A stretch of 61,460 bases of DNA from an uncultured Gammaproteobacteria bacterium (GTDB lineage Bacteria > Pseudomonadota > Gammaproteobacteria > Pseudomonadales > UBA5518). Within the stretch, counting starts at the first letter, position 1. Every line of letters starts with the position of its first letter. Below, piece by piece: positions 1-61,460 of this stretch. The stretch lies in assembly GCA_903928015.1 (NCBI GenBank), contig CAIYPF010000116.1:91084-152543 (forward strand), read 5' to 3'. The position numbers and the translations under genes were made by a program. Below the pieces are notes generated by a model. That model was not told where the DNA came from. It did not search any database and saw only the letters and a list, made by a program, of their open reading frames with translations.

Positions 1-755
1 TCGGCGTCTGCCTTGGACAGGATGACACCAGTGAGCGGAATCGCATCATTGAACGCCCTAGCGGTCTGTGCTGCGTCCTGGCCGCTCATGGCATCCACAA
101 CGAAGAGCGTTTCGACGGGCTTGAGGAACGCGTGCAGCTCACGAATCTCGGCCATCATCTCCTGATCGATGGCGAGCCGACCCGCGGTATCCACGATCAG
201 GACATCGGCAAATCTGACCCGCGCCGTCTGCAATGCCTCGCGGACGATATCGATGGGGCGCTGGGACTCATTGCTGGGGAGGAATCCCACACCGATGGAT
301 TCGGCGAGCGTCTCGAGCTGGCGGATGGCAGCCGGGCGGTAGACGTCGGCACTGACCAGCAAGGCTTTGCGTCACTTGTCTTTCAGCATCCGCGCGAGTT
401 TGGCGGCACTGGTGGTCTTGCCGCTGCCTTGCAAACCGGCCATCAGGATGACGGCCGGAGCCTGCGCTGCGAGATCAAGGCCTTCGTTCGCTTCCCCCAT
501 GGCAGAGACGAGTTGTTCGTGGACGATCTTCAGGAATGCCTGCCCGGGGCTCAGGCTCTTCATCACTTCCTGACCGATTGCGCGAGCACGCACCTGGTCG
601 ATGAAATCCTTCACTACCGGCAAGGCAACATCGGCCTCAAGGAGGGCCTGGCGCACCTCGCGCAGCGTCTCCTGGATGTTGTCGTCGCTCAGCGTGGCCT
701 TGCCGGCGACGCGGCGCAGGGTCTCTGAGAGCCGTTCAGTCAGCTGATCGAACAT
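1..755 (-). CDS. ffh: Signal recognition particle GTPase Ffh (5' part, interrupted by an in-frame TGA)
   Basis: Ffh binds 4.5S RNA and signal sequences and delivers ribosomes to FtsY at the membrane. The N-terminal four-helix domain is followed by the P-loop GLQGSGKTT at about residues 107-115. Translation then meets TGA at codon 128 (bases 374-372). The same frame continues without another break to the window edge through the expected SADVYRPAA, VDTAGRL and PLTGVILSK motifs (codons 129-251), so the stop is a single substitution-type lesion, not a frameshift. ATG at 755 matches the family N-terminus (MFDQL). The M domain lies outside the window. Ffh is essential, so a sequencing or assembly error, or readthrough, is more likely than a dead gene. 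Divergent from the ypjD-like gene, as is usual in gammaproteobacteria. Confidence 0.93.
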
Positions 756-931
756 TCGGGGATTCCATGCTGGGTCCGGTCCCGGCGGGTGTTCCGGGAT
801 TCTCTCGGCGAGTATACCCGTGACCGACAAGAGCCGGCATCAGCGCACCAGGCACAACGTGACGGCTGCGATCGGTCACGGCTAGAATGGGGCACCGGCC
901 GTCACGCGCCGCTCGCGGCAATCTACCTCAC

Positions 932-1744
932 ATGATGAGCCTCTTTCCGGGCCTCGCCGCCTGCCTCTTCTACCTCGCCAGCCTCGCGACGCAACTGCTA
1001 GGGCTGCAAGAGGGCGCCTCACGCAGCCGTGCTTTGCGCCTCTCGATGGGGCTTGCAGTGCCAGCCTTGCTTTTGCACCTGCTCAGTATCGTGCCGCATG
1101 TCTTCACTGCATCAGGGCTCGACTTCGGACTGTTCAACGCTGCATCGCTTTTCCTGTGGACCATCGCGCTGGTGGCGTGGGCTGCGAGCTTCCGCATGCC
1201 GATGGCAAACCTTCTGCTGGTGCTTTACCCCATCACCATGGTGGCGTTGCTGACCTCACTGTTTTTCAGCACACCGGGCACACAGAGAACGTCCTTCGGG
1301 TGGGGGCTTGCAACGCATATCCTGCTTTCCATCCTCGCCTACAGCATCCTCAGCATCGCTGCGTTGCAGGCGGCAGCCCTCGGGCTACTGATCAACCGCC
1401 TGAAGCATCGTCGGCTCGGCGGCGTAGTCGATCACATGCCCTCACTCGCCACGATGGAGAGCCTGCTGTTCCGCCTGATCTGGACCGGAGAGATTCTGCT
1501 AGGGCTTGCCATCACCACGGGCGCGGTGTTCCTGGAGGACATCTTCGCCCAGCATCTGGCGCATAAAACGATCCTGTCGATCCTTGCATGGCTTCTGTTT
1601 GCAACGCTGTTGTGGGGGCGTCACCGCCTTGGCTGGCGTGGCACCACAGCGATCAAATGGACGCTATCGGGCTTTGGACTGCTGATCCTTGCGTACTTCG
1701 GGAGCAAGTTCGTACTCCAGCTGGTCCTGCATCGCGCCTATTGA
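932..1744 (+). CDS. ypjD: CcsA/YpjD-family inner membrane protein
   Basis: A 270-residue polytopic membrane protein of the cytochrome c assembly (CcsA-like) fold with about eight hydrophobic segments. It fits the YpjD group that sits between ffh and a CorB-type gene in many gammaproteobacteria, which is exactly the arrangement here. The preferred start is ATG at 932 (MMSLFPG), where hydrophobic sequence begins; an upstream ATG at 887 would add a non-hydrophobic Arg-rich extension. The family has been linked to CorA/CorB-associated ion handling, but the biochemical role is not clear, so only membership is claimed. Confidence 0.88.
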   Translation: MMSLFPGLAACLFYLASLATQLLGLQEGASRSRALRLSMGLAVPALLLHLLSIVPHVFTASGLDFGLFNAASLFLWTIALVAWAASFRMPMANLLLVLYPITMVALLTSLFFSTPGTQRTSFGWGLATHILLSILAYSILSIAALQAAALGLLINRLKHRRLGGVVDHMPSLATMESLLFRLIWTGEILLGLAITTGAVFLEDIFAQHLAHKTILSILAWLLFATLLWGRHRLGWRGTTAIKWTLSGFGLLILAYFGSKFVLQLVLHRAY

Positions 1745-1814
1745 TGGGGGCCGTTCTTGCCACGGGCTGCCAATACCGGCAACATCAAAACCTCCCCTCA
1801 AGGCCTCCTCACGC

Positions 1815-3080
1815 TTGAACGATCCCGCGCTGGAGTTGCTGGTCGGCATCCTTGTCGCCTGCCTTTTCGTGTCGGCCTTTTTCTCGGGTGCCGAGACGGG
1901 GCTCATGTCGCTAAACCGGTATCGGCTGAAGCACCTTCGCAAGCGGAACAGGGGCGCGCGCCTTGCTCTGAAACTCCTCGACCGACCTGATCGGCTTCTG
2001 GGCTTGCTGCTGATCGGCAACAACGCGGTGAACATCCTCGCCTCGGCACTGGGCACGGTCATAGCCATCCGGCTCTTCGGCGATGCGGGCATAGCCATTG
2101 CCACAGCCGTACTTACAGTGCTCATCCTGGTGTTTTCGGAGATCACGCCAAAGACTCTGGGTGCGCTGCACCCGGAGCGCATCGCGTTCCCGGCGGCCTA
2201 TGTGCTTAACGCCTTGATGAGGGTGCTTGGCCCCGCCGTCTGGCTGATGAGTTCGATCTCGAACGGCCTGCTCAGGTTGGTCGGGGTCGACACCCAACGA
2301 CGGCCGGAGGATGCGCTCAGCTCGGAGGAACTCCGCACCATCGTGAACGAATCCGGACCCATGATCCCGCCTCGCCACAAGCGGATGCTGCTCAACATCC
2401 TGGACCTTGAGCAGGTGACGGTGGACGACATCATGGTTCCGCGACAGGAAGTCTATGGCCTCGACCTTGACGACGATGACAGTGTGCTGTTGTCACGGCT
2501 CCAAGGATCGCCCTACTCGCGTGTGGCTGTTTACCGGGAGGACATTTCCAACATATCTGGTGTTCTGCACTTGAGAACACTGGGCCAGTTCCTCCACCCG
2601 GATGGAGGGATCGACCGCGAAGCCATTCAGCGCGCCGCAGACGAGCCCTACTATGTTCCCGAAGGGACCGCTCTTAACCTGCAGCTATTGAACTTCCAGA
2701 AATTGCGACGGCGCTTCGGCATCGTGGTCGATGAGTACGGAAGCGTGCTGGGGCTCGTCACGCTGGAAGATATCCTTGGGGAAATCGTCGGGGAGTTCAC
2801 ATCGGGGCTGGACAACGAAAGCTCGGAGATAGCCACAGAAGCTGACGGCAGTTACCTGATCGATGCGGGAGCTTCGATCCGCGACATCAACCGCACCCTG
2901 CAGTGGGAACTGCCCATCGATGGCCCGCGTACCCTCAACGGTCTGATGCTGGAGCATCTGCAGACAATTCCCGAGGCGAATGTCGGTCTGCGCGTCGGAA
3001 ACTACGAACTGGAGATCGTTCAACTCAGAGGGCGCATGATTTCACGGGCTCGCGCGCGCCAACACACAGAGCCTGACTGA
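1815..3080 (+). CDS. corB: CorB/HlyC-type CNNM membrane protein with CBS pair
   Basis: A 421-residue protein with an N-terminal DUF21/CNNM membrane domain (SAFFSGAETGLMSLNRYRL near residues 19-40, then LIGNNAVNILAS), a CBS pair (about 195-320, including DDIMVPRQEV and GIVVDEYGSVLGLVTLEDI) and a C-terminal CorC/HlyC domain. The family is implicated in Mg2+/Co2+ efflux. The frame is open from 1689, inside the previous gene, but homology to CorB begins at TTG 1815, which I take as the start; no strong ribosome-binding site is visible. Convergent with the DUF1289 gene, leaving only 10 bases between stop codons. Confidence 0.9.
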   Translation: MNDPALELLVGILVACLFVSAFFSGAETGLMSLNRYRLKHLRKRNRGARLALKLLDRPDRLLGLLLIGNNAVNILASALGTVIAIRLFGDAGIAIATAVLTVLILVFSEITPKTLGALHPERIAFPAAYVLNALMRVLGPAVWLMSSISNGLLRLVGVDTQRRPEDALSSEELRTIVNESGPMIPPRHKRMLLNILDLEQVTVDDIMVPRQEVYGLDLDDDDSVLLSRLQGSPYSRVAVYREDISNISGVLHLRTLGQFLHPDGGIDREAIQRAADEPYYVPEGTALNLQLLNFQKLRRRFGIVVDEYGSVLGLVTLEDILGEIVGEFTSGLDNESSEIATEADGSYLIDAGASIRDINRTLQWELPIDGPRTLNGLMLEHLQTIPEANVGLRVGNYELEIVQLRGRMISRARARQHTEPD

Positions 3081-3090
3081 AGCGCAACGC

Positions 3091-3276
3091 TCAGTGCCGA
3101 GGGGAACCCCACGCATCGCGGTAGCGCTCCTCGGAACGACGTACCACTTCCCTTCGGCCATCTTCGTTCAGGCTGGTCCACGCCGTGATCTCGGCGGCGC
3201 TTCGATAACAGCCGACACAAATATCCTGCTCGTCGAGAGCACAGATATTGACGCACGGTGATTTGACGGCAGACAT
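3091..3276 (-). CDS. DUF1289 family protein
   Basis: A 61-residue protein with the family pattern SPCVNICALD...ICVGCYRSAAEI, whose four cysteines (two CxxxC-like pairs) suggest a small metal-binding fold, followed by a W..L..D.R..V helix. Function unknown. ATG at 3276 lies one base from the stop codon of the gamma-carbonic anhydrase gene at 3278, so the two are almost certainly cotranscribed; it is the last gene of the minus-strand queA-tgt-gamma-CA run. Confidence 0.85.
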   Translation of the reverse strand: MSAVKSPCVNICALDEQDICVGCYRSAAEITAWTSLNEDGRREVVRRSEERYRDAWGSPRH

Positions 3277-3277
3277 C

Positions 3278-3805
3278 TCAGACCTCTACCACTGGCCGCA
3301 GGCCGACGCGGAAGCGTCGTGCGTTATCGACATAACTCACTGCGTTCGCCTCAAGTTGGCGACGACGCTCAGGCTCCAGAACACGCAGCACCTTGCCGGG
3401 AGAACCCATAACCACTGCGCCATCGGGCACCTGCATTCCCTCGGTCACAAGGGCGTTGGCGGCAATCAGGCAACCGGCTCCGATCACGGCACCGTTCAAC
3501 ACCACCGCATTGATGCCGACAAGGCTGCCGTCCCCGACTGTGCAACCATGAAGCATCGCCAAATGGCCCACTGTCACGCGCGAGCCTATCAGGAGCGGAA
3601 AACCCGGGTCAGCATGCAGAACCGCCCCGTCCTGCACGTTCGTCTCCGCGCCGATCACGATGTGCTCTTTGTCTGCGCGGATGGTCACGGAGAACCAGAC
3701 GCTCGCATCCTCACCAAACGTGACATTGCCAATGACTGCGGCGTTGGGAGCGATAAAACAGCCGGGCGCCACAACCGGCGCGTGGCCGTCCAGGGAATAG
3801 AGCAT
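3278..3805 (-). CDS. Gamma-class carbonic anhydrase family protein (YrdA/PaaY-like)
   Basis: A 175-residue left-handed beta-helix protein built from hexapeptide repeats. The three histidines expected for the trimer-interface metal site are present (VLHAD, VGHLAML, LHGCTVG at about residues 62-91). Relatives hydrate CO2 or act as thioesterase-like trimers; the true activity of YrdA-type proteins is often unproven. ATG at 3805 is preceded by GGAGG at a good distance. The frame stays open upstream into tgt, but that extension has no homology. Lies 19 bases downstream of the tgt stop. Confidence 0.9.
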
Positions 3806-3824
3806 TCCGCCTCCTGTAGGGTTT

Positions 3825-6052
<2,228 letters not shown>

Positions 6053-6181
6053 GCAGGGGATGGACATACCTAAGAAGGCCGCCGATCCTAAAGGCGGTTA
6101 TCAGCGCTGGCAATCACGCTTGTCGATGAGAGCACGGCCGCTATAATGCGCATCCCTCGCCAAGAGGGTGTCTGCTGACTC

Positions 6182-6268
6182 GCGGGTGTGGCGGAACTGG
6201 TAGACGCGCTGGACTCAAAATCCAGTTCTGGAGACAGAGTGTCGGTTCGATTCCGACCACCCGCACCA
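6182..6268 (+). tRNA. tRNA-Leu(CAA)
   Basis: An 87-base class II tRNA. The seven-base acceptor stem pairs GCGGGTG (6182-6188) with CACCCGC (6258-6264), then discriminator A and an encoded CCA (6266-6268). The anticodon stem CTGGA/TCCAG encloses the loop CTCAAAA, giving anticodon CAA at 6216-6218, which reads UUG. It has a long variable arm and a normal T arm (GGTTCGATTCC). No repeat of its 3' end is apparent nearby, so there is no sign of an integrated element. Confidence 0.97.
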
Positions 6269-6282
6269 AAGAATCCAAAAAA

Positions 6283-6310
6283 AACGCCCCGGGCTTGCGC
6301 TCGGGGCGTT
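6283..6310 (+). terminator. Hairpin downstream of tRNA-Leu, likely terminator
   Basis: A perfect 9-bp inverted repeat (AACGCCCCG at 6283-6291, CGGGGCGTT at 6302-6310) directly follows the tRNA. An A-run at 6277-6284 precedes it, but only TT follows on the plus strand. It would make a standard T-tailed terminator when read on the minus strand and a weaker one for the tRNA. Confidence 0.6.
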
Positions 6311-6663
6311 CAATGAGGGCATAGGGTTGGCGAGACCCGGCAAGGACCGCCTCCCCGAACCCTCGACGAGGCCGAGGCCGCACACGTTCCCCAATCCCTA
6401 GGAAAGCCGCGGGCGACCCCGACCATCAAGGACATGATCCCGCATCTGTTCGAGAAATTCAGGGGGCTTTGGCCGGGGGCGACGATGTTCTCAGCCGGTT
6501 TTTGACCCATTCGGGTCGGAAAATCAAAAAAACTTCGCCGAGCTTGGCCCACCAGAGGGTACACATGCGTGGCTAACTCATGCTCTGGCTCCCAAGGGAT
6601 GCCCATCTGAGTCTAAAGCTCAGGGATTAGTGCATATGCCACGAAATCCGAACAGAAGATTGA
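6311..6663. other. Gene-free interval upstream of the lipoprotein promoter
   Basis: About 350 bases with no convincing coding sequence. A minus-strand frame over 6310-6606 has no recognisable features, and another over 6141-6383 is the antisense of the tRNA. A short hairpin (GACCC-ATTC-GGGTC near 6508-6521) is followed by an A-rich stretch on the plus strand. I see no family-level RNA signature. Confidence 0.5.
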
Positions 6664-6691
6664 TTGACTTAAAAAGAGGATGTGCAAGAAT
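6664..6691 (+). promoter_or_regulatory. Probable sigma-70 promoter of the Lpp/OprI-like gene
   Basis: TTGACT (6664-6669) and AAGAAT (6686-6691) are separated by 16 bases, with an upstream TG one base before the -10 (extended -10 form). This predicts transcription from about 6698 and a leader of about 40 bases containing GAGGAGA before the ATG at 6738. A strong promoter fits an abundant outer-membrane lipoprotein. Confidence 0.6.
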
Positions 6692-6737
6692 TCGCGAGGT
6701 TTCGACCCGTCCGCATGACTGATCTGAGGAGACAAAG

Positions 6738-7004
6738 ATGCGCACCATGACCAAAAACGCCGCCCTTCTTTCTGCAGCTCTTGCCGTAGCTCTGCTGAGC
6801 GGCTGCAACAGCAACGCCCGTCTCGACGCTCTCGACGCTCGCGTCGGCACTGTCGAGAAGACCGCAAACGACGCGCTGGCTGCTGCCAACCGCGCTCAGT
6901 CGACCGCTGACTCGGCTGCTTCCGCTGCTGCCGAAGCTCAGAAAGCTGCCAACGACGCCGTTGAGGCCGTTAGCCGCATGGCTGAGAAGTGCTGCCGTAA
7001 GTGA
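6738..7004 (+). CDS. lpp: Lpp/OprI-family alanine-zipper outer membrane lipoprotein
   Basis: An 88-residue Braun-type lipoprotein. The signal peptide ends in the lipobox LLSGC (lipidated Cys about residue 22). The mature part is an alanine-rich trimeric coiled coil with a heptad-like pattern (DALDARVGTVEKTANDALAA and onward). It ends in Arg-Lys; the C-terminal Lys is the residue normally cross-linked to peptidoglycan by an L,D-transpeptidase. Two cysteines directly before it (KCCRK) are unlike the E. coli (KYRK) and OprI (ASRK) ends. GAGGAGA lies upstream of ATG 6738. A dedicated terminator follows, and the convergent neighbour encodes an L,D-transpeptidase. Confidence 0.9.
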   Translation: MRTMTKNAALLSAALAVALLSGCNSNARLDALDARVGTVEKTANDALAAANRAQSTADSAASAAAEAQKAANDAVEAVSRMAEKCCRK

Positions 7005-7043
7005 TGCGCAGGGCCGGCTCGCCGGCCCTAAGCTGCTCAACTG

Positions 7044-7079
7044 AACCACCGCCCCCTAACGGGATGCGGTGGTTTTTTT
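7044..7079 (+). terminator. Rho-independent terminator of the Lpp-like gene
   Basis: Inverted repeat AACCACCGC (7044-7052) and GCGGTGGTT (7066-7074) with a 13-base loop, followed by an unbroken T-run to 7079. A second GC hairpin (GGGCCGGC/GCCGGCCC) lies at about 7011-7027 just after the stop codon. Confidence 0.9.
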
Positions 7080-7147
7080 GTTGGGTTGTTTGTACTACCG
7101 TCTTAGAAGATATATCTGCCGTCAAACATTCCGGAGCGCCCGAGGTC

Positions 7148-8077
7148 TCAGCGGTGTGCAACTTGCTCATCAGATACTTTTGAAGGCAAACCCGAGCGCT
7201 TTACCGCTGCGGCCTTGGCCTGTACCCAATCAATCGGAACAGGTGTGCTGGAGATCCTGTTCGCAATATGAATCGCATCTGCAACAACGGCCTCCGAGAC
7301 ATGAACAGCACGCTGCTCTTCCAAGGCATCGTGGACCTCTACGTACATTGCCCCCCCCTTCCAGCCCACCTTGACAGGCGTATTGACGATCCTGACGGTG
7401 GTGCCCACAGGAACCATGGCTGCCAGCTCCGTTACGTTGTTGTTATACATGCGCATGCAGCCGTGGCTCACTCGCATACCAACTCCTAACTCCTTGTTGC
7501 TGCCATGTATAAGGTAACCGGGCGCCGCGAGCCGCAGCGCCCATGGCCCCAGCGGATTATCCGGTCCTGGCGGAACTGAAGCAGGAAGCGGATCACCCAT
7601 GGCAGCATGCTCTGCCCGGATAGAGGGCGGGGGCGTCCAGACGGGGTCCTTCACTATCTTGGTAACTGTGGTGCTGACCAAGGGCGTCTGCCAGCCCTCC
7701 CTGCCAATCCCTATGGGGAAGGTGACGACGGTCTTCCCGTCTGGCGGGTAGTAAAACATGCGCATTTCGGCAAGGTTGATGACGATCCCTTTGCGCTCGC
7801 CCGGAGGGAGGATGTACTCAGTGGGAATCAGCACTTCCCTGCCTGCGCCGGGCACCCAAGGATTGATCCCAGGATTGGCAGAGAGCAGTTCCCTGAAACC
7901 TACCCCATAGAGCTCCGCGTAGCGATTCAACGTGTCTTCGTATCGCTGAATCTTGACGGTGTAAGTCTCGCCGACGACATCATCGCCAGGCGCAGGGAGA
8001 TCCAAGGTGAGCGCCTTGGCCATAACCGGGCAGGACAGAAGAATAAGAAGAACGATGAGTGAAGGAAGCGGTCGCAT
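7148..8077 (-). CDS. LysM-like L,D-transpeptidase (YkuD/ErfK family)
   Basis: A 309-residue exported enzyme. A signal peptide (residues 1-22) is followed by a LysM-like segment (about 38-92, YTVKIQRYEDTLNRYAELYG) and a YkuD catalytic domain (about 95-235). The catalytic motif HGSN (191-194) with SHGCMRM (204-210, nucleophile Cys207) is intact. Close relatives (ErfK, YbiS, YcfS) cross-link Braun lipoprotein to meso-diaminopimelate; others make 3-3 peptidoglycan bridges. It lies convergent with the Lpp-like gene, which makes lipoprotein anchoring the attractive hypothesis here. A C-terminal extension of about 60 residues has no assigned role. Confidence 0.93.
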   Translation of the reverse strand: MRPLPSLIVLLILLSCPVMAKALTLDLPAPGDDVVGETYTVKIQRYEDTLNRYAELYGVGFRELLSANPGINPWVPGAGREVLIPTEYILPPGERKGIVINLAEMRMFYYPPDGKTVVTFPIGIGREGWQTPLVSTTVTKIVKDPVWTPPPSIRAEHAAMGDPLPASVPPGPDNPLGPWALRLAAPGYLIHGSNKELGVGMRVSHGCMRMYNNNVTELAAMVPVGTTVRIVNTPVKVGWKGGAMYVEVHDALEEQRAVHVSEAVVADAIHIANRISSTPVPIDWVQAKAAAVKRSGLPSKVSDEQVAHR

Positions 8078-8204
8078 GGACAGGCGTCACGGTATGTCAG
8101 GGGTGTCCTGCAATACTAGCAAAGGGGCGGTGCGGATTGCGCCACCCCCCATTGATACCGACAAAATTACGGCCGTAAGGCGTTGTGCCGGAAGTACCCG
8201 CCAA

Positions 8205-9389
8205 TCAGTGATCAACGCCCAATATAACGCCACTTGTCGGCACTCCAGTGCCAGCTGTCACGAGAGCGTGCTCCACCCCCGAAACTTGGTTTACAGCGGA
8301 ACCACGCACTTGCCTCGCGCCCTCAGCAACACCATTCAGGCCGTGGATATAGGCCTCGCCAATCTGCCCGCCGTGAGTGTTGACCGGAAGCTTGCCGCCG
8401 CGCGCGATATGGCCATCGCGAATGAAGTCCTTGGCCTCGCCGCGTCCACAGAAGCCGAACTCCTCGAGTTGGGGCAGCACGAACGGTGTGAAATGGTCGT
8501 AAAGGACAGCCGTCTGGATATCGGCTGGGCCTACTCCGGCCATTGAATAAAGCTGCCGAGCAACAAGCCCCATCTCTGGAATGCCCGTCATGTCCGGCTT
8601 GTAGAAACCGGTCATCATCTGGAAGTCGCCGGCCGCCCCCTGTGCCGCCCCCCGGATAACAACCGGCTTCTGGCGGAGATCACGGGCACGATCGATGGAC
8701 GTGATGACCAAGGCGACCGCACCATCGCTTTCCTGGCAGCAATCGAGCAACCGCAGAGGTTCCGCTATCCAGCGGGAATTTCGATGGTCATCCAGAGTGA
8801 TTGGCTTCTGGTAGAAGAACGCAGCCGGATTGGTTGCCGCGAAATCACGAGTCGAAACCGACACCCGACCAAAGTCGTCGGTGCTGGCGCCGTACGTGTG
8901 CAGATAGCGACGGGCGCACATTGCCACCCACGAGGCAGGGGTAGAAAGGCCGAATGGCATATACCAGCCGAAATGGACCGTCTCGAAGGAATTCGGGTCT
9001 TGGGTGATGAGGCCGCCCTGCCCGAAACGAAACCCCGAACGCTCGTTCATGGCACGGTAAACCACAACCGCTTTGCAAACGCCTGTGGCCACGGCCATCG
9101 CAGCGTGCAGCACAGGCCCACAAGCTGCCCCCCCGCCATAGTGGGTGCGCGAGAAGAACTTCAACTCTTTACCGCCCAAGAGTCGATAGAGTTCAATTTC
9201 TGGATTGTTGTCCATCGTGTAGGTCGCCATGCCATCGACCTCGTCGATGCCAAGCCCTGCGTCCGCGAGCGCCGCGCTGATAGCCTCTACGCCCAACTGG
9301 ATTTCGCTGCGCCCCGAGTTCTTGGAGAACTCGGTGGCCCCGATGCCTGCGATCGCCGTACGACCACCCAAAAAACTGTTACCGCTCAT
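8205..9389 (-). CDS. Ltp2-like thiolase-fold aldolase (sterol side-chain cleavage)
   Basis: A 394-residue thiolase-superfamily protein resembling the SCP2/lipid-transfer branch, not degradative thiolases. Actinobacterial Ltp2 is a retro-aldolase that removes the last three carbons of the sterol side chain as propionyl-CoA. Two tyrosines in YDHFTP (Tyr297) and EAYIHG (Tyr347) are exactly 50 residues apart, the same spacing as the catalytic Tyr294/Tyr344 pair I recall for Ltp2; HGG precedes the second. Last gene of the minus-strand run, 16 bases after the ChsH1-like gene, with the DUF35 partner encoded in the same operon. The call rests on motif and context; a generic acetyl-CoA acetyltransferase label would be the default. 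Confidence 0.8.
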   Translation of the reverse strand: MSGNSFLGGRTAIAGIGATEFSKNSGRSEIQLGVEAISAALADAGLGIDEVDGMATYTMDNNPEIELYRLLGGKELKFFSRTHYGGGAACGPVLHAAMAVATGVCKAVVVYRAMNERSGFRFGQGGLITQDPNSFETVHFGWYMPFGLSTPASWVAMCARRYLHTYGASTDDFGRVSVSTRDFAATNPAAFFYQKPITLDDHRNSRWIAEPLRLLDCCQESDGAVALVITSIDRARDLRQKPVVIRGAAQGAAGDFQMMTGFYKPDMTGIPEMGLVARQLYSMAGVGPADIQTAVLYDHFTPFVLPQLEEFGFCGRGEAKDFIRDGHIARGGKLPVNTHGGQIGEAYIHGLNGVAEGARQVRGSAVNQVSGVEHALVTAGTGVPTSGVILGVDH

Positions 9390-9405
9390 GCGCCTCTCCT
9401 GTCGC

Positions 9406-9837
9406 TCAGGGCAGTGCCACGGTCACGGTACCCGTGACGTGGAAGCCAAGGCCATTCTTACCGGCTACTTCGATATCAACGAGGCCACCACCGCCCTCCT
9501 CGCGCAGGGCCGTGACGCGTCCGCGCAACTCCATGTGATCGCCCGGATAATTCGGTACGCCGAGCTTTATCTTCACGGACCGAAGGAATGACTCGGCCCC
9601 GGCCCAGTCAGTGATGTAGCGACCCACAAGACCGTTGGTGGTCAGGATATTCATGAAGATATCCGGCGAGCCCAAGGCCTGTGCACCTTCCTTGTCGTGG
9701 TGGACGTTCTGGTAGTCCCTGGTAGCGATGGCCGTTGAGACGATCAACCGAGTGGTGATGTCTATGCCGAGCGGGGGAATCTCGTCGCCGACCTTTATCT
9801 CCGCGAAACGCCTGGCCTTGATGTCAGTGCTGCTCAT
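9406..9837 (-). CDS. MaoC-like (hotdog) hydratase subunit, ChsH1-like
   Basis: A 143-residue single hotdog-fold protein of the MaoC dehydratase family, with the hydratase signature D..N.H (DYQNVHHDKEGA at about 42-53). In Mycobacterium, ChsH1 pairs with the MaoC half of ChsH2 to hydrate the 17-(propenoyl)-CoA intermediate of cholesterol. Here it overlaps the upstream dehydrogenase gene by 4 bases (ATGA) and precedes the Ltp2-like gene, the same functional order as chsH1-ltp2. Substrate is inferred from context. Confidence 0.82.
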   Translation of the reverse strand: MSSTDIKARRFAEIKVGDEIPPLGIDITTRLIVSTAIATRDYQNVHHDKEGAQALGSPDIFMNILTTNGLVGRYITDWAGAESFLRSVKIKLGVPNYPGDHMELRGRVTALREEGGGGLVDIEVAGKNGLGFHVTGTVTVALP

Positions 9838-10967
9838 AGTCCGATCTCGATTGATTGCCCGGCCAGCGCGTGACCGAAGCCGGCGAGGATTCGCTCGCTA
9901 CCCCCGAGGCACAGCCGGGCCTGCTGAGCCCACAGGTAGTAGCGGTGAATCGGATAATCAACGTCGGCACCCGTGCCGCCATGCAGGTGCTGGCAGGCAT
10001 GGCTCACTCGATGTCCAGCCTCACTGGCCCACCACGCCGCGGACGCCACCGCGTTGCCTGCTGGCAGCCCTTGGTCCAGACGCCAGGCGGCCTGCCAGAG
10101 CGTGGAGCGCAGGGCTTCTATGTCGATGTAACAGTCCGCAGCGCGGTGCGAAACTGCCTGAAAGCCAGCGAGGGACTTTCCGAACTGCTTGCGCTCGACC
10201 GTGTGCTGCGCGGTGCGCCGCACGGCATCCGACAGGACGCCAAGTTGTATGAAACCGTAGGCCGTAGCGGCGCGGCCCGCGATCCACTCAAGGATGCAAG
10301 CACCATCACCGGAAGCGCCGATCATATCGGCAGCGCTAACCTGCACATCGTCGAGCAGGATGCGGTCGAAAGGTTCGTAATTCGTACCCCTCTCACGCTC
10401 CACGCGAAGCCCCCGTGCGCCACGCGCCACCAGAAACACGCTGACAGCGCCGCTACCGTCCCGTGCCGGCACAAGCAACGCGTCTGCATCACCGCCATAA
10501 GGCACGGCATCCAGCACGCCCCGCAACATGAACGCATCTCCCGATGCGTCCATCGAGGGAATGTCCCGCGGTTCATGTTCTACCGCTGAAAGCGGCAGCG
10601 GGCCCACGACAAGGGCTTCGCCTGACGCAACCTTTGGGAGCCAGGCATCGCGCTGCGAGGCCGATCCGAATCGAGCGAGAGGCAACGCACCCAGCGATGA
10701 GGCGACGAGAGGGAGCGCCGTAACATGACGCCCCTGTTCCTCAATAACGGCGCAGAGTCCTGCCAGTCCCAAACCACTGCCGCCCACTTCTTCGGGCAAG
10801 CCAACGCCAACAAGCCCCGATTCCGCGAGCAGCGACCAGACACCCTCGTGCCAGCGCATCTCGCCGCGGTCGAAGCGTTTCAGCGCTCCGTCATCCACCT
10901 TCTCGGAGAAAATCCTGGCAGCCAGCTCCTGGACCGCACGCACTTCTTCGGAAACAGAGAATTCCAT
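9834..10967 (-). CDS. Acyl-CoA dehydrogenase, non-catalytic-type subunit (FadE28/ChsE1-like)
   Basis: A 377-residue acyl-CoA dehydrogenase fold. It keeps the RKQFGKS motif (259-265), whose Arg contacts FAD across the subunit interface, and HLHGGTGADVDYP (328-340). It lacks the usual TEPxxGSD flavin loop and has neither candidate catalytic Glu: Gly/Arg replace it in the G-helix (EWIAGRA) and CLGGSE replaces YEGT at the C-terminus. This pattern fits one half of the alpha2-beta2 heteromeric dehydrogenases of sterol degraders; the other half is probably the divergent gene at 12791. ATG 10967 is one base beyond the ChsH2-like stop. Confidence 0.85.
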   Translation of the reverse strand: MEFSVSEEVRAVQELAARIFSEKVDDGALKRFDRGEMRWHEGVWSLLAESGLVGVGLPEEVGGSGLGLAGLCAVIEEQGRHVTALPLVASSLGALPLARFGSASQRDAWLPKVASGEALVVGPLPLSAVEHEPRDIPSMDASGDAFMLRGVLDAVPYGGDADALLVPARDGSGAVSVFLVARGARGLRVERERGTNYEPFDRILLDDVQVSAADMIGASGDGACILEWIAGRAATAYGFIQLGVLSDAVRRTAQHTVERKQFGKSLAGFQAVSHRAADCYIDIEALRSTLWQAAWRLDQGLPAGNAVASAAWWASEAGHRVSHACQHLHGGTGADVDYPIHRYYLWAQQARLCLGGSERILAGFGHALAGQSIEIGL

Positions 10968-10968
10968 G

Positions 10969-11928
10969 TCAGACCTCCTTTCGGATGCGGAAGAGAGGCA
11001 AGGTGTAGCCCTCTTCGACTTCACGGAAAACAACTTCCACCGGCATACCCACTTCAACATCGCCGGGCTTGCCATCGGCCAGTTGGGTCACCAGACGGGT
11101 GCCCTCCTCAAGCTCGACCAGCAAGACCGTGTTGGGATAGTCAAAGGGCGGGATCGGCGGGTGATGCATGACCACGAAGCTGTAAACGATGCCACGCCCC
11201 GAACTCTGGACCGTGTCCCACTCGAGCGATTGGCATGACGGGCACATGGGTCCGGGAGGGTGGCGCAATGTGCCGCAGGCCTTGCAGCGCTGGATCAGGA
11301 GTTTGCCCGCGCGTACGCCCTCCCAGAAGAACTTGGTGTCGTAGCTCTCGACGGCACGGAATCGCCCGATTCGGGCAGGCTTTCCCGGCGCGGCTGCGGC
11401 AGGCTCGGCTGGCCTGTCGTGCGCACGGTACTTGAACAGGCGGAAGCGCATGTCGCCCACCTTCTGCCCATCCTGATCCCAGTACTCCTCGAGTTCCGTG
11501 ACGAAGTAGCCTACTCCGAGCGCCGTGGTTTTCTGCGGGGACACAGACTCGATCCGCGACGTGTGGTGTATGCGATCGCCGGGGCGCAGGTAGCGGCTGT
11601 AGGTCTGTTCGCAGTTCACGGCCACGACGGCCGGATAACCATGTTGCTCGAGGAACTGGAAAACCTCGAAGGGCTCGCGGGTATCGGAGCCGGTGGCCCA
11701 CTCCGCGGTAGCGCCCCGCATGGTCCAGGCCTGCATCATCGTAGGTGGCGCGACAATGCCGCCGTGCACCGACGCTGCTGCGATCGCAGGATCTGTGTAC
11801 ACCGGGTTTGTGTCGCCCATGGCCTCGCACCAGTGGCGGATCATGGCCTGGTTGACCTCGTCCCAACTGTTGTAGGGACCGCAGGGCCGACCAAGGAACT
11901 GCTGAAGTTGCTCGTCGATATCACTCAC
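10969..11928 (-). CDS. Bifunctional MaoC-DUF35 protein, ChsH2-like
   Basis: A 319-residue fusion close to the length of M. tuberculosis ChsH2 (311). Residues about 1-170 are a MaoC/FAS1-like hotdog domain; residues about 185-319 are a DUF35 module with a four-cysteine zinc ribbon (CKACG...CPSC) and an OB-fold. In actinobacteria the MaoC half works with ChsH1, and the DUF35 half docks and activates the Ltp2 aldolase, so both partners are encoded just downstream. The start is GTG 11928, with GGAGGA about 9 bases upstream. No ATG exists in the right place; the open frame upstream enters the TetR gene. Confidence 0.87.
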   Translation of the reverse strand: MSDIDEQLQQFLGRPCGPYNSWDEVNQAMIRHWCEAMGDTNPVYTDPAIAAASVHGGIVAPPTMMQAWTMRGATAEWATGSDTREPFEVFQFLEQHGYPAVVAVNCEQTYSRYLRPGDRIHHTSRIESVSPQKTTALGVGYFVTELEEYWDQDGQKVGDMRFRLFKYRAHDRPAEPAAAAPGKPARIGRFRAVESYDTKFFWEGVRAGKLLIQRCKACGTLRHPPGPMCPSCQSLEWDTVQSSGRGIVYSFVVMHHPPIPPFDYPNTVLLVELEEGTRLVTQLADGKPGDVEVGMPVEVVFREVEEGYTLPLFRIRKEV

Positions 11929-11953
11929 GACAAACCGTCCTCCGGTGTCTGTG

Positions 11954-12721
11954 TCAGGTCTCGGCTTCGAGGACGTCGCGTCGCGGACGCCGCATCTCTG
12001 CCAGCTTGGCCGCATGACGCAGTCGCGCCGGCGGCGGATTCTCCAGGAACAGCGCCCGGTGGAACATCACCGTGACCCATTCCGCCATCTGCTCCTCGTC
12101 GAGTTCAAGTTCCCGCAAGGCGGGGACCCGGAGGATGTAGTACTCCGCAAGTACATGCTCGCCGATCCCGGCGAGGATCCGTGTGACCAAGCGCGCCTCG
12201 GCATCGCCGAACGCCGCCGAGGGAAAGAGCCGCGGCATCGCCCGCACGAGCAGCTCCAGCCGGCGGTAATAGCTGGCTCGCCAGATCTCACCGAACTCCG
12301 GCTCTTCATCACCGACCTGCACCATGCATCGCATGATGCCCGGATTGCGCGCGAAGCTCTGCACCACCAACCGGTTGTGCGCGAGGCTACGCCCGAACCA
12401 GTCTCCTTTGGCGACGCCACGCTCGATGGACTCGAGGTCCTCGAATCGGACCATGAAGTCGCGCAATACCTCGATCGTCGCGGTCTTGAGGTCAGGGAAG
12501 TAGTGATGGAACAGGCCCGTCGCTACACCCGCCTCCCGCGTCACGTCCGCAACGCGCATCTGACGAAATCCCACTCGCTCGAGAACGCGCGCCGTGGCCT
12601 CTTTCAAGCGCGCACGCGCTGCCTCCCCTCTGGGGCTGCGCCTGCCAGGTTCTGCCCCCCCGCCCGATGTCGGGCGGCGAGACTGCGAGGCAGGGGGGTT
12701 CTTTCGGGAGGCGATCACCAT
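11954..12721 (-). CDS. TetR-family transcriptional regulator
   Basis: A 255-residue regulator. An N-terminal HTH (about 44-84, VADVTREAGVATGLFHHYFPD) follows a basic, low-complexity extension of about 33 residues; the C-terminal ligand domain is helical. It leads the ChsH2-to-Ltp2 operon (25-base gap) and is divergent from the second dehydrogenase gene, so it probably represses both directions and is relieved by a CoA ester or sterol intermediate, by analogy with KstR-type regulators. ATG 12721 is the first start in frame. The predicted -10 lies at 12729-12734, so the transcript may start within a base or two of this codon (leaderless). Confidence 0.9.
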   Translation of the reverse strand: MVIASRKNPPASQSRRPTSGGGAEPGRRSPRGEAARARLKEATARVLERVGFRQMRVADVTREAGVATGLFHHYFPDLKTATIEVLRDFMVRFEDLESIERGVAKGDWFGRSLAHNRLVVQSFARNPGIMRCMVQVGDEEPEFGEIWRASYYRRLELLVRAMPRLFPSAAFGDAEARLVTRILAGIGEHVLAEYYILRVPALRELELDEEQMAEWVTVMFHRALFLENPPPARLRHAAKLAEMRRPRRDVLEAET

Positions 12722-12733
12722 TCGCGCATTCTT

Positions 12734-12757
12734 ATTGAATTTGAATCCAATTTCAAT
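12734..12757. promoter_or_regulatory. 24-bp palindromic operator with overlapping divergent promoters
   Basis: An imperfect palindrome with arms ATTGAA and TTCAAT and 20 of 24 positions symmetric. Plus-strand promoter: TTGAAT (12735-12740), 16-base spacer, TATGAT (12757-12762). Minus-strand promoter: TTGAAA (12756-12751), 16-base spacer, TAAGAA (12734-12729). A TetR dimer here would block both. It is the only AT-rich patch in the surrounding GC-rich sequence. Confidence 0.65.
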
Positions 12758-12790
12758 ATGATGTGAGCCACGGATTCCGGAGCACGCAAC

Positions 12791-13969
12791 ATGCACGTCG
12801 ATCACACAGATTCCCAGAAAGCACTTCGTCGCGAACTTCGCGCCTATTTCGCGGAACTCATGACCCCCGAAATCCGCGAGGCCACTCGCGGCAACGAAGG
12901 CGGAGCCATCTACAAGCAGGTCATCCGCCAGTTGGGCAAGGACGGCTGGCTCGCGCTCGGCTGGCCAAAGGAGTATGGCGGCCAGGGCCGCCCCAGCTCC
13001 GAGCAGCTCGTGTTCTTCGAGGAAGCACAACTCGCCGAGGTTCCCCTGCCCTTCGTCACGATCAGCACGGTCGCGCCCTGCCTGATCGCACTCGGCTCCG
13101 ACGAGCACAAACGTTTTTTCCTCCCGAAAATCGCGGCCGGCGAACTTCACTTCGCGATCGGCTATACCGAGCCGGGCGCGGGCACTGACCTCGCATCGCT
13201 GAAGACCAGCGCCGTGCGCGACGGAGACGACTACGTCATCAACGGCAACAAGATCTGGACCAGCAGCGCCGAAGCCGCGGACTATGTCTGGCTCGCCGCA
13301 CGCACAGATCAAGAGGTCAAACCACCCCACAAGGGCATCAGCATCTTCATGGTCGACGCCACGTCGCCTGGCTTCAGCTTCACGCCGATCCACACGGTTG
13401 GCGGCGTGCGCAGCAACGCGAGCTATTACGACAACGTCCGCGTTCCGGCCTCGATGATTGCCGGCGAACTCAACAACGGCTGGAAGCTCATCACTTCGCA
13501 GTTGAACCACGAGCGCGTCGGACTCGCTGCCATCGGCGTGCAGGGTTGGGGCTTGCTGGCCCGCACTCTCGTCTGGGCGCAAGAAACCGTGGTGGGTGGC
13601 AAGCGCGTGGTGGACCAACCCTGGGCGCAGTCGGCGCTTGCCGAGGTCTACACTCGGCTCGAAGCCATGCGCCTGATGAACTGGCGCATGGCCTGGCAAC
13701 TCGACAGCGGCGAGCCAGACCCCGCCTTCGCTTCGGCCATGAAGGCCTACAGCACCGAGTGCCTCATCGCCGTGGACAAGCTGATGCTCGAGGTGACCGG
13801 CATGGCCGGTGGCTATCGGCGCGGCAGCCCCGGGGCAGCGCTGGCCGGAGATCTGGAAGAGCACTACCGCAAGTGCCAGATCAACACCTTCGGCGGTGGC
13901 GTAGCCGAGGTCATGCGCGATCTGGTTGCGCAGTTCGGGCTGGGGATGTCGGGCTACAGCCGCCGTTGA
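12791..13969 (+). CDS. Acyl-CoA dehydrogenase, catalytic-type subunit (FadE29/ChsE2-like)
   Basis: A 392-residue acyl-CoA dehydrogenase. It has the flavin/substrate loop YTEPGAGTDLASLKT (about 125-139), W-T-S-S (156-159) and a candidate catalytic base Glu241 in SQLNHERVGLA, the G-helix position used by isovaleryl-CoA dehydrogenase. It lacks the RxxFGxx arginine motif, which the product of the gene at 9834 supplies. Together they look like a complementary alpha2-beta2 enzyme oxidising a short sterol side-chain CoA ester. ATG 12791 follows the palindromic operator/promoter. It ends one base before the convergent EamA gene stop. Confidence 0.88.
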   Translation: MHVDHTDSQKALRRELRAYFAELMTPEIREATRGNEGGAIYKQVIRQLGKDGWLALGWPKEYGGQGRPSSEQLVFFEEAQLAEVPLPFVTISTVAPCLIALGSDEHKRFFLPKIAAGELHFAIGYTEPGAGTDLASLKTSAVRDGDDYVINGNKIWTSSAEAADYVWLAARTDQEVKPPHKGISIFMVDATSPGFSFTPIHTVGGVRSNASYYDNVRVPASMIAGELNNGWKLITSQLNHERVGLAAIGVQGWGLLARTLVWAQETVVGGKRVVDQPWAQSALAEVYTRLEAMRLMNWRMAWQLDSGEPDPAFASAMKAYSTECLIAVDKLMLEVTGMAGGYRRGSPGAALAGDLEEHYRKCQINTFGGGVAEVMRDLVAQFGLGMSGYSRR

Positions 13970-13970
13970 T

Positions 13971-14882
13971 TCAGGCGCCAGCAGCGCGGGCAAAACGCTG
14001 CTGGACGGCAAGTCCGCCCAGGATCAGACACAGGCCGGGCAAGGTACTGGGAGCGATCGGTTCTCCCAGCACCACCGCGATCGGCAGCAGCGCCAGGAAT
14101 GGCGTCGCGAAAACCACGTTGCTGACGCGGGCCGCGTTCTCCGAGAGCGCCAGCGCCCGTTGCCAGAACACGAAACTCAGCCCCATTTCGAACACCCCCG
14201 ACCAGACCGCGCCCAACAGCCCGCGTCCGGTCGGGATATCGAAGTCCGACAGCAGGCCGCAGGCAATCACGCTCGCCGGCAGCGCATAGGAAAAACCCAG
14301 AAACAATCGCAGCAACGGGTCACCCGCAGAGCGGCTGTTGGCAATCCAGTAGAGCGCCCAGACAAGCGTGGAAACGAGCGCGATCCCGACACCATCCCAG
14401 CGGATCCCGCCCAATGACCCGCCCGAAGAGCCGAGAGAAATGACCACTACGCCCGCATAGGCGATAAGCGCAGACAGGGCTTCGGCCAAACCCACACGCT
14501 GGCCGAGCAAAGGCACCGCCAGCGCCGACAGTGCGATCGCCCAGGTGTAATTGACGGGTTGGGCGACTTGCGCAGGCAGGATGTCGTAGGCCTGGAACAG
14601 CAGCAGGTAATAGGCGACCGGGTTCATGAGCCCCAAGGCGCAGGCCCGCAGGTGAACACCGCGGGGCAATCGAAGCACCTCGGGCAATCGCCCGCTGGCA
14701 GCGAGCAAGGCCCCAAGCACCAGCACGGCCACCGCATTGCAGACGAGCAGCAACTGCGCGTAATGCAAATCCGCGAGTGCGAACTTGAAGGCCGTGGACA
14801 CAGTCGCCCAGCAGCAGACCGTCAGCCATGCATAGGCGTAAGCCCGGCGCTGGCGCGCTGCCGCAGGATCCAGCGCGATCAC
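13971..14882 (-). CDS. EamA/DMT-superfamily transporter
   Basis: A 303-residue, ten-helix drug/metabolite transporter with two tandem EamA repeats (about 15-140 and 160-295); SVSTAFKFAL and the GLMNPVAYYLLLFQAY segment are typical. Exports or imports small metabolites; substrate unknown. ATG 14882 (MIALDPAAARQRR) precedes the first helix. Convergent with the sterol-cluster dehydrogenase and in the same direction as, but 20 bases downstream of, the luciferase-like gene at 14903-15805, with which it may be cotranscribed. Confidence 0.88.
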   Translation of the reverse strand: MIALDPAAARQRRAYAYAWLTVCCWATVSTAFKFALADLHYAQLLLVCNAVAVLVLGALLAASGRLPEVLRLPRGVHLRACALGLMNPVAYYLLLFQAYDILPAQVAQPVNYTWAIALSALAVPLLGQRVGLAEALSALIAYAGVVVISLGSSGGSLGGIRWDGVGIALVSTLVWALYWIANSRSAGDPLLRLFLGFSYALPASVIACGLLSDFDIPTGRGLLGAVWSGVFEMGLSFVFWQRALALSENAARVSNVVFATPFLALLPIAVVLGEPIAPSTLPGLCLILGGLAVQQRFARAAGA

Positions 14883-14902
14883 GCCGGGCGACCGACCAAT
14901 GC

Positions 14903-15805
14903 TCAGTAGGCGTTCCGCACCTCGATCAGCCGTGCGTAGAAGGGTTCGAGGTCTTCAGGCTTGCGGATGTAGGGGTGATGTTCGAATTCCATCACTGTGA
15001 CACCCGCCTCGAGAAGCGCGGGAATCGCATCGATCGACTCCTCCAGACTGCAGTGGCCATTGGCATCCCAGTTCATGGGGACGTGCGCCCGCACCTGCAG
15101 CGTGGAAGGATCGCGGCCTGCCTGTTCAAAAGCCCTACGGATGACGCTCACGCCATCGCGGACGTAATCGGCACTGGTGGAAATCGGAATCCAGCCCACC
15201 CCCAACTCGGCAATGCGCTGTGCCTGACGCTCGGTGGGCTGCACGCCGTACCAGAGCGGAATGGCCTTGGCGGCCGGGAAGGGGGTGCTGTAGATACGCG
15301 AGAAGTTGACAGTCTTCGAGCTGAAGCTCGCCGGCGCCTCGCGCCAGAGAAGCTGCATGGCACGCACGCCGTCATCGAGCATGGTCCAGCGCTTGTCGAA
15401 GTCGAGCCCGGATGCGTCGTACTCCTCGCGCTGCCAGCCCGTCCCGATGCCGAGTTCGATGCGCCCCGGCGCGAGGCTGTCGAGGGTGGCAAGGGTTTTG
15501 GCAAGCAGCACCGCCGGGCGCAGCGGCGAGATCAATACACCGGTGGCAAGCCTGATCTGCCGGGTGCGGGCCGCAATGGCGGTGAGCATGGTGATCGGCT
15601 CGTACCAGGGCGCGATGGGCGGCAAAGGGAAAGGACCGTAGGGATAGCGGTCGGTGTTCTCGCCCATGACCACGTGGTCGGTGAAATTCACCTGGTCGAT
15701 GCCCGCGGCATCGGCGAGTTCGGCCGCCGTGACATAGCCACGCGCATCTCCACCAAACACGTCATGCAGGCCGAACATGCCAAGCGCAATCTGGAACTTC
15801 GCCAT
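14903..15805 (-). CDS. LLM-class flavin-dependent oxidoreductase
   Basis: A 300-residue bacterial-luciferase-like TIM barrel (INFTDHVV-type N-terminus, GVLISPLRPAVLLAKTLATLD at about 92-112, RIELGIGTGWQREEY at about 118-132). Members use FMN or F420; no F420 synthesis genes are in view, so cofactor choice is open. It lies between the EamA gene and a SnoaL-like gene on the same strand (56-base gap), close to the sterol cluster, so a role in steroid or related lipid oxidation is possible but unproven. A second LLM gene starts beyond the right window edge, again beside a SnoaL gene. Confidence 0.88.
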   Translation of the reverse strand: MAKFQIALGMFGLHDVFGGDARGYVTAAELADAAGIDQVNFTDHVVMGENTDRYPYGPFPLPPIAPWYEPITMLTAIAARTRQIRLATGVLISPLRPAVLLAKTLATLDSLAPGRIELGIGTGWQREEYDASGLDFDKRWTMLDDGVRAMQLLWREAPASFSSKTVNFSRIYSTPFPAAKAIPLWYGVQPTERQAQRIAELGVGWIPISTSADYVRDGVSVIRRAFEQAGRDPSTLQVRAHVPMNWDANGHCSLEESIDAIPALLEAGVTVMEFEHHPYIRKPEDLEPFYARLIEVRNAY

Positions 15806-15861
15806 ATCCCGTTTACCCCTATGTTGTCTTGCAATGAATCGCCGTGAAGGCGCCGGAAAAA

Positions 15862-16281
15862 TCAGTCCTCAGCAGGCGGACGGTGCCCACCGCACAGGAT
15901 ATCGGTGACCCGCTCGGTATCCATGTACTCCTTCAGACGCACCACAAGGCCGTCGCGGAATTCGAACAGGAAGTGATACTGGTTGGTATAGAGCTTGCCC
16001 GATACATGCTGCCCGCGGGACTCGGCTTCGACTGCAACGCGCTCGCCCTCTGCCGTCATGGCGAGGATGCTGAAGCTGATGCCCTGCGGGAAGGCCTCGA
16101 AGATGCGTCCGCTGGCTTCGCGTATCTGCGCCTTGCTGAAAGCGCCCGAGATGAGGGTGCGGCCCGAGGTCCACACAGCGCCGTCTTCGGCATAGGCGTC
16201 GACGATGGCAGCGGAATCGCCTGCGTTCATGGCGGCGAAAAAGCGCTCAACAAGCGACTTGTTGCGGCTTTCGATGCCCAT
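15862..16281 (-). CDS. SnoaL/NTF2-like protein
   Basis: A 139-residue cone-fold protein of the SnoaL/ketosteroid-isomerase-like superfamily (ERFFAAMNAGDSAAIVDAYAEDGAVW N-terminal pattern, then FRDGLVVRLKEYMDTE). Such proteins isomerise, cyclise or simply bind small lipophilic ligands; the specific activity cannot be read from sequence. ATG 16281 is preceded by GGAG. An open extension upstream (to 16650) runs into the divergent TPR gene and is not supported. First gene of a SnoaL-LLM-EamA minus-strand run. Confidence 0.8.
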   Translation of the reverse strand: MGIESRNKSLVERFFAAMNAGDSAAIVDAYAEDGAVWTSGRTLISGAFSKAQIREASGRIFEAFPQGISFSILAMTAEGERVAVEAESRGQHVSGKLYTNQYHFLFEFRDGLVVRLKEYMDTERVTDILCGGHRPPAED

Positions 16282-16349
16282 GGGATCCACTCCGGCGTCA
16301 GCGAGGTAGCGCACTATAGTCGGGAGCGGCTCGCGTTGGCCAACGCAGA

Positions 16350-16436
16350 GTTCCCGCCTTCCCCGGCCCGCATCGAGCAGGCAGAATGCGGCAATCCCGC
16401 TGTGCAGGCTGCACTGGCCAGACCTCGGGCGGGAAC
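16350..16436. repeat. 9-bp inverted repeat between divergent genes
   Basis: GTTCCCGCC (16350-16358) and GGCGGGAAC (16428-16436) form a perfect 9-bp inverted repeat with a 69-base spacer, inside the 205-base gap between the SnoaL-like gene and the vWA/ExbB cluster. It could be a pair of half-sites controlling one or both promoters, or chance in GC-rich DNA. Confidence 0.35.
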
Positions 16437-16486
16437 CGCGCCACCACAGCGCAGTCCAAGGCCCGGCAGATAACTGGGAGGCTAAT

Positions 16487-17902
16487 GTGAAACCGGCATT
16501 GCCCGTCTTGTTGGGAAGCCTTCTGCTGACACTGGGCGTGCTTGCGTCCGGCGCAGACCCGGAGCCGCTCGCGTCTGCCAAAACCGCTGCGGCGACCGCA
16601 CCGGAGACCACCCCCGAGCCGAACGCAGTGGAGCCGCCGCTCCCTCCCACGCCCGAACAGCAACGCTACCTCGATGCCGTGCAGAAACTTGAAGCGCAGG
16701 GCGGCGCCTACGACGCGGCGCTCTCGGAGCAACTGCTCGGCCTCGGTGCCGCCTATCAGGCCGCGGGCCGTCATGCCGACGCCGCCGAGGTGCTTTCCCG
16801 TGCAGCGCATATCACCCGCGTGAACGAGGGCCTGTACAGCACCTCTGACCTGCCCATTCTCGAACGTCTGATCGAGAGTTACTCGGCTCTGGGCGAATGG
16901 GATGGCGTAGGCAGCAGCTACCAGCAGATGTTCCAGATCCACCGTCGCAACTACGGCGACAGCGACGAGCGCATGCTGCCCGCGCTGCAGCGCCTCTCGT
17001 CCTGGCACATGAGCGCCTACCTCGCCGATATCGGAGAAGATCCGATCAACCACCTCGAGGCTGCGCGGAACCTCTACGACTCCTCCCTCGGCATCCTGCA
17101 GGCAAAACCCGCGGGCAGCGATCCGCGCCTGCCGGAAGCGCTGCGGGAAAAAGCGATCGTCGATTACTACCTGGCCTCCTATGTGCCCACAGGAGGCGGC
17201 GGGGTGTCGTTCTCCGCCGGGCCTTCGAACGCTCAGGAACAGGCGGGGCCCGCCTATGCCCTGATGGGTTTCACCTCAGGGCGCGAGGCGCTCGAGCGCG
17301 TGCTGGCACTGCGGCGACAGGACACGCCAGCGAATCCGCTGCTGATCGGCCAGGCAACAGCCGAACTCGGTGACTGGCACCAACTCTTCAATCGGAGGCA
17401 GACGGCACTTGAGATCTACAAGGAAGCCTGGACCCAAGCGGCCGCCGACACCTCGAACTCAGCCGTCAACCAAATCTTCGGCCACCCGATAGCACTGCCC
17501 GTGCTGCCCGAAGGTCTGGCCGCCCTTGCGGATGCGGGCGTACCGGCGGGGAGCCAGCAGGGAACCATCACCGTCACCTTCGCCGTCAACGAGCGTGGGC
17601 TGGTCGAGGACATACAGGTCGTGGAATCACAACCGTCAGCTGCAGCACCAGAGGTGCCCGCACCCACCGCAGCATCGGCCGCCTCGGAGTCCGGCAACCC
17701 GCCCTCCTCCCCTGAAACAGCGGCAGCAACTCCCAGGACAGCGCCTGCAGAAGCAGCAGAAACCGCAGAACAGAAAGCTGCGGCACAGCAGATAGAAAAA
17801 CTCCGCAAGCGGCTGCGCGCGACGCGATTCCGTCCGCGCTTCGAGGCAGGACTGCCCGTAGCCACCCCGAACGTCACCTACTCGTACAGGTACATGCTGT
17901 GA
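16487..17902 (+). CDS. Exported TPR protein with split TonB-like C-terminal domain
   Basis: A 471-residue protein starting at GTG 16487 with GGGAGG upstream. A signal peptide (about 1-23) is followed by a Pro/Ala-rich linker, then TPR-like helices (about 65-330, including LLGLGAAYQAAGRHADAAEV). The C-terminus looks like a TonB/energy-transducer domain: GTITVTFAVNERGLVEDIQVVES strands at about 348-370, then a helix and RATRFRPRF...GLPV at about 440-460. An Ala/Pro/Glu-rich insert of about 65 residues splits the two halves. First gene of the eleven-gene cluster; overlaps the next start by 4 bases (GTGA). Probably periplasmic. Confidence 0.8.
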   Translation: MKPALPVLLGSLLLTLGVLASGADPEPLASAKTAAATAPETTPEPNAVEPPLPPTPEQQRYLDAVQKLEAQGGAYDAALSEQLLGLGAAYQAAGRHADAAEVLSRAAHITRVNEGLYSTSDLPILERLIESYSALGEWDGVGSSYQQMFQIHRRNYGDSDERMLPALQRLSSWHMSAYLADIGEDPINHLEAARNLYDSSLGILQAKPAGSDPRLPEALREKAIVDYYLASYVPTGGGGVSFSAGPSNAQEQAGPAYALMGFTSGREALERVLALRRQDTPANPLLIGQATAELGDWHQLFNRRQTALEIYKEAWTQAAADTSNSAVNQIFGHPIALPVLPEGLAALADAGVPAGSQQGTITVTFAVNERGLVEDIQVVESQPSAAAPEVPAPTAASAASESGNPPSSPETAAATPRTAPAEAAETAEQKAAAQQIEKLRKRLRATRFRPRFEAGLPVATPNVTYSYRYML

Positions 17903-19035
17903 ACCCACGCAATCCGCAGTGGCTGCTGTCTGCAGTGCTCTTGTCGCTGCTCGCAGGCTGCAAGACAACCTCCAGCAGCAGCCAGCCGCCCTCGGCGCAG
18001 ATGCCCACGAGCAGCAGCTCGATGCCCTCGAGCAGTTCATCCTCCAGCAGCTCCTCCTCGTCCAGCAGCTCGCGCAGCAGCCCCTCTTCACCCGGTAGCA
18101 GTTCGCCGAGCGCGAGTTCGCCTTCCATGCCCGGCAGTCCGGGCAGCCCCGGCAGCAAGAGCGGCCAACAGGGCAGCGCGGGCGCAGAGCCAGCAGAGCC
18201 ACGCCCGCCCTGGGAAAAAGGTGGCGAACCCGGAGACAGCGCAGAGGGCACCCCCAGCGACCAGGTGACACTGGAAGACAGCGAGAAGAAAAAAGCCGAG
18301 GCCGCAGCGGCGGCCGCTGCAAGCGCCGAGGCTTCGGCTGCAGACAGCGAGGACGCGGTACTCGAAGACGCCGTGGAAGCGATGAAACGCAAGTCCGCCG
18401 AGCCCAGCATGGATGACAGCCAGAGCAGCGAGGGAGGCAGCGCAAGCGCATCGGCCTCCTCGCAAGGCGAGGCCGGACAGGCCGGCGGCGGAGAACCCGG
18501 CAGCCTCGAGGACGGCGGCGACTCGGGCAAAGAGGCCGGTGGCAGCGACGCCGAACGCCTCAACGCGGAACTCAATGCCTCGCTCGGACGTTTTGATGGT
18601 GCGATGCTCGGCGAGCGCGACCGGGTGCAGGCCAAGGCAGAGGACACCGGCAGCGGCGCCTCGCAGGCCGAGAGCGCCGGCATGCTTGACCCTGGCGCCA
18701 CGGGTGGCGAGGACGGCACCGAGGGCAGCTACGGCAGCGTCCGCGAAGGCCCGGCGCCGCAACAAGGCAAGGAAGGAGGTGGCCAGTCCACCGATAACGA
18801 TTCCTCCAGCGGCAGCGGCATGTCGACCATCGGCGGCGGAAAAGGCCGTAGCGGTGAATACACGCACACCGCAGCCACCAACACGCCACCGCCGGACATC
18901 CCCGACGGCAGCGACGACGATGTCGTGGCCCGCCAGATCCGCGAGGCCGCGATGAAGGAAAAAGACCCCGAGCTGCGCGACAAACTCTGGGACGAGTACC
19001 GCAAGTACGTGAATTCGGCAAAGAGGAAGTCCTGA
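17899..19035 (+). CDS. Serine-rich low-complexity lipoprotein
   Basis: A 378-residue lipoprotein starting at GTG 17899. The lipobox LLAGC gives lipidated Cys21. The following 100 residues are Ser/Pro/Gly-rich, including a run of 15 serines at bases 18028-18072. The middle is acidic and Ala/Glu-rich, and the last 50 residues (RQIREAAMKEKDPELRDKLWDEYRKY) form a charged helix that is the only ordered-looking part. No family recognised. A flexible outer-membrane tether that presents the C-terminal helix is an inference. Ends with TGATG coupling to the next gene. Confidence 0.8.
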   Translation: MNPRNPQWLLSAVLLSLLAGCKTTSSSSQPPSAQMPTSSSSMPSSSSSSSSSSSSSSSRSSPSSPGSSSPSASSPSMPGSPGSPGSKSGQQGSAGAEPAEPRPPWEKGGEPGDSAEGTPSDQVTLEDSEKKKAEAAAAAAASAEASAADSEDAVLEDAVEAMKRKSAEPSMDDSQSSEGGSASASASSQGEAGQAGGGEPGSLEDGGDSGKEAGGSDAERLNAELNASLGRFDGAMLGERDRVQAKAEDTGSGASQAESAGMLDPGATGGEDGTEGSYGSVREGPAPQQGKEGGGQSTDNDSSSGSGMSTIGGGKGRSGEYTHTAATNTPPPDIPDGSDDDVVARQIREAAMKEKDPELRDKLWDEYRKYVNSAKRKS

Positions 19036-20210
19036 TGTCCCTGCGCAGCACCGGCGCCCGACTCGCGTTGTTTTCCCTGGTGGCGCTTCTGCTCGGCGGC
19101 TGCTCCTCCAGCACGGTGCGCACAACCGAGGTGACGCCCGTCATAGCGGGCGACCCCTCCATGCCCGAGGACCAGCTTCTCGACGTGGGCGTTCGCCTCT
19201 TCGACCCGAACACCGCCAAACTCACCGAGGACGAGATCTTCACTTCGCCCGAGATCCGCAAGGCCGAAGCCCGTTACATGCCGACGGCGCTGGCAGACAC
19301 CCTCCAGAAGAGCGGCCACTGGGGCGCGGTGCGCGTGGCACCCACGGAAACAGGCGTGAGTGACATCGTGGTGGCAGGCAAGATCCTCGAATCGACCGGG
19401 GAGAAACTGTCACTCGAAATCAGCGTCTCCGACGCCGCAGGCGCAGCCTGGTACACCAAGCAGTACGAGGGTTACGCCAGCAAATATTCCTACGAAGGAA
19501 AGCGCACGCCCGAACCCTTCCAGGACGTGTACAACCGCATCGCCAATGATCTCGCGCTGGCGCGCGCCAAGCTGCCGGCGGCCGACGTCACGCGCCTGCG
19601 CACCATCAGCGAACTGCGCTTCGCAGAGAGCTTCGCGCCCGAGGCTTTCGGTGGCTTCCTCGATATCGACAAGAAAGGCCGCGTGAGTGTGCGGCGACTC
19701 CCCGCCGAGAACGACCCGATGCTCGAACGCATCCGTCGCATCCGCGAGCGTGACAACCTCTTCGTCGACACGCTGCAGGACTACTACACCGGCTTCTCGA
19801 AACAGATGTACGGGCCCTACCAGGACTGGCGCAAGGAGAGTTACTCGGAAAGCATCGCTTATCGCGAACTGCGCGCGCAGGCCACGGGCCGCACCATCGC
19901 GGGCGTGGCATCCATCCTCGCCGGCATCGCGGCGCAGACCGGTGACAGCGCCGCGACGCGCGCCGCCGGCACCGTGGGCATCGTCGGTGGCGCCGCGATG
20001 GTGAAGAGCGGTTTCGACAAACGCGCCGAATCGAAAATGCACGCCGAAACGCTGAAGGAACTCGGAGGCTCGCTCAGCGCCGAGATAGAACCGCAGGTGA
20101 TCGAACTCGAGGATCGCAGCGTCACGCTGACGGGGAGCGTCCAGGACCAGTACGGCCAATGGCGGGAAATCCTGCGTGGCATCTACGAAGCCGAGACCGG
20201 TAGCATCTGA
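19035..20210 (+). CDS. Uncharacterised lipoprotein with glycine-rich hydrophobic segment
   Basis: A 391-residue lipoprotein with lipobox LLGGC (Cys23). It is an alpha/beta protein with no recognised domain. Residues about 60-140 (DVGVRLFDPN...VAGKILESTGEKLSLEI) resemble the generic strand-rich fold of outer-membrane assembly lipoproteins. A glycine/alanine-rich hydrophobic stretch at about 290-330 (IAGVASILAGIAAQ...GIVGGAAM) could insert in a membrane or self-associate like a glycine zipper. Its ATG at 19035 shares a base with the preceding stop, and a 27-base gap separates it from the next gene. Confidence 0.8.
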   Translation: MSLRSTGARLALFSLVALLLGGCSSSTVRTTEVTPVIAGDPSMPEDQLLDVGVRLFDPNTAKLTEDEIFTSPEIRKAEARYMPTALADTLQKSGHWGAVRVAPTETGVSDIVVAGKILESTGEKLSLEISVSDAAGAAWYTKQYEGYASKYSYEGKRTPEPFQDVYNRIANDLALARAKLPAADVTRLRTISELRFAESFAPEAFGGFLDIDKKGRVSVRRLPAENDPMLERIRRIRERDNLFVDTLQDYYTGFSKQMYGPYQDWRKESYSESIAYRELRAQATGRTIAGVASILAGIAAQTGDSAATRAAGTVGIVGGAAMVKSGFDKRAESKMHAETLKELGGSLSAEIEPQVIELEDRSVTLTGSVQDQYGQWREILRGIYEAETGSI

Positions 20211-20237
20211 GCCGAATCCCGCGCCAGAAGCCCATCC

Positions 20238-21776
20238 ATGCCAGACCACGATTTCGATCGGATACAGCCCGCGGCGCTCGACATCGCGCAGCCTGCCAGC
20301 ACAACTGCCTCGCAGGTGCCGCTCCCGCAGGAGCGGAACTCCTCTCTGGGCGCATTCTGGGTGCTCGGCGCGTTGCTTCTGCTCGCCGCGGGCGTGTTCT
20401 TCGTGCTGCCGGACCTTCTGGCGCCTCCCTCCACCGCAGCTGCTGCAGCGGCTCCCGGCAGCACCACCCCAGACCGTCCCGCAGCGCCCACTGCGGCCAA
20501 GCCGCCGGCTGCCGCCTCGCCCGCCCAATCACCCTGGGAACAGGCACAGGCGGACCGCGAGCGCGCCGCCGCCAAGACGGCCCTCGACGCCCTGCTCGCC
20601 CTGCAATACGAACTGCAGGAGCGCAAGGCAGACACGTGGGCGAAAGCGGAGTTCGATGCCGCCACCGCACTGGCGCAGCAAGGCGATGCGGCGTATCGCG
20701 AATCACGCTTCACCGATGCGACGGCACGTTACCGGGAAGGAGAAACCGCGCTGCGCACGCTGCGCGACGGCATCCCGGCCCGCCTCGACACGCGCCTTGC
20801 CGCCGGTGACGCCGCCTTCGCTGCGGGCGACCAGGCAGCCGCGCTCGCCGCCTTCGGTGAGGCTGCCACGATCGAACCGGCCAACACGCGTGCCACGACG
20901 GGACTCGAGCGCGCACGCAAGCTCGACCAGCTGGCCGCGCGCCTCGCCTCGGGCAAGACACAGGAATCCGCGGGTCAATTCGAGGAGGCCGCCGCCAGTT
21001 ACCGGGAGGCGCTGACGCTGGACAACGGCTGGGAGCCGGCCCGCCAAGCCCTCGCCGCGGTGGAGGCGCGTATCACCGGTGAGCGCAGCGCCGCACGCAT
21101 GTCCGCCGGGTACGCGGCCCTTGCTGCAGGGCGACTCGAAGACGCCCGCAGGGAGTTCCAGGCCGCCATACCGCTCGGCGGCGGCACCGCCGCGCGCGAA
21201 GGCCTGCAGCAGGCCGAGTTCCAGATGGCGCAGCAGCGCATCGGCACACTGCTGCGCTCTGCAGAGGACGCAGAGCGTGCCGAGGACTGGAAGCGCGCGC
21301 TCGCCCAGTACGAATCCGCCCTGGCCGTCGACCCGGCGCTCGGCAGCGCGAGCATCGGACGCGACCGGGCACGTACGCGGCTTGCACTCGACGAGGCGCT
21401 GTCCCGATTGGCGACGGAACCCGGCAAGCTCGCCAACGACACCGCACGCAAGGCCGCCGACAAACTCCTCACGTCGGCTGCCGCCATCCCGGAACCCGGG
21501 CCGCGGCTCGCAGGGCAGATCGCCGCGGCGCGGCAGACCCTGGTCTCGATGCGCACGGAACTGCCCGTGCAACTGCGCTCTGACGGCAAGACCGACGTGA
21601 TCGTGTTCCGGGTTGGCAGCCTCGGGACCTTCACCGGGAAGGAGCTCTCACTCATGCCGGGCGACTACGTTGCCGTGGGGCGCCGGGACGGTTTCCGTGA
21701 TGTGCGCGTGGAGTTCTCGCTGCGTCCGGGGCAGGCAACGGCGGCCGTCGTCGTGCAATGCGGGCAGAAGATCTGA
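20238..21776 (+). CDS. Single-pass membrane protein with periplasmic TPR repeats
   Basis: A 512-residue protein. A 37-residue cytoplasmic N-terminus precedes one membrane helix (about 38-62, VLGALLLLAAGVFFVLPDLL), a Pro/Ala linker, and a long alpha-helical region with TPR-like repeats (about 130-420). The last 75 residues are strand-rich (VIVFRVGSLG, LMPGDYVAVGRRDGFRDVRVEF), resembling a PEGA-like module found whole in the next gene. Ala content is very high. ATG 20238; the stop shares a base with the next ATG (TGATG). Probably a periplasmic scaffold of the cluster's complex. Confidence 0.82.
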   Translation: MPDHDFDRIQPAALDIAQPASTTASQVPLPQERNSSLGAFWVLGALLLLAAGVFFVLPDLLAPPSTAAAAAAPGSTTPDRPAAPTAAKPPAAASPAQSPWEQAQADRERAAAKTALDALLALQYELQERKADTWAKAEFDAATALAQQGDAAYRESRFTDATARYREGETALRTLRDGIPARLDTRLAAGDAAFAAGDQAAALAAFGEAATIEPANTRATTGLERARKLDQLAARLASGKTQESAGQFEEAAASYREALTLDNGWEPARQALAAVEARITGERSAARMSAGYAALAAGRLEDARREFQAAIPLGGGTAAREGLQQAEFQMAQQRIGTLLRSAEDAERAEDWKRALAQYESALAVDPALGSASIGRDRARTRLALDEALSRLATEPGKLANDTARKAADKLLTSAAAIPEPGPRLAGQIAAARQTLVSMRTELPVQLRSDGKTDVIVFRVGSLGTFTGKELSLMPGDYVAVGRRDGFRDVRVEFSLRPGQATAAVVVQCGQKI

Positions 21777-23845
21777 TGAGCGTCGGGAACGGCTTGACCG
21801 CAGCAGACACGGATGACGCGCCCATCGCACCCTTTGCCTACTCTCCGCCGGATCCTGCAGCGGTCGCACCGCCCTCGCGCCGTCCGGGCAAGCGCCAGGT
21901 CGTGGTGGGTTCCGCACTGCTCGCCATCGCTTTGTTCGCGTGGTTCCTGCTGAGCGCCGAAGCGTTGCGCATACAGACCGACCCGCCAGAGGCCGAATTC
22001 GACATCAACGGAGGCCTGCACCTCGTACTCGGCAGCAGCGTGCTGATACGCGCGGGCAACTATCACGTCAGCGCCACCGCAGCCGGCTACCGCGTGCTGG
22101 AGCAGGACTTCAGCGTGAAGGACGGCAGCAACGAACTGCCGCTGCGGCTGGAGAAACTGCCAGGGCTGCTCGCGCTGCACACGGAGCCGGTAGCGGCACG
22201 CGTGCTGGTCGACGGCACACTGATCGGCAACAGCAACGCCAAGGACCTCGAGATACGCGCAGGCGTGCATCGCCTGCGCGCAGAAGCAGACCGTTTCCTG
22301 CCGCTCGAGCAGGAGCTGACGGTGGAGGGCCTGGGCAAGCAGCAGTCGCTCTCGTTGCGCCTCGCGCCGGGCTGGGGGAATTACCGTCTGGAGACCGAAC
22401 CGGCGGGCGCCACGGTCACGCTTGACGGTGCACCGATCGGGACCACACCCGCCACGCTGGAACTGATGCAAGGCCCGCGGCAACTGCAGATCAGCCTTGC
22501 GGGGCATCGCGACGAATCCCTCTTCGTCGAGGCAAAGGCCGGTGAAGCGCGCAACCTCGCGCCCATGACACTGGTGCGTGCAGACGCGACGTTGCGCATC
22601 GCCAGCAGCCCCGCCGGCGCCAGCATCACGCTGGACGGGCAGTTCCGCGGCGTGACGCCTCTCGATATCGCGCTCGAATCCGGAAAAGCCCACGAACTGA
22701 TCGCCTTCAAGGCAGGGCACGAGCGCGCGCTGCGACGCTTCACAGCAACGGCAGGCGAGCAGCAGATGAACATCGCGCTCCGTTCGCTCGCGGGCGAGAT
22801 CCGTCTCAGCGTGTCGCCGGCAGACGCGGCGATCTTCTCGGGCGAGCGCGTGCTGGCAACCGGCACCGCGACCCTCTCACTGCCCGCCGCTCAGCAGGTG
22901 CTGACCGTACGGCGCAAGGGCTACGCCGAGGAGACGCTGCGCGTCACGCCGCGCCCGGGCTTTCCGCAGGCCTTCAACGTCAGGCTGAAGACGCTCGCGC
23001 AGAAGGAGGAAGCGGCAACGCGCACACAACTGCGTACTGCCGGAGGGCAAGCACTCGCGCTGATGCGCCCGGGGAGTTTCCGCATGGGCTCCTCGCGACG
23101 CGAATCGGGCCGACGGGCCAACGAGGCCATGCGCGAGATCCGCCTCACGCGGCCCTATTACCTCAGCGTCACGGAGGTGAGCAACGCGGAGTTCCGGCAG
23201 TTCCGCTCCGCGCATTCCTCGGGCAACTTCAAGGGCAAGAGCCTGAACGGCGACACGCAGCCCGCCACGAATCTCAGCTGGACGGATGCAGCGCTCTACT
23301 GCAACTGGCTGAGCGAGCGCGAGAACCTGAAACCTTTCTACCGCATCGCGGGCAACGCCATAACGGGCATCGACCCCGGCGCCACCGGTTACCGCCTGCC
23401 CACAGAAGCGGAATGGGCGTGGGCCGCCACGCTCACAGCAGACGGCAACCTGCTGCGCTTCCCGTGGGGAGAGGCACTCCCACCTGCGCCCAAGGCCGGC
23501 AACTACGCGGACAAGAGCGGGGAGAGCATCCTCGGCGAGATCATCGCGGGCTACGAGGACGGCTTCCCGGTGTCCGCCCCTGTGCGCAGTTTCGGGCCCA
23601 ACCGGCTCGGCCTGTTCGACATCGGCGGCAATGCGGCAGAATGGGTCCACGACATCTACGACGCGGCCCCGCCCGGTTCGGGCGTGGAGACCGACCCCTT
23701 CGGCGCGGACATCGGCGAGTACCACGTGATACGCGGCGCGAGCTGGCGTCACGGCGGCCTCACGGAGCTGCGACTGGCCTTCCGGGACTACGGCTCGGAC
23801 GCGCGGGCTGACGTGGGATTCCGGATTGCGAGGTATCTCAAGTGA
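21776..23845 (+). CDS. PEGA-repeat protein with C-terminal SUMF1/FGE-like domain
   Basis: A 689-residue single-pass membrane protein: a membrane helix at about 41-60, then five PEGA-type beta repeats (about 63-106, 130-173, 200-243, 270-313 and 340-383, each with the SPAGA..xLDG..xG.TP pattern or a variant), then a SUMF1/formylglycine-generating-enzyme-like domain (about 425-687, GSFRMGSS..., YRLPTEAEWAWAA, LGLFDIGGNAAEW, RGASWRHGG). The cysteines that FGE needs near the GGSY..C motif are absent (RGASWRHGGLTELRL), so catalysis is unlikely and a binding role (C-type-lectin-like fold) is favoured. ATG 21776 overlaps the previous stop; the stop overlaps the next GTG. Confidence 0.88.
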   Translation: MSVGNGLTAADTDDAPIAPFAYSPPDPAAVAPPSRRPGKRQVVVGSALLAIALFAWFLLSAEALRIQTDPPEAEFDINGGLHLVLGSSVLIRAGNYHVSATAAGYRVLEQDFSVKDGSNELPLRLEKLPGLLALHTEPVAARVLVDGTLIGNSNAKDLEIRAGVHRLRAEADRFLPLEQELTVEGLGKQQSLSLRLAPGWGNYRLETEPAGATVTLDGAPIGTTPATLELMQGPRQLQISLAGHRDESLFVEAKAGEARNLAPMTLVRADATLRIASSPAGASITLDGQFRGVTPLDIALESGKAHELIAFKAGHERALRRFTATAGEQQMNIALRSLAGEIRLSVSPADAAIFSGERVLATGTATLSLPAAQQVLTVRRKGYAEETLRVTPRPGFPQAFNVRLKTLAQKEEAATRTQLRTAGGQALALMRPGSFRMGSSRRESGRRANEAMREIRLTRPYYLSVTEVSNAEFRQFRSAHSSGNFKGKSLNGDTQPATNLSWTDAALYCNWLSERENLKPFYRIAGNAITGIDPGATGYRLPTEAEWAWAATLTADGNLLRFPWGEALPPAPKAGNYADKSGESILGEIIAGYEDGFPVSAPVRSFGPNRLGLFDIGGNAAEWVHDIYDAAPPGSGVETDPFGADIGEYHVIRGASWRHGGLTELRLAFRDYGSDARADVGFRIARYLK

Positions 23846-24102
23846 CGCGATTGCACTATGCCGTGCTGATGCTGATGTTGTCGGCAGCAGTGCGCGCGGC
23901 CGAGCCGGCACCGCCGCCAGCCACCACGACAGCGCCACCGGTCAAGGACGCAAGCACGCCAGGGCCGAAAACCGATGCGGCCAGCACAGGCGGGAGCAGC
24001 GCATCGGACGAAGCCGCCGCCACGCGCAAGGCCAATGAGCGCTTCAAACCATCCGAGAAAATCTCCGAAGACCTCTCGGTCTCGTTCCCCTCAGACATCT
24101 GA
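23842..24102 (+). CDS. Small exported protein of the vWA/ExbB cluster
   Basis: An 86-residue protein starting at GTG 23842, overlapping the upstream stop by 4 bases. A signal peptide (about 1-19, ending VRAAEP) is followed by a Pro/Thr/Ala-rich disordered linker and a short conserved-looking tail (ANERFKPSEKISEDLSVSFPSDI). No family recognised. The tail resembles a docking peptide, but this is inference from composition only. Retained because of coupling, signal peptide and codon use like its neighbours. Confidence 0.7.
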   Translation: MTRLHYAVLMLMLSAAVRAAEPAPPPATTTAPPVKDASTPGPKTDAASTGGSSASDEAAATRKANERFKPSEKISEDLSVSFPSDI

Positions 24103-24141
24103 ACCCATCGCCAACCACCCACCAGAACACGAGCCACGTCG

Positions 24142-24954
24142 ATGAAACGTCTCCTCGCCTCAGAGTTCCTGTTCCAGATATTCGCGCTGCTGCTCTCGCT
24201 GATCGTGGTGCATACGGTGTGGGTGGCCGTGGTATGGCCGCGCTCGGAGGCACACATCAAGGCGCAAGCCGAGCGCATCGCCTCCGGCGACACCACGGCG
24301 CAGCCACAGTCCATCTTCGTGATCCTCAAGGACTACGAGCAGGAATCAGAGGTGATCCTGTTCTTCTGGTGCATCGCCATCATGGGTTTCAAGGGCGCGC
24401 AGCTGCGCCACGAGCGCACGCTCTTCCGTGAGCCGCTGGTGCAGGTGCCCGCAGGCACCAGCATCCTGCCGGACGACGCGCGCGACTACCTGCGCCCGAT
24501 CCAGGCACTGCCGCCCGAATCGCGGCAATGCCTGCTGCCGCGCGCGCTGGTGGCGGGCCTGCAGCGTTTCGCCGTGACGCAGGGCGTGCAGGATGCCTCC
24601 GGCGCGATCCGCGAGACCTGCGTGACGGAGGGCGAGCGCCTCGACTCGGAGCTCTCGATGATCCGCTACATCGCCTGGGCCATTCCGGCGATCGGCTTCA
24701 TCGGCACCGTGCGCGGTATCGGCATGGCGCTGAGCGAAGCCTACCGCGCCGTGGAGGGCGACATCGCCGGTGTCACGGACGCGCTAGGCGTGGCCTTCAA
24801 CTCCACGCTGGTCGCGCTGCTGCTCAGCATCATCCTCATGTTCCTGATGCACCAGATACAGCTGCAACAGGAGCGGCTCGCGCTGGATGCGCAGTCGTTC
24901 TGCGATGACCGTCTGCTGCCGCACCTGAAGATCACGCGGGAGATGCGCGCGTGA
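24142..24954 (+). CDS. MotA/TolQ/ExbB-family proton channel
   Basis: A 270-residue inner-membrane protein with hydrophobic segments at about 10-33, 68-87, 172-193 and 212-236. The last two carry the family signature (IPAIGFIGTVRGIGMALSEA then TDALGVAFNSTLVALLLSIIL), where polar Ser/Thr residues line the proton path in TolQ/ExbB. TolQ, ExbB and MotA use proton flow to move partner stators. Here the likely TolR/ExbD-type partners are the two vWA proteins encoded downstream, since no separate ExbD gene is present. ATG 24142; the stop overlaps the next GTG by 4 bases. Confidence 0.88.
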   Translation: MKRLLASEFLFQIFALLLSLIVVHTVWVAVVWPRSEAHIKAQAERIASGDTTAQPQSIFVILKDYEQESEVILFFWCIAIMGFKGAQLRHERTLFREPLVQVPAGTSILPDDARDYLRPIQALPPESRQCLLPRALVAGLQRFAVTQGVQDASGAIRETCVTEGERLDSELSMIRYIAWAIPAIGFIGTVRGIGMALSEAYRAVEGDIAGVTDALGVAFNSTLVALLLSIILMFLMHQIQLQQERLALDAQSFCDDRLLPHLKITREMRA

Positions 24955-26321
24955 GCCTCGCCGTACTCGAACTGAACGATGCGGCCCTGCTCCTCGGTGA
25001 TGCGGCCGGCGTGCTCGCGCGCAGCCCCGGCTTCGCGCTGCTCGCCGCCGATGCTCCGGTGATGGGCGAGGCCGCGCGGGCCACGGCACGCATCGATCCG
25101 CGCCGCACGCTCAGCCAGTTCTGGCAGCGCCTGGGCACGGAGCCGCTGCACCACGCCCCGGCCCACACGCGCCACCACGCAGACCTCGGCTACCGTCATC
25201 TGCTGCACGTGCACGAGTCGGGCGGCAAACCCGCCGAACTGCTGCTCGCCGTGCCGGGCAGCTTCACGCGGGAACAACTCGCGCTGCTGCTCGGCATCGC
25301 CGAAAGCTGCCCGTTCCGTGCCTGTGGACTGGTCGACAGCGCGCTCGCGGCAGCGGTCACGGTTCCCCTGTCGGGGCCGGCCATCCATCTCGAACTGCAA
25401 CTCCACCAGGCCGTGCTCACCTGCATCGAACACGAGCAAGGCACGCTCTCGCGCGGCGCCGTGCGCATCTTGCCCGGCACGGGGCTCACCGCCCTGCAGG
25501 ACCGCTGGGCGCGACGCGCGGCCGAAGCCTTCATCCAGCAGTGCCGCTTCGATCCGCTCCATGCCGCAGCAAGCGAGCAGGCACTCTACGACCGGCTTCC
25601 TGCCTGGCTCGACGCGCTCGCCACCCAGGAGAGCGTCGAGGCCGAGATCCGCCAGCAAGACCATCGCCATCGCGCGACCCTGCGCGCCGCAGACATGCTG
25701 GACGCGGCGCAGTCGATTTACACCGACCTCCTGGAAGCCCTTGCGCGCGAAGGCGGCGGCGCGAGCCTGCTGCTCGGCGCGCGGGTTGCCGCCCTGCCGC
25801 GCTTCGCCGCCCGCGTGCCCGAGGCACACTGTCTCGAGGAAGACGCCAGCCTGCGCGGCGCGCTCCGGAACGCCGACCTGGTGCGCAGCGAAGAGCGCGC
25901 GCTGCGTTTCGTTACACGCCTGCCGGCAGGATCGGCTGCGCAGTCGCACTTGCCTATCGCCCCGGCGGCCGCAGCCGTCGCGGCTACCGCAGCGCAAGCG
26001 GCAGAACCCGCGCGCGCACTACCGGCAACCCACATCGTCGCGGGCAGCCACGCGTTGCGCTTGCAGGGCGAGCGGATGCATCTCATCGGCAACGCCACCG
26101 AGGGCTGGCGTCTGTCGCCCGCAGACATCGCGGGCTCGCGCTGCCGGCTCGATCAGCTGGGCGGAGACTGGCATGTCTCCCCCGCGTCCGGGGTGCTGCT
26201 GCGCGTAGACGGTCTTCCCGTGCCAGCCCGCGTGCAGGTTCGTGCCGGATCGCGGCTAGGCATCGAGGACGAGACGATGCTTTTCGTGGCCGAGGTGTCG
26301 GCCGACGGCGATGCCGCGTAG
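24951..26321 (+). CDS. Actin/Hsp70-like protein with FHA-like C-terminal domain
   Basis: A 456-residue protein without signal peptide, starting at GTG 24951. The N-terminal 300 residues look like a diverged actin/Hsp70-type ATPase fold (AALLLGDAAGVLARSPGFALL at the start, LLLAVPGSFTREQLALLLGIAES at about 95-117, CGLVDSALAAAV, GGGASLLLGARVAALP near 265-280). An Ala-rich linker leads to about 85 C-terminal residues with strand spacing like an FHA domain (LRLQGERMHLIGN...RCRLDQLGGDWHVSP...VDGLPV). The ATP phosphate loops are not clearly conserved, so activity is uncertain. Probably the cytosolic component of the cluster. Confidence 0.65.
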   Translation: MSLAVLELNDAALLLGDAAGVLARSPGFALLAADAPVMGEAARATARIDPRRTLSQFWQRLGTEPLHHAPAHTRHHADLGYRHLLHVHESGGKPAELLLAVPGSFTREQLALLLGIAESCPFRACGLVDSALAAAVTVPLSGPAIHLELQLHQAVLTCIEHEQGTLSRGAVRILPGTGLTALQDRWARRAAEAFIQQCRFDPLHAAASEQALYDRLPAWLDALATQESVEAEIRQQDHRHRATLRAADMLDAAQSIYTDLLEALAREGGGASLLLGARVAALPRFAARVPEAHCLEEDASLRGALRNADLVRSEERALRFVTRLPAGSAAQSHLPIAPAAAAVAATAAQAAEPARALPATHIVAGSHALRLQGERMHLIGNATEGWRLSPADIAGSRCRLDQLGGDWHVSPASGVLLRVDGLPVPARVQVRAGSRLGIEDETMLFVAEVSADGDAA

Positions 26322-27399
26322 ACGCGATTTCACGATCTTCAGCCTGTCCTTCCTGGACGTGATGTCCTGTGGCTTCGGCGCGACCATCCTGCTCTACCTG
26401 ATCCTCGACCACCGACAGGAAATGCACGTACAGCAGCAGAGCAGCGCGCTGCGCGGCGAGGTGGCATTCCTCGAGCGGGAGGTGAAAGACGGGACGGAAG
26501 ATCTGGCGGAGTTGCGCAACACCATCGCCATGGTCGAGCAGTCGCTGGCCGAGGCGCAGGGCCGTTCCGCCGAGATCCTCTCGCAGATCGACGAGCGGCG
26601 CGACGAGGTGGCGCAGGGCAAGGACGACAGCCTCGCGCAGCGCGAGCACGTGAACCTCCTGAAGGCGGACCTCAAGCAGCTCGAGGAAAACAACGAACGG
26701 TTGCGCGCCGAGGGCGAGAAACAACGCGGCCAGGACGTGCGGCAATTCCGCGGCGACGGTGATCGGCAATACCTGACGGGGTTGAAGCTCGGCGGCCAGC
26801 GCATCCTCGTTCTGCTCGACCGCTCCGCGAGCATGCTCGACTACAGCCTCGTGAACATCATCCGCCTGCGCAACATGCCCGCGCCCGTGCAGCTGCGCTC
26901 GGCCAAGTGGCAACGTGCTGTGGCAACCGTGGACTGGCTGAGCACGCAGCTCCCGCAGACCAGCCAGTATCAGGTCTACGCCTTCAACACGAAGGCCGAA
27001 CCGGTGCTCGAAGGCAGCGCCGGAAAGTGGCTGAAGGTCTCCGACCGCGAACAATTGAATGGCGTGGTAGACCGCCTGCAGAAGCTCGTGCCTGCCGAGG
27101 GCACCAGCCTCGCAAACGCCTTCGAGGTGGCGGCACGCATGTCCCCGCCTCCGGACAACATCTACCTCATCACCGACGGACTGCCCACGCAGGGCGCCAC
27201 ACCCGGAGGAGGCGCCAAGGTGAGCGGCCGGGACCGCCAGAAGCTCTTCAACCAGGCGCTCGACAAGCTGCCGCGCGGCATTCCGGTGAACGTGATCCTC
27301 GCGCCGATGGAAGGCGACCCGATGGCCGCCTCCGCACTGTGGCAGCTCGCCGTGTCCACACGCGGCTCCTTCCTGGCGCCAGCGAGGGACTGGCCATGA
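26311..27399 (+). CDS. von Willebrand A protein with TolR/ExbD-like membrane anchor (first copy)
   Basis: A 362-residue protein. Residues 10-35 form one membrane segment beginning FSLSFLDVMSCGFGA, where FLDV with its Asp (residue 16) sits as in ExbD (FIDV) and TolR (LLDV). A coiled coil spans about 40-140. The vWA domain (about 163-360) has a complete metal site: DRSAS (170-174), a Thr at about 265 and TDG at about 289. It overlaps the previous gene by 11 bases and the next by 4 (ATGA). The periplasmic vWA would be moved or gated by the ExbB-like channel; this is inference from motif and gene order. Confidence 0.88.
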   Translation: MPRRRDFTIFSLSFLDVMSCGFGATILLYLILDHRQEMHVQQQSSALRGEVAFLEREVKDGTEDLAELRNTIAMVEQSLAEAQGRSAEILSQIDERRDEVAQGKDDSLAQREHVNLLKADLKQLEENNERLRAEGEKQRGQDVRQFRGDGDRQYLTGLKLGGQRILVLLDRSASMLDYSLVNIIRLRNMPAPVQLRSAKWQRAVATVDWLSTQLPQTSQYQVYAFNTKAEPVLEGSAGKWLKVSDREQLNGVVDRLQKLVPAEGTSLANAFEVAARMSPPPDNIYLITDGLPTQGATPGGGAKVSGRDRQKLFNQALDKLPRGIPVNVILAPMEGDPMAASALWQLAVSTRGSFLAPARDWP

Positions 27400-28391
27400 G
27401 CAAGCGCCGCGCACCGGAGGAGTTCAGCCTCTCCTTCCTCGACGTGATCTGCTGCGGCTTCGGCGCAATCATCCTGCTGCTCATCATCACGCGGGTCTCG
27501 CAGCCCGTGGTGCTGGAAGAAAGCACACGCGACCTCGAATCGCGCATCGCGGCCCTGCAGGAGCAGCTGCACCGGCTGCGCGGAGACTCCGTGGTGCTGA
27601 ACCGCGAGCTCACCACGAAACAGGAACAGCTGTCTGACGTGATCGAGAAAGTGGCGCGCCTGGAGCGTGAACTCTCGGCCATCAAGGGCGAGTTCGCCGC
27701 GAGCGACACAGACTCCGAGGTCAACGCCCGCATGGTGGGCCAACTCGAGAAAGCAAAGCAGCGCCTCACCGACGAAATGAAACGCCTGCTTGGCTCCCAG
27801 GGCAGCCGCAAGAACGACGCCATAGGCGGCATCCCCGTCGACAGCGAGTACGTGATTTTCATCATCGACACCTCGGGGAGCATGTTCAATTACGCCTGGC
27901 CGCGGGCACAGCAGGAGATGATCAACATCCTCGACCTCTACCCGCAGGTGAAGGGCATGCAGGTGCTGGACGACGAGGGCGGCTACATGTTCTCGAGCTA
28001 CCGCGGGCAGTGGATCCCCGACACGCCGGCGCGGCGCAAGGCGATCATCCAGCGCTTCGCCACCTGGAACCCCTACTCCAACAGCAGCCCCGTCGAGGGC
28101 ATCGTCCACGCGATCCGCACCTACTACGAGCCCGGGCGCAAGATCAGCCTCTATGTGCTCGGTGACGAGTTCACGGGCAACTCGATCGAGCAGGTGATGG
28201 ACGTGGTCGACAAGATCAACCGCGAGGGCGCCGAAGGCGAGCGGTTGGTGCGCATACACGCGGTGGGTTTCCCCACGCAGTTCGCCAACCCCGCGCAGTA
28301 CCAGATCACGGGCATCCGCTTCGCGACGCTGATGCGGGAATTGTCGTGGAAGAACGGCGGCACCTTCGTGGGGCTCAACGACTACCGCTGA
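27396..28391 (+). CDS. von Willebrand A protein with TolR/ExbD-like membrane anchor (second copy)
   Basis: A 331-residue paralogue of the preceding gene, starting at ATG 27396 inside an ATGA overlap (the frame is open from 26907, but that part is antiphase to the first vWA gene). The membrane segment begins FSLSFLDVICCGFGA with the Asp at the same residue 16. A coiled coil (about 40-135) leads to a vWA domain (about 150-330) with DTSGS (158-162) and a conserved Asp in VLGDEF. The vWA domains are far more different from each other than the anchors are, which suggests the anchor meets a common partner and the two vWA domains meet different ones. Confidence 0.88.
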   Translation: MSKRRAPEEFSLSFLDVICCGFGAIILLLIITRVSQPVVLEESTRDLESRIAALQEQLHRLRGDSVVLNRELTTKQEQLSDVIEKVARLERELSAIKGEFAASDTDSEVNARMVGQLEKAKQRLTDEMKRLLGSQGSRKNDAIGGIPVDSEYVIFIIDTSGSMFNYAWPRAQQEMINILDLYPQVKGMQVLDDEGGYMFSSYRGQWIPDTPARRKAIIQRFATWNPYSNSSPVEGIVHAIRTYYEPGRKISLYVLGDEFTGNSIEQVMDVVDKINREGAEGERLVRIHAVGFPTQFANPAQYQITGIRFATLMRELSWKNGGTFVGLNDYR

Positions 28392-28472
28392 GAGCCCTGA
28401 CCTCGGCGCTCTTGGATGAGGGCAGGAAATGACTCTATGATCGGCCTGCCCCAACTACCCGAACGCAATCAC

Positions 28473-29087
28473 ATGCGCACACGGCTCTTGCTGGCTGTAT
28501 TCGCCTTGCTGCTCGCCGGCTGCGGGCCGCGCGTGGTGCAGATGAAAGCACTGAACGAATTCCCCCGCCCACTTGTGGAACCGCTTCCGGTACGCGTGGG
28601 GCTGTACCTCTCCCCGGAATTCGGCTCCTACACCTACAAGGAAAAGCGGCCCGGCCCTGCGGGCCAGGAGTGGACGATCAGCATCGGCCCGCCGCAGACG
28701 CAGGTGTTCACGGAACTCCTCGGCGGGCTCTTCAGCGGAATCGATATCCTCGATTCGCCCACTGCAGGCAAGACAGGGCTCTCCGCCGTGATCGTGCCCA
28801 GCGTGGCGGAATTCCAGTTCGCCCTGCCCTCGGACACCAAGGCCAAGGTCTTCGAGATCTGGGTGAAATACGACCTCGACATCCGCGACGCCAAGGGCGC
28901 CGAGATCGGCCACTGGCAGTTCACGGCGTATGGCAAGACGCCCACCGCTTTCCTCACCTCGGATGAAGAAGCCATACGCGCCGCCACCATCGTGAGTCTG
29001 CGCGACGCCGGCGCTTCGCTGGTCAGCGGCCTGGAACGGGATCCGCGCCTGCGGGAGTGGCTGGGAGTGGAGTCGGGGAAGAAGTAG
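28473..29087 (+). CDS. Uncharacterised lipoprotein closing the vWA/ExbB cluster
   Basis: A 204-residue lipoprotein: ATG 28473 gives a short signal peptide with lipobox LLAGC (Cys17). Strand-rich domain (LPVRVGLYLSPEFGSYTY, YDLDIRDAKGAEIGHWQFTAYG) without a known family; general appearance is of a small outer-membrane-associated lipoprotein. Starts 81 bases after the second vWA gene. Its last 65 bases overlap the 3' end of the convergent peptidase gene. An in-frame ATG at 28416 would bury the lipobox and is rejected. Confidence 0.8.
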   Translation: MRTRLLLAVFALLLAGCGPRVVQMKALNEFPRPLVEPLPVRVGLYLSPEFGSYTYKEKRPGPAGQEWTISIGPPQTQVFTELLGGLFSGIDILDSPTAGKTGLSAVIVPSVAEFQFALPSDTKAKVFEIWVKYDLDIRDAKGAEIGHWQFTAYGKTPTAFLTSDEEAIRAATIVSLRDAGASLVSGLERDPRLREWLGVESGKK

Positions 29088-30753
29088 CCGCCGCAGGCCG
29101 CACCCTGCGCAGGTCTGCAAGCAGGGCGCGCGGATCAGGCGCGCGCCCGAGAAATGCCCTCAGCACCTCGCCCGATGATTTTTCGCGGCCGAAACGGAAG
29201 AGCCGCTCCGAGACCCACGCGTAGTACCCCGGATCCCCTGCACTCACCGCACCACGCAACTCCCTGGCGCGGGCCCGCATATCGGCCGCCAGGATCGCGC
29301 CCAGCCCGTAGTTCAGCATGTAGCCCGGGCTGTCCAGCAGCTGCCCGCGGCGCGCCCACCATGCGAGATCCGGATGGGGTTTCACGTGCAGATAACGCGA
29401 TGTGATCCCGGTCCAGATGAGACCCGGATCGGCCGCAGGGTCGGCGTAAGCACGCAACTCGAAAAGGCTCCACGCCACGTCGAGCACGATGCCCGAATAG
29501 CGGCTGCGGAGGTTGTCCTCCGGACTCGCCTGCGCACCCAGCCAACGCTGCTGCCAGGCGCCCTCGTAGACCTCCTGCGAGAACACCTCGGCCAGCGCCT
29601 CGGTGAATGCGTTGCTGTCGGGCCAGTCGGCATAGGCGGGCGATGTGCGGATGGCGGCGATGTGGATCGCGTGGCCGGTCTCGTGCAGGAGTTCGTTCAG
29701 GTTGCCGATGCCACCTGTGGCGTAGCCGGCGATCACCCAGGGCTCGCCCGTGGACCAGTTGCCATCAGCGAGGCGCTTTGGCCTCGCGCCGAAATCCGTG
29801 AATGCAACGGCGCCCTTGCCCGGCCTGCGCTCTATGTCGAAGTGGATGCCGAGGCGGTCAATGTCCGCCCCGAGACTGGCGTGGAAGGCATCGTTGATCG
29901 CACGCAGCCGCGCGTGCGGCACGCGGTTGCCCAGCACACGCTCGACGGGGTTGCCCGCGTATTCGTAATCCCAGGGCTCGATTTCGCTGCCTGCGGTGAG
30001 TTCGCTCCAGGCCTGCAGGATGGACACGAGCCAGGGCTCGAGCACTGCCTCGTCAATGCCGAGCGCTGCGAGGTTCTCGCGCACCGGGGAGTGAGCGCTT
30101 CGCCACTGCGCGGCGACCATCGGCTGCATGCGACGGAAAGGGCTGTCCACACCACCATCACCGGCCATGGTGCGGAACACAGGCTCCATGGCGAGGAAGA
30201 GTTCGCGGCGTCGCGCGGGGTCGGCTGTCTCGGCAATGTCCTTGAGGAGGCTCAGGCGGTCGGTGGTACGGCCGTCGACGCGGATTCCTGTCGCGCTCCG
30301 GCTGTAGCAGGCATAACTCCATGCCCGCAGTTCCTGCAGAGCGGCACCGGAGCGCGGGGAACGCTGGCAATCGACATCATCCCCGGCAGCAGGATCTTCT
30401 GCGGGCGGCAGCTCCAGTTCGCCCTGCGCGAGCGCGCGCTGCATTTCGGCGGCTTCCGGGCCTGTAAGCCCGAGCACCGCTTCGCGCAAGGCCGCCAGCG
30501 CTGCAGGATAGGCAAGCCGCGCATCGGTGGCCTCGAGACCGCGCGCCTCGCGAGTGCGGATGGCGTCCCCGAGCTCACGCAAGCGCAGGTAGGTGGCCTC
30601 GGCATCGGGCGTGACCCCGGCCGCGCCCGATGCCGCAGACGGGGCAGCGGAGCTGAACGCAGAAAAGACGATGGCGAGAGTGCAGGCCCCTCGCAGGAGA
30701 GTGCGGCGTGGCCTCGATCCGGGCTCAGCGGGCCCCGGCAACCGCACCATCAC
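29023..30753 (-). CDS. Exported M3-like zinc metallopeptidase
   Basis: A 576-residue protein with an N-terminal export signal (Arg-rich start, then LLRGACTLAIVFSAFSSAAPSAASG). The gluzincin site HETGHAIH at about residue 356 and a downstream Glu (FTEALAEVFSQEV) give the zinc ligands typical of the M3/M32 oligopeptidase-like clan; helical throughout. It probably cleaves periplasmic peptides; substrate unknown. The start at 30753 overlaps the YtfJ gene by 29 bases, so translation is coupled to it. The final 65 bases overlap the convergent lipoprotein gene. Confidence 0.82.
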   Translation of the reverse strand: MMVRLPGPAEPGSRPRRTLLRGACTLAIVFSAFSSAAPSAASGAAGVTPDAEATYLRLRELGDAIRTREARGLEATDARLAYPAALAALREAVLGLTGPEAAEMQRALAQGELELPPAEDPAAGDDVDCQRSPRSGAALQELRAWSYACYSRSATGIRVDGRTTDRLSLLKDIAETADPARRRELFLAMEPVFRTMAGDGGVDSPFRRMQPMVAAQWRSAHSPVRENLAALGIDEAVLEPWLVSILQAWSELTAGSEIEPWDYEYAGNPVERVLGNRVPHARLRAINDAFHASLGADIDRLGIHFDIERRPGKGAVAFTDFGARPKRLADGNWSTGEPWVIAGYATGGIGNLNELLHETGHAIHIAAIRTSPAYADWPDSNAFTEALAEVFSQEVYEGAWQQRWLGAQASPEDNLRSRYSGIVLDVAWSLFELRAYADPAADPGLIWTGITSRYLHVKPHPDLAWWARRGQLLDSPGYMLNYGLGAILAADMRARARELRGAVSAGDPGYYAWVSERLFRFGREKSSGEVLRAFLGRAPDPRALLADLRRVRPAAATSSPTPLPATPAGADPVPGR

Positions 30754-31294
30754 CGCGCACCACGGACAGCGCGTGCTCGATGTCCTCGTCGAGCATGGCG
30801 CCCTCGTGGAAGTACAGCACCCGCCCGGCGGTATCCAGAATGATCACCGCGCTCGAGGACTCCTTGAGACCCCAGAGTTCGCGCCCACGGCCGCTCTCGT
30901 CCGCCACGATGGTCGACAGAACGTATTTGCGCTTGTTCTTCTCGAGTTCGGACAGGACCATCCCGCGCGTGCCGAACATCGCGTCGTCCAGGTTCACGAC
31001 CGTTGTGATGTGGTAGCGCGAGTAGGGAATGCCGGATTTCTCGAGGCGGTCGGTGAAGGGTTTGCTCTGCTTGCGCGCAGTCATGCGCGCAGCGAGGTAC
31101 TGGACGATGTGGATGCGGTCGGCGAGCGCCCCGCTCTGCCAGGGGCGGAAACTGCTCTCTTCACCCTCGACCAGGATCTCGCCGAGCGTCGACACGTCCA
31201 GCGGTGGAAGCGGTTCACCGGCCTGCAGCGCCTGCACCGCGGGCGCTGCCAGCAGCCATGCTCCGAGCAACAGGTGGCGCAGGCGTTCAGCCAT
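30725..31294 (-). CDS. ytfJ: YtfJ-family periplasmic thioredoxin-fold protein
   Basis: A 189-residue protein, the same length class as E. coli YtfJ (184). A signal peptide (1-23) is followed by a thioredoxin-like fold with the family landmarks GEPLPPLDV, QYLAARMTARKQSKPFTD, TTVVNLDDAMFGTRGMV and ESSSAVIILDTAGRVLYFHEGAM. It lacks a CxxC motif, so redox activity is doubtful; function of the family is unknown. It sits between a P450 gene (8-base overlap) and a metallopeptidase gene (29-base overlap), an uncommon setting for ytfJ. Confidence 0.9.
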   Translation of the reverse strand: MAERLRHLLLGAWLLAAPAVQALQAGEPLPPLDVSTLGEILVEGEESSFRPWQSGALADRIHIVQYLAARMTARKQSKPFTDRLEKSGIPYSRYHITTVVNLDDAMFGTRGMVLSELEKNKRKYVLSTIVADESGRGRELWGLKESSSAVIILDTAGRVLYFHEGAMLDEDIEHALSVVRGDGAVAGAR

Positions 31295-32666
31295 GGGAGA
31301 GCCTCTCGAGTCGCAGGGGAAGATCGTCCATCAGCTTGGCGAAGGGGAAATGCATGATGTCCGGCGGATCCGCGTAGCCCGCCGGCAGGCTGAAGCGGAA
31401 GTTGCGCAGCATCTCTGCCATCACGCACTTGAAGAGCATGTCGGCGAAATGCAGGCCGATGCACTTGTGCGCACCGCCACCGAAAGGCACCCAGAGGTAG
31501 GGGTGCTGCTTGTGCTCCTGACGCGCGGGGCCGAAGCGGTCGGGATCGAAACCGTGAGGGTCTTTCCAGTACTCCGGCATGCGGTGGCAGAAGATCGGCG
31601 AGATGGCGACCATGGTGTCGGCGGGGACGCGGTAGCCGCCCAGCTCGGTCTCGCGGATGGTGCGACGCATCATCTGCGGCACCGGCGGGTGCATGCGCAG
31701 GATCTCGTGGAAGGTCTGCTCCAGCAGGGGAGCGTTCTGGCCCATGTCCTCGTAGTTGAGCGTGTCGCCCAGGGAGAGCACCTCTGCGCGCAGACGATCC
31801 TGCCACTCCGGGTGACGGGCGAGGTAATAGCTGCCCATGGTGAGCGCGCTGGTGGTGGTGTCGTGTGCGGCGAGCAGCAGGAAGATCAGGTGGTCGGCGA
31901 CGACCTTGTCGGCGTAGAGCTCGCCGTCTTCGCTGCGCTCGCGGCTGAAGTGGCTCATCATGTCCATGCCGTCGTCGTTGCGCTTGGCCGGAACCAGGCC
32001 CTCGAAGTAGCGCTCCAGCGCCCTGCGTCCCTCCATGCCCCGCCGATACGTGAGACCGAGCCCCGGCCAGTCCTTGCGGACGATCGCCAGCGTGCCCGCC
32101 ATCATGTCGAGGAAGGCCTTGTTCAGGTGCTCGATATCGCTCTCCAGCCCGACGCCGACGAACACCCGGGCACCGATCTCGAGCAGCAGCGATTTGATCT
32201 GCGGGTAGAAATGGAAGCCGTCCACCGAGGGCCACTCGCGCGTGGTGCGCGAGGCCAGCGTGTTCACGCTGTGGATGTAGTGCTGCATGGAGCTGGTCTT
32301 GAAGGCCGACTGCATGATGCGGCGATGGAACTTGTGCTCCGCGAAGTCCCGAACCAGCAGCCCGCCCGCGAAGAAATCCCCCAGCGGTGCGTCATAGCCC
32401 ATGCGGGCGGAGTAGAGCTGCTGCTGGTCCATGACCAGCTCGCGGTTGTAGTCGGGGCCCAGGGCCCAGACCATGTTCTGGCCCGTGAGCCGCGAGCGCG
32501 ACACCGCGCCGTATTTGTCGTAGTGGCCTTTGAGAACCGCGTAAGGATCCTTCAGCAGCGGGATCATGAATCCGAGATAGGGCAAGCCGTAGGCGCCCGG
32601 AATGTGGGAGAGGTTGCGGTTGTCCTTTCGCAGGACGTATTCCTGCCCGGCTGCGGCGGCTTTCAT
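31287..32666 (-). CDS. Cytochrome P450
   Basis: A 459-residue soluble P450. The I-helix oxygen-activation motif is AAHDTTTS (about 268-275), ExxR is EILR (about 322-325), and the heme loop is FGGGAHKCIG with the thiolate Cys at about residue 402. The loop resembles CYP51/CYP26/CYP120-type sequences more than the usual bacterial class I FGxGxHxCLG loop of CYP125, so I do not assign it to sterol C26 hydroxylation, although the linked sterol cluster makes an isoprenoid or sterol substrate plausible. No ferredoxin gene adjoins it. Its stop overlaps ytfJ by 8 bases. Confidence 0.92.
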   Translation of the reverse strand: MKAAAAGQEYVLRKDNRNLSHIPGAYGLPYLGFMIPLLKDPYAVLKGHYDKYGAVSRSRLTGQNMVWALGPDYNRELVMDQQQLYSARMGYDAPLGDFFAGGLLVRDFAEHKFHRRIMQSAFKTSSMQHYIHSVNTLASRTTREWPSVDGFHFYPQIKSLLLEIGARVFVGVGLESDIEHLNKAFLDMMAGTLAIVRKDWPGLGLTYRRGMEGRRALERYFEGLVPAKRNDDGMDMMSHFSRERSEDGELYADKVVADHLIFLLLAAHDTTTSALTMGSYYLARHPEWQDRLRAEVLSLGDTLNYEDMGQNAPLLEQTFHEILRMHPPVPQMMRRTIRETELGGYRVPADTMVAISPIFCHRMPEYWKDPHGFDPDRFGPARQEHKQHPYLWVPFGGGAHKCIGLHFADMLFKCVMAEMLRNFRFSLPAGYADPPDIMHFPFAKLMDDLPLRLERLSHG

Positions 32667-32827
32667 GACGATCGACTCCTTCGGGACGACGGACTCACAG
32701 GGGCCTCATTGCCGCCTTGTTCGCCCGCGCTGGATGAGTCCAGAGCCTATGTCATCGACCCCATGCTGACAATCGCGGTCCAGCCGCAGGACGCACACAT
32801 GGACAGACCGTAAATCGGAATGCACTG

Positions 32828-33268
32828 CTAGTCGGGATCCCCGCTGCGCCGATCGCTGCCGGAGCGTCGCTCTTCGTCGATGCGGATATCGTCGCGACGA
32901 TCGGACTGCGTGCGACGCGGGCCACGGCGCCGGCCCACCACGGTGTGCACCTGGCACTCGCAAGGCCCGCGGTCGCAGCCCGGCACGGGTATTGGCGGAA
33001 TCTTGCCCTCTGGGAAGGTCCTGCCGCGAAGCCTGCAGATGGCCTCACAGGCCTCGGGTTGCGGAAACAGCATTCCGCCGCGGAATGTGTCGACGTACTC
33101 CGGTGCGGCAGACCGTGGCGCAGGCGGCGGGGCTGTGGCGAGCCCGCGCGAGGAGGCAAGGGCGCGCGGCGGGGGCTTGGGGCGGCTGTCGCCACGGCGG
33201 CGCACGAGCAACAGCAGGAGAAGAAGAGCGACGGCTGCCCCCGCGAGGATCAACGTCGAGTCGGGCAT
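32828..33268 (-). CDS. Small membrane-anchored Cys-containing hypothetical protein
   Basis: A 146-residue protein: one N-terminal membrane helix (about 5-22, ILAGAAVALLLLLLLV), a Pro/Ala linker, a compact segment with five cysteines (EACEAICRLRG...GCDRGPCECQVH at about 70-110), and a highly charged Arg/Asp/Glu tail (RRTQSDRRDDIRIDEERRSGSDRRSG). The cysteines could bind metal or form disulfides. No family recognised. ATG 33268 begins directly before the helix. Sits 67 bases after the trpS stop on the same strand and may be cotranscribed. Confidence 0.68.
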   Translation of the reverse strand: MPDSTLILAGAAVALLLLLLLVRRRGDSRPKPPPRALASSRGLATAPPPAPRSAAPEYVDTFRGGMLFPQPEACEAICRLRGRTFPEGKIPPIPVPGCDRGPCECQVHTVVGRRRGPRRTQSDRRDDIRIDEERRSGSDRRSGDPD

Positions 33269-33335
33269 GGTGTCCTGGCCTCTGCTGCGGGACTGCTGCG
33301 ATGCGCTTGCGCACGGGCAGCCCGAGTATAGGTCA

Positions 33336-34346
33336 TCAGGGATCCAGCGGCCTGAGCCCCACGGCCGCACGCACCGACTTCATCAGCGGCACGCTGAAGT
33401 GGCGAGCCCTCACCGCCCCCTCGCGCAGCAACTGCTCGATGCGACCCGGGTCTGCAAGCAATGCTTCGTAGCGCTCGCGCGGGCCGCGCAGGTGATCGTT
33501 CAGCAGCTCGAACAACTGCTTCTTGGCCTCGCCCCAGCCGATACCGTCAGCGAAAGCCTGGCGCATCGCTGCGGTCTGCTCCGGCGTGGCGAAGGCCTGC
33601 CATATCTGGAACACCGAGGAGGTATCGGGATCCTTGGGCTCCCCGGGTTCCTGCAAGTTGGTCTTGATGCGGTTGATGTGTTTCTGGAGTTGTTTCTCGG
33701 GCAGGAAGAGCGGGATGGTGTTGCCGTAGCTCTTGCTCATCTTGCGACCGTCGAGTCCGGTCAGCACGGCCGAGTTGTCGTCCACCGCAGCGCTCGGCAA
33801 CACGAAGTGCTCGCCGTAGTGGTGGTTGAATCGCTGGGCGATGTCGCGCGCCATCTCGACGTGCTGCACCTGGTCACGCCCCACCGGAACCAGATCGGTT
33901 CCAAAAAGCAGGATGTCGGCGGCCATCAGCACCGGGTAGCTGTAAAGGCCCATCGTGACCGCGAAATCAGGGTCTTCACCGGCCTCCTGGTTGGACTGTA
34001 CCGCGGCCTTGTAAGCATGGGCGCGGTTCATCAGGCCCTTGGCGGTGTTGCAGGTGAGGATCCAGGTGAGTTCGGGAATCTCGGGGATGTCGGACTGGCG
34101 GTAGAACACCACGCGGTCGGGATCCAGGCCGCAGGCGAGCCAGGTAGCGGCAATCTCGCGGGTGGCGCGGTGGACCAGGTCCGGGTCCTGACACTTGATC
34201 AGGGCATGGAAATCGGCGAGGAAGAAGAACGATTGCACGTCTTCTCGCCGGCTCGCCTCGATGGCGGGGCGGAACATGCCCACGTAATTCCCGAGGTGCG
34301 GCGTGCCGCTGGGGGTGATGCCGGTGAGGACACGCTGGTATTTCAT
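33336..34346 (-). CDS. trpS: Tryptophanyl-tRNA synthetase
   Basis: Charges tRNA-Trp. The 336-residue class Ic synthetase has the HIGH-like motif [10 protein letters not shown] (about 9-18), the dimer/Trp pocket region [23 protein letters not shown] (about 126-148) and KMSKS (about 197-201). ATG 34346 (MKYQRVLTG) matches the family start; the frame remains open further upstream into the divergent enoyl-CoA hydratase gene. Divergent from that gene with a 94-base shared upstream region. Confidence 0.96.
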
Positions 34347-34440
34347 CAGTTTGGCAGCCGGGGAATCAGGCCGGCTATGATACGGACGCGCCGGGACGCG
34401 GGCCAGCCGCGTCACACGAACATCAATCCAGGAGATCCCG

Positions 34441-35232
34441 ATGAGCAGTTTCAGCACCCTCGAATTCGTCCGTGACGGCGCTGTGGCGCGCATCAGCCTC
34501 GACCGGCCCGATGCCGCCAACGGACTCAGCATGGAAATGGCGAAGGAACTGCTCGAGGTCTCCATCGCCTGCCGCAGCGATGCCGGGATCAGGGCCGTGA
34601 TCCTCACCGGGCGCGGGCGTTTTTTCTGCGCGGGCGGAGATCTCAAGGGCTTCGTCGACAACGCGGACAAGCTGTACCCCTTCGTGAAGGAGCTCACCAC
34701 GCACCTGCATTCGGCGATCGTGAATTTCGCGCGGATGCGGGCGCCGCTGATCGTGGCGGTGAACGGCGCCGCCGCTGGCGCGGGCTTCAGCCTCGCGGCA
34801 GCGGGTGACCTGGTTCTGGCTGCACGCTCGGCGAAATTCTCGATGGCCTATACGGGCGCAGGTCTGGTGCCCGATGGCAGCAGCAGCTGGTACCTGCCGC
34901 GCATCGTCGGGATCCGCCGCACCCAGGAACTGATGCTCACCAACCGCCGCCTCTCGTCCGATGAGGCGCTCGACTGGGGCATCGTCACGCGGGTGGTGGA
35001 AGACGCCGATCTGGCGGCCGAAGCCGACAAGCTGGCCCTGCAGATCGCCTCCGGCCCCACAGTGGCCTTCGGCGCGGTGAAGAAGCTGCTTGCGCTGAGC
35101 TTCGAGTCCTCTCTGGAAGCCCAGCTAGAGCACGAGTCACAAGCGATATCGGAGGCCGCCATCACCGCCGACGGCCGCGAGGGCGTGGCGGCGTTCTTCG
35201 CCAAGCGCCCGGCGGATTACCGCGGCATCTGA
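34441..35232 (+). CDS. Enoyl-CoA hydratase/isomerase family protein
   Basis: A 263-residue crotonase-fold protein. The oxyanion-hole segments are [20 protein letters not shown] (about 58-77) and [26 protein letters not shown] (about 109-134). The usual catalytic Glu at the second site is not obvious ([20 protein letters not shown]), so isomerase or other crotonase chemistry is as likely as hydration. AGGAGA lies 7 bases before ATG 34441. Possible role in fatty-acid or sterol-derived CoA ester degradation; no partner gene adjoins it. Confidence 0.88.
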
Positions 35233-35241
35233 GGCGCGCGC

Positions 35242-36534
35242 CTAGAGCTGTTCCTCGGAGCAGAAGCGCGCCATCACCCTCGCGAGGCCGTGCAGGTCGC
35301 TGGCGCCTGCCAGTTCGCGAGGGGAATGCATCGCGAAGGTGGGCACGCCCACGTCCACCGCGCGTACACCGATGGCAGCCGCGGTGAGCGGGCCGATGGT
35401 GCTGCCGCAGGCCATGTCGCTGCGCACGGCGAAGGACTGCAGCGGCACGCCCTCGGCATTGCACAGCCAGCGGAACAGAGCACCGGTCTCACCGCTCGTC
35501 GCATAGCGCTGGTTCGCGTTCAGCTTCAGCACGGGGCCTGCGTTCAGCACAGGCCCGTGGTTGGCATCGTGCTTGTCGGCGAAGTTGGGGTGCACGCCGT
35601 GGGCGTTGTCTGCCGAGATCAACAGCGACCGGGCGATAGCGCGCTCGCGGTCCTCGCGCTCGGGCAGCAGCCTCGCAAGTACGGCTTCCAGCATCGGGCC
35701 GGAGGCGCCGGCGGCCGACACACTGCCCACTTCTTCGTGATCGTTGCAGACCAGAACGGCGTCGACCTCACCCGAGGCCTCTGAGATCGCCATCGCCCCC
35801 GCATAGCAGCTCAGCAGGTTGTCGAGTCGCCCGCCGGCGATGAATTCGCGATGCAGGCCCACCAGCGCGGGGGGCTGGGTCTCGTAGAAACAGAGGTCGA
35901 AGCCGAGCACCTGGCGTGCGCCGGAATCCGGGTGCTCCTCCAGCAATCGTGCGAGCAGCAACTCCTCGAAGCTGCGCGTCTCGCTCTTGTCCCCGCAGAG
36001 CAGCACCGGCAGGTGGGTCTGGGCATTCACAGCACGGCCCTCATTGGCCGATCGGTCCAGATGGATCGCAAGGCTGGGGATGACCGCAATGGGAGCGTCG
36101 AAATCGATGAGTGCGTGGGCCACACCATCGGTGGTGGCGAAGCTGAGGCGCCCGGCAAGTGACAACTCGCGGTCAAACCAGGGATTCAGCAGCGCGCCGC
36201 CATACACCTCTACACCCAACTGCAGATAGCCATGGCGGCGCAGTTCCGGCCGGGGCTTGGGCTTGAGACAGGGGCTGTCGGTGTGCGCGCCGATCAGGCG
36301 CAGTCCCGTGGAAAGAGCGGGCTGCCGTCCCTTGACGAATGCCACCAGCGACGAGCCGTTGCGGCGCAGGAAATAGCGCCCACCGGGCTGCAGCACCCAC
36401 GATTCCGACTCGTCCAACTCCCTGAAACCCCGCTCCGACAACATGGCCGCAAGGGCGCGTACCGCGTGGAAGGGCGTCGGGGAGTCGGACAGGAACCCGA
36501 GCAATGCTGCGTTGAATGCATCCATGTCTTTCAT
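35242..36534 (-). CDS. apeB: M18 family aminopeptidase
   Basis: A 430-residue dodecameric-type aminopeptidase (aspartyl/ApeB group) that releases N-terminal residues from cytosolic peptides. Metal and catalytic motifs: GAHTDSP (about 81-87), GGRLDNL (about 228-234), CNDHEEVGS (about 259-267) and a C-terminal His in FAMHSPREL. ATG 36534 overlaps the upstream dehydrogenase stop by 4 bases (ATGA), so the two are translationally coupled. Confidence 0.95.
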   Translation of the reverse strand: MKDMDAFNAALLGFLSDSPTPFHAVRALAAMLSERGFRELDESESWVLQPGGRYFLRRNGSSLVAFVKGRQPALSTGLRLIGAHTDSPCLKPKPRPELRRHGYLQLGVEVYGGALLNPWFDRELSLAGRLSFATTDGVAHALIDFDAPIAVIPSLAIHLDRSANEGRAVNAQTHLPVLLCGDKSETRSFEELLLARLLEEHPDSGARQVLGFDLCFYETQPPALVGLHREFIAGGRLDNLLSCYAGAMAISEASGEVDAVLVCNDHEEVGSVSAAGASGPMLEAVLARLLPEREDRERAIARSLLISADNAHGVHPNFADKHDANHGPVLNAGPVLKLNANQRYATSGETGALFRWLCNAEGVPLQSFAVRSDMACGSTIGPLTAAAIGVRAVDVGVPTFAMHSPRELAGASDLHGLARVMARFCSEEQL

Positions 36535-37424
36535 GCCGGATCGCTCCCCGCGGATTGATTGCGTTCAAGGCGGGCGAGAAGGCTGGAGGTATCCCAGCGC
36601 CCTCCTCCCATCGACTGGAGCTCGGCATAGAACTGATCGACCAGCGCCACCAGCGGCAGGCTGGCGCCATTGCGCCGGGCCTCGTCCTGCACGATGCCGA
36701 GGTCTTTGCGCATCCAGTCGACCGCGAAGCCGAAGTCATAGCGGCCTTCGAGCATGCTGGAGTGCCGGTTCTCCATCTGCCAGGACTGCGCCGCACCCTG
36801 CCGGATGACGTCGATCACCGCGAGCCCGTCGAGTCCGGCCGCGCGCGCGAAGTGCAGTCCTTCGGCGAGCCCCTGGACCACGCCGGCGATACAGACCTGG
36901 TTGACCATCTTGGCGAGTTGGCCCGCACCCGCCGGGCCGAGCAGGCGCGCGCAACGCGAGTAGCAGGCAAGGAAGGCCTCGACGTCGGCGAAGTGGGCTG
37001 CCTCACCGCCACACATGATCGTGAGCTTCCCGTTCTCGGCGCCGGCCTGACCGCCGGAGACCGGCGCGTCCACCCAACCGACTCCGCGCGCCGCACAGGC
37101 AGCGGCGAGTTCCCGCGCCAGCGCCGCAGAGGCTGTGGTGTGATCCACCAGCACCGCGCCGGGCGCCATCGCCTGCAACAGACCGCCCTCGCCCAGCACG
37201 ACGCTGCGCACGCTGTCGTCGTTGCCGAGACAGAGGAACACTGCGCCCGCACCCCGCGCGGCCTCGGCGGCTGAAGCAGCAACAGTGCCGCGATGTGTGG
37301 CAGCCCAGCGCGCGGACTTGGCAGTGTCACGATTGAACACGCGCAGCGCATGGCCCGCGCCGGCGAGATGTCCCGCCATCGGGAAACCCATCACGCCCAG
37401 ACCGACGAACGCCAGTGCTGCCAT
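36531..37424 (-). CDS. NAD(P)-dependent beta-hydroxyacid dehydrogenase (3-hydroxyisobutyrate dehydrogenase family)
   Basis: A 297-residue enzyme with N-terminal Rossmann motif GLGVMGFPMAGHL (about 7-19), the substrate motif VDAPVSGGQAGAENGKLTIM (about 117-136) and the catalytic-Lys segment GAGQLAKMVNQ (about 165-175, Lys171). Oxidises small beta-hydroxyacids, or acts in reverse on semialdehydes; specificity cannot be set from sequence. Downstream gene apeB overlaps by 4 bases. Confidence 0.9.
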   Translation of the reverse strand: MAALAFVGLGVMGFPMAGHLAGAGHALRVFNRDTAKSARWAATHRGTVAASAAEAARGAGAVFLCLGNDDSVRSVVLGEGGLLQAMAPGAVLVDHTTASAALARELAAACAARGVGWVDAPVSGGQAGAENGKLTIMCGGEAAHFADVEAFLACYSRCARLLGPAGAGQLAKMVNQVCIAGVVQGLAEGLHFARAAGLDGLAVIDVIRQGAAQSWQMENRHSSMLEGRYDFGFAVDWMRKDLGIVQDEARRNGASLPLVALVDQFYAELQSMGGGRWDTSSLLARLERNQSAGSDPA

Positions 37425-37461
37425 CCGGAACTCCAGAAAAAAGAAGGGGCGACAGGCGCCC

Positions 37462-37806
37462 TCAGATGTAGATGTCTATCCCGATCAATTCGCCGAGGGA
37501 CGGATCGGAAGGCGTGGATCTCTGCACGTTCAAATATGCGGCGATCGCCGGACGCTGGGATTCGTCCGTGACCTGACTCAGGCGGATCCGATCCTGACGC
37601 GCCTCGCGCGGAGCGCTGCCTTCGCTGACACGCTGCGCGGTTGCGGACGGCTCGGCCTCGATGCGCGCGGAGGGATCGGTGGCGGGTTCTTCACGTGTTT
37701 CGAGGGATTCCCGGCGGCGGGTAGCGAGCGCGGCGCGCTGGCTCTCGAGGCCGAAGCCACCGGCTCCACCTGCTGGGGAAATTCCTGAAGATATGCCGAT
37801 AGCCAC
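37462..37806 (-). CDS. Small disordered hypothetical protein between tsaB and the dehydrogenase gene
   Basis: A 114-residue protein starting at ATG 37806. The first 70 residues are Gly/Ser/Arg/Glu-rich and look disordered (SQRAALATRRRESLETREE); the C-terminus has an ordered-looking motif (IAAYLNVQRSTPSDP then LGELIGIDIYI). I recall similar short proteins with an (A)Y..V...LGVD.Y-type ending in pseudomonads, but cannot assign a function. Lies 59 bases after the tsaB stop and 37 before the next start on the same strand. Confidence 0.6.
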   Translation of the reverse strand: MAIGISSGISPAGGAGGFGLESQRAALATRRRESLETREEPATDPSARIEAEPSATAQRVSEGSAPREARQDRIRLSQVTDESQRPAIAAYLNVQRSTPSDPSLGELIGIDIYI

Positions 37807-37865
37807 CGTTGCAAAGAGTCCGGCTGGAGTGGGCGGGGCGAGTATATCAGCAGACTTCCCGGAAC

Positions 37866-38573
37866 TCAGCCTCGGGCTGCAGCCTGCGCCTCACGCGTTT
37901 TCCACGCGGAGACGCCGCGCACATAACTCGGTTCGGCCTGCCGCGCGTCGATCCAGGCCGCCGGCCCCGCATCGAGTGCGATGGCAAGCACCCGTCCCGC
38001 AACAGGGCCTGCCTCGGCAACCAGCAAACCCTCGGCGGGACGGATGGAGGGGTACTGTGTCCAGCCGTCGCCGGCAAGCAGCGTGGTGGCTGCTTCGCAG
38101 TTCTCCGGAAAGACATGCTCGTCGACTCTCTGCAAGTTCGCCGCCGGAAGGACGCCAAGCCCCTTCTCCGTCCGACCGAAAAGAGCGCAATAGATCTCGC
38201 CCATGTGGGCATCGACAGCAACGGCCACGTGCGTGGCGACCGAGTTCAATGCCGCAAGCCGATGTGCGTCCAGCGCCAACGCATGCAGAGAGCACACGGG
38301 AACCAGTGGCCGTGAAAGCGCGAATCCGAGCCCCTGGGCGAAGGAGACAGCGATACGCACGCCAGTGAAGGAGCCCGGCCCACGTCCGAAGGCGATGGCA
38401 TCGAGACCGGAGGGATGTTTTCCTGCCTCTGCCAACAACTCGGAGGCGAGTGGCAGGACCAGCGCGTGGTGTTCACGTGGACGATGGAGTGTGCGTTCCA
38501 GCAGGAACGTGCCGTCGCCGAGTGCAACGGAACAGCGCGGACCGGAGGCTTCGATGGCGAGGATCAGCGGCAT
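37866..38573 (-). CDS. tsaB: tRNA threonylcarbamoyladenosine biosynthesis protein TsaB
   Basis: Partner of TsaD and TsaE in making t6A-37 in ANN-decoding tRNAs. The 235-residue ASKHA-fold protein has ILAIEASGPRCSVAL at the start, ERTLHRPREHHALVLP (about 27-42) and the signature GRGPGSFTGVRIAVSFAQGL (about 65-84). TsaB keeps the fold but has no kinase or ligand activity; it dimerises with TsaD. ATG 38573 fits the family N-terminus. Separated by a terminator from the histone-like gene upstream. Confidence 0.95.
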   Translation of the reverse strand: MPLILAIEASGPRCSVALGDGTFLLERTLHRPREHHALVLPLASELLAEAGKHPSGLDAIAFGRGPGSFTGVRIAVSFAQGLGFALSRPLVPVCSLHALALDAHRLAALNSVATHVAVAVDAHMGEIYCALFGRTEKGLGVLPAANLQRVDEHVFPENCEAATTLLAGDGWTQYPSIRPAEGLLVAEAGPVAGRVLAIALDAGPAAWIDARQAEPSYVRGVSAWKTREAQAAARG

Positions 38574-38615
38574 GGCGGGAGCACCCACGGAAACAACAGG
38601 ATGCACAAAAGAAAA

Positions 38616-38648
38616 AGCCCGCGCATCGGCGCACCGATGACGCGGGCT
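38616..38648 (-). terminator. Rho-independent terminator of the histone H1-like gene
   Basis: On the minus strand a GC-rich stem (AGCCCGCG at 38641-38648 pairing with CGCGGGCT at 38616-38623, extended by ATCGG/CCGAT) is followed by TTTTTCTTTT. It lies 20 bases beyond the stop of the gene at 38668. Confidence 0.85.
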
Positions 38649-38667
38649 GCAGGCCCGGCTGTATGCC

Positions 38668-39123
38668 TCAGGCTGCGGGTGCTGCGGGTGCTGCGGGCGC
38701 CGCAACAGGCGCAGGCGCAGCTGCAACTGCCTTGGGCTTGCGAGCCGCGGGCTTGCGCCCGGAGGATTTCTTCTTGGCTGCAGCGAGCTTTGCCGCGTGG
38801 CGCTTCTTGGCCTCCGCGAGGCGCTTGGCGTTCATGCGTGCACGCTGCTTGACGAAGGCAGCCTTGGTTTTCTCGACGACCTTTCCGAGATCGGCCTTCG
38901 CGCGCTTCTCGAGATCGGCAGCAAGGCGCTTCAGGGCTTTTTCGGCGTCTTTCTCGAGCTGCATCAGGCGCTCTGCGAAGGTCGGAGCCGGCTTCTTCTT
39001 GCGCGCGGGTTTCTTCTTCGCGGCAGCCTTGGCGGGAGCGGCTTTGCCCGCAGCTTTCGGAGCGGCGGCTTTTTTCGCAGGGGCTTTTTTCGCGACGGAT
39101 TTCTTGGCTGGCTTGGTGGCCAT
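38668..39123 (-). CDS. Histone H1-like, AlgP-type Lys/Ala/Pro-rich protein
   Basis: A 151-residue basic protein. N-terminus: KKxxAKKAAAP-type repeats (about 3-45); middle: charged coiled coil (FAERLMQLEKDAEKALKRL and onward, about 48-115); C-terminus: Ala/Pro tail. The composition matches the DNA-binding tails of eukaryotic H1 and of Pseudomonas AlgP, which is thought to bind DNA. The 3' end carries tandem 9-mers (CTGCGGGTG-like, 38672-38699), a potential site of length variation. It has its own terminator and lies 105 bases beyond hemH. Confidence 0.82.
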   Translation of the reverse strand: MATKPAKKSVAKKAPAKKAAAPKAAGKAAPAKAAAKKKPARKKKPAPTFAERLMQLEKDAEKALKRLAADLEKRAKADLGKVVEKTKAAFVKQRARMNAKRLAEAKKRHAAKLAAAKKKSSGRKPAARKPKAVAAAPAPVAAPAAPAAPAA

Positions 39124-39228
39124 GGGGGGTTCCTTTGGTTATGTGTCGGAGGTTAGTCGACGTGCTTCTTTGCAGGACCGAGCCGACCTTATCACACGCC
39201 CGAAATCAGCGGCAACGCGGCACGGATC

Positions 39229-40242
39229 TCAGCCGAGGGCGAGCGCCTGCCTCGCCACTGAGGCGAGCATGGAGACGTGGTCTGGGCGATCGTTCAGGCA
39301 TGGGATGTAGCGGTACTCGACACCACCGTTTTCCTCGAACAGTTCGCGGTTTGCGATCGCCATCTCTTCCAGCGTCTCGAGGCAGTCTGCAGAGAATGCC
39401 GGGCAGATGACATCAACGCCTTTGACACCCTCGCGCGCCAGACGACGCAGGGTTTCGTCCGTGTAGGGCTCGAGCCACTTCTGGCGGCCGAAGCGCGACT
39501 GGAACGATAGCGTCCATTCGCCCGCGCCGAGTCCGAGGGCTTCGGCGAGAAGCTCGCCGGTGCGCAGGCACTGCTGCTGGTAGGGATCGCCCTTGCGGAC
39601 ATTGACCTCGGGAATGCCGTGGAAAGACAGCAGCAGATGGCCCGTGCTGCCGTGCTCTGCGCGGTAGTCACGCACGCTGGCGGCGAGCGCCTCGATGTAC
39701 CCCGGGTGATCGTGGTAGTCGCGCACAAGCGCGAAATGCGGCAGCGCGCGTGACTCCTTGATGAAGCGGGCCACCTGATCGAAGACCGCAGCGGTGGTTG
39801 TGGCCGAGTACTGCGGGTAGAGAGGCAGCACGCAGACGCGCTGGACACCGGAGGCGAGCATCTCGCGCAGCACATCCGTGATGACCGGGCCCTGATAGCT
39901 CATGGCGAGGTGCACCACGGGAGCGCGTTCTCCCAAATCCTCGAACAGGCGCTGCTGCAAGGCTGCACGCTGGCGCTCGCTCACCACACGCAGCGGCGAA
40001 TCACCGTCCCAGATGCTTTCGTAGGCATGCGCCACGCGCGCCGAGCGCAAGGGGATCACGATGCCCCGGAGGATCGGCTGCCACAACAAGGCAGGCAATT
40101 CGACAACGCGGCGGTCGGAGAGGAATTCGGCAAGAAAGTCCCGCACGGCAGCAGGGGTGGGCGCCCGCGGCGTGCCGAGATTGACCAGCAGCACGCCAGT
40201 GCCGGATGAAGAAGTGAGAGCCTGTGCTGCATCACTGCTCAT
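39229..40242 (-). CDS. hemH: Ferrochelatase
   Basis: Inserts Fe2+ into protoporphyrin IX, the last step of heme synthesis. The 337-residue type II-like sequence has VLLVNLGTPRAPT at the start, the metal-site His in LLSFHGIPE (about 205-213), SFQSRFGRQKWLEPYT (about 247-262) and the conserved Glu in CPAFSADCLETLEE (about 284-297). No extra Cys cluster for a [2Fe-2S] centre is evident. Follows adk on the same strand with a 40-base gap. Confidence 0.97.
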   Translation of the reverse strand: MSSDAAQALTSSSGTGVLLVNLGTPRAPTPAAVRDFLAEFLSDRRVVELPALLWQPILRGIVIPLRSARVAHAYESIWDGDSPLRVVSERQRAALQQRLFEDLGERAPVVHLAMSYQGPVITDVLREMLASGVQRVCVLPLYPQYSATTTAAVFDQVARFIKESRALPHFALVRDYHDHPGYIEALAASVRDYRAEHGSTGHLLLSFHGIPEVNVRKGDPYQQQCLRTGELLAEALGLGAGEWTLSFQSRFGRQKWLEPYTDETLRRLAREGVKGVDVICPAFSADCLETLEEMAIANRELFEENGGVEYRYIPCLNDRPDHVSMLASVARQALALG

Positions 40243-40282
40243 AGGGCACCGTCGAAGCTGGATGGAAAGGGCAAGGATGTGT

Positions 40283-41011
<729 letters not shown>

Positions 41012-41029
41012 TTACAGACCCGCGACGGC

Positions 41030-41884
41030 CTAAACAAGCTCGCTCCCGTCACGGGCCAGGCGTGCCTTGGCCTCGCGCCAGAGGGCGTCCAGCACTTCAG
41101 GCTCACGCCCCGCGAGGCTCTCTCCGCGCGCCGCGACCACGACTTCCATTTCCCGGAAGCGCCGCTCGAACTTGGCGCTGGCGCCGCGCAGTGCCCCTTC
41201 CGCGTCCACACCGAGGTGCCGGGCAAGGTTCACGCAGGTGAAGAGAATGTCGCCCATCTCGTCCTCGCGGGCCCGGACATCTCCGGATTTCACCGCCTCG
41301 ACCAGCTCCGCAGTCTCCTCGGCGAGCTTGTCGAGCACCCCTTCCCAGTGTTGCCAGTCGAAACCCTCCCGCGCTGCGCGGCGCTGCAGTTTCTCGGCGC
41401 GGGCGAGCGCAGGAAGCGCTAGCGGCACATCGTCCAGCGCGCCGCGCTGCGCTCGGGCATGGCGGTCTTCCTGCTTGATGCCCTCCCAACGCTCGCGGAT
41501 GTCTGCGGTGTCAGGTACCTGCCCGGGAGCGCGGACGCTCGAGAGTTCGCCCCCCGGAAACACGTGCGGGTGCCGGCGCAGCAGCTTGCGGACAATAGCG
41601 TCGGCAACGTCATCGAAATCGAAAAGTCCGCGCTCGGACGCGATCTGCGCGTAGAACACGGCCTGGAAGAGGTAATCGCCCAGTTCGTCACGCACCTCCG
41701 TTGCGGCATCACGCTCGACGGCATCGGCCAGCTCGTAGCTCTCTTCCAGCGTGTGCCGCACGAGACTCTTCCAGTCCTGCGCCAGGTCCCAGGGGCAGCC
41801 GGTGTCGGGGTCTCGAAGGCGACGCATCAGTTCGCGCAGATCGGCGATGTCGTGGCGAGGCATCGGTTGCTCCGGTTGGCTCAT
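41030..41884 (-). CDS. mazG: Nucleoside triphosphate pyrophosphohydrolase MazG
   Basis: Hydrolyses (d)NTPs to monophosphates and can lower ppGpp-related stress signalling. The 284-residue protein has two MazG repeats: the N-terminal one with CPWDLAQDWKSL, EESYEL and VRDELGDYLFQ (about 30-80), and the C-terminal one with EETAELVEA and REDEMGDILFTCVNLAR (about 185-225). ATG 41884 overlaps the relA stop by 4 bases (ATGA), so it is coupled to relA, a widespread gammaproteobacterial pairing. Confidence 0.95.
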   Translation of the reverse strand: MSQPEQPMPRHDIADLRELMRRLRDPDTGCPWDLAQDWKSLVRHTLEESYELADAVERDAATEVRDELGDYLFQAVFYAQIASERGLFDFDDVADAIVRKLLRRHPHVFPGGELSSVRAPGQVPDTADIRERWEGIKQEDRHARAQRGALDDVPLALPALARAEKLQRRAAREGFDWQHWEGVLDKLAEETAELVEAVKSGDVRAREDEMGDILFTCVNLARHLGVDAEGALRGASAKFERRFREMEVVVAARGESLAGREPEVLDALWREAKARLARDGSELV

Positions 41885-44103
41885 TCGAGGTGTCGTGAGG
41901 CGCTCAGTACGCCATCGATCTGCTGGATTCGCCCGAGCACCCTGCCGAGAGCCACCAGCGAAGCGATCTCGATGGCGAGGTTCACCGTGGCAAGACGGCG
42001 GTGACGGTCGACCGATGTGCCGAGGTCGAGCACGTTGATGCGCTCGTTGCCCAGCATGTTGACGAGATCGCGCAGGAGTCCCGGGCGGTCGTGGGCCACC
42101 ACCTTCACCGCCACCGCGTGCAGGCGGGGCTGCTCGTCCTGCCATGCGACCTCGATGATCCGCTCGGGCGCTGCCTGCGCCAGCGCGCGCAGCTTGCTGC
42201 AATCGGCGCGGTGCACGCTCACACCGCGCCCGCTGGTGACGTAGCCCTCGATCGCGTCGCCCGGCAAGGGTCTGCAGCAGCCTGCAAACTGGCTCATCAG
42301 ATTGTCGACGCCGGCGACGCTGACAGCCGCTCGGCCTGTGGTTCGTGATGCCGCGCGCGGCGACTCGACCGGCAGGGCGCCGGGCCCCGGCTCGGGCGGC
42401 GCGAGCGCCGCAATCAGCTGCGCTACCGTGATATCGCCGCGGCCGAGGGCTTCAAGCATCTCCTCGGACGAGGCTTGGGCAAGCGTGCGCGCCAGCGCCG
42501 CGAGCGGGGGCAGGCTGATCGAGAGCCGCTTCGACTCGCGCTCGAGCAGCGTGCGGCCGGCTGCGAGGTGCTGCTCACGGTCCTGCTCGCGGAACCAGTG
42601 CCGGATCTTGGCGCGGGCGCGCGCGGTGTGTACGAACTCGTTGCCGGGGCGCAGCCACTCGCGGTTGGGGGCGGCAGTCTTGCCGCGGATGATCTCGACG
42701 CGCTCACCCGTGGCGAGCGCGTGCTCCAGGCTGACGATGCGGCCATCGACACGCGCGCCCCGGCAGCGATGGCCGAGTTCGGAATGCACCTGGTAGGCGA
42801 AGTCGACCGGAGTCGCGCCGCGCGGCAGGTCCACCACGTGGCCCTCGGGCGTGAGAGCGTAAACACGCTCCTCTCCGGCCTCGCGCCGCAGGTGCTCCGA
42901 GACCAGCTCACCCGCGTCTATGTCCTCGCCCCAGCCAAGCACCTGCCGGAGCCAGCCGATCTTCTCCTCGTAGCCGCCCGCCCGCTCGCGGGCGTCCACG
43001 CCCTTGTAGTGCCAGTGGGCGCAGATGCCGAACTCCGCCTCGCGGTGCATGTCGTCGGTGCGGATCTGCACCTCCAGAACCTTGCCGCCCTCGCCGATCA
43101 CGGCGGTGTGCAAGGAGCGGTAACCATTTGGTTTGGGGTTGGCGACGTAATCGTCGAACTCGCCGGGAATGTTGCGCCAGAGCCCGTGCACGGTGCCCAG
43201 CGCCGAATAACAGTCCGTGGCGCCGCCCACCATCACGCGCAGCGCCCGCACATCGTAGACCTCGGAGATATCGAGGCCCTTGCGCTGCATCTTGCGCCAG
43301 ATGCTGTAGAGGTGCTTCGCGCGGCCGGTCACCTCGGCCTCGATGCCGGCGGCGGCAAGTGCCGCCGCGAGGCGCTCCGTGGCACCGGCGATGAAGGCCT
43401 CGCGGTCCCTGCGCCGCTCGTCGAGCAGCGCCGCGATGCGACGGTACTCGAGCGGCTGCAGATGACGGAACGCGAGATCCTCGATCTCCCACTTGATCTG
43501 GCCCACGCCCAGCCGGTGAGCCAGCGGCGCGTAGATGTCCATCACCTCGCGCGCGAGCACCACGGCGTCGGCGCTGGTGTCTCCGGGCGACAGGGCACGC
43601 AGGGCCTGTACGCGCTCGGCGAGTTTGACCAGCGCGACGCGCGGATCGTCGATCAGCGCGACGAGCATCCGCCGCAGCTTCTCGCCCTGCCGCTCGCGGC
43701 TTGCCAGACTGCCACGCGCGGCGCCCTCGTCCGGCCCGACGCGCAGGGCATCCATGCGCTGCACGCCTGCGAGCAATCGCGCGCAGGCTTCACCGGCAGA
43801 TTCGCGGATGGCATCGAGTCCGAGGTGACCATCGTGGACGGGGACGCAGAGAAGACCCGCGATCAAGGCCTCGTCATCGAGTCCGAGCGCGGCGAGGATG
43901 TCGAGGATGTCGAGGGCCGCGCGCAGCCGGGACGACACGCGGCCTTCATCCCCGGATGGATAGTGCGCGATCACGGCGTCCAGCGCAGCTGCGATACGGC
44001 TCCGATCGTGCCCATCGCCGAGGGACGGAATCCGCTCGAGCAGCTGCAGTCCATCTGCCGGAAGGCCCTGATCGAGGGAGTGTGCCTCGCGGATCCTCAC
44101 CAT
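41881..44103 (-). CDS. relA: GTP pyrophosphokinase RelA
   Basis: Makes (p)ppGpp on stalled ribosomes. The 740-residue protein has an N-terminal pseudo-HD region in which the catalytic His-Asp pair is missing (AGLLCVPVHDGHLG), so hydrolysis is not expected. This is followed by the synthetase domain (RAKHLYSIWRKMQRKG, YDVRALRVMV, NPKPNGYRSLHTAV, EVQIRTDDMHREAE; about 255-370), a TGS domain (VYALTPEGHVVDLPRGATPVDFAY, about 405-465), zinc-finger/helical regions (CCRPLPGD) and a C-terminal ACT domain (DRPGLLRDLVNML). Between cysM and mazG. Confidence 0.97.
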   Translation of the reverse strand: MVRIREAHSLDQGLPADGLQLLERIPSLGDGHDRSRIAAALDAVIAHYPSGDEGRVSSRLRAALDILDILAALGLDDEALIAGLLCVPVHDGHLGLDAIRESAGEACARLLAGVQRMDALRVGPDEGAARGSLASRERQGEKLRRMLVALIDDPRVALVKLAERVQALRALSPGDTSADAVVLAREVMDIYAPLAHRLGVGQIKWEIEDLAFRHLQPLEYRRIAALLDERRRDREAFIAGATERLAAALAAAGIEAEVTGRAKHLYSIWRKMQRKGLDISEVYDVRALRVMVGGATDCYSALGTVHGLWRNIPGEFDDYVANPKPNGYRSLHTAVIGEGGKVLEVQIRTDDMHREAEFGICAHWHYKGVDARERAGGYEEKIGWLRQVLGWGEDIDAGELVSEHLRREAGEERVYALTPEGHVVDLPRGATPVDFAYQVHSELGHRCRGARVDGRIVSLEHALATGERVEIIRGKTAAPNREWLRPGNEFVHTARARAKIRHWFREQDREQHLAAGRTLLERESKRLSISLPPLAALARTLAQASSEEMLEALGRGDITVAQLIAALAPPEPGPGALPVESPRAASRTTGRAAVSVAGVDNLMSQFAGCCRPLPGDAIEGYVTSGRGVSVHRADCSKLRALAQAAPERIIEVAWQDEQPRLHAVAVKVVAHDRPGLLRDLVNMLGNERINVLDLGTSVDRHRRLATVNLAIEIASLVALGRVLGRIQQIDGVLSASRHLE

Positions 44104-44117
44104 GGCGCGTGCGTGGC

Positions 44118-45056
44118 TCAGGCCACGCCGAATACGCCGGTTGAGAGGTAGCGATCACCGCGATCGCAGATCACCGCCACGATAAGCGCGTTCTCGGTGG
44201 TGGCGGCCACGCGCAGTGCTCCGGCCACGGCCCCGCCCGCCGAGACGCCGCAGAGAATTCCCTCCTCCCGCGCGAGGCGACGCATCGCTTCTTCCGCTTC
44301 CTGTTGGCCTATGTCGAGCACGAGATCCACACGCGCGGGTTCGAAGATGCGTGGCAGGTAGGCCTGCGGCCAGCGGCGGATGCCGGGAATGCTGGAGCCA
44401 TCGGAAGGCTGCAAACCCACGATGCAGATCTCCGGATTGCGCTCTTTCAGGTAGCGCGAGACACCCATGATGGTGCCCGTGGTGCCCATGGAACTCACGA
44501 AATGCGTGATGCGTCCGCCCGTCTGCTCCCACAACTCGGGGCCGGTGCTGCGGTAATGGGCGAGAGGGTTGTCCGGATTCGCGAACTGGTCGAGCACCTT
44601 GCCGCGCCCCTCGGCCTGCATGCGCAGCGCGAGATCACGGGCCTCTTCCATCCCTGCCTCGCGACTCACCTCCACCAGTTCGGCACCATAGGCGCTCATG
44701 GCGAGCTTGCGCTCCTCGCTCATGTGCGAGGGCATGATCAGCACCATCCGGTAACCGCGCATCGCCGCAACCATGGCAAGCGCAATGCCGGTATTGCCGC
44801 TGGTGGCCTCGATCAGGGTATCGCCGGGGCGGATCTCGCCGCGTTGCTCGGCGCCCAGGATCATGCTCAGGGCGGGCCTGTCTTTTACCGATCCGGCAGG
44901 GTTGTTGCCTTCGAGCTTGGCGAGGATGGTGTTGCCCCGGCCGACGACCATGCGCTGCAGCCGCACCAGGGGCGTGGCGCCGACGGTGGACTCCACTGTG
45001 GGGAACGCAGCACCGGAGTCCGTGAGGGTCGGCGGGTGTGCCGGAGGAGTGCTCAT
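44118..45056 (-). CDS. cysM: Cysteine synthase B (O-acetylserine sulfhydrylase)
   Basis: A PLP enzyme that replaces the acetyl group of O-acetylserine with sulfide or thiosulfate. 312 residues: VGATPLVRLQRM, the PLP-Lys motif NNPAGSVKDRPAL (Lys59 or near), the substrate loop EATSGNTGIAL and the phosphate-binding GTTGTIMG. The tight NPAGSVKDR spacing and neighbourhood (relA downstream) favour CysM over CysK. ATG 45056 adds a short disordered N-terminal extension before the conserved part. 14 bases separate it from relA. Confidence 0.94.
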   Translation of the reverse strand: MSTPPAHPPTLTDSGAAFPTVESTVGATPLVRLQRMVVGRGNTILAKLEGNNPAGSVKDRPALSMILGAEQRGEIRPGDTLIEATSGNTGIALAMVAAMRGYRMVLIMPSHMSEERKLAMSAYGAELVEVSREAGMEEARDLALRMQAEGRGKVLDQFANPDNPLAHYRSTGPELWEQTGGRITHFVSSMGTTGTIMGVSRYLKERNPEICIVGLQPSDGSSIPGIRRWPQAYLPRIFEPARVDLVLDIGQQEAEEAMRRLAREEGILCGVSAGGAVAGALRVAATTENALIVAVICDRGDRYLSTGVFGVA

Positions 45057-45065
45057 CTGCGGGTA

Positions 45066-45815
45066 CTACCGGTCGGAATCAGGTCCCCATGATACCGGCG
45101 CAGGCGCGGCGCGGAAGTACTCGCGGCTGCGAAGGGGACGATCGCCTACCACGGCGGAAAGCGCCTCGCGGAGCAACCGCTTGGCGAGCCGTCGCACGAA
45201 GGGATCACTGTAATCGCCCTTGCCGATGGCGAGCAGGGCCTGCCCCGGGAAAGCATGCGTGCTGTCCAGCCCGGCAGGCTGCGGCAGGAATCCGGTGGCG
45301 GGATCGAAGGCATAGAAGGCACCGGGCTCGAGGCACTCTCCACCAGAGGCTTCGAAATCGAGATCCACCGCATAGCCGAGTTCCCGCAGCAGCAGAAGCT
45401 CGAACTCGCGTAGCAGCGGCTCGTGATCGGGTGACTCGGCAAGCCCCGGCAGAAGGCCGGCATAGGCGTGGAATATCAGTGCATGCTCATCGGCATGCGC
45501 CAGCGCGCGCACCAGCAGCTCGTTCACGTACAGCGCGCTGAAAAGCCTTTCCCCGGCCACCTGGGGCAAGGGCTCGGCGCGCTCCACTCCCGTCAGCGTC
45601 TTCAATTCTCCGCGGCCCGACCAGGACACCACCAGAGACTGGAAAGGCTGGAGCAGGCTGCCCTGCCCTTTTTTCGAGGCGCGAGCGGCGCGTGCCACCA
45701 ACCCGATGCGGCCGAAATCCCGGGTGAGGACGTCGAGAAGCAGGCTGCTCTCGCGGTAAGCCCTTCGATGCAGGACGAACGCGGGCTGTCTATCGACCCG
45801 CGCAGCGCCGGCCAC
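45066..45815 (-). CDS. recO: DNA repair protein RecO
   Basis: Works with RecR and RecF to load RecA onto SSB-coated DNA. The 249-residue protein has an N-terminal OB-fold (AFVLHRRAYRESSLLLDVLTRDFGRI, about 12-37; LQPFQSLVVSW) and a helical C-terminus (LFSALYVNELLVRALA, ELLLLRELGY). No zinc cysteines, as in many gammaproteobacterial RecO. Starts 3 bases after the era stop, in the rnc-era-recO operon; pdxJ, which often follows, is absent here and replaced by cysM. Confidence 0.95.
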   Translation of the reverse strand: MAGAARVDRQPAFVLHRRAYRESSLLLDVLTRDFGRIGLVARAARASKKGQGSLLQPFQSLVVSWSGRGELKTLTGVERAEPLPQVAGERLFSALYVNELLVRALAHADEHALIFHAYAGLLPGLAESPDHEPLLREFELLLLRELGYAVDLDFEASGGECLEPGAFYAFDPATGFLPQPAGLDSTHAFPGQALLAIGKGDYSDPFVRRLAKRLLREALSAVVGDRPLRSREYFRAAPAPVSWGPDSDR

Positions 45816-45818
45816 GGC

Positions 45819-46715
45819 TCAGTTCTCCTCGCGGTAGCCGAGGCTCGCGAGCGCGCGTTCATCGTCGGCCCAGCCGCCGCGCACCTTGACCCACAGCCGG
45901 AGCATCACCTTGCGCCCGAGCAAGCGCTCGATGTCCACGCGGGCCTCCTGGCCCACCCGCTTCAGGCGATCACCGCCCTGCCCTATCACGATGGCCTTCT
46001 GCCCTTCTTTCTCGACCAGGATCACGGCGCCGATGTGCGTGCTGCGCTCGCGTTCGCTGTATTCCTCGATCATCACGGCGTTGGCATAGGGAAGCTCGGC
46101 GCCCAATTGGCGCATCAGTTTTTCGCGGACGATCTCGGCGACCATGAAGCGCTCGCTGCGATCGGTCAGCTGGTCCGGCGGGAACAGGTGCGGGGCCTCG
46201 GGCAGAGAGCTCGAGATTTCGCGCTCGAGCGCGTCGAGGTTGTGGCCGCGCAACGCCGAGACCGGCAGCACCGCACGGAACACGCCGGACTCCCCGAGTC
46301 GGGCGATCTGCGGCAGGAGCTCGGCCTTGTCCTCGAGCCGGTCGATCTTGTTCAGCAGGAGCAACGCGGGCTTGCCGCATTTGCGCACCTCTTCGAGCAC
46401 GCGCTCGTCATCATCTGTCCAGCGTGCACGGTCGACGACCATCAGCACCAGGTCCACGTCGCGTATGGCGGAGAGCGCCGCCCGGTTCATCACCCGGTTC
46501 AAGGCCCTGCCCTCGGCGCGGTGCAGGCCCGGAGTGTCGACGTAGACGATCTGGAGTTCGTCGCGCGTGCTGACACCGAGGATCCGATGGCGCGTGGTCT
46601 GGGGCTTGCGGGAGGTGATGCTGATTTTCTGGCCGAGCAGATGGTTGAGCAGCGTCGACTTGCCGACATTGGGACGGCCGACGATGGCGACCAGTCCGCA
46701 GCGTGTGGGATTCAT
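45819..46715 (-). CDS. era: GTPase Era
   Basis: Essential GTPase that binds 16S rRNA near its 3' end during 30S maturation. The 298-residue protein has G1 GRPNVGKST (about 13-21), DTPG (G3), NKID (G4), and a C-terminal KH domain with AVIVIGQGG-type loop ([16 protein letters not shown], about 243-258). ATG 46715 overlaps the rnc stop by 4 bases, giving translational coupling; an upstream open extension within rnc is not used. Confidence 0.97.
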
Positions 46716-47449
46716 GGGACAACACCCTCGCCCGCCCGCAAGGCACCGAGAGCATGGCGGGCAGCCTGCTGCTCGGCGATACGGCGGCTGCGTCCGGCGC
46801 CCGGAGAGGGCTCCGGGAGGCCATCGACGTGAGCCTGAACGCGACACTCTCCTGCGCCAGCCTCGGGAAACACCAGAACTTCGTAACGTGGCAGCGGGCG
46901 GCGTCGCGCCTGCAGGAATTCCTGCAACTCGGTTTTGGGATCCTTGTGCGAGACATGCGGATCCTGCGCATCGAGCATCCCCGCAAACCAGCGCGAGACC
47001 GCCGCGAGCGCCGCCTCGGTGCCGGCGTCGATGCTGATGGCTGCGATCAGTGCTTCCAGCGCGTCGGCAAGTATCGAATCACGGTCGCGCCCGCCGGCAG
47101 CCGCCTCGCCACCGCCAAGCCGCAATTCCGGTCCGACGCCGAGTTCGCGCGCAAGCCCGGCGAGCGTTTCCTCGCGCACCAGGCTGGCGCGCAGCCTGCT
47201 CATCTGGCCTTCGCGAAGCGACGGGTAGCGCGAGAAAAGTTCGGCCGCGATGCCGAGGTTGAGCAGCGCGTCACCCAGGAACTCCAGCCGCTCGTTGTGC
47301 GGCTGGCCGAAGCTCGGATGGGTGAGCGCGAGGGCGAGAAGATCTCTCCGGGAAAAGCGGTGACCGATGGACGCCTCGATGCCCCCGCGTGCGGGGCGGA
47401 GTCCCTCAGTCACTGGCACCGGGAATCGGAATCTCGACGAAGTTGTCAT
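46712..47449 (-). CDS. rnc: Ribonuclease III
   Basis: Double-strand-specific endoribonuclease that processes rRNA and mRNA. The 245-residue protein has the signature [12 protein letters not shown] (about 53-64) with its metal-binding acidic residues, a second acidic site in [10 protein letters not shown] (about 129-138), and a C-terminal double-stranded RNA-binding domain ([23 protein letters not shown]). A 24-residue N-terminal extension precedes the conserved part. It overlaps the DUF4845 gene upstream by 44 bases, so the true start may be internal. Confidence 0.95.
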
Positions 47450-47828
47450 TGAACATCACTATCGCGTCGACGTTGCCCATCACGTGGACCCTCGCCTCGT
47501 AGTTGCCATCAATGCGGACGGATGTCTTGGTCTTCTCGATCTTCAGGCAGGATTTTTCCTTGTCCCTGCAGACGGCCTGGACCATGTCGATCTGGTTCAC
47601 GTCGAACTTGCGCTCGATGACCTGGCGCATCTCGAGGATGGATTTGGACGCCAGCTCCGGCTCGGTCTGCAGCGACTTGATGGTCGACTGCACCGAGAAA
47701 TTCTTGATGAAGAGGGGACCGATCGCCACGATGATGGTGAGGCCGATGCCCGCCACGACGAGGACGATGAGGGTCTGCCAGACAGACATTCCCCGCTGCT
47801 GCCACCGACCCCGTGCGTGCGTCTGCAT
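47406..47828 (-). CDS. DUF4845 membrane protein
   Basis: A 140-residue single-pass protein: after a short basic start (RGRWQQRGMSVWQTL) one membrane helix (about 18-38, IVLVVAGIGLTIIVAIGPLF) and a periplasmic domain of about 100 residues ([34 protein letters not shown]). The family is regularly found between lepB and rnc in gammaproteobacteria, as here; function unknown. The N-terminus resembles a type IV pilin-like leader. ATG 47828 has GGGG upstream; ATG 47837 is an alternative. Confidence 0.87.
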   Translation of the reverse strand: MQTHARGRWQQRGMSVWQTLIVLVVAGIGLTIIVAIGPLFIKNFSVQSTIKSLQTEPELASKSILEMRQVIERKFDVNQIDMVQAVCRDKEKSCLKIEKTKTSVRIDGNYEARVHVMGNVDAIVMFNDNFVEIPIPGASD

Positions 47829-47872
47829 GCTTGCCATCCCCGATAACGAAGGAGACCCGAGTGTAGACGCTG

Positions 47873-48625
47873 TCAACGGATCATGCCCACGCGGGAGAAG
47901 TCGGGGATGCTGAGGAAACTGCCCCAGTGCATCCAGACCGCGAAGGCCTTGCCGACCACGTTGGCCTCGGGCACCTGGCCCCAGATGCGGCTGTCGCTGC
48001 TGTTGTCGCGGTTGTCGCCCATCATGAAGTAGTGGCCCGGCTCGACGGTGATCTCGAAGTTGTCGGGCCCGCTGCGCTGCAACTCCTTGCGCATGACGTG
48101 ACCGTGCTCACCGAGCGTCTCCTGGAGGATCTGGTAGGTCGGCGCTGCAGGCGGCATCTGCACGATCAGCTCCTGCGGAACCTGTTCTCCGTTCACGTAG
48201 AGCACTTTGTCGTGGTAGGCGATGTGGTCGCCCGGGAGCCCGATCACGCGCTTGATGAAATACTCCGGGCGATTGGGCGGAAAGAACACCATCACATCGC
48301 CGCGCTCGGGCTGGCCGACCTCGATGACTTTGGTGTTCAGCACCGGCAGACGTATGCCCCACGCGAATTTGTTGACCAGGATGTAGTCACCGACCAGCAG
48401 CGTAGGGACCATCGAGGAGGACGGGATCTGGAAGGGCTCGACCAGGAAGCTGCGCAGCACCAGCACCGCCGCCAGCACGGGCAGGAAGGAGCGCGCGTAC
48501 TCGACCGGCACGGGTTCCGGGCGGCCCGGGTCGCGGCGGGGCGCGAGCACGGTGACGTCTGCAAGCCAGATCACGAAGGCCAGCGCGGTGAGTGCGACGA
48601 GGATCAGCGGGAAGTTGATGTCCAT
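47873..48625 (-). CDS. lepB: Signal peptidase I
   Basis: Removes signal peptides at the outer face of the inner membrane. 250 residues with two N-terminal membrane helices, the catalytic Ser motif PSSSMVPTLLVGD (about 68-80), the Lys region FIKRVIGLPGD (about 123-133) and GDNRDNSSDSR (about 198-208). Follows lepA by 13 bases, the standard lepA-lepB pair. Confidence 0.97.
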   Translation of the reverse strand: MDINFPLILVALTALAFVIWLADVTVLAPRRDPGRPEPVPVEYARSFLPVLAAVLVLRSFLVEPFQIPSSSMVPTLLVGDYILVNKFAWGIRLPVLNTKVIEVGQPERGDVMVFFPPNRPEYFIKRVIGLPGDHIAYHDKVLYVNGEQVPQELIVQMPPAAPTYQILQETLGEHGHVMRKELQRSGPDNFEITVEPGHYFMMGDNRDNSSDSRIWGQVPEANVVGKAFAVWMHWGSFLSIPDFSRVGMIR

Positions 48626-48638
48626 GGCCCTGGTTCCG

Positions 48639-50438
<1,800 letters not shown>

Positions 50439-50558
50439 GAGTGCGTCACCACGTGCCGAAAGGGTGTAGCTGGGTCAACCGCGAACTCTACGTGAGAGCT
50501 GCGCGGTTGGCCCCGCTCCGAAGCCCGGAATACTACCCGATGCCCCGGGATTGCCGCC

Positions 50559-51962
50559 TCATTCCTCGATACGCAGGGCGATGAACCCGGCCTGACCCCG
50601 GCGGATCAGGCGCAGCGGCACGTGGACCTTGGCCGGCAGGGCGTCCACGATCTCCTCGAAATCGGCCGTATCGCGCACCGGGTCGTTGCCTACCTGGGCG
50701 ATGATGTCGCCGGGCATGAGGCCCGCGCGTGCCGCGGCCTTGCCGGGCGCCACAGCGCGCACGAGCACGCCACCGGCAAGTCGCATCCGCGCCTTCTGCT
50801 GGTCGCTCAGGTTCTCGACATCGAGCCCGATGCGGTCGCTGCCGGCGTCGGCGCTGGCGATGTCGCGCGGCTCGTCCCCGGAGAGCTTGCCCACCTTCAC
50901 CTGCAGATTGCGCGGCTTGCCCTCGCGGAAGAGTTTCACCGGCACATCGGTGCCGGGCTTGATGAGGCCAACCACGTGCGGGAGGTCAGCGGATTCGCCG
51001 ATCTCGCGCCCGCCGAGCTCCACGATCACGTCACCGACCTTGATGCCCGCCTTCTCTGCAGGGCCGCCGGGCTCGAGCTGGGAGATGAGCGCGCCCATCG
51101 GGCGGTCGAGGCCGAAGCTCTCGGCCAGGTTCCGGTCGACGTCCTGGATGCCGACGCCGAGCCAGCCACGCACCACGGCGCCGGTTTCGCGCAGCTGCTG
51201 CGACACATCGCGGGCCACCTCGATCGGGATCGAGAAAGACAGGCCGATGGATCCACCCGAACGGCTGTAGATCTGCGAGTTGATGCCCACGACCTCGCCC
51301 CTCAGGTTGAACAGCGGGCCGCCGGAATTGCCGGGGTTGATGGCAACGTCGGTCTGGATGAAGGGTACGTAGTTGTCGCCCGTCTCGGTGGGCAGGCTGC
51401 GGCCGCGCGCACTCACGATGCCGGCCGTCACGGAATAGTCGAGGCCGAAGGGCGAACCGATGGCGAGCACCCACTCGCCCACCTCGAGGGCTTCGGAATT
51501 GCCAAGCGTCACCGTCTGCAGCCCGGTGGCGTCGATCTTCAGCAGCGCGATATCGCTGCGCTTGTCCGAACCCACCACCTTGGCCTCGAACTCGCGCCGG
51601 TCGTTCAACCGAACCGTGACCTCGTCAGCGCCCTCGACCACGTGGTGGTTGGTCAGGATGTAGCCATCGGGCGACGTGACGAAACCCGAGCCCATGGCCT
51701 GACGCTCGCGCGGCTGGCGCTGACCGCGCTGCTCCAGAAGATGCTTGAAAATATCGGGCATCTGCTCGAGATAGCGGGGATCGACGTCCTGCGGCACACC
51801 GCCCTGCGGCTGGGCGCGCTGGGTGCTCAGGATCTTCACCACCGCGCCGGAGTTCTTGCGCACGATCTCCCGGAAATCGGGAAGATCGCTGGCCCGTGCC
51901 GGGAGGGCTGCCAGGAAAAACAGCGACACGACGACAACAAGACTGCGGAAGGCTTGCTTCAT
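50559..51962 (-). CDS. mucD: DegP/Do-type periplasmic serine protease (MucD-like)
   Basis: A 467-residue HtrA-family chaperone/protease. A signal peptide (about 1-24) is followed by a protease domain with the triad His (TNHHVVEGADE), Asp (RSDIALLKID) and Ser (NPGNSGGPLF), then two PDZ domains (about 260-350 and 375-460). It sits directly after mucA-mucB, as in Pseudomonas, but without the mucC/rseC gene normally between mucB and mucD. Probably degrades misfolded envelope proteins and tempers the sigma-E response. Starts 31 bases after the mucB stop. Confidence 0.95.
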   Translation of the reverse strand: MKQAFRSLVVVVSLFFLAALPARASDLPDFREIVRKNSGAVVKILSTQRAQPQGGVPQDVDPRYLEQMPDIFKHLLEQRGQRQPRERQAMGSGFVTSPDGYILTNHHVVEGADEVTVRLNDRREFEAKVVGSDKRSDIALLKIDATGLQTVTLGNSEALEVGEWVLAIGSPFGLDYSVTAGIVSARGRSLPTETGDNYVPFIQTDVAINPGNSGGPLFNLRGEVVGINSQIYSRSGGSIGLSFSIPIEVARDVSQQLRETGAVVRGWLGVGIQDVDRNLAESFGLDRPMGALISQLEPGGPAEKAGIKVGDVIVELGGREIGESADLPHVVGLIKPGTDVPVKLFREGKPRNLQVKVGKLSGDEPRDIASADAGSDRIGLDVENLSDQQKARMRLAGGVLVRAVAPGKAAARAGLMPGDIIAQVGNDPVRDTADFEEIVDALPAKVHVPLRLIRRGQAGFIALRIEE

Positions 51963-51993
51963 GGAGACTCCGTAATGCAGGGAAGAAAAGGAT

Positions 51994-52932
51994 TCAGGGG
52001 GCGGCGAAACTCACGGCATTGGCAACGAGCCTGGCGGTCTCGGGCGGTATCTCGCCCACTACCGTGACCAGGCCCTCCGGCGGACGTGGCGTGACATAAG
52101 CGATGGTCGCTCCCTGCACGGCCTGACCCGGACGCGACACGGATGGATCCGGCTGACGTTCGACAAACACCGTGAACACCGCAAGGCCATCGGTAAACAT
52201 CCGCGTTTCCACGGGTTGGCCGGCGGCGTCCTGCCGGCGCTCGCGGGCGCTCTCGGCAAATCCTGCGGGCAACCAGGACACGCTCCAGTCGAAAGGCGCC
52301 ACCTGCGCTGCGTCGGGGCTGGCGTGCGAAGCATCCACGCGAGCACCCTGCCCCGGCGTGAAGACATCGGACTCGGGTATGGGAACTCCCACCTCCAGCT
52401 GGACGAACTGGAAGCGCTCCAACACACGGCCTGCGCCATCGGTGGTTTCGGCCTTCAGGAGCAGGGAACTGTCGGCATCGAGCACCAGCGTCATGCCGTA
52501 GCGGTAGGGATCACGCGGACTGATCCGCAGCCTGCGACCCTCGCGGCTCGCGATGCGCTCACCGCCGTCCATCTCGAAGGCGTAAAACTGCCCCAGCCCG
52601 GGATTGTTCGCGAGCGCCAGGGCATCGGGGCCCTCCATCAGCAGGCGGTGACCGGCGTGACGGCAATCGAGCGGATGCTCCATGCGCAAGAACTCGCGCC
52701 CGGCGCCGTCGAGATCCTGGAGCCGCTCGTGCTCCACCCCGTCGACCACGGCGTGGACGATGCGCGCAGAGCTCAATTTCTGGCCTTGTTCGTAGGTGAA
52801 GATGCCGCGGTAATTGGACTCGCGGACGTTGTGGGCCATGAGTTCAAGCAGGGGCAGTGCCGCATCGGCCGCAAGTGCGGCGGTTGCACCCATGGCGCAG
52901 AGCGCGACAGCAGCGCGGGCAGCGATGCCCAT
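51994..52932 (-). CDS. mucB: Sigma-E regulatory protein RseB/MucB
   Basis: Periplasmic protein that binds RseA/MucA and shields it from DegS-type cleavage until lipopolysaccharide or lipoprotein signals displace it. 312 residues from ATG 52932 (MGIAARAAVAL, signal peptide about 1-22), with the lipid-binding N-domain (ESNYRGIFTYEQG, GVEHERLQDLDGAGREFLR) and the C-domain (FDWSVSWLPAGF, TRMFTDGLAVFTVFVE). ATG 52959 overlaps mucA and would displace the signal peptide. Four bases separate the mucA stop from this start. Confidence 0.93.
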   Translation of the reverse strand: MGIAARAAVALCAMGATAALAADAALPLLELMAHNVRESNYRGIFTYEQGQKLSSARIVHAVVDGVEHERLQDLDGAGREFLRMEHPLDCRHAGHRLLMEGPDALALANNPGLGQFYAFEMDGGERIASREGRRLRISPRDPYRYGMTLVLDADSSLLLKAETTDGAGRVLERFQFVQLEVGVPIPESDVFTPGQGARVDASHASPDAAQVAPFDWSVSWLPAGFAESARERRQDAAGQPVETRMFTDGLAVFTVFVERQPDPSVSRPGQAVQGATIAYVTPRPPEGLVTVVGEIPPETARLVANAVSFAAP

Positions 52933-52936
52933 GTGC

Positions 52937-53578
52937 TCAGGGCTGCTCGCGGGCATCAACCCGCACGAAGGGAATCATGCCCTGGGCCGTATTGAGGGAT
53001 GCGTTCTGGGCGTGGTCCATCATGAACATCTGCAGCCGGAGTTCAGCCGCGCGATCTGCGCCGGTATCTGCCGCAGGCAGGGCCGAGCCCAGACCAACGG
53101 GTATTGCTCCGCTGCGCGCAAGCACGGGTGCTAGCGCAGGTGCGCCAAGGTTACCCATGGGGATGCCGGACGAGGCGACGCTGCGATCAGGTGCATCGGC
53201 GCCCGGACCGGAGAGATTGCGCACACCGAGCACGGTGACCAGGCAGACCGATGCTGCGACAGCTGCACCTCCAGCCCAGTTGCGCCAGCGCGACGCGGGC
53301 ACCGCCGCGCCAACCGGAAGCGGCTCGGCGTCAATGGCCGCAAGGATCGAGGCCGTGAGTTCGGGGGGGCAGAGTGACGCCGCGTCGCGGCGCAGCACCG
53401 ACCGCACCGTGTAGTGCCGTCCCGCCAGGTCGCGGAGCCCGGCGTCGCCGAAGGCTTCGAGCAATCGACGGGTCTCGAAATCGCTGGCCTCGCCATCGAC
53501 GAGTGCCGAGACCATTTCCCGCAGGGGTTCCGTTGTTCTGGCCAAGACTGGCTCGCCTCCACTTTGCTTACCCTTCAT
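52937..53578 (-). CDS. mucA: Anti-sigma-E factor RseA/MucA
   Basis: Inner-membrane protein that holds sigma-E inactive. 213 residues: cytoplasmic anti-sigma domain (about 15-90, LREMVSALVDGEASDFETRRLLEAF; HYTVRSVLRRD), one membrane helix (about 96-118, WAGGAAVAASVCLVTVLGV), and a periplasmic part ending in the RseB-binding region (MMDHAQNASLNTAQGMIPFVR). GGAGGT lies 6 bases before ATG 53578. 19 bases separate it from rpoE. Confidence 0.93.
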   Translation of the reverse strand: MKGKQSGGEPVLARTTEPLREMVSALVDGEASDFETRRLLEAFGDAGLRDLAGRHYTVRSVLRRDAASLCPPELTASILAAIDAEPLPVGAAVPASRWRNWAGGAAVAASVCLVTVLGVRNLSGPGADAPDRSVASSGIPMGNLGAPALAPVLARSGAIPVGLGSALPAADTGADRAAELRLQMFMMDHAQNASLNTAQGMIPFVRVDAREQP

Positions 53579-53597
53579 CGGATACCTCCTGCGCAAA

Positions 53598-54185
53598 TTA
53601 GTTCCCTGGCATCAGGGGAAGGATTTCCGCGTCCACCGCCTCACGCGCCCGGAAGATCCGGGAACGCACCGTTCCCACCGGGCACTGCATGACCTCGGCG
53701 ATCTCCTCGTAGCTCAAGCCGTCGAACTCGCGCAGGCTGAGCGCGGTGCGCAAGTCATCGGGCAAGCGGCGGAACGCCTCTTCGATGGCCGTGCGCAGTT
53801 GCCCGGTCATCAGCTGGCTTTCAGGGTCATCGATGTCGCGCAGGGCCCAGGCGCCCTCGAAGTGCTCGGCGTCATCGACATCGACGTCTGCTCCGGGCGG
53901 GCGACGCGAGCGCGAGACGAGATAATTCTTGGCGGTGTTGATGGCGATGCGGTAGAGCCACGTGTAGAAGGCGCTCTCGCCACGGAACGAGCCGATCGCG
54001 CGATAGGCCTTTATGAAGGCCTCCTGCACCACATCCTGAACCTCGTCCGGATCGCGCACGAAACGCGAGGCGAGCGAATGAATGCGGTGCCGGTACTTGA
54101 GCACCAGCAGGTCGAAGCCGCGCTTGTCGCCCTTCTGAACCCGGGCAACCAGCTGCGCGTCGTCTTCTTCCGGAGGGAGAGTCAC
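53598..54185 (-). CDS. rpoE: RNA polymerase sigma-E factor (RpoE/AlgU)
   Basis: ECF sigma factor for envelope stress. 195 residues; region 2 (YRHRIHSLASRFVRDPDEVQDVVQEAFIKAYRAI, SAFYTWLYRIAINTAKNYL) and region 4 (LPDDLRTALSLREFDGLSYEEIAEVMQCPVGTVRSRIFRARE) closely match E. coli RpoE. The start is GTG 54185; no clear ribosome-binding site or sigma-E type promoter stands out in the upstream 200 bases. First gene of rpoE-mucA-mucB-mucD and divergent from nadB, as in Pseudomonas and E. coli. Confidence 0.96.
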   Translation of the reverse strand: MTLPPEEDDAQLVARVQKGDKRGFDLLVLKYRHRIHSLASRFVRDPDEVQDVVQEAFIKAYRAIGSFRGESAFYTWLYRIAINTAKNYLVSRSRRPPGADVDVDDAEHFEGAWALRDIDDPESQLMTGQLRTAIEEAFRRLPDDLRTALSLREFDGLSYEEIAEVMQCPVGTVRSRIFRAREAVDAEILPLMPGN

Positions 54186-54351
54186 GGAGCGCGGCCAAGC
54201 AGGCGTGCGGAGGGACTCTCAAGCGGAGGCTGCATGCAGTGCCACGGCTCCGTGGGTGTTGACGTCGGCAGAACTATACGGCCTCGCCACTCCCGCGAAA
54301 AGGCTGGAATCCGGCCGCAAAAACCGCGGAACCGGAGCTGAGTGGACCCTG

Positions 54352-54360
54352 TGCTATATT
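54352..54360 (+). promoter_or_regulatory. Probable extended -10 promoter element of nadB
   Basis: TGCTATATT (TG at 54352-54353, hexamer TATATT at 54355-54360) matches an extended -10 box. No good -35 is present, as is common with extended -10 promoters. Predicted start near 54367 would give a leader of about 20 bases before nadB. Confidence 0.45.
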
Positions 54361-54386
54361 CCGCGCCCCCAAGGTTGGAGCGACCG

Positions 54387-55961
54387 ATGCCACAGCGACA
54401 TTCCCATGATGTGCTGGTCATCGGCAGTGGTGCGGCGGGCCTCAGTGTGGCACTGCAGATCGCTCCGCACGCGCGCGTGGCCGTGATCTGCAAAGGCAAG
54501 CTCGACGAAGGGTCCACGGCCTGGGCTCAGGGCGGCATAGCCGCGGTACTCGACGATACCGACAGCATCGACGCCCACGTCGAAGACACCCTCAAGGCCG
54601 GCGCGGGCCTCTGTCACGAGGACGTGGTGCGCTTCACCGTGAGCCACAGCCGCGAGAGCATCCAGTGGCTGGTCGATCTCGGGGTGGGATTCACCAAGCT
54701 CGTCACTCCTGACGGGAACGAGGACTTCCACCTCACGATGGAAGGTGGCCACAGCCATCGCCGCATCATCCATGCCGCAGATGCCACCGGACGCGCGGTC
54801 TCGGACACGCTGATCGAACAAACGAAGCGCCATCCTCACATCGAGGTCTTCGAGCGCCACATCGCGGTCAACCTGATCACGCGCGAGGGGCGCTGCCGCG
54901 GGGCCTACGTGCTCGACATCGAGCGCGGCTCGGTTGATCTTTTCGCGGCGCGCTTTGTGGTCCTTGCCACAGGCGGGGCGAGCAAGGCCTACCTCTACAC
55001 CACGAACCCCGACACCGCCACAGGCGACGGCATCGCGATGGCGTGGCGGGCCGGTTGCCGCGTGGCGAACCTCGAGTTCAACCAGTTCCACCCCACCTGC
55101 CTCTATCACCCCAGCGCCAAGAGCTTTCTGGTGTCCGAGGCGGTGCGCGGCGAGGGCGGGGTGCTCAGACTTCCGAGCGGCGAACGCTTCATGGACCGGT
55201 TCCACCCGCAGGCGGAGCTCGCGCCCCGGGATATCGTCGCCCGCGCCATCGACCACGAGATGAAGCGGCTGGGCGTCGACTGCGTTTATCTCGATATCTC
55301 GCACAAGGGCGAGGAGTTCGTGAAGGAACACTTCCCTACCATCCACGCCCGCTGCCTTGAGCTCGGTTTCGACATGGCCCGCGAGCCGCTGCCGGTGGTG
55401 CCGGCCGCGCACTACACCTGCGGCGGCGTGGTCATCGACCTGCACGGCCAGACCGATGTGCCCGGGCTCTACGCCGCAGGCGAGACCGCCTTCACGGGCC
55501 TGCATGGTGCCAACCGCATGGCGAGCAATTCGCTGCTCGAGTGCTTCGTGTTCGCGCGGGCAGCCGCGCAGAGCATCGAATCGCAGCTCGCGGCCGTTCT
55601 GCCGCCGGGCGACATCCCCGACTGGGACGCCTCGCAGGTCCGCGACTCCGACGAGGACGTGGTGATCTCGCACAATTGGGACGAGCTGCGGCGTTTCATG
55701 TGGGATTACGTGGGCATCGTACGCACCACCAAGCGCCTGCGGCGGGCCCAGAACCGCGCGCAACTGCTGAAGCTGGAAATCGCGGAGTACTACAGCAATT
55801 ACCGTATCACCGCCGACCTTGTGGAACTGCGCAACCTCTCGCTCGTGGCGGAACTGATCATCGCCTGCGCACTCGAGCGGCACGAGAGCCGCGGTTTGCA
55901 CTACACCCTCGACCACCCCGGCACATCAGCCCACGCCATCGACACCATCATCACCCCCTGA
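54387..55961 (+). CDS. nadB: L-aspartate oxidase
   Basis: FAD enzyme converting L-aspartate to iminoaspartate, the first step of de novo NAD synthesis. 524 residues: FAD motif [15 protein letters not shown] (about 9-23), [14 protein letters not shown] (about 43-56), the fumarate-reductase-like capping domain, active-site TCGGV and [13 protein letters not shown] (about 374-386), and a helical C-terminus. ATG 54387 matches the conserved start; an upstream ATG at 54342 lies before the predicted -10. Divergent from rpoE; its stop overlaps the convergent ygfX gene by 36 bases. Confidence 0.97.
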
Positions 55962-56369
55962 GCGCCCCGCACCGAGCCGCAACGCTGCGCGCAAGCGCCG
56001 CAAAGCCCATGCGGGCGCGGAATCGGGAAGCAGTACGAGCACACGCAGTCCCGTTGCCGAGCGCAGCCGCAGCACAGTCACGAGTGGCCAGACGGTGCTA
56101 TCGGGCAAGGGCTCCACGGGCTCGCAGCCCGCTGCCGAACACAGGCTCCAGCCCTGCGCTCCCGCCCGCAATTCAAGCGAGGACTCGCGCCGCAGCCCAC
56201 GCCAGGCGCTACGCGCAACCAGAAGCACGGACACATCGAGCAGCAAGCGGATCAGGGTCGGGATCGCAGCCAGCCACGGCGCAGCCAGCGCCGCAACAAA
56301 CGCGGACACAAGCGCGGCCTGCAGGAGGCGCGAGGGTCTAATCGGTATCAGTAGTTCGGGGCCGTCCAT
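55926..56369 (-). CDS. ygfX: YgfX/CptA-like membrane protein
   Basis: A 147-residue protein with two adjacent N-terminal membrane helices (about 13-50, [21 protein letters not shown] and [15 protein letters not shown]) and a cytoplasmic strand-rich remainder ([36 protein letters not shown]). In E. coli, YgfX is paired with SdhE and was described as affecting cell shape; its role as a toxin is debated. Overlaps the sdhE 3' end by 32 bases, supporting the pair. Confidence 0.8.
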
Positions 56370-56607
56370 AGCCCTGGATGCGCTCCACTATCGCGACGAG
56401 TGAGGGATCGGGAACCGGCACACGGTTCACCAGCCAGTCGAAGATATCGGTGTCTTCCTTCTCCAGCAAGGCGCGGTAGGCCTGCTGGTCACCGGGTTCG
56501 AGGCCCGGATAGGCTGACTTGGCGAAGGGCATGAGGACGAGGTCGAGTTCCAGCATGCCGCGGCGGCTGTGCCAGTACACTCGCCCGTTGTCTGCGGACG
56601 TGTCCAT
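56338..56607 (-). CDS. sdhE: FAD assembly factor SdhE
   Basis: Promotes covalent flavinylation of SdhA (and fumarate reductase). An 89-residue five-helix protein with the required motif RGMLELDLVLMPF (about 16-28), which carries the RGxxE sequence that contacts the flavoprotein. DWLVNRVPVPD marks the C-terminal half. ATG 56607. Coupled to ygfX; divergent from ygfZ, the same three-gene group (ygfZ, sdhE, ygfX) found in E. coli. Confidence 0.95.
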   Translation of the reverse strand: MDTSADNGRVYWHSRRGMLELDLVLMPFAKSAYPGLEPGDQQAYRALLEKEDTDIFDWLVNRVPVPDPSLVAIVERIQGYGRPRTTDTD

Positions 56608-56674
56608 GGACGGTACTCCGGATCGACAGTGAAGCTGGCTATTATAGGGGCATCACTGCGCTTCGACTCCGACC

Positions 56675-57598
56675 ATGTCAGCATCAATCGCATCCCCGGC
56701 AATGCCCGTCTCGATACCGCTGGAGTCCTTCGGATTCCTGCAACTCGAGGGCGCGCGCGCGACGGAGTTCCTGCAAGGCCAACTCACCTGCGACCTGCGG
56801 CAGGCCTCGGCCACGCACTTCATCAGCGGCGCATGGTGCACGCCCAAAGGGCGCGTGATCTGCAGCATGGCACTGTGGCAACAGGCAGCAGACCGCGTGA
56901 TCCTCAGGATGAGCGCCGATCTGCTGCAGGCCACCGCAGCACAACTCTCGAAATACGCAGCCCTGTCGCGGGTCCGGATCGTCCCGGGCGAGTTGCGCTG
57001 CGTGGGCGTGCTGGGGCTCGTGGACGCCGGGACCCGGTCTCGCCTTGCACTGCCATGGCCCGACCAGGCAGGCGAGGTCCGCGTGTTCGGGGATGGCGCC
57101 GTACTGAGGCTCGATGCCGCCGGCGAGCGACACGAACTGTGGGTGACGGAGGATGCCTCGGCCAAGGTGCTGCAGCGCCTGCGCGAGGTATTACCCGAAG
57201 GCAGCGGCAATGACTGGCGCCTCGCCCTGGTGCGCGCCGGCATTGCCGAGATCAGGTCCGCCACCTGCGAACTGTTCCTGCCGCAGATGCTGGGCTACGA
57301 CAGCGATGGGCGAGTGAGTTTCCGCAAGGGGTGCTACACCGGGCAGGAGATCGTGGCGCGCACGCACTACAAAGGCGGAGTGAAGCGCCACCTGCATCGC
57401 CTCGAGGGCTGCGGCGAGCCGCCGGCGCCGGGTACTGCGCTGGAATTCCGCGGACAGTCGGCAGGCACGGTAGTGGAGTCTGCGGTCAGTGGCGAAGGCA
57501 CTTGCGACGTACTTGCCGTGCTCGCAGACGACCTGGCAGCCGATGCGGCCGGCACGCCCTTTGTAGCCGCCGGGACGGAATTCCATTTGCCCGCGTGA
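56675..57598 (+). CDS. ygfZ: Folate-binding Fe-S cluster repair protein YgfZ
   Basis: A 307-residue tetrahydrofolate-binding protein (aminomethyltransferase-like fold) needed for the activity of some Fe-S enzymes such as MiaB. It has the diagnostic motif KGCYTGQE at residues 218-225 with the functional Cys220, and an N-terminal LEGARATEFLQGQLTCDL. ATG 56675. Divergent from sdhE, giving a shared 67-base promoter region. Confidence 0.95.
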   Translation: MSASIASPAMPVSIPLESFGFLQLEGARATEFLQGQLTCDLRQASATHFISGAWCTPKGRVICSMALWQQAADRVILRMSADLLQATAAQLSKYAALSRVRIVPGELRCVGVLGLVDAGTRSRLALPWPDQAGEVRVFGDGAVLRLDAAGERHELWVTEDASAKVLQRLREVLPEGSGNDWRLALVRAGIAEIRSATCELFLPQMLGYDSDGRVSFRKGCYTGQEIVARTHYKGGVKRHLHRLEGCGEPPAPGTALEFRGQSAGTVVESAVSGEGTCDVLAVLADDLAADAAGTPFVAAGTEFHLPA

Positions 57599-57667
57599 TC
57601 GGGCGCTGAGTATGATCCGGCCGCGCAGACGGGGTTTCCCGGATGTACGCGAACCGAGGATTCCCGC

Positions 57668-58504
57668 ATGTCATCCCAGATCGACGACGTTCGCGCCAAG
57701 CTGATCGAAGCCATCCAGACCAACCGCATCGTGCTCCCCACCCTCCCCGAGGTGGCGCTGCGCATCCGTGATGCTGCCGAGGATCCCCGCACCGACGTTG
57801 TCTCCTTTGCCAAGGAGCTGGGCTTCGACGCCGCGATATCAGCGCGGGTGATGCGGGTTGCCAACAGCCCCCTGATGCGCGGCAGCACGCAGGTCACCGA
57901 CGTGAAAGCCGCCACGGGACGACTCGGCATCCAGTACTCCTGCAACCTTGCCGTTGGTCTGGCGATGGAACAGATGTTCCAGGCCACCTCGGACGCCATC
58001 GACGAGCGCATGCGCCAGATCTGGACCCACAGCACCGAAGTGGCGGGCATCAGCGCCGTGCTGGCACGCACCTACACACGCCTCAAACCCGATCAGGCAA
58101 CACTCGCGGGCCTGGTCCACAAGATCGGCGCGCTGCCCATTCTCCGTTTTGCCGAGGAAGACCGCAGCCTGCTGAAAGACCTGGGCATGCTCGACGCACT
58201 CATCGATTCCCTGCACGGCGAAATCGGCAAGCTGATCCTCGACACATGGGGCTTCCCGCCGGAGATCGCGGCGGTGCCGCTCGCCTACCTCGACTTTGCG
58301 CGCAACCCGCCTGCGGTGGATTTCGCCGACATCGTGATGGTGGCCAACCTGCAGAGCTACATGGGCAGTTCCAACGCGCTCGCGAGCGTGGACTGGAACA
58401 CGGTGAGCGCCTTTGGCCGCATCGGCCTGGACCCGGACGTCAATTCCATGGAAGTCGAGGACCTGAGCGAGGCGATGGCGGCCAGCATCGCCGCGCTTCA
58501 GTAA
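57668..58504 (+). CDS. HDOD domain protein
   Basis: A 278-residue protein made almost wholly of an HDOD domain (about 18-215): [37 protein letters not shown] and a [10 protein letters not shown] segment. HDOD proteins are signalling scaffolds related to HD phosphohydrolases without the full metal site. No GGDEF, EAL or receiver domain is attached. AGGA lies upstream of ATG 57668. 69 bases follow ygfZ. Its last 7 bases overlap the convergent ung gene. Confidence 0.92.
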
Positions 58505-59193
58505 GCCCCAGGGCCCCAGTCGACGGGGCCTGCTCCCTGCTGTTCCAGATAGCGGTTCGCACTCGAGAAGTGCGCATTGCCGATGAACCCCCGATACGCC
58601 GACAGGGGCGAGGGATGCGGCGAGACCAGCACCAGATGCCGGTCACGGTCCACGATCCGTCCCTTGCGCTCCGCATAACTGCCCCAGAGCATGAAGACCA
58701 GATGCTCGCGACGGGCGTTCAGCACTTCCACCACGCGGTCGGTGAAACGCTCCCAGCCCTTTCCCTGATGGGAAGCCGCTTTTCCCCGTTCGACCGTCAG
58801 CACGCTGTTCAGCAGCAGAACGCCCTGCGCAGCCCACTGCGTGAGGCAGCCGTGCGGCGGACGCGGCAGTCCCAGATCGCGCTGCAGTTCGGCAAAGATA
58901 TTCAGCAGCGAGGGGGGCGGTGGCACATCGGGCAGCACCGAGAAACACAGACCATGCGCCTGACCAGGGCCGTGGTAGGGATCCTGCCCGAGGATCACCA
59001 CCTTCACCTTGTCGAAAGGCGTGGCATGAAAAGCGGCGAACCAGTTTGCAGCCTCCGGATAGATCTGCGCACCCCGGCGTTTCTCCGCCAGCAGGAAGGC
59101 CCGCAGCTCCTGCATGTAGGGCTGTTCGAATTCGGGGGCAAGCTCGGCAAGCCAGCCCGGTTCCAGATCAATCCGCCGCTCGCCGCCCGTCAC
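58498..59193 (-). CDS. ung: Uracil-DNA glycosylase (family 1)
   Basis: Removes uracil from DNA. 231 residues with the catalytic water-activating motif [18 protein letters not shown] (about 65-82), [10 protein letters not shown] (about 122-131) and the leucine/His loop [11 protein letters not shown] (about 188-198). No ATG fits; GTG 59193 ([14 protein letters not shown]) is the only start just before the conserved region, 10 bases beyond the sulfotransferase stop. The longer open frame upstream is antiphase to that gene. Confidence 0.95.
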
Positions 59194-59203
59194 GCGCGAA
59201 GAC

Positions 59204-60475
59204 TCAGCGCTCGTCCGGCACGCCGTAGCGCTGCTGGTATTGCGCGAAGAGTGCGCGTTCACGGGCCTGGAAGTCGGCATCGCCAGCTTCGTAACGGTGC
59301 ACTCCGAATTTTCCCTTGGGCTTGGCGGCGATGTAGGCCTGCATGCGATCCACGGCCTCGGCGCCCAGCGGCAGGCCGAGGCGCTCATACAATTCGTGCA
59401 CGGCTGCCAGCGGCTCGTCCATGAGATCCTGGTAGCGCGAATCGACGACGCGCGCGGCCGGAACCACGCCCTCGTCCCGCTGACGCATGACGTTCGCCAG
59501 GCGCGAGGCGGTGGCGGAACCCATGATGAGATCCTCGAACGCCGAGGAATCGAAGGCCTTGTCGCTGCGCATCCAGTAGAGACAGCCAAGCAGGTTGGTG
59601 GCCGAGGCCATGCACTTCAGCGGATCACGATGCGTCTGGACGACGCGCGCATCCGGATAGGTGGCGAAGAGCGTGGGCAGGTGCCCCAGATGGTTGGGGG
59701 CCTTGAGCAGCCAGCGCGTGCGTCCACCGCTGCGCCACTGCAGGAGTTTCAGCAGGCGGCGGTGGTAGCGGTAGGCAAGGTCCCAGTCGTGACTGAAAAG
59801 CCAGGCGTCGTAGGAAGGCGTCTGCTGCAACGCCGGGAAATGCTCGCTGAGGAAGGTGTTCGCCATGATCATGCCGCACTCCGACGGAATGCGACCGCCC
59901 ATCTCGTGCATGGACGCATAGGCCGGCACCACCCGCGCCCACTGCGTCACGAGATGGTCCGCACGGCGGACGCGATCCTCGATGTCGGCAGCCGTGGTGG
60001 TGGCAGGCGGCGGGCAGGAGAAGAGCAGCATCCAGGTTTCGGGGATCGCGAAACCCGGGTCCTGCGCCAGCAGTTCGAAGAGTATCGAGGTGCCGGAGCG
60101 CGGCAGGCCCGCGATGAACAAGGGCTCGCGGATCTCTTCCTTCCCGATCTCCGGATGCCGGCGGTAACAGTCCTCGATCTGCAGGCGGTTCTGCAGGAAA
60201 ACCAGCATCTCGGCACGGCACATGAGCCGCCCGGTCAGGTTGAGATCGGCTTCCTCGTCCAGTGCCTGCACCAGCACCCGGAACGGCTCCTCCCATCCCG
60301 GCTCGCCGAAATCCGCGAGTCCGGTGGCGCGACGGGCGGCGTCGATCAGGCTCCCGGCGTCCAGCGGCACCATGCCGCGGATGTCCATGCCGCGGCCCTC
60401 GGCGTTAAGCGCCTCTACCCAGTCCGCACGGGCGGGCGGGACCCAGCTGTCGCGGCGATCGTCGCTGGCAGTCAT
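59204..60475 (-). CDS. Sulfotransferase-family protein
   Basis: A 423-residue protein with the PAPS 5'-phosphosulfate loop [18 protein letters not shown] (about 119-136) and the 3'-phosphate motif [13 protein letters not shown] (about 265-277). An N-terminal 100-residue helical region ([18 protein letters not shown]) is typical of the large bacterial group often seen in sterol and lipid degraders. The substrate is unknown; sulfation of a hydroxylated lipid is plausible. ATG 60475 and a 16-base gap to the SnoaL-like gene suggest a SnoaL-sulfotransferase operon, with ung 10 bases downstream. Confidence 0.9.
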
Positions 60476-60491
60476 GGCGCCTCCCGCCGGA

Positions 60492-60935
60492 TCAGGACTC
60501 GTAGGCCTCGTCGATGTTGGGTGCGAAGAGTTCCATGCCCTCGGGCACGCTGACGCAGCCCTCGTCCCAGAAAGCCCGCGCATGCGCGATCAGCCCGTCG
60601 TCGTTCACCTTGAAGTAGTCGACGACGGAAAGGTCGAGGCCCTTGTTCTCGGCCGGGATGCGCACCTGCATGGTGAATCGCAGCACGCCCTCGTTGCCGT
60701 TGGCGATGATCTGGTCCACGCGCGGCAGGATGGTGCGACCCTGGTCGGCGCCCATGTGCGCGAAGTCCCAGAACTTCGAGACGCCTTCGTGCCCGACGAA
60801 AGGCGGCGTACCCACCGGGTCTTCCCACACTGCATCAGGCGCGAAGATGCCGAGCAACAACGCCTTGTCACCGGTGGCCCAGGCCTCCATGTAGGTGCGG
60901 ATTGCGTGTCTTACCTGATCTGGCGTGGCGGCCAT
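60492..60935 (-). CDS. SnoaL/ketosteroid-isomerase-like protein
   Basis: A 147-residue cone-fold protein (IRTYMEAWATGDKALLLGIFAPDAVWEDPVG N-terminal region, FRFTMQVRIPAENK strand, VDYFKVNDDGLIAHARAFWDEG). WEDPVGTPPFVGHEGV is typical of SnoaL-like steroid- or polyketide-associated proteins. Residues of the ketosteroid isomerase active site are not clearly present, so activity is open. ATG 60935 has GGAGCA upstream. Lies 31 bases after a luciferase-like gene, the same pairing as at 14.9-16.3 kb. Confidence 0.82.
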   Translation of the reverse strand: MAATPDQVRHAIRTYMEAWATGDKALLLGIFAPDAVWEDPVGTPPFVGHEGVSKFWDFAHMGADQGRTILPRVDQIIANGNEGVLRFTMQVRIPAENKGLDLSVVDYFKVNDDGLIAHARAFWDEGCVSVPEGMELFAPNIDEAYES

Positions 60936-60966
60936 GTTGCGTGCTCCTGTGGTGTAGGGCTGGATG

Positions 60967-61460
60967 TCAGCGGTGGATGACCTGTTCGGCAAAGCGGCGC
61001 AAGGCGGCTCGCTTGCTGTCTCTCAAGGCGGGATTCGCGGACGGATCGAACCACGGCGCCGTGATGAAGGGGTTCGGCATCCAGGGGCTCATGATCATGA
61101 GTCCGGTGACGCCGGCGGCTTCCAGTTCCGCGATGGTGGCAGGCTCGTGGGCCTCGGTGAGCGCGATGTTCACAGACAGCCCCGTCTCTGGCAGTCCGGC
61201 GGCGGCGCGCTCACGGCGCAGCCCCTCGACCATGGGCACGGCCGCTGCGCGATCGAGCGGCAAGCCCAGCCAGCCATCGTTGCGGGCCGCGCGGCGCAGC
61301 GCCGGCGCCGAGGCGCCGCCACACCACACCGGCACGGGCGCGGGTGGCGGCGGGCACATGATGCCCTCGTCGAAACCGAAGAATTCGCCGTGGTGCTCCA
61401 CCGGCTGGCCGCTCCAGAGGCTGCGCATCACCGAGAGCATCTCGTCGAGCCGCCGGCCAC
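60967..61460 (-). CDS. LLM-class flavin-dependent oxidoreductase (3' part)
   Basis: C-terminal 164 residues of a bacterial-luciferase-like TIM barrel; the N-terminal part lies beyond the right window edge. The frame is open to base 61460 (GRRLDEMLSVMRSLWSG, then PVPVWCGGASAPALRRAARNDGWLGLPLD). The pattern 'LDE....LR.LWSG....GEFF' is typical of F420/FMN-type LLM proteins. It is followed by the SnoaL-like and sulfotransferase genes on the same strand. Confidence 0.88.
   Translation of the reverse strand, partial: GRRLDEMLSVMRSLWSGQPVEHHGEFFGFDEGIMCPPPPAPVPVWCGGASAPALRRAARNDGWLGLPLDRAAAVPMVEGLRRERAAAGLPETGLSVNIALTEAHEPATIAELEAAGVTGLMIMSPWMPNPFITAPWFDPSANPALRDSKRAALRRFAEQVIHR

Follow-up and report, generated by a model that had tools for sequence, protein, structure and literature searches.

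A TGA stop codon within the ffh gene of one draft genome assembly, probably an error or a minor allele

The window, i.e., the whole stretch of DNA that was analyzed, comprises 61,460 nucleotides (G000:C116:91084-152543, in which G000 is the source assembly and C116 its contig CAIYPF010000116.1). The assembly is a draft of 4,266,414 bases in 220 contigs, with 97.2% completeness and 2.27% contamination. At the start of the window lies the ffh gene, which is cut by the window edge; on the contig the full gene has 457 codons and its own stop codon. The features of the part inside the window are collected in Table 1. The start codon ATG is located at 755-753 on the minus strand, and the in-frame TGA that forms codon 128 is read from 374 to 372, in the context ...GAC AAG TGA CGC AAA.... 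The earlier note had claimed this TGA, a single Ffh frame on both of its sides and a C as the following base, and all of this was confirmed. There is no frame change, the base 3' of the TGA is the first base of CGC, and the TGA is the sole interruption of the full-length gene, in which no other lesion was seen. The motif GLQGSGKTT upstream of the TGA is the GTPase P-loop.

Table 1. Positions of the interrupted ffh gene and its motifs in the window
Feature	Position	Strand	Remark
5' part of ffh, codons 1-251	1..755	-	gene runs past window to about G000:C116:90468
In-frame TGA, codon 128 of 457, C next	372..374	-	glycine codon in five congeners
GLQGSGKTT (GTPase P-loop)	411..437	-	upstream of TGA
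SADVYRPAA motif	327..353	-	downstream of TGA, same frame
DTAGRL motif	174..191	-	downstream of TGA, same frame

The Ffh model TIGR00959 (428 positions) was matched over its whole length in one frame by the two pieces of the interrupted gene. The piece before the TGA covers positions 1-125 with 155.1 bits, the piece after it covers positions 129-428 with 412.2 bits, and each alone is below the curated cut-off of 473.2 bits. According to Pfam, the part before the stop encodes the SRP54 N domain together with 27 of the 196 GTPase domain positions, and the part after it the remaining GTPase domain and the signal-peptide-binding M domain. True termination at codon 128 would yield 127 amino acids without the M domain, a product that could hardly be a working Ffh. 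Internal restart was considered as a rescue and was rejected, because the products of the in-frame starts past the stop (the first at codons 132 and 156) would have neither the N domain nor the P-loop. An open frame of 241 amino acids lies antisense to ffh on the plus strand (window 3-728).

The top Ffh match was free of internal stops in every one of the 54 other genomes that were searched. Codon 128 was analyzed in an alignment of 109 relatives, which was composed of 29 of these genomes (those returned as loci) and the best 80 of 585 confirmed matches from genome_contigs; the two sources may share species. All 109 relatives, including these best 80 of 585, have a sense codon at position 128, and the stop is seen in the source assembly alone (1 of 110 rows). 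Thirteen different residues were found at this position in the same 109 relatives, i.e., E (29), K (19), Q (17), H (12), R (10), D (8), G (5), N (3), S (2), and L, Y, P and A once each, and tryptophan was not among them. All five glycines belong to the congeners G001-G005, so that none of the five congeners lacks a glycine codon here. On the basis of this tally, the position tolerates much, the genus has glycine there, and the TGA is private to the source assembly. The earlier note had described a variable site at which glycine or arginine would fit. The variability is borne out by the other 104 relatives and the glycine by the congeners, and arginine was met with in 10 rows that are all distant (56-62% identity). 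A record titled Streptomyces cinereus has an Ffh gene that ranks among the proteobacterial relatives, and this record is perhaps contaminated. Another observation concerns G001, which is listed at 6% contamination: a contig end (G001:C102:1-267) encodes an Ffh-like N-terminal piece that is 57% identical to the Ffh of the source assembly.

Next, the state of the remaining gene is considered. The Ffh of the source assembly deviates at 0 of 155 near-invariant positions, defined by at least 97% agreement among 80 or more relatives. In the comparison with G001, dN/dS was 0.049 before the stop and 0.027 after it, and the downstream values in comparison with G005, G004, G002 and G003 were 0.041, 0.047, 0.081 and 0.119, respectively. 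Relaxed constraint or more lesions past the stop, as expected for a pseudogene, were not seen in ffh. After sites with disagreement between G004 and G005 had been dropped, 14 replacements could be assigned to one lineage, with 1 before and 6 after the stop in the source assembly and 5 and 2, respectively, in G001. This downstream excess (Fisher p about 0.10, computed by hand) is a weak and non-significant hint against a sound remainder. The rest of ffh is sound, without decay, and therefore a real stop would have to be recent or read through.

The genome was also searched for a second ffh copy, which the earlier note had named as one option and had asked to be looked for; none was found in the 97.2%-complete assembly. 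The SRP54 GTPase family has three matches, i.e., ffh itself, one on contig C92 and one on contig C65. The first of the other two is FtsY (TIGR00064, 369.6 bits, cut-off 260.7, positions 2-279 of 279), the second reads as FlhF by its sequence, and a full Ffh query matched only ffh and FtsY. The bacterial small SRP RNA was detected with 67 bits (cut-off 40), and with FtsY and this RNA kept, the SRP pathway is otherwise present. A DNA search of the plasmid collection returned just distant ffh genes (15 records, 64-73% identity).

The use of UGA in this genome was characterized by its terminators, its release factor and its tRNAs. TGA terminates 332 of the 396 called genes, and C is the rarest base after these terminal TGA codons (44/332). 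RF2 is encoded on the same contig as ffh, is intact and is 98.5% identical to the RF2 of G001 over 339 residues. The start of its gene carries CTTTGAC, the usual RF2 frameshift site, and therefore UGA is seen as a stop. The set of SelA, SelB and tRNA-Sec on which a selenoprotein depends was not found: SelA had no match in the assembly, all seven matches of the SelB-profile search were below the cut-off, and the sole match of the tRNA-Sec model above its cut-off was tRNA-Ser(TGA) (150 of 667 candidates scored). The marks of a UGA-recoded genome, i.e., rare UGA terminators, loss of RF2 and a tRNA with a UCA anticodon, were likewise not seen, the last of them within 35 tRNA places read in the Rfam tRNA search, a set that is seen to be incomplete. 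UGA recoding is very unlikely in this organism, because TGA is the usual stop, RF2 is intact and no selenocysteine system was found.

The tRNA-Trp gene on contig C3 keeps G24; G24A is a suppressor change of this tRNA. It also has the full 5-bp anticodon stem and not a 4-bp stem, and thus no suppressor change was seen. ARAGORN called a further tRNA-Trp at window 56432-56516, which the Rfam search does not include and which is probably a false call. Contig C3 (G000:C3:1-16829) breaks off within a tuf gene, beside tRNA-Trp, and a second tuf lies at its other end, which would fit an assembly break at tuf repeats. Among others, tRNAs for Tyr, Gly(TCC), Thr(TGT) and Thr(GGT) were absent from the tRNAs read. 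In G001, G002 and G003, four such genes form a cluster (Thr-Tyr-Gly(TCC)-Thr). The same four were also absent from the 26 tRNA loci read in G004, out of 35 matches, and therefore the family search itself may miss some. A pattern for the tRNA-Gly(UCC) gene was matched in 8 of the 11 genomes searched, the exceptions being the source assembly, G004 and G005.

The quality of the assembly was analyzed by a comparison with the congener G004. It comprised the whole of C116, C30 up to base 200,000 and the whole of C103, about an eighth of the genome, against stretches of three G004 contigs, and genes were called by codon usage. By the thresholds used, 338 of the 534 called G004 genes had a counterpart, with 113,592 codons. 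The raw listing for these 338 genes contained 8 stops and no frameshift-like place, and the ffh TGA was the only nonsense codon inside the body of a gene. The listed stops at C116:97186 and 97183 lie upstream of a gene start, that at C103:40420 upstream of another, those at C30:39259 and C103:39445 at the ends of called genes, that at C103:91310 antisense to a called gene, and that at C30:22838 beside a tRNA and in no called gene. In place of ffh, the caller gave two adjoining genes with their border at the TGA, and therefore the scan detects such lesions. In the reverse direction (334 of 466 genes of the source assembly), the raw listing for G004 had 6 candidate stops and 1 frameshift-like place. 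This GC-rich genome has many antisense shadow frames, by which simple scans for stop codons are swamped. Two earlier scans of this simpler kind, the stricter of which gave 5 to 14 raw stops per comparison in C116, were superseded by the gene-caller scan. The stricter scan had also given two frameshift-like places in C116, at 72.2-73.6 kb and 88.5-88.9 kb, and both of them have called genes on the other strand. The assembly is clean in the sample compared, and a high error rate was not shown. One isolated substitution error would be unremarkable in a draft of this size, which is our judgement and not a measurement.

Taken together, ffh has a single-codon lesion and an intact remainder, and neither a second copy nor recoding machinery was found in the assembly. 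We hold it, with moderate confidence, to be a nonsense difference of one draft assembly, i.e., a consensus or base-call error or a minor allele, and not the organism's working ffh. Either a wrong base or a dead-end or minor allele of a mixed population would have entered the consensus, and the base at codon 128 would be wrong or not that of the majority. In the living cells, Ffh would then be an ordinary one, encoded with a sense codon at this place as in the congeners. This is in agreement with the presence of the TGA in one of 110 aligned Ffh (including the best 80 of 585), the absence of decay (0/155 deviations, low dN/dS on both sides), the presence of FtsY and SRP RNA, the role of TGA as the end of 332/396 genes, the mere 127 residues that a true stop would leave, and the draft state of the assembly, with its 220 contigs and 2.27% contamination. 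On the other side stand the clean 338-gene sample, without a frameshift-like place or another nonsense codon in a gene body, the excess of replacements after the stop (6 versus 1), a weak hint, and the report of in-frame stops under purifying selection in bacteria (PMC7918605).

As readthrough, SRP suppressors and in-frame stops have all been reported, readings with a real mutation are possible. Of the options in the earlier note, a base-call or assembly error and a strain-level mutation with readthrough thus both stay among the readings considered here. The TGA could be recent, and the cell could live on a low level of Ffh that is produced by a near-cognate tRNA, probably tRNA-Trp, misreading UGA at a tolerant loop. 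We regard this as the next most likely reading, though a doubtful one. UGA followed by C is a leaky context, and C is the base least used after the terminal TGA codons. Position 128 is permissive (13 residues among 109 relatives, including the best 80 of 585), the sequence downstream is still constrained, and a review puts natural readthrough at 10^-3 to 10^-2 and at up to about 10% under stress (PMC10057733). However, TGA is the dominant stop codon and RF2 is intact, tRNA-Trp has neither the G24A change nor the 4-bp anticodon stem, no tryptophan occurs at the site in the 109 relatives (including the best 80 of 585), and Ffh at a few percent of its level would be expected to come at a very high cost. 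A living population with the TGA fixed, in which Ffh is made only by the reading of UGA (by a leaky tRNA-Trp, or by a suppressor tRNA that inserts glycine and is encoded in an unassembled part of the genome) and its supply is set by translational fidelity, seems improbable.

There is little likelihood that the TGA is real and ffh lost or nearly so, in a strain that bypasses SRP or is a failing lineage. In E. coli, suppressor mutations by which translation is slowed can rescue cells that lack SRP (PMC8299109; also PMC7844537), but ffh shows no decay elsewhere, and FtsY and SRP RNA are kept. Slimmer again is the chance that a mutant suppressor tRNA decodes a real TGA, in the simplest case an altered tRNA-Gly(UCC) that would insert the glycine of the congeners. 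Altered forms of tRNA-Gly(UCC) can act as UGA suppressors. In the source assembly, the tRNA cluster of G001, G002 and G003 was not found and contig C3 ends inside tuf, so that an altered gene may lie in an unassembled part. Yet the failure to find the gene is no evidence for a suppressor, because G004 and G005 lack the same pattern and have a sense codon in ffh; in addition, none of the 35 tRNA places read has a UCA anticodon, and an efficient UGA suppressor should harm a genome with 332/396 TGA-ended genes. That UGA is a sense codon or encodes selenocysteine in the source organism is hardly credible, as nothing beyond the single TGA speaks for it and it is contradicted by the terminators, the single in-body TGA in 338 genes, the intact RF2 and the SelA, SelB and tRNA-Sec searches described above.

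If the TGA is an error, its interest is only that a single wrong base is shown to be enough to split an essential gene in annotation. Were it real, we would have a natural example in which an essential targeting GTPase depends on stop-codon readthrough, and the pathway concerned is already linked to translation speed and accuracy by the E. coli SRP suppressors (PMC8299109). Searches of the literature on ffh nonsense mutations and on stops in assembled genomes gave no match by title or abstract opening.

Three known systems can be compared. A UGA-reading tRNA-Trp with a 4-bp anticodon stem has been described (PMC13092985); the phenomenon in the source organism would also be UGA readthrough, but its tRNA-Trp has the full 5-bp stem. 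Conserved genes with in-frame stops and purifying selection around them have been reported from across the bacteria; as a guard against sequencing error, an identical stop had to occur in at least two genomes (Belinky et al. 2021, PMC7918605). The stop in ffh is likewise flanked by low dN/dS, and downstream values are well below 1 in all five comparisons with congeners (0.027 to 0.119); in contrast, it occurs in one genome only among 110 rows (including the best 80 of 585), and thus does not pass this guard. In comparison with Ffh/SRP54 (TIGR00959), one codon is TGA and neither piece reaches 473.2 bits, but together the pieces span the model from its first to its last position, in the right order and in a single frame, with the N, GTPase and M domains.
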